A stretch of DNA of 5,192 nucleotides, taken from Bacteroidota bacterium. Lineage in GTDB: Bacteria > Bacteroidota > Bacteroidia > Bacteroidales > UBA1556. The notes below the pieces were generated by a model. It was given only the letters and a program-made list of their open reading frames with translations, searched no databases and was not told the DNA's origin. The position numbers were made by a program, and so were the translations under genes. Shown here in pieces: positions 1 to 5,192 of this stretch. The stretch lies in NCBI GenBank assembly GCA_003973505.1, contig QNXT01000117.1, forward strand, positions 1 through 5,192, read 5' to 3'. Every line of letters begins with the position of its first letter. The first letter of the stretch is position 1.

Positions 1-14
1 ATTGACTTTTTTAT

Positions 15-118
15 ACAAATTTCGATAATTAGCTTATATACTTCCCCAAATATACTCGAATTATCTCGATAGTCCATCGTAAATTTGAGTCGTATATAAA
101 CTAATTATCTGAAACTGT
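15..118. repeat. Long imperfect inverted repeat downstream of argS
   Basis: The core arms are GATAATTAGCTTATATAC (24-41) and its near-perfect reverse complement at 92-109: 18 bp with one mismatch (C33 against A100). In RNA read from the minus strand that mismatch becomes a G-U pair, so the fold is fully paired in a read-through argS transcript. Allowing two one-base gaps, similarity extends outward to 15 and 118. Weaker pairing also continues inward (CAAAT around 47-51 with ATTTG around 83-87). The loop contains a small CGAT/ATCG hairpin (67-70 with 76-79). There is no immediate T-tract on either strand, so it is not a textbook intrinsic terminator. It may be an mRNA 3'-end structure, a decayed MITE-like element or a structured RNA. 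The rest of 1-163 shows no gene. Confidence 0.6.
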
Positions 119-163
119 GAGCAAAGCTTACATCGAACTCAGGTTAATACATTATCAATTATT

Positions 164-1954
164 TTACATACGATTAGGAACAGTTACTCCCAATAATTTC
201 ATTGCTAAGGAAAGCACTTTTGCAGTCTGCATCGATAAGTCGAAACGGAATAGTGCTCGAGATAAATCCGTTTCGTTAAGAATGTGATTATCATGATAGA
301 ATGAATTGTATTCCTTGGCCAAATCATAGGCGTAATTTGCTATTACAGCAGGACTAAACATTGCAGCAGCTTGTTGAATCACCTCAGGGAAAGTTCCTAA
401 GAAATTCATCAAATAGCGTTCTTTCTCATTCATTTCACCAGCATAGGGTTTTTTGTCGATATTGCGGAAAGCTGCATTTTCCGATTTCCGCTCCACCGAT
501 TTAATACGAGCATGAGTATATTGTATAAATGGACCTGTATTCCCGTTAAAATCAATGGATTCTTTTGGGTTAAACATCATCTTCTTCTTAGGGTCGACTT
601 TCAATAAGAAATATTTCAAAGCCCCCATTCCCAAATTATAGAACAGTTGATCAGCTTCCTCTTTCGAAAAATCGTCAACTTTACCCAACTCACGGGTGGT
701 TTTTTCGGCAGTAGTTACCATTTCATCAATCAAATCATCGGCATCGACTACCGTACCCTCACGCGATTTCATTTTGCCTTCAGGCAATTCTACCATACCG
801 TAGGATATATGGGTAATATTTTCGCTCCAGTCAAAACCTAATTTACGAAGTACAATTTTCAAAACATCGAAATGATAATTCTGCTCATTCCCCACCACAT
901 ACATCATAGCTTGTGGATTATAATCCTGCTGACGCAAATTGGCCGTTCCAATATCTTGTGTCATATAAACCGAAGTGCCATCTGCACGAAGCAAGAGTTT
1001 TTGATCCAAACCTTCGTCAGTCAAATCAGCCCAAACGGCACCATTCTCACTTTGATATAAAATACCCTCTTTTAGGCCTTTCATTACAATCTCTTTCCCC
1101 AAAAGATAGGTCTCCGACTCATAGTATATTTTATCAAAATCAACACCAAGACGTTTGTATGTCACATCAAATCCGGCATATACCCAGCTATTCATGGTTT
1201 CCCAAAGTTGATAAACCTCTGGTTTTTTCGCTTCCCAATCGCGTAACATTTGCTGTGCTTCAAGCATCAAAGGAGCTTGCTTTTTTGCTTCATCCTCTTC
1301 TATGCCTTTTGCCATCAATGCTTTTATCTCGGCTTTATATTCTTGATCAAATTTTACATAGTATTTTCCAACAAGATGATCACCTTTAATGCCACTGCTC
1401 TCTGGAGTTTCTCCATTGCCCCACTTTTGCCATGCCAACATCGACTTGCAAATATGGATTCCACGATCGTTTACCAGATTTACCTTTTTTACATTTTGTC
1501 CGCTAGCTTTCAAAATCTCAGCAATGGAATATCCCAACAGATTGTTACGAATATGACCAAGGTGCAAGGGCTTATTGGTATTTGGTGATGAATACTCAAT
1601 TACTATTGGCTTTGAATTCGTATCAATTTCCTGTATGCCAAATTGATTGTCAGCTTTGGCCTTTTCAAATTGAGCCAACCAATAAGCATTCTCTACAAGC
1701 AAGTTCAAGAAGCCTTTTATTACATCAAACGATTTCAAATCAGCAATATTCGAAACCAAATATTCACCCATTAAGTTGGCAACCTCCTCTGGTTTTTTAC
1801 GTGCAAATCGCACAAACGGAAATACATTCACAGTATAATCACCCTCAATCTCACGGCGCGTTTGCTGTATTTTAACTTGCTCAATATCAATATCGGCATC
1901 AAATATCTCTTTGAAACCTTTTACAAATTGCTCTCGAATAATTTGCTCTATCAT
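164..1954 (-). CDS. argS: Arginyl-tRNA synthetase (class I)
   Basis: The product charges tRNA-Arg with arginine using ATP, in the cytoplasm, for protein synthesis. It is 596 residues, a normal length for bacterial ArgS. An N-terminal Add-1-type tRNA-recognition domain covers about residues 1-95. The catalytic Rossmann core follows, with the class I HIGH signature as HLGH (131-134) inside YSSPNTNKPLHLGH, which is typical of ArgS. The KMSKS equivalent is KMKSR (394-398) in PEGKMKSREGTVVDADDL. The C-terminal DALR anticodon-binding domain runs from about 470 (GPFIQYTHARI) to the end, which closes with the usual PNRM. The start at 1954 gives the expected N-terminus; no strong Shine-Dalgarno is present, as is normal in this phylum. 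The gene is monocistronic here, divergent from the sigma-factor gene, and intact. Plus-strand open frames inside it are shadows. Confidence 0.98.
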   Translation of the reverse strand: MIEQIIREQFVKGFKEIFDADIDIEQVKIQQTRREIEGDYTVNVFPFVRFARKKPEEVANLMGEYLVSNIADLKSFDVIKGFLNLLVENAYWLAQFEKAKADNQFGIQEIDTNSKPIVIEYSSPNTNKPLHLGHIRNNLLGYSIAEILKASGQNVKKVNLVNDRGIHICKSMLAWQKWGNGETPESSGIKGDHLVGKYYVKFDQEYKAEIKALMAKGIEEDEAKKQAPLMLEAQQMLRDWEAKKPEVYQLWETMNSWVYAGFDVTYKRLGVDFDKIYYESETYLLGKEIVMKGLKEGILYQSENGAVWADLTDEGLDQKLLLRADGTSVYMTQDIGTANLRQQDYNPQAMMYVVGNEQNYHFDVLKIVLRKLGFDWSENITHISYGMVELPEGKMKSREGTVVDADDLIDEMVTTAEKTTRELGKVDDFSKEEADQLFYNLGMGALKYFLLKVDPKKKMMFNPKESIDFNGNTGPFIQYTHARIKSVERKSENAAFRNIDKKPYAGEMNEKERYLMNFLGTFPEVIQQAAAMFSPAVIANYAYDLAKEYNSFYHDNHILNETDLSRALFRFDLSMQTAKVLSLAMKLLGVTVPNRM

Positions 1955-1974
1955 AATTTGAATATCTTTCTATT

Positions 1975-2008
1975 AAAAGCCTTACTCTATAAAGTATAGG
2001 GCTGTCAT
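1975..2008 (-). promoter_or_regulatory. argS leader with mini-ORF and imperfect hairpin
   Basis: Between the argS promoter and start codon, the minus strand holds ATG at 2008-2006 followed by seven codons and TAA (1984-1982), encoding MTALYFIE. The same bases can fold into an imperfect hairpin (about 2003-1978): AGCC pairs with GGCT, then TAT with GTA (one G-U pair) and CT with AG, with two mismatches and a TTAT loop. A short run of T follows. The start context of the mini-ORF (2002-2016) matches the argS start context (1948-1962) at 13 of 15 positions, sharing CAAATTATGA. A role in attenuation or translational control is inference; the hairpin is weak and chance is possible. Confidence 0.3.
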
Positions 2009-2019
2009 AATTTGGATTG

Positions 2020-2046
2020 CAAAAGTATCAAAAAACAGTTGAACAA
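2020..2046 (-). promoter_or_regulatory. Probable argS promoter (Bacteroidetes type)
   Basis: On the minus strand TACTTTTG (2027-2020) matches the Bacteroidetes -7 consensus TAnnTTTG exactly and is followed by C, giving the common TTTGC form. A TTG (2046-2044) lies 16 bp upstream, a little closer than the usual 19-21 bp for the -33 element. Transcription would start near 2013-2016, giving a leader of about 60 nt before argS. The -33 TTG lies inside one arm of the intergenic inverted repeat (2034-2046). Confidence 0.55.
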
Positions 2047-2114
2047 TAGGAAGAATTTCGGTTGTAATACATTTATAGCGTTAAATTATAGAAATTTCGA
2101 GTTCTTCAACTGTT
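2034..2114. repeat. 13-bp inverted repeat in divergent argS/sigma intergenic region
   Basis: AACAGTTGAACAA (2034-2046) and TTGTTCAACTGTT-like TTCTTCAACTGTT (2102-2114) are inverted copies with 12 of 13 positions matching; the outer 10 bp (AACAGTTGAA with TTCAACTGTT) are perfect. They are separated by 55 bp of AT-rich sequence. The left arm overlaps the putative -33 site of argS. The pair could be two half-sites for a regulator acting on one or both divergent genes, or a chance match; no known operator is recognised. Confidence 0.4.
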
Positions 2115-2194
2115 ATTCTAAAAATGAAAGCTTAAATTTGGAATTAAATCATTTACTCATTTAAGGTTTTAAACCAATACACAAAAGATTTATC

Positions 2195-2202
2195 TACATT
2201 TG
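2195..2202 (+). promoter_or_regulatory. Candidate -7 element directly before the sigma-factor start codon
   Basis: TACATTTG matches TAnnTTTG exactly and ends four bases before the ATG at 2207. Transcription from it would begin at or within a few bases of the ATG, giving a leaderless or almost leaderless mRNA. No clear TTTG/TTG -33 element lies 19-21 bp upstream; that position instead holds the palindrome GGTTTTAAACC (2165-2175). A second exact match, TAAATTTG (2133-2140), would give a conventional leader of about 60 nt and is the main alternative, also without a clear -33 element. In such AT-rich DNA one of these may be chance. Confidence 0.4.
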
Positions 2203-2206
2203 TAAT

Positions 2207-2755
2207 ATGTCAAATTATACTGATCAAGATATTTTAGCACTTTGCCGTAATCCGGAAACCAAGGAGCGCGGCTTTCGTATTTTAATGAGTCAGTATAAGG
2301 AACGTACCTATTGGCATATTCGTCATATTTTACTCGATCACGATGATGCCAACGACATTACCCAAGACACATTTGTGAAAGTATGGAAGAATCTCGAAAA
2401 ATTTCGTGGCGATTCTTCACTTTTCTCATGGATTTATCGTATTGCTACCAATGAAAGTCTGAATTTTCTCCGTAAAATGAAGAACAAAGCCACCTCACCA
2501 ATAGATAAAGTGGAGTACTTATTGGTAAATAAATTAGATGATAATAGCTTGATGACAGGTGATGAAATTGAAAGAAAGCTTCAAAGGTCATTACTCGAAT
2601 TGCCTGAAAAACAAAGATTGGTTTTTAATATGCGCTATTTTGAAGACTTAAAATACCAAGAAATATCCGATATTCTTGGTACGTCAATCGGAGGATTAAA
2701 GGCTTCGTATCATCATGCAATTAAAAAAATTGAAGAAAACTTAAAAATGGATTAA
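2207..2755 (+). CDS. ECF-type RNA polymerase sigma factor
   Basis: This is a 182-residue alternative sigma factor that would direct RNA polymerase to a specific promoter set. The sigma-70 region 2 domain covers about residues 22-92. It includes the core-binding stretch DDANDITQDTFVKVWKNL (from about 46) and the -10 recognition/melting helix SLFSWIYRIATNESLNFLRK (71-90). A short linker (about 93-118) leads to sigma-70 region 4 (about 121-178), with LPEKQRLVFNMRYFEDLKYQ and a helix-turn-helix ending GGLKASYHHAIKKIEENL. This LKASYHHA-IKKIE ending is characteristic of a Bacteroidetes ECF group. The lack of regions 1 and 3 fits the ECF class. The start is fixed because the next Met (residue 27) would cut into region 2. 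It is followed after 40 bp by a single-pass membrane protein, the usual place for an anti-sigma factor. Its target promoters cannot be told from this window. Confidence 0.95.
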   Translation: MSNYTDQDILALCRNPETKERGFRILMSQYKERTYWHIRHILLDHDDANDITQDTFVKVWKNLEKFRGDSSLFSWIYRIATNESLNFLRKMKNKATSPIDKVEYLLVNKLDDNSLMTGDEIERKLQRSLLELPEKQRLVFNMRYFEDLKYQEISDILGTSIGGLKASYHHAIKKIEENLKMD

Positions 2756-2756
2756 A

Positions 2757-2784
2757 CCTTTTGATGACTTACTCATCATAAAGG
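2757..2784 (+). promoter_or_regulatory. 11-bp hairpin between the sigma factor and its partner gene
   Basis: CCTTTTGATGA (2757-2767) pairs with TCATCATAAAGG (2773-2784) around a CTTAC loop: 11 base pairs interrupted only by one bulged T (2779). It begins immediately after the sigma-factor stop codon (TAA, 2753-2755) and ends 11 bases before the next ATG. No T-tract follows, so it is not an intrinsic terminator. It could set the ratio of sigma factor to partner protein through mRNA stability, processing or limiting ribosome access. The two genes are otherwise arranged as an operon. Confidence 0.55.
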
Positions 2785-2795
2785 TCGCGAATGAT

Positions 2796-4181
2796 ATGAA
2801 AGAAAAAAGTAATATAGAGGACATTAATCAAGAACTGCAAGGTTTCCCAAAGCTGAAAAGCTTAAAGGGGAAACAGACCTTTAGCGTTCCAGATTCTTAT
2901 TTCGACAATCTTGAAGACAGTATCATGTCTAAGATTGAGAATGAGGCTGTCCCTACATCTGCTCGAAAATTTCATTTAAGTACTAAGCAAATACTATATT
3001 ATGTTGCGGCAGCAAGCATAATAAGTATTTTTGTTTTTATAGCATTTCGCTCAGCAAACCAATCAACAAACCAACCTCCAATTGCAATTCAACCAAACAA
3101 AACCCTTAATACGAATAACTCAATTGTAGAGGTCGGTGCAGGTAATAAAAAGCCTGAAAAGAATGTCGCTAAGAAAAATGACAATGAAACGATTCAAAAG
3201 GTAGAGACAGCCAACGAAAAGTCAATTGCTATTGAAGAAAATAATACTCCTATTAATAAGGTGTCAAACAATAAGCAAAAAATTCATCAAAATAGCCATA
3301 AGTCTAATATCACTTCAAGCCATGATGATACCCCAGAATACGAAATGGCAAATAATAATCAGGAATTCAATGGAGATATTAGTTCTAGAGAGCTAAATGG
3401 ACAAGTTGTTTCAGGAGGTTCAATAAATACGGTAAATTCCAATACTTCATCATCACTTAGTATAGCACGTACAGCAATTCAAAAAGATTTGTATTTAGGA
3501 GATAACATTTGTAGCAGTGAGCCAGTAAAACTTAATGCTTTCATTAAAGATATAGACAGTTTGAAATATAAATGGTCAACAGGTGATACTACGGCAATCA
3601 TTATCGTTAGAGAAAGTGGTGATTATTGGGTTAAGGTTTACGATATTAAAAACAATTTTCTTGGATCAGACACCATAAATGTTAGAATAGTAAATAAGCC
3701 TAATCCTAATCTTGGTGCCGATAAAAGCATTTGCAATTATGAGTCATTGTTGATTTCTTCAGGATGTAATAATACAGAATTCGATTATCAATGGTCTATT
3801 AGTGATGCAACAACTCCTGAAATCTATTTAACGGATATGAATCCGGGTGTTTATACCATTACACTTTGGGTGAAAAGTTGTGCAGATACCATTAGCAGCA
3901 CGATGAGGCTTACGGTGAATGATTGTAATTTGAAAATTCCTAATGTAATTACACCCAATGGAGATGGCCGGAACGATCGTTTCGTAATTTCTGGACTTGA
4001 GCATTATCCAGGTAGTCAATTACACATTTTAGATAGGAATGGTCATATTGTTTTCGAGGCTATCGATTATCAAAACAATTGGGATGCTAGTAATATCCCT
4101 TCGGGAACCTATTTCTACCGTTTGCAACTTAACGATGGAAAAGCTTCTGAGAAAAATGGTACTTTGTCAATAATCCGATAA
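2796..4181 (+). CDS. Putative membrane anti-sigma/sensor protein with T9SS type B C-terminal domain
   Basis: This 461-residue protein has an unusual mosaic architecture. Residues 1-64 are a hydrophilic segment with VPDSYFDNLEDSIMSKI (31-47), resembling the xVPxxYFxxL motif of small proteins encoded beside Bacteroidetes ECF sigma factors. One transmembrane helix follows (about 66-84), with positive charges before it, predicting the N-terminus in the cytoplasm. Residues 90-230 are a low-complexity linker rich in N, K, S, T and E. Two Ig/PKD-like units follow (about 232-299 and 303-375), with motifs YKWSTGDT, SGDYWVKV, LGADKSIC and PGVYTITLWV. The C-terminus (about 377-461) is a CHU_C / gliding-motility C-terminal (T9SS type B sorting) domain: IPNVITPNGDGRNDRF, LHILDRNGHIVFE, NNWDASNIPSGTYFYRL and the NGTLSIIR ending. 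No conventional N-terminal signal peptide and no zinc anti-sigma HxxxCxxC motif is seen. A sigma-inhibiting role is inferred from position and the YF motif; the alternative is a surface protein merely co-transcribed with the sigma gene. Confidence 0.85.
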   Translation: MKEKSNIEDINQELQGFPKLKSLKGKQTFSVPDSYFDNLEDSIMSKIENEAVPTSARKFHLSTKQILYYVAAASIISIFVFIAFRSANQSTNQPPIAIQPNKTLNTNNSIVEVGAGNKKPEKNVAKKNDNETIQKVETANEKSIAIEENNTPINKVSNNKQKIHQNSHKSNITSSHDDTPEYEMANNNQEFNGDISSRELNGQVVSGGSINTVNSNTSSSLSIARTAIQKDLYLGDNICSSEPVKLNAFIKDIDSLKYKWSTGDTTAIIIVRESGDYWVKVYDIKNNFLGSDTINVRIVNKPNPNLGADKSICNYESLLISSGCNNTEFDYQWSISDATTPEIYLTDMNPGVYTITLWVKSCADTISSTMRLTVNDCNLKIPNVITPNGDGRNDRFVISGLEHYPGSQLHILDRNGHIVFEAIDYQNNWDASNIPSGTYFYRLQLNDGKASEKNGTLSIIR

Positions 4182-4191
4182 ATATTTTTTG
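4163..4191 (+). promoter_or_regulatory. Possible pnuC promoter overlapping the end of the preceding gene
   Basis: TTTG (4163-4166) lies within the last codons of the upstream gene, and TATTTTTTG (4183-4191) resembles TAnnTTTG with one extra T, followed by CA as in other promoters of this window. The spacing between elements is 16 bp. The match is imperfect in both spacing and -7 element, and pnuC may instead be read from the sigma-factor promoter, since the gap between the genes is only 44 bp. Confidence 0.3.
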
Positions 4192-4199
4192 CATATTCG

Positions 4200-4220
4200 C
4201 ACCTTATATAAATTAAGGTG
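4200..4220 (+). promoter_or_regulatory. Hairpin immediately upstream of pnuC start
   Basis: CACCTTA (4200-4206) and TAAGGTG (4214-4220) form a perfect 7-bp stem around the loop TATAAAT, five bases before the pnuC ATG. The right arm contains the purine stretch AAGG, the nearest thing to a ribosome-binding site here, so the stem could sequester it. No T-tract follows, which argues against a terminator. No TPP, FMN or NAD-type riboswitch fits in the 44-bp gap. Confidence 0.45.
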
Positions 4221-4225
4221 TATCC

Positions 4226-4849
4226 ATGAATGATATTTTTCAAAGTTTTCTTCAACAATTAGCAGCAACCACTCTTATTGAGACCATAGCAGTTACTTTT
4301 GGCATACTCAGTGTTTGGTTTGCTCGAAAAGAAAATATCCTAGTCTTTCCCACAGGGATCATTAGTGTTGTACTATATATAATAATATGTATTGATGTAA
4401 AATTATATGCAGATATGGGCATAAACGCTTTTTATTTTATCATGAGTGTTTATGGTTGGTATAATTGGACACATCAAAGTGGTAAAAATGAAGAACGCCT
4501 TATTAGTTACACCACAAATAAGGAAAAAATTATTATCGCTATAGCTCTAATAGCTTTCTTTTTTATTCTTTATTATACTTTAACGCACTTTACCGATAGT
4601 AATGTGCCCGTAATTGACTCCGTGACCACATCTATTTTCTTGGTCGGAATGTGGCTTATGGCACAAAAAAAAGTGGAGAATTGGACATTTTGGATCATTG
4701 GAGACGCAATATCGATTCCTCTATACATATATAAAGGGCTAATTCTATCCTCATTTCAATTTTTTATCTTTTTAATTCTAGCAATTTTGGGCTTAATAGA
4801 ATGGAGAAATAGGTATAGAAATAGTAAAACTATTGAAAGGGCCATTTAG
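4226..4849 (+). CDS. pnuC: PnuC-family nicotinamide riboside (vitamin) transporter
   Basis: This is an inner-membrane transporter of 207 residues, the normal PnuC length. The family moves non-phosphorylated vitamin precursors by facilitated diffusion, with trapping by a cytoplasmic kinase; nicotinamide riboside for NAD synthesis is the classic substrate. Family motifs are clear: VWFARKENILVFPTGIIS (30-47), LYADMGINAFYFIMSVYGWYNW (60-81) including the WxxW (W78, W81), and GMWLMAQKKVENWTFWIIGD (141-160). These are followed by AISIPLYIYKGLILSSFQ and IEWRNRY (191-197). About seven hydrophobic helices are visible, with a basic C-terminal tail. Some Bacteroidetes homologues (PnuT) carry thiamine and are usually preceded by a TPP riboswitch or sit beside a thiamine kinase. 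Neither is visible here, so nicotinamide riboside is preferred but not proven. It lies 44 bp after the membrane-protein gene on the same strand. Confidence 0.93.
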   Translation: MNDIFQSFLQQLAATTLIETIAVTFGILSVWFARKENILVFPTGIISVVLYIIICIDVKLYADMGINAFYFIMSVYGWYNWTHQSGKNEERLISYTTNKEKIIIAIALIAFFFILYYTLTHFTDSNVPVIDSVTTSIFLVGMWLMAQKKVENWTFWIIGDAISIPLYIYKGLILSSFQFFIFLILAILGLIEWRNRYRNSKTIERAI

Positions 4850-4900
4850 AAATGACGATTCTTACTAAACGAAACAATAATTCATAAAAATAATTATATA

Positions 4901-4931
4901 TTTATTTTATTGATAATCAATGAAAAATAAA
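4901..4931 (+). terminator. AT-rich hairpin after pnuC, weak terminator candidate
   Basis: TTTATTTT-ATTGAT (4901-4914) and ATCAAT-GAAA(AA)TAAA (4916-4931) can pair around a central A, with one G-U pair and a two-base bulge; the innermost pairs must open to form a loop. The stem is almost all A-T and the T-rich run (4942-4959) begins 10 bases downstream, so termination strength is doubtful. The same AT-rich stretch (about 4870-4970) may instead act as an UP-like element for the promoter array that follows. Nothing protein-coding is seen in 4850-5192. Confidence 0.3.
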
Positions 4932-4969
4932 ACAAATGTAAATTTTTCTAAATTTTTTTCACAAAAACA

Positions 4970-5000
4970 TTAGGATGTAAAGAAAAGTTGTTTACTTTTG
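4970..5000 (+). promoter_or_regulatory. Tandem promoter P1 (TAnnTTTG type)
   Basis: TACTTTTG (4993-5000) matches the Bacteroidetes -7 consensus exactly. It is preceded at 19 bp by TTAG (4970-4973), a degenerate -33 element, and followed by CAGCCGCTT. Transcription should start about 4-7 bases after 5000. AT-rich sequence with T-tracts lies directly upstream. It is the first of three similarly built promoters pointing right. Confidence 0.7.
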
Positions 5001-5063
5001 CAGCCGCTTTGGAAGGAAGATATGATGAGAGAGAAACAAAGCGAAAAAAGTTAATATTTTTTC

Positions 5064-5093
5064 TTGGACATAACAAAATAATATTTATCTTTG
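5064..5093 (+). promoter_or_regulatory. Tandem promoter P2
   Basis: TATCTTTG (5086-5093) is an exact -7 match, with TTG (5064-5066) 19 bp upstream and GCAGCCGCTT running on from its final G. It is the best consensus fit of the three promoters. An A6...T6 inverted repeat (5044-5049 with 5057-5062) lies directly upstream of its -33 element. Confidence 0.75.
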
Positions 5094-5155
5094 CAGCCGC
5101 TTAAATGGACAGCGATTTAGTTGAAAAGAAAAGCGAAAAAAAGATAAATTTTTTG

Positions 5156-5185
5156 TTTGTAGTTTGAAATAAATAATTATCTTTG
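5156..5185 (+). promoter_or_regulatory. Tandem promoter P3 at the right edge, probably for a stable-RNA operon
   Basis: TATCTTTG (5178-5185) is an exact -7 match, with TTTG (5156-5159) 18 bp upstream and GCAGCCCG running on from its final G to the window end. Strong tandem promoters of the TTTGCAGCC form are typical of the region before rRNA or tRNA operons in Bacteroidetes, so a 16S rRNA gene is expected to the right; its start is not in the window. Confidence 0.7.
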
Positions 5186-5192
5186 CAGCCCG

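Follow-up and report, generated by a model that had tools for sequence, protein, structure and literature searches.

The locus and its two genes

The window, by which the whole stretch of 5,192 nucleotides analysed here is meant, carries two adjoining genes on the + strand. The upstream one (2207..2755, +) encodes an ECF sigma factor of 182 amino acids, recognised by the Pfam models Sigma70_r2 (54.8 bits) and r4_2 (54.2 bits) and by TIGR02937 (101.5 bits, cut-off 42.9). It is followed by the gene of a putative anti-sigma factor of 461 amino acids with a type IX secretion system (T9SS) type B domain (2796..4181, +), an assignment based on the sequence, Pfam, NCBIfam and AlphaFold2 and, regarding the sigma linkage, on homologues. 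Directly 5' of the sigma gene, TACATTTG (2195..2202, +) is housekeeping-like by its sequence, TAnnTTTG being the Bacteroidetes housekeeping promoter consensus, and an ECF-like (GCAAC-type) motif was not seen 5' of this gene.

The partner protein begins with a cytoplasmic YF segment, presumed to bind the sigma factor (residues 8-50; 2817..2945, +), having the VPDSYF motif at residues 31-36, in a placement identical to that of the relative P0001, and helices at residues 8-13, 18-22 and 39-50 in the AlphaFold2 model. A transmembrane helix with the N-terminus inside follows (residues 63-87; 2982..3056, +), modelled as a helix by AlphaFold and showing a hydropathy of 2.4-2.9 in the closest relatives, and then a disordered tether of approximately 130 residues rich in N, S, Q, K and E (residues 89-216; 3060..3443, +), with pLDDT below 50 across most of residues 89-219. 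The tether leads to a first Ig-like unit (residues 238-298; 3507..3689, +; pLDDT approximately 90, with Ig matches by Foldseek/VIA) and a second Ig/PKD-like unit (residues 301-375; 3696..3920, +). The protein ends in the type B sorting domain of T9SS (CHU_C; residues 379-461; 3930..4178, +), matched by PF13585 at residues 379-458 (79.1 bits, cut-off 27) and by TIGR04131 at residues 380-461 (51 bits, cut-off 35), and thus complete. The succession of sigma gene, YF segment, helix, linker, Ig units and sorting domain, as read in the earlier note, was confirmed by open reading frame coordinates, Pfam, NCBIfam and AlphaFold2. Its two Ig/PKD-like units are indeed two beta-sandwich folds in the AlphaFold2 model (residues about 238-298 and 310-375), but the PKD likeness holds for the second unit only and stays below the Pfam cut-off (24.8 against 27). 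By structure matches, the Ig units resemble GhpA, a surface protein.

An Rfam scan of the window gave nothing above gathering scores, and a phage origin was discarded with zero matches among 50,697 phage records. At 4973-5192, in an AT-rich stretch 3' of pnuC, an element whose end is TTTGCAGCC recurs at intervals (a 68-nt pair 92 bases apart with 72% identity and a 37-nt pair 93 bases apart with 73%); these copies may be housekeeping promoters arranged in tandem for the gene that follows.

Two classes of anchored partners behind sigma genes

A protein search with the window partner returned 468 matches, and the whole architecture was found in 43 of the 120 listed, each of which aligns with the window protein over its full length at 24-93% identity; the shared full-length layout of these 43 indicates that the architecture did not arise by chance. 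After the truncated rows P0019 and P0058 were left out of the alignment (A1), TIGR04131 was found in all 44 YF rows (E <= 0.001). A few homologues carry PDSFF in place of YF, and the helix of P0037 lies below the hydropathy limit used. The most hydrophobic helix begins at residue 51-69 in 44/44 proteins, 51 being the value of a truncated entry, and K/R residues are more numerous before the helix than after it in 37 of the 44, with equal numbers in six. From the helix end to the first Ig unit, the distance has a median of 143.5 residues (129-193).

Searching a genome collection with the N-terminal alignment produced 189 stretches, 67 of them encoding relatives. All 67 YF N-termini have an ECF sigma gene, detected with our own sigma profile, on the same strand and less than 600 bases 5', so that the proposed pairing of YF membrane proteins with ECF sigma genes stands; as for a YF N-terminus lacking a sigma gene, 0 exceptions were found among the 67. 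Only three loci (L001-L003) encode a sorting domain, and the other 64 partners are short (117-320 aa); therefore, the YF segment is a general sigma partner and the T9SS domain an addition in one branch. The YF unit is repeated in some short partners: L050, L052 and L056 (sigma at 5392) have Mucilaginibacter-like partners, the unit of L052 being repeated about six times in tandem ahead of the helix, suggesting that the unit is a repeatable sigma-binding module. Regarding the full-length YF+CHU_C form, 26 of 395 genomes of a class sample matched at E <= 1e-40, with four candidates scored per genome, and since a whole-length match was limited to the genome at the centre of the sample, this form looks rare among sequenced species. 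By eye, L002 and L003 share a gene order (transketolase halves, sigma, anti-sigma, PnuC, NadR-like ATPase), and at L002 the YF+CHU_C locus is followed by two near-identical ordinary CHU_C proteins of 837 aa.

A second class, here named W-type, comprises proteins of approximately 300 aa whose cytoplasmic motif is different and whose helix and tether are followed by the sorting domain only. CHU_C was matched in 34/34 aligned proteins, and the genes lie behind sigma genes in 10/10 genomes. A profile built from ten N-termini matched 102 of 198 sampled Bacteroidia genomes, the class being taken as Bacteroidia via the Bacteroidales-titled record at the sample centre. The 30 top-ranking loci, one from each of 30 genomes, five of which had already come up, all combine an upstream sigma gene with CHU_C, and at least 32 of the 102 genomes carry the sorting-domain form. 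Among 20 weaker matches, a sigma gene precedes all (19 detected by script, L322 by inspection), and 15 look barrel-ended, two CHU_C-ended and three short; these were chosen by open-frame length (15 of 457-560, five shorter), thus the counts of barrel and CHU_C forms are not a rate. When OMP_b-brl models were applied to ten barrel-like proteins, six scored above the cut-off, two below it and two gave no match. Both versions are held by one genome, G192 (CHU_C at L158, barrel at L317). In total, 55/55 distinct W-type genes are preceded by a sigma gene. An apparent second sigma gene was seen directly behind the sigma/anti-sigma(CHU_C) pair at L158, confirmed by profile, and at L279, L280, L281 and L283, noted without the profile.

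The W-type distance from the helix end to the sorting domain has a median of 149.5 residues (123-185, n=34). That two unlike N-termini come with similar tether lengths would be expected if a constant gap, presumably the periplasm, had to be spanned.

The linkage is specific to anchored proteins, as seen in 40 CHU_C open reading frames for which 700 bases or more of upstream sequence were available, where a sigma gene lies upstream of 11/11 with an internal helix (one YF and ten W-type genes) vs 0/29 others (Fisher p 4e-10). Twenty ordinary controls were chosen from plus-strand rows.

The altered sorting domain and its T9SS context

Across 86 sorting-domain columns, the tryptophan of the NRWG signature is the sole one that is strongly conserved in ordinary domains and lost in anchored ones. 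It is present in 88 of 96 ordinary type B domains (15/15 neighbouring cargo proteins, 27/28 controls and 46/53 secreted database hits) vs 0/115 anchored domains (0/44 YF, 0/34 and 0/37 W-type), and an alignment-free check with the string RWG gave 87/96 and 0/115, respectively. The window domain reads DRNG in place of NRWG, the position of the tryptophan being taken, in the domain comparison, by the codon of Asn415 (4038..4040, +). The anchored domains are specialised, as judged from these sequences, and the earlier suggestion that an anchored sorting domain could not be used for ordinary secretion found unexpected support in this uniform loss (115/115). As reported for Flavobacterium johnsoniae SprB in PMC12618676, mutation of any of five type B C-terminal domain motifs abolished secretion. 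NRWG presumably falls within one of these five. A repeated convergent loss was considered and set aside: the domain tree has 8 label changes, yet one origin is not rejected (AU test p 0.238). A literature search gave nothing joining the NRWG signature with type IX secretion.

The genomes encoding anchored proteins possess the corresponding machinery, as PorP/SprF occurs in 13/13 host genomes and SprA in 12/13 (not in G003, of 2.0 Mb), and 14 control genomes have neither. In addition, at 15 of 37 W-type CHU_C loci the adjacent downstream gene codes for a large secreted protein of type B. Fifteen loci were chosen for closer study because their next gene looked secreted, and 14 of these neighbours end in CHU_C (607-2336 aa, 3-117 bases downstream); the neighbour at L159 (704 aa, 143 bases) is the 15th, and Pfam confirmed CHU_C in 7/7 scanned. 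Judging from the spacing, the W-type sigma/anti-sigma pair and its cargo neighbour would form one operon. At L337 / G353:C30, two PorP/SprF genes and an FGE-sulfatase lipoprotein, which we take to resemble GldK/GldJ, lie just 5' of the sigma/anti-sigma(CHU_C)/cargo genes. A preferential match between the sorting domains of anti-sigma factor and cargo at the same locus (ranks 1-14 of 15, permutation 20/5000) is not claimed, because it is confounded by kinship.

Regarding promoters, TGCAAC-N17-C(A/G)TC was found 5' of the sigma gene at 21/37 W-type CHU_C, 4/15 barrel and 2/3 short loci, and at 0/64 short and 0/3 CHU_C loci of the YF class, the upstream region of L001 being partly N. Six other spacings of the motif did not occur 5' of sigma genes, except one, in the YF set. 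In ten whole genomes, TGCAAC-N17-CATCT had 50 matches vs 13 for N18 and 15 for N15. Among the 46 matches examined (four in G300 were left out), seven lie before sigma genes themselves and eight before exported proteins, of which six belong to G192 and two to G343, and an exported protein follows the control spacings N18 and N15 in 0/13 and 0/15 cases; outside G192 and G343, the remaining N17 matches are mostly within genes. Among the exported proteins of G192, 5/6 have a type A T9SS domain above the cut-off and the sixth has one below it, and no T9SS domain was found in the two of G343. Four of the six G192 genes appear paralogous, and the motif may serve other sigma factors of this genome too. 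A 1298-aa CHU_C protein (L230), 137 bases behind a G192 site, was not counted because no ATG lay within the limit. The link between ECF sigma factors and T9SS that the earlier note had drawn is supported in the sister W-type class, by neighbours and promoters, but not in the YF class itself, to which it may extend by analogy only.

Proposed function, rival readings and known systems

The architecture and its pairing with a sigma gene are solid. The ECF sigma factor of the window is probably kept in check by an inner-membrane partner with an altered sorting label, most likely an anti-sigma factor resembling the Dma proteins with a T9SS domain in the place of the barrel, a reading suggested by the W-type N-terminus, which also heads barrel-ended proteins with the published Dma layout. 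Thus, the YF segment would retain the sigma factor in the cytoplasm, the binding being modelled in a single fused AlphaFold chain, viewed without an error map, of a pair other than that of the window. The single helix would span the inner membrane, and the disordered tether of about 130 residues would cross the periplasm, bringing the Ig-like units and the type B domain up to the outer membrane. The type B domain would then make contact with the matching branch of T9SS, most likely through a shuttle of the PorP/SprF type. Since PorP/SprF barrels bind type B domains, a tethered one would provide the anti-sigma factor in trans with the hold on the outer membrane that Dma has in cis through its built-in beta-barrel, and would tie it to T9SS traffic. 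Being anchored and devoid of the NRWG tryptophan in its sorting domain, the protein is proposed to dock but not to be let go as cargo, and this tethered docking by an anti-sigma factor of the upstream ECF sigma is on balance probable. We infer both the docking at the shuttle and the direction of the signal, where the sigma factor would be set free, perhaps via proteolysis, once occupancy of the site changes or the tether is pulled. Hypothetically, the window partner senses the state of T9SS; as a secretion-load sensor, it would hold out a tryptophan-less bait that competes for the shuttle unreleased, so that T9SS capacity, whether free or jammed, sets cargo transcription via the cognate sigma factor in a feedback loop, an extension that we regard as tentative.

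An ordinary T9SS adhesin lying by chance behind a sigma gene, with the helix as an uncleaved or misjudged signal peptide, would explain the sorting domain and Ig units, a combination typical of such adhesins. It is nevertheless very improbable, considering the conserved cytoplasmic segment of at least about 50 residues before the helix and the upstream sigma gene in 67/67 YF and 55/55 W-type vs 0/29 ordinary proteins; a signal peptide was rejected on account of the helix start at residue 51-69 and the sigma linkage (11/11 vs 0/29), as the earlier note had anticipated. Another reading keeps the anti-sigma role and takes the CHU_C-like domain for a periplasmic beta-sandwich sensor of wall, glycan or stress, borrowed from a secreted protein and without T9SS contact. 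The loss of the hallmark tryptophan and the 64/67 YF loci whose short partners lack CHU_C agree with it, but every other column strongly conserved in ordinary domains is kept in the anchored ones, and the cargo neighbours, the G192 cargo promoters (both of the W-type class) and PorP/SprF in 13/13 host genomes speak against it, making it quite unlikely.

The C-terminal part of the anti-sigma factor could also be secreted via T9SS and shown outside on a PorP/SprF barrel, the protein then spanning both membranes and, as is possible for Dma barrels, sensing an external ligand or the surface. This display at the surface, for which the domain complete by Pfam and NCBIfam, the similar tethers of both classes, the GhpA-like Ig units and the Dma precedent can be named, is possible but rather unlikely, as the tryptophan is gone from 115/115 anchored domains and, in the account of SprB in PMC12618676, all five motifs are needed, the tryptophan presumably belonging to one.

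Literature searches found nothing joining the gliding motility-associated C-terminal domain with anti-sigma factors, and the matches listed for CHU_C together with sigma factors appeared unrelated. If docking without release is true, this would be a direct transcriptional read-out of T9SS, found nowhere described in the literature searched, and present in many Bacteroidia, given W-type N-termini in 102/198 genomes and the sorting-domain form in at least 32. T9SS is used for gliding and for adhesins, as well as for virulence in some members, and the matching of cargo production to secretion capacity becomes a testable question, with the single missing tryptophan as a precise entry point to the features that render a type B signal releasable.

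Among known systems, FecR is likewise a single-helix anti-sigma factor reporting the state of the outer membrane; it contacts a TonB-dependent receptor and, unlike the window protein, has no T9SS domain. In Porphyromonas gingivalis, PorA, which bears a C-terminal sorting domain, influences SigP, the ECF sigma factor of T9SS genes (PMC7712824), similarly tying such a protein to an ECF sigma factor; however, PorA as described there is a surface protein acting via a two-component system (PorXY), without an anti-sigma part. PorP/SprF barrels are described as binding partners of type B domains (PMC9143113), with the pairs SprB-SprF and PG1035-PorP (PMC9143113, PMC12618676). The window protein shares with such cargo the complete PF13585/TIGR04131 domain and the Ig-like units, and PorP/SprF occurs in the hosts of its relatives, but an inner-membrane anchor replaces the cleavable Sec signal peptide, a sigma factor is co-encoded, the NRWG tryptophan is missing and a PorP/SprF gene was not noticed directly downstream, by eye and without a profile. 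The Dma proteins, dual membrane-spanning anti-sigma proteins that act with ECF21 sigma factors in Bacteroides thetaiotaomicron, are described as a sigma-binding domain, a helix, a disordered tether and a barrel (PMC13088901). The likeness concerns this layout as described, not the sequence, and the window sigma factor is compared without assignment to the ECF21 group: an adjoining ECF sigma gene, an N-terminal segment presumed to bind the sigma factor, a single helix, a long disordered tether and a C-terminal part destined for the outer membrane. The window protein differs from the published Dma layout in ending in Ig units and a T9SS type B domain in place of a C-terminal beta-barrel, and it has the YF N-terminus, unlike the W-type N-terminus, which heads both barrel proteins of Dma layout and CHU_C proteins.
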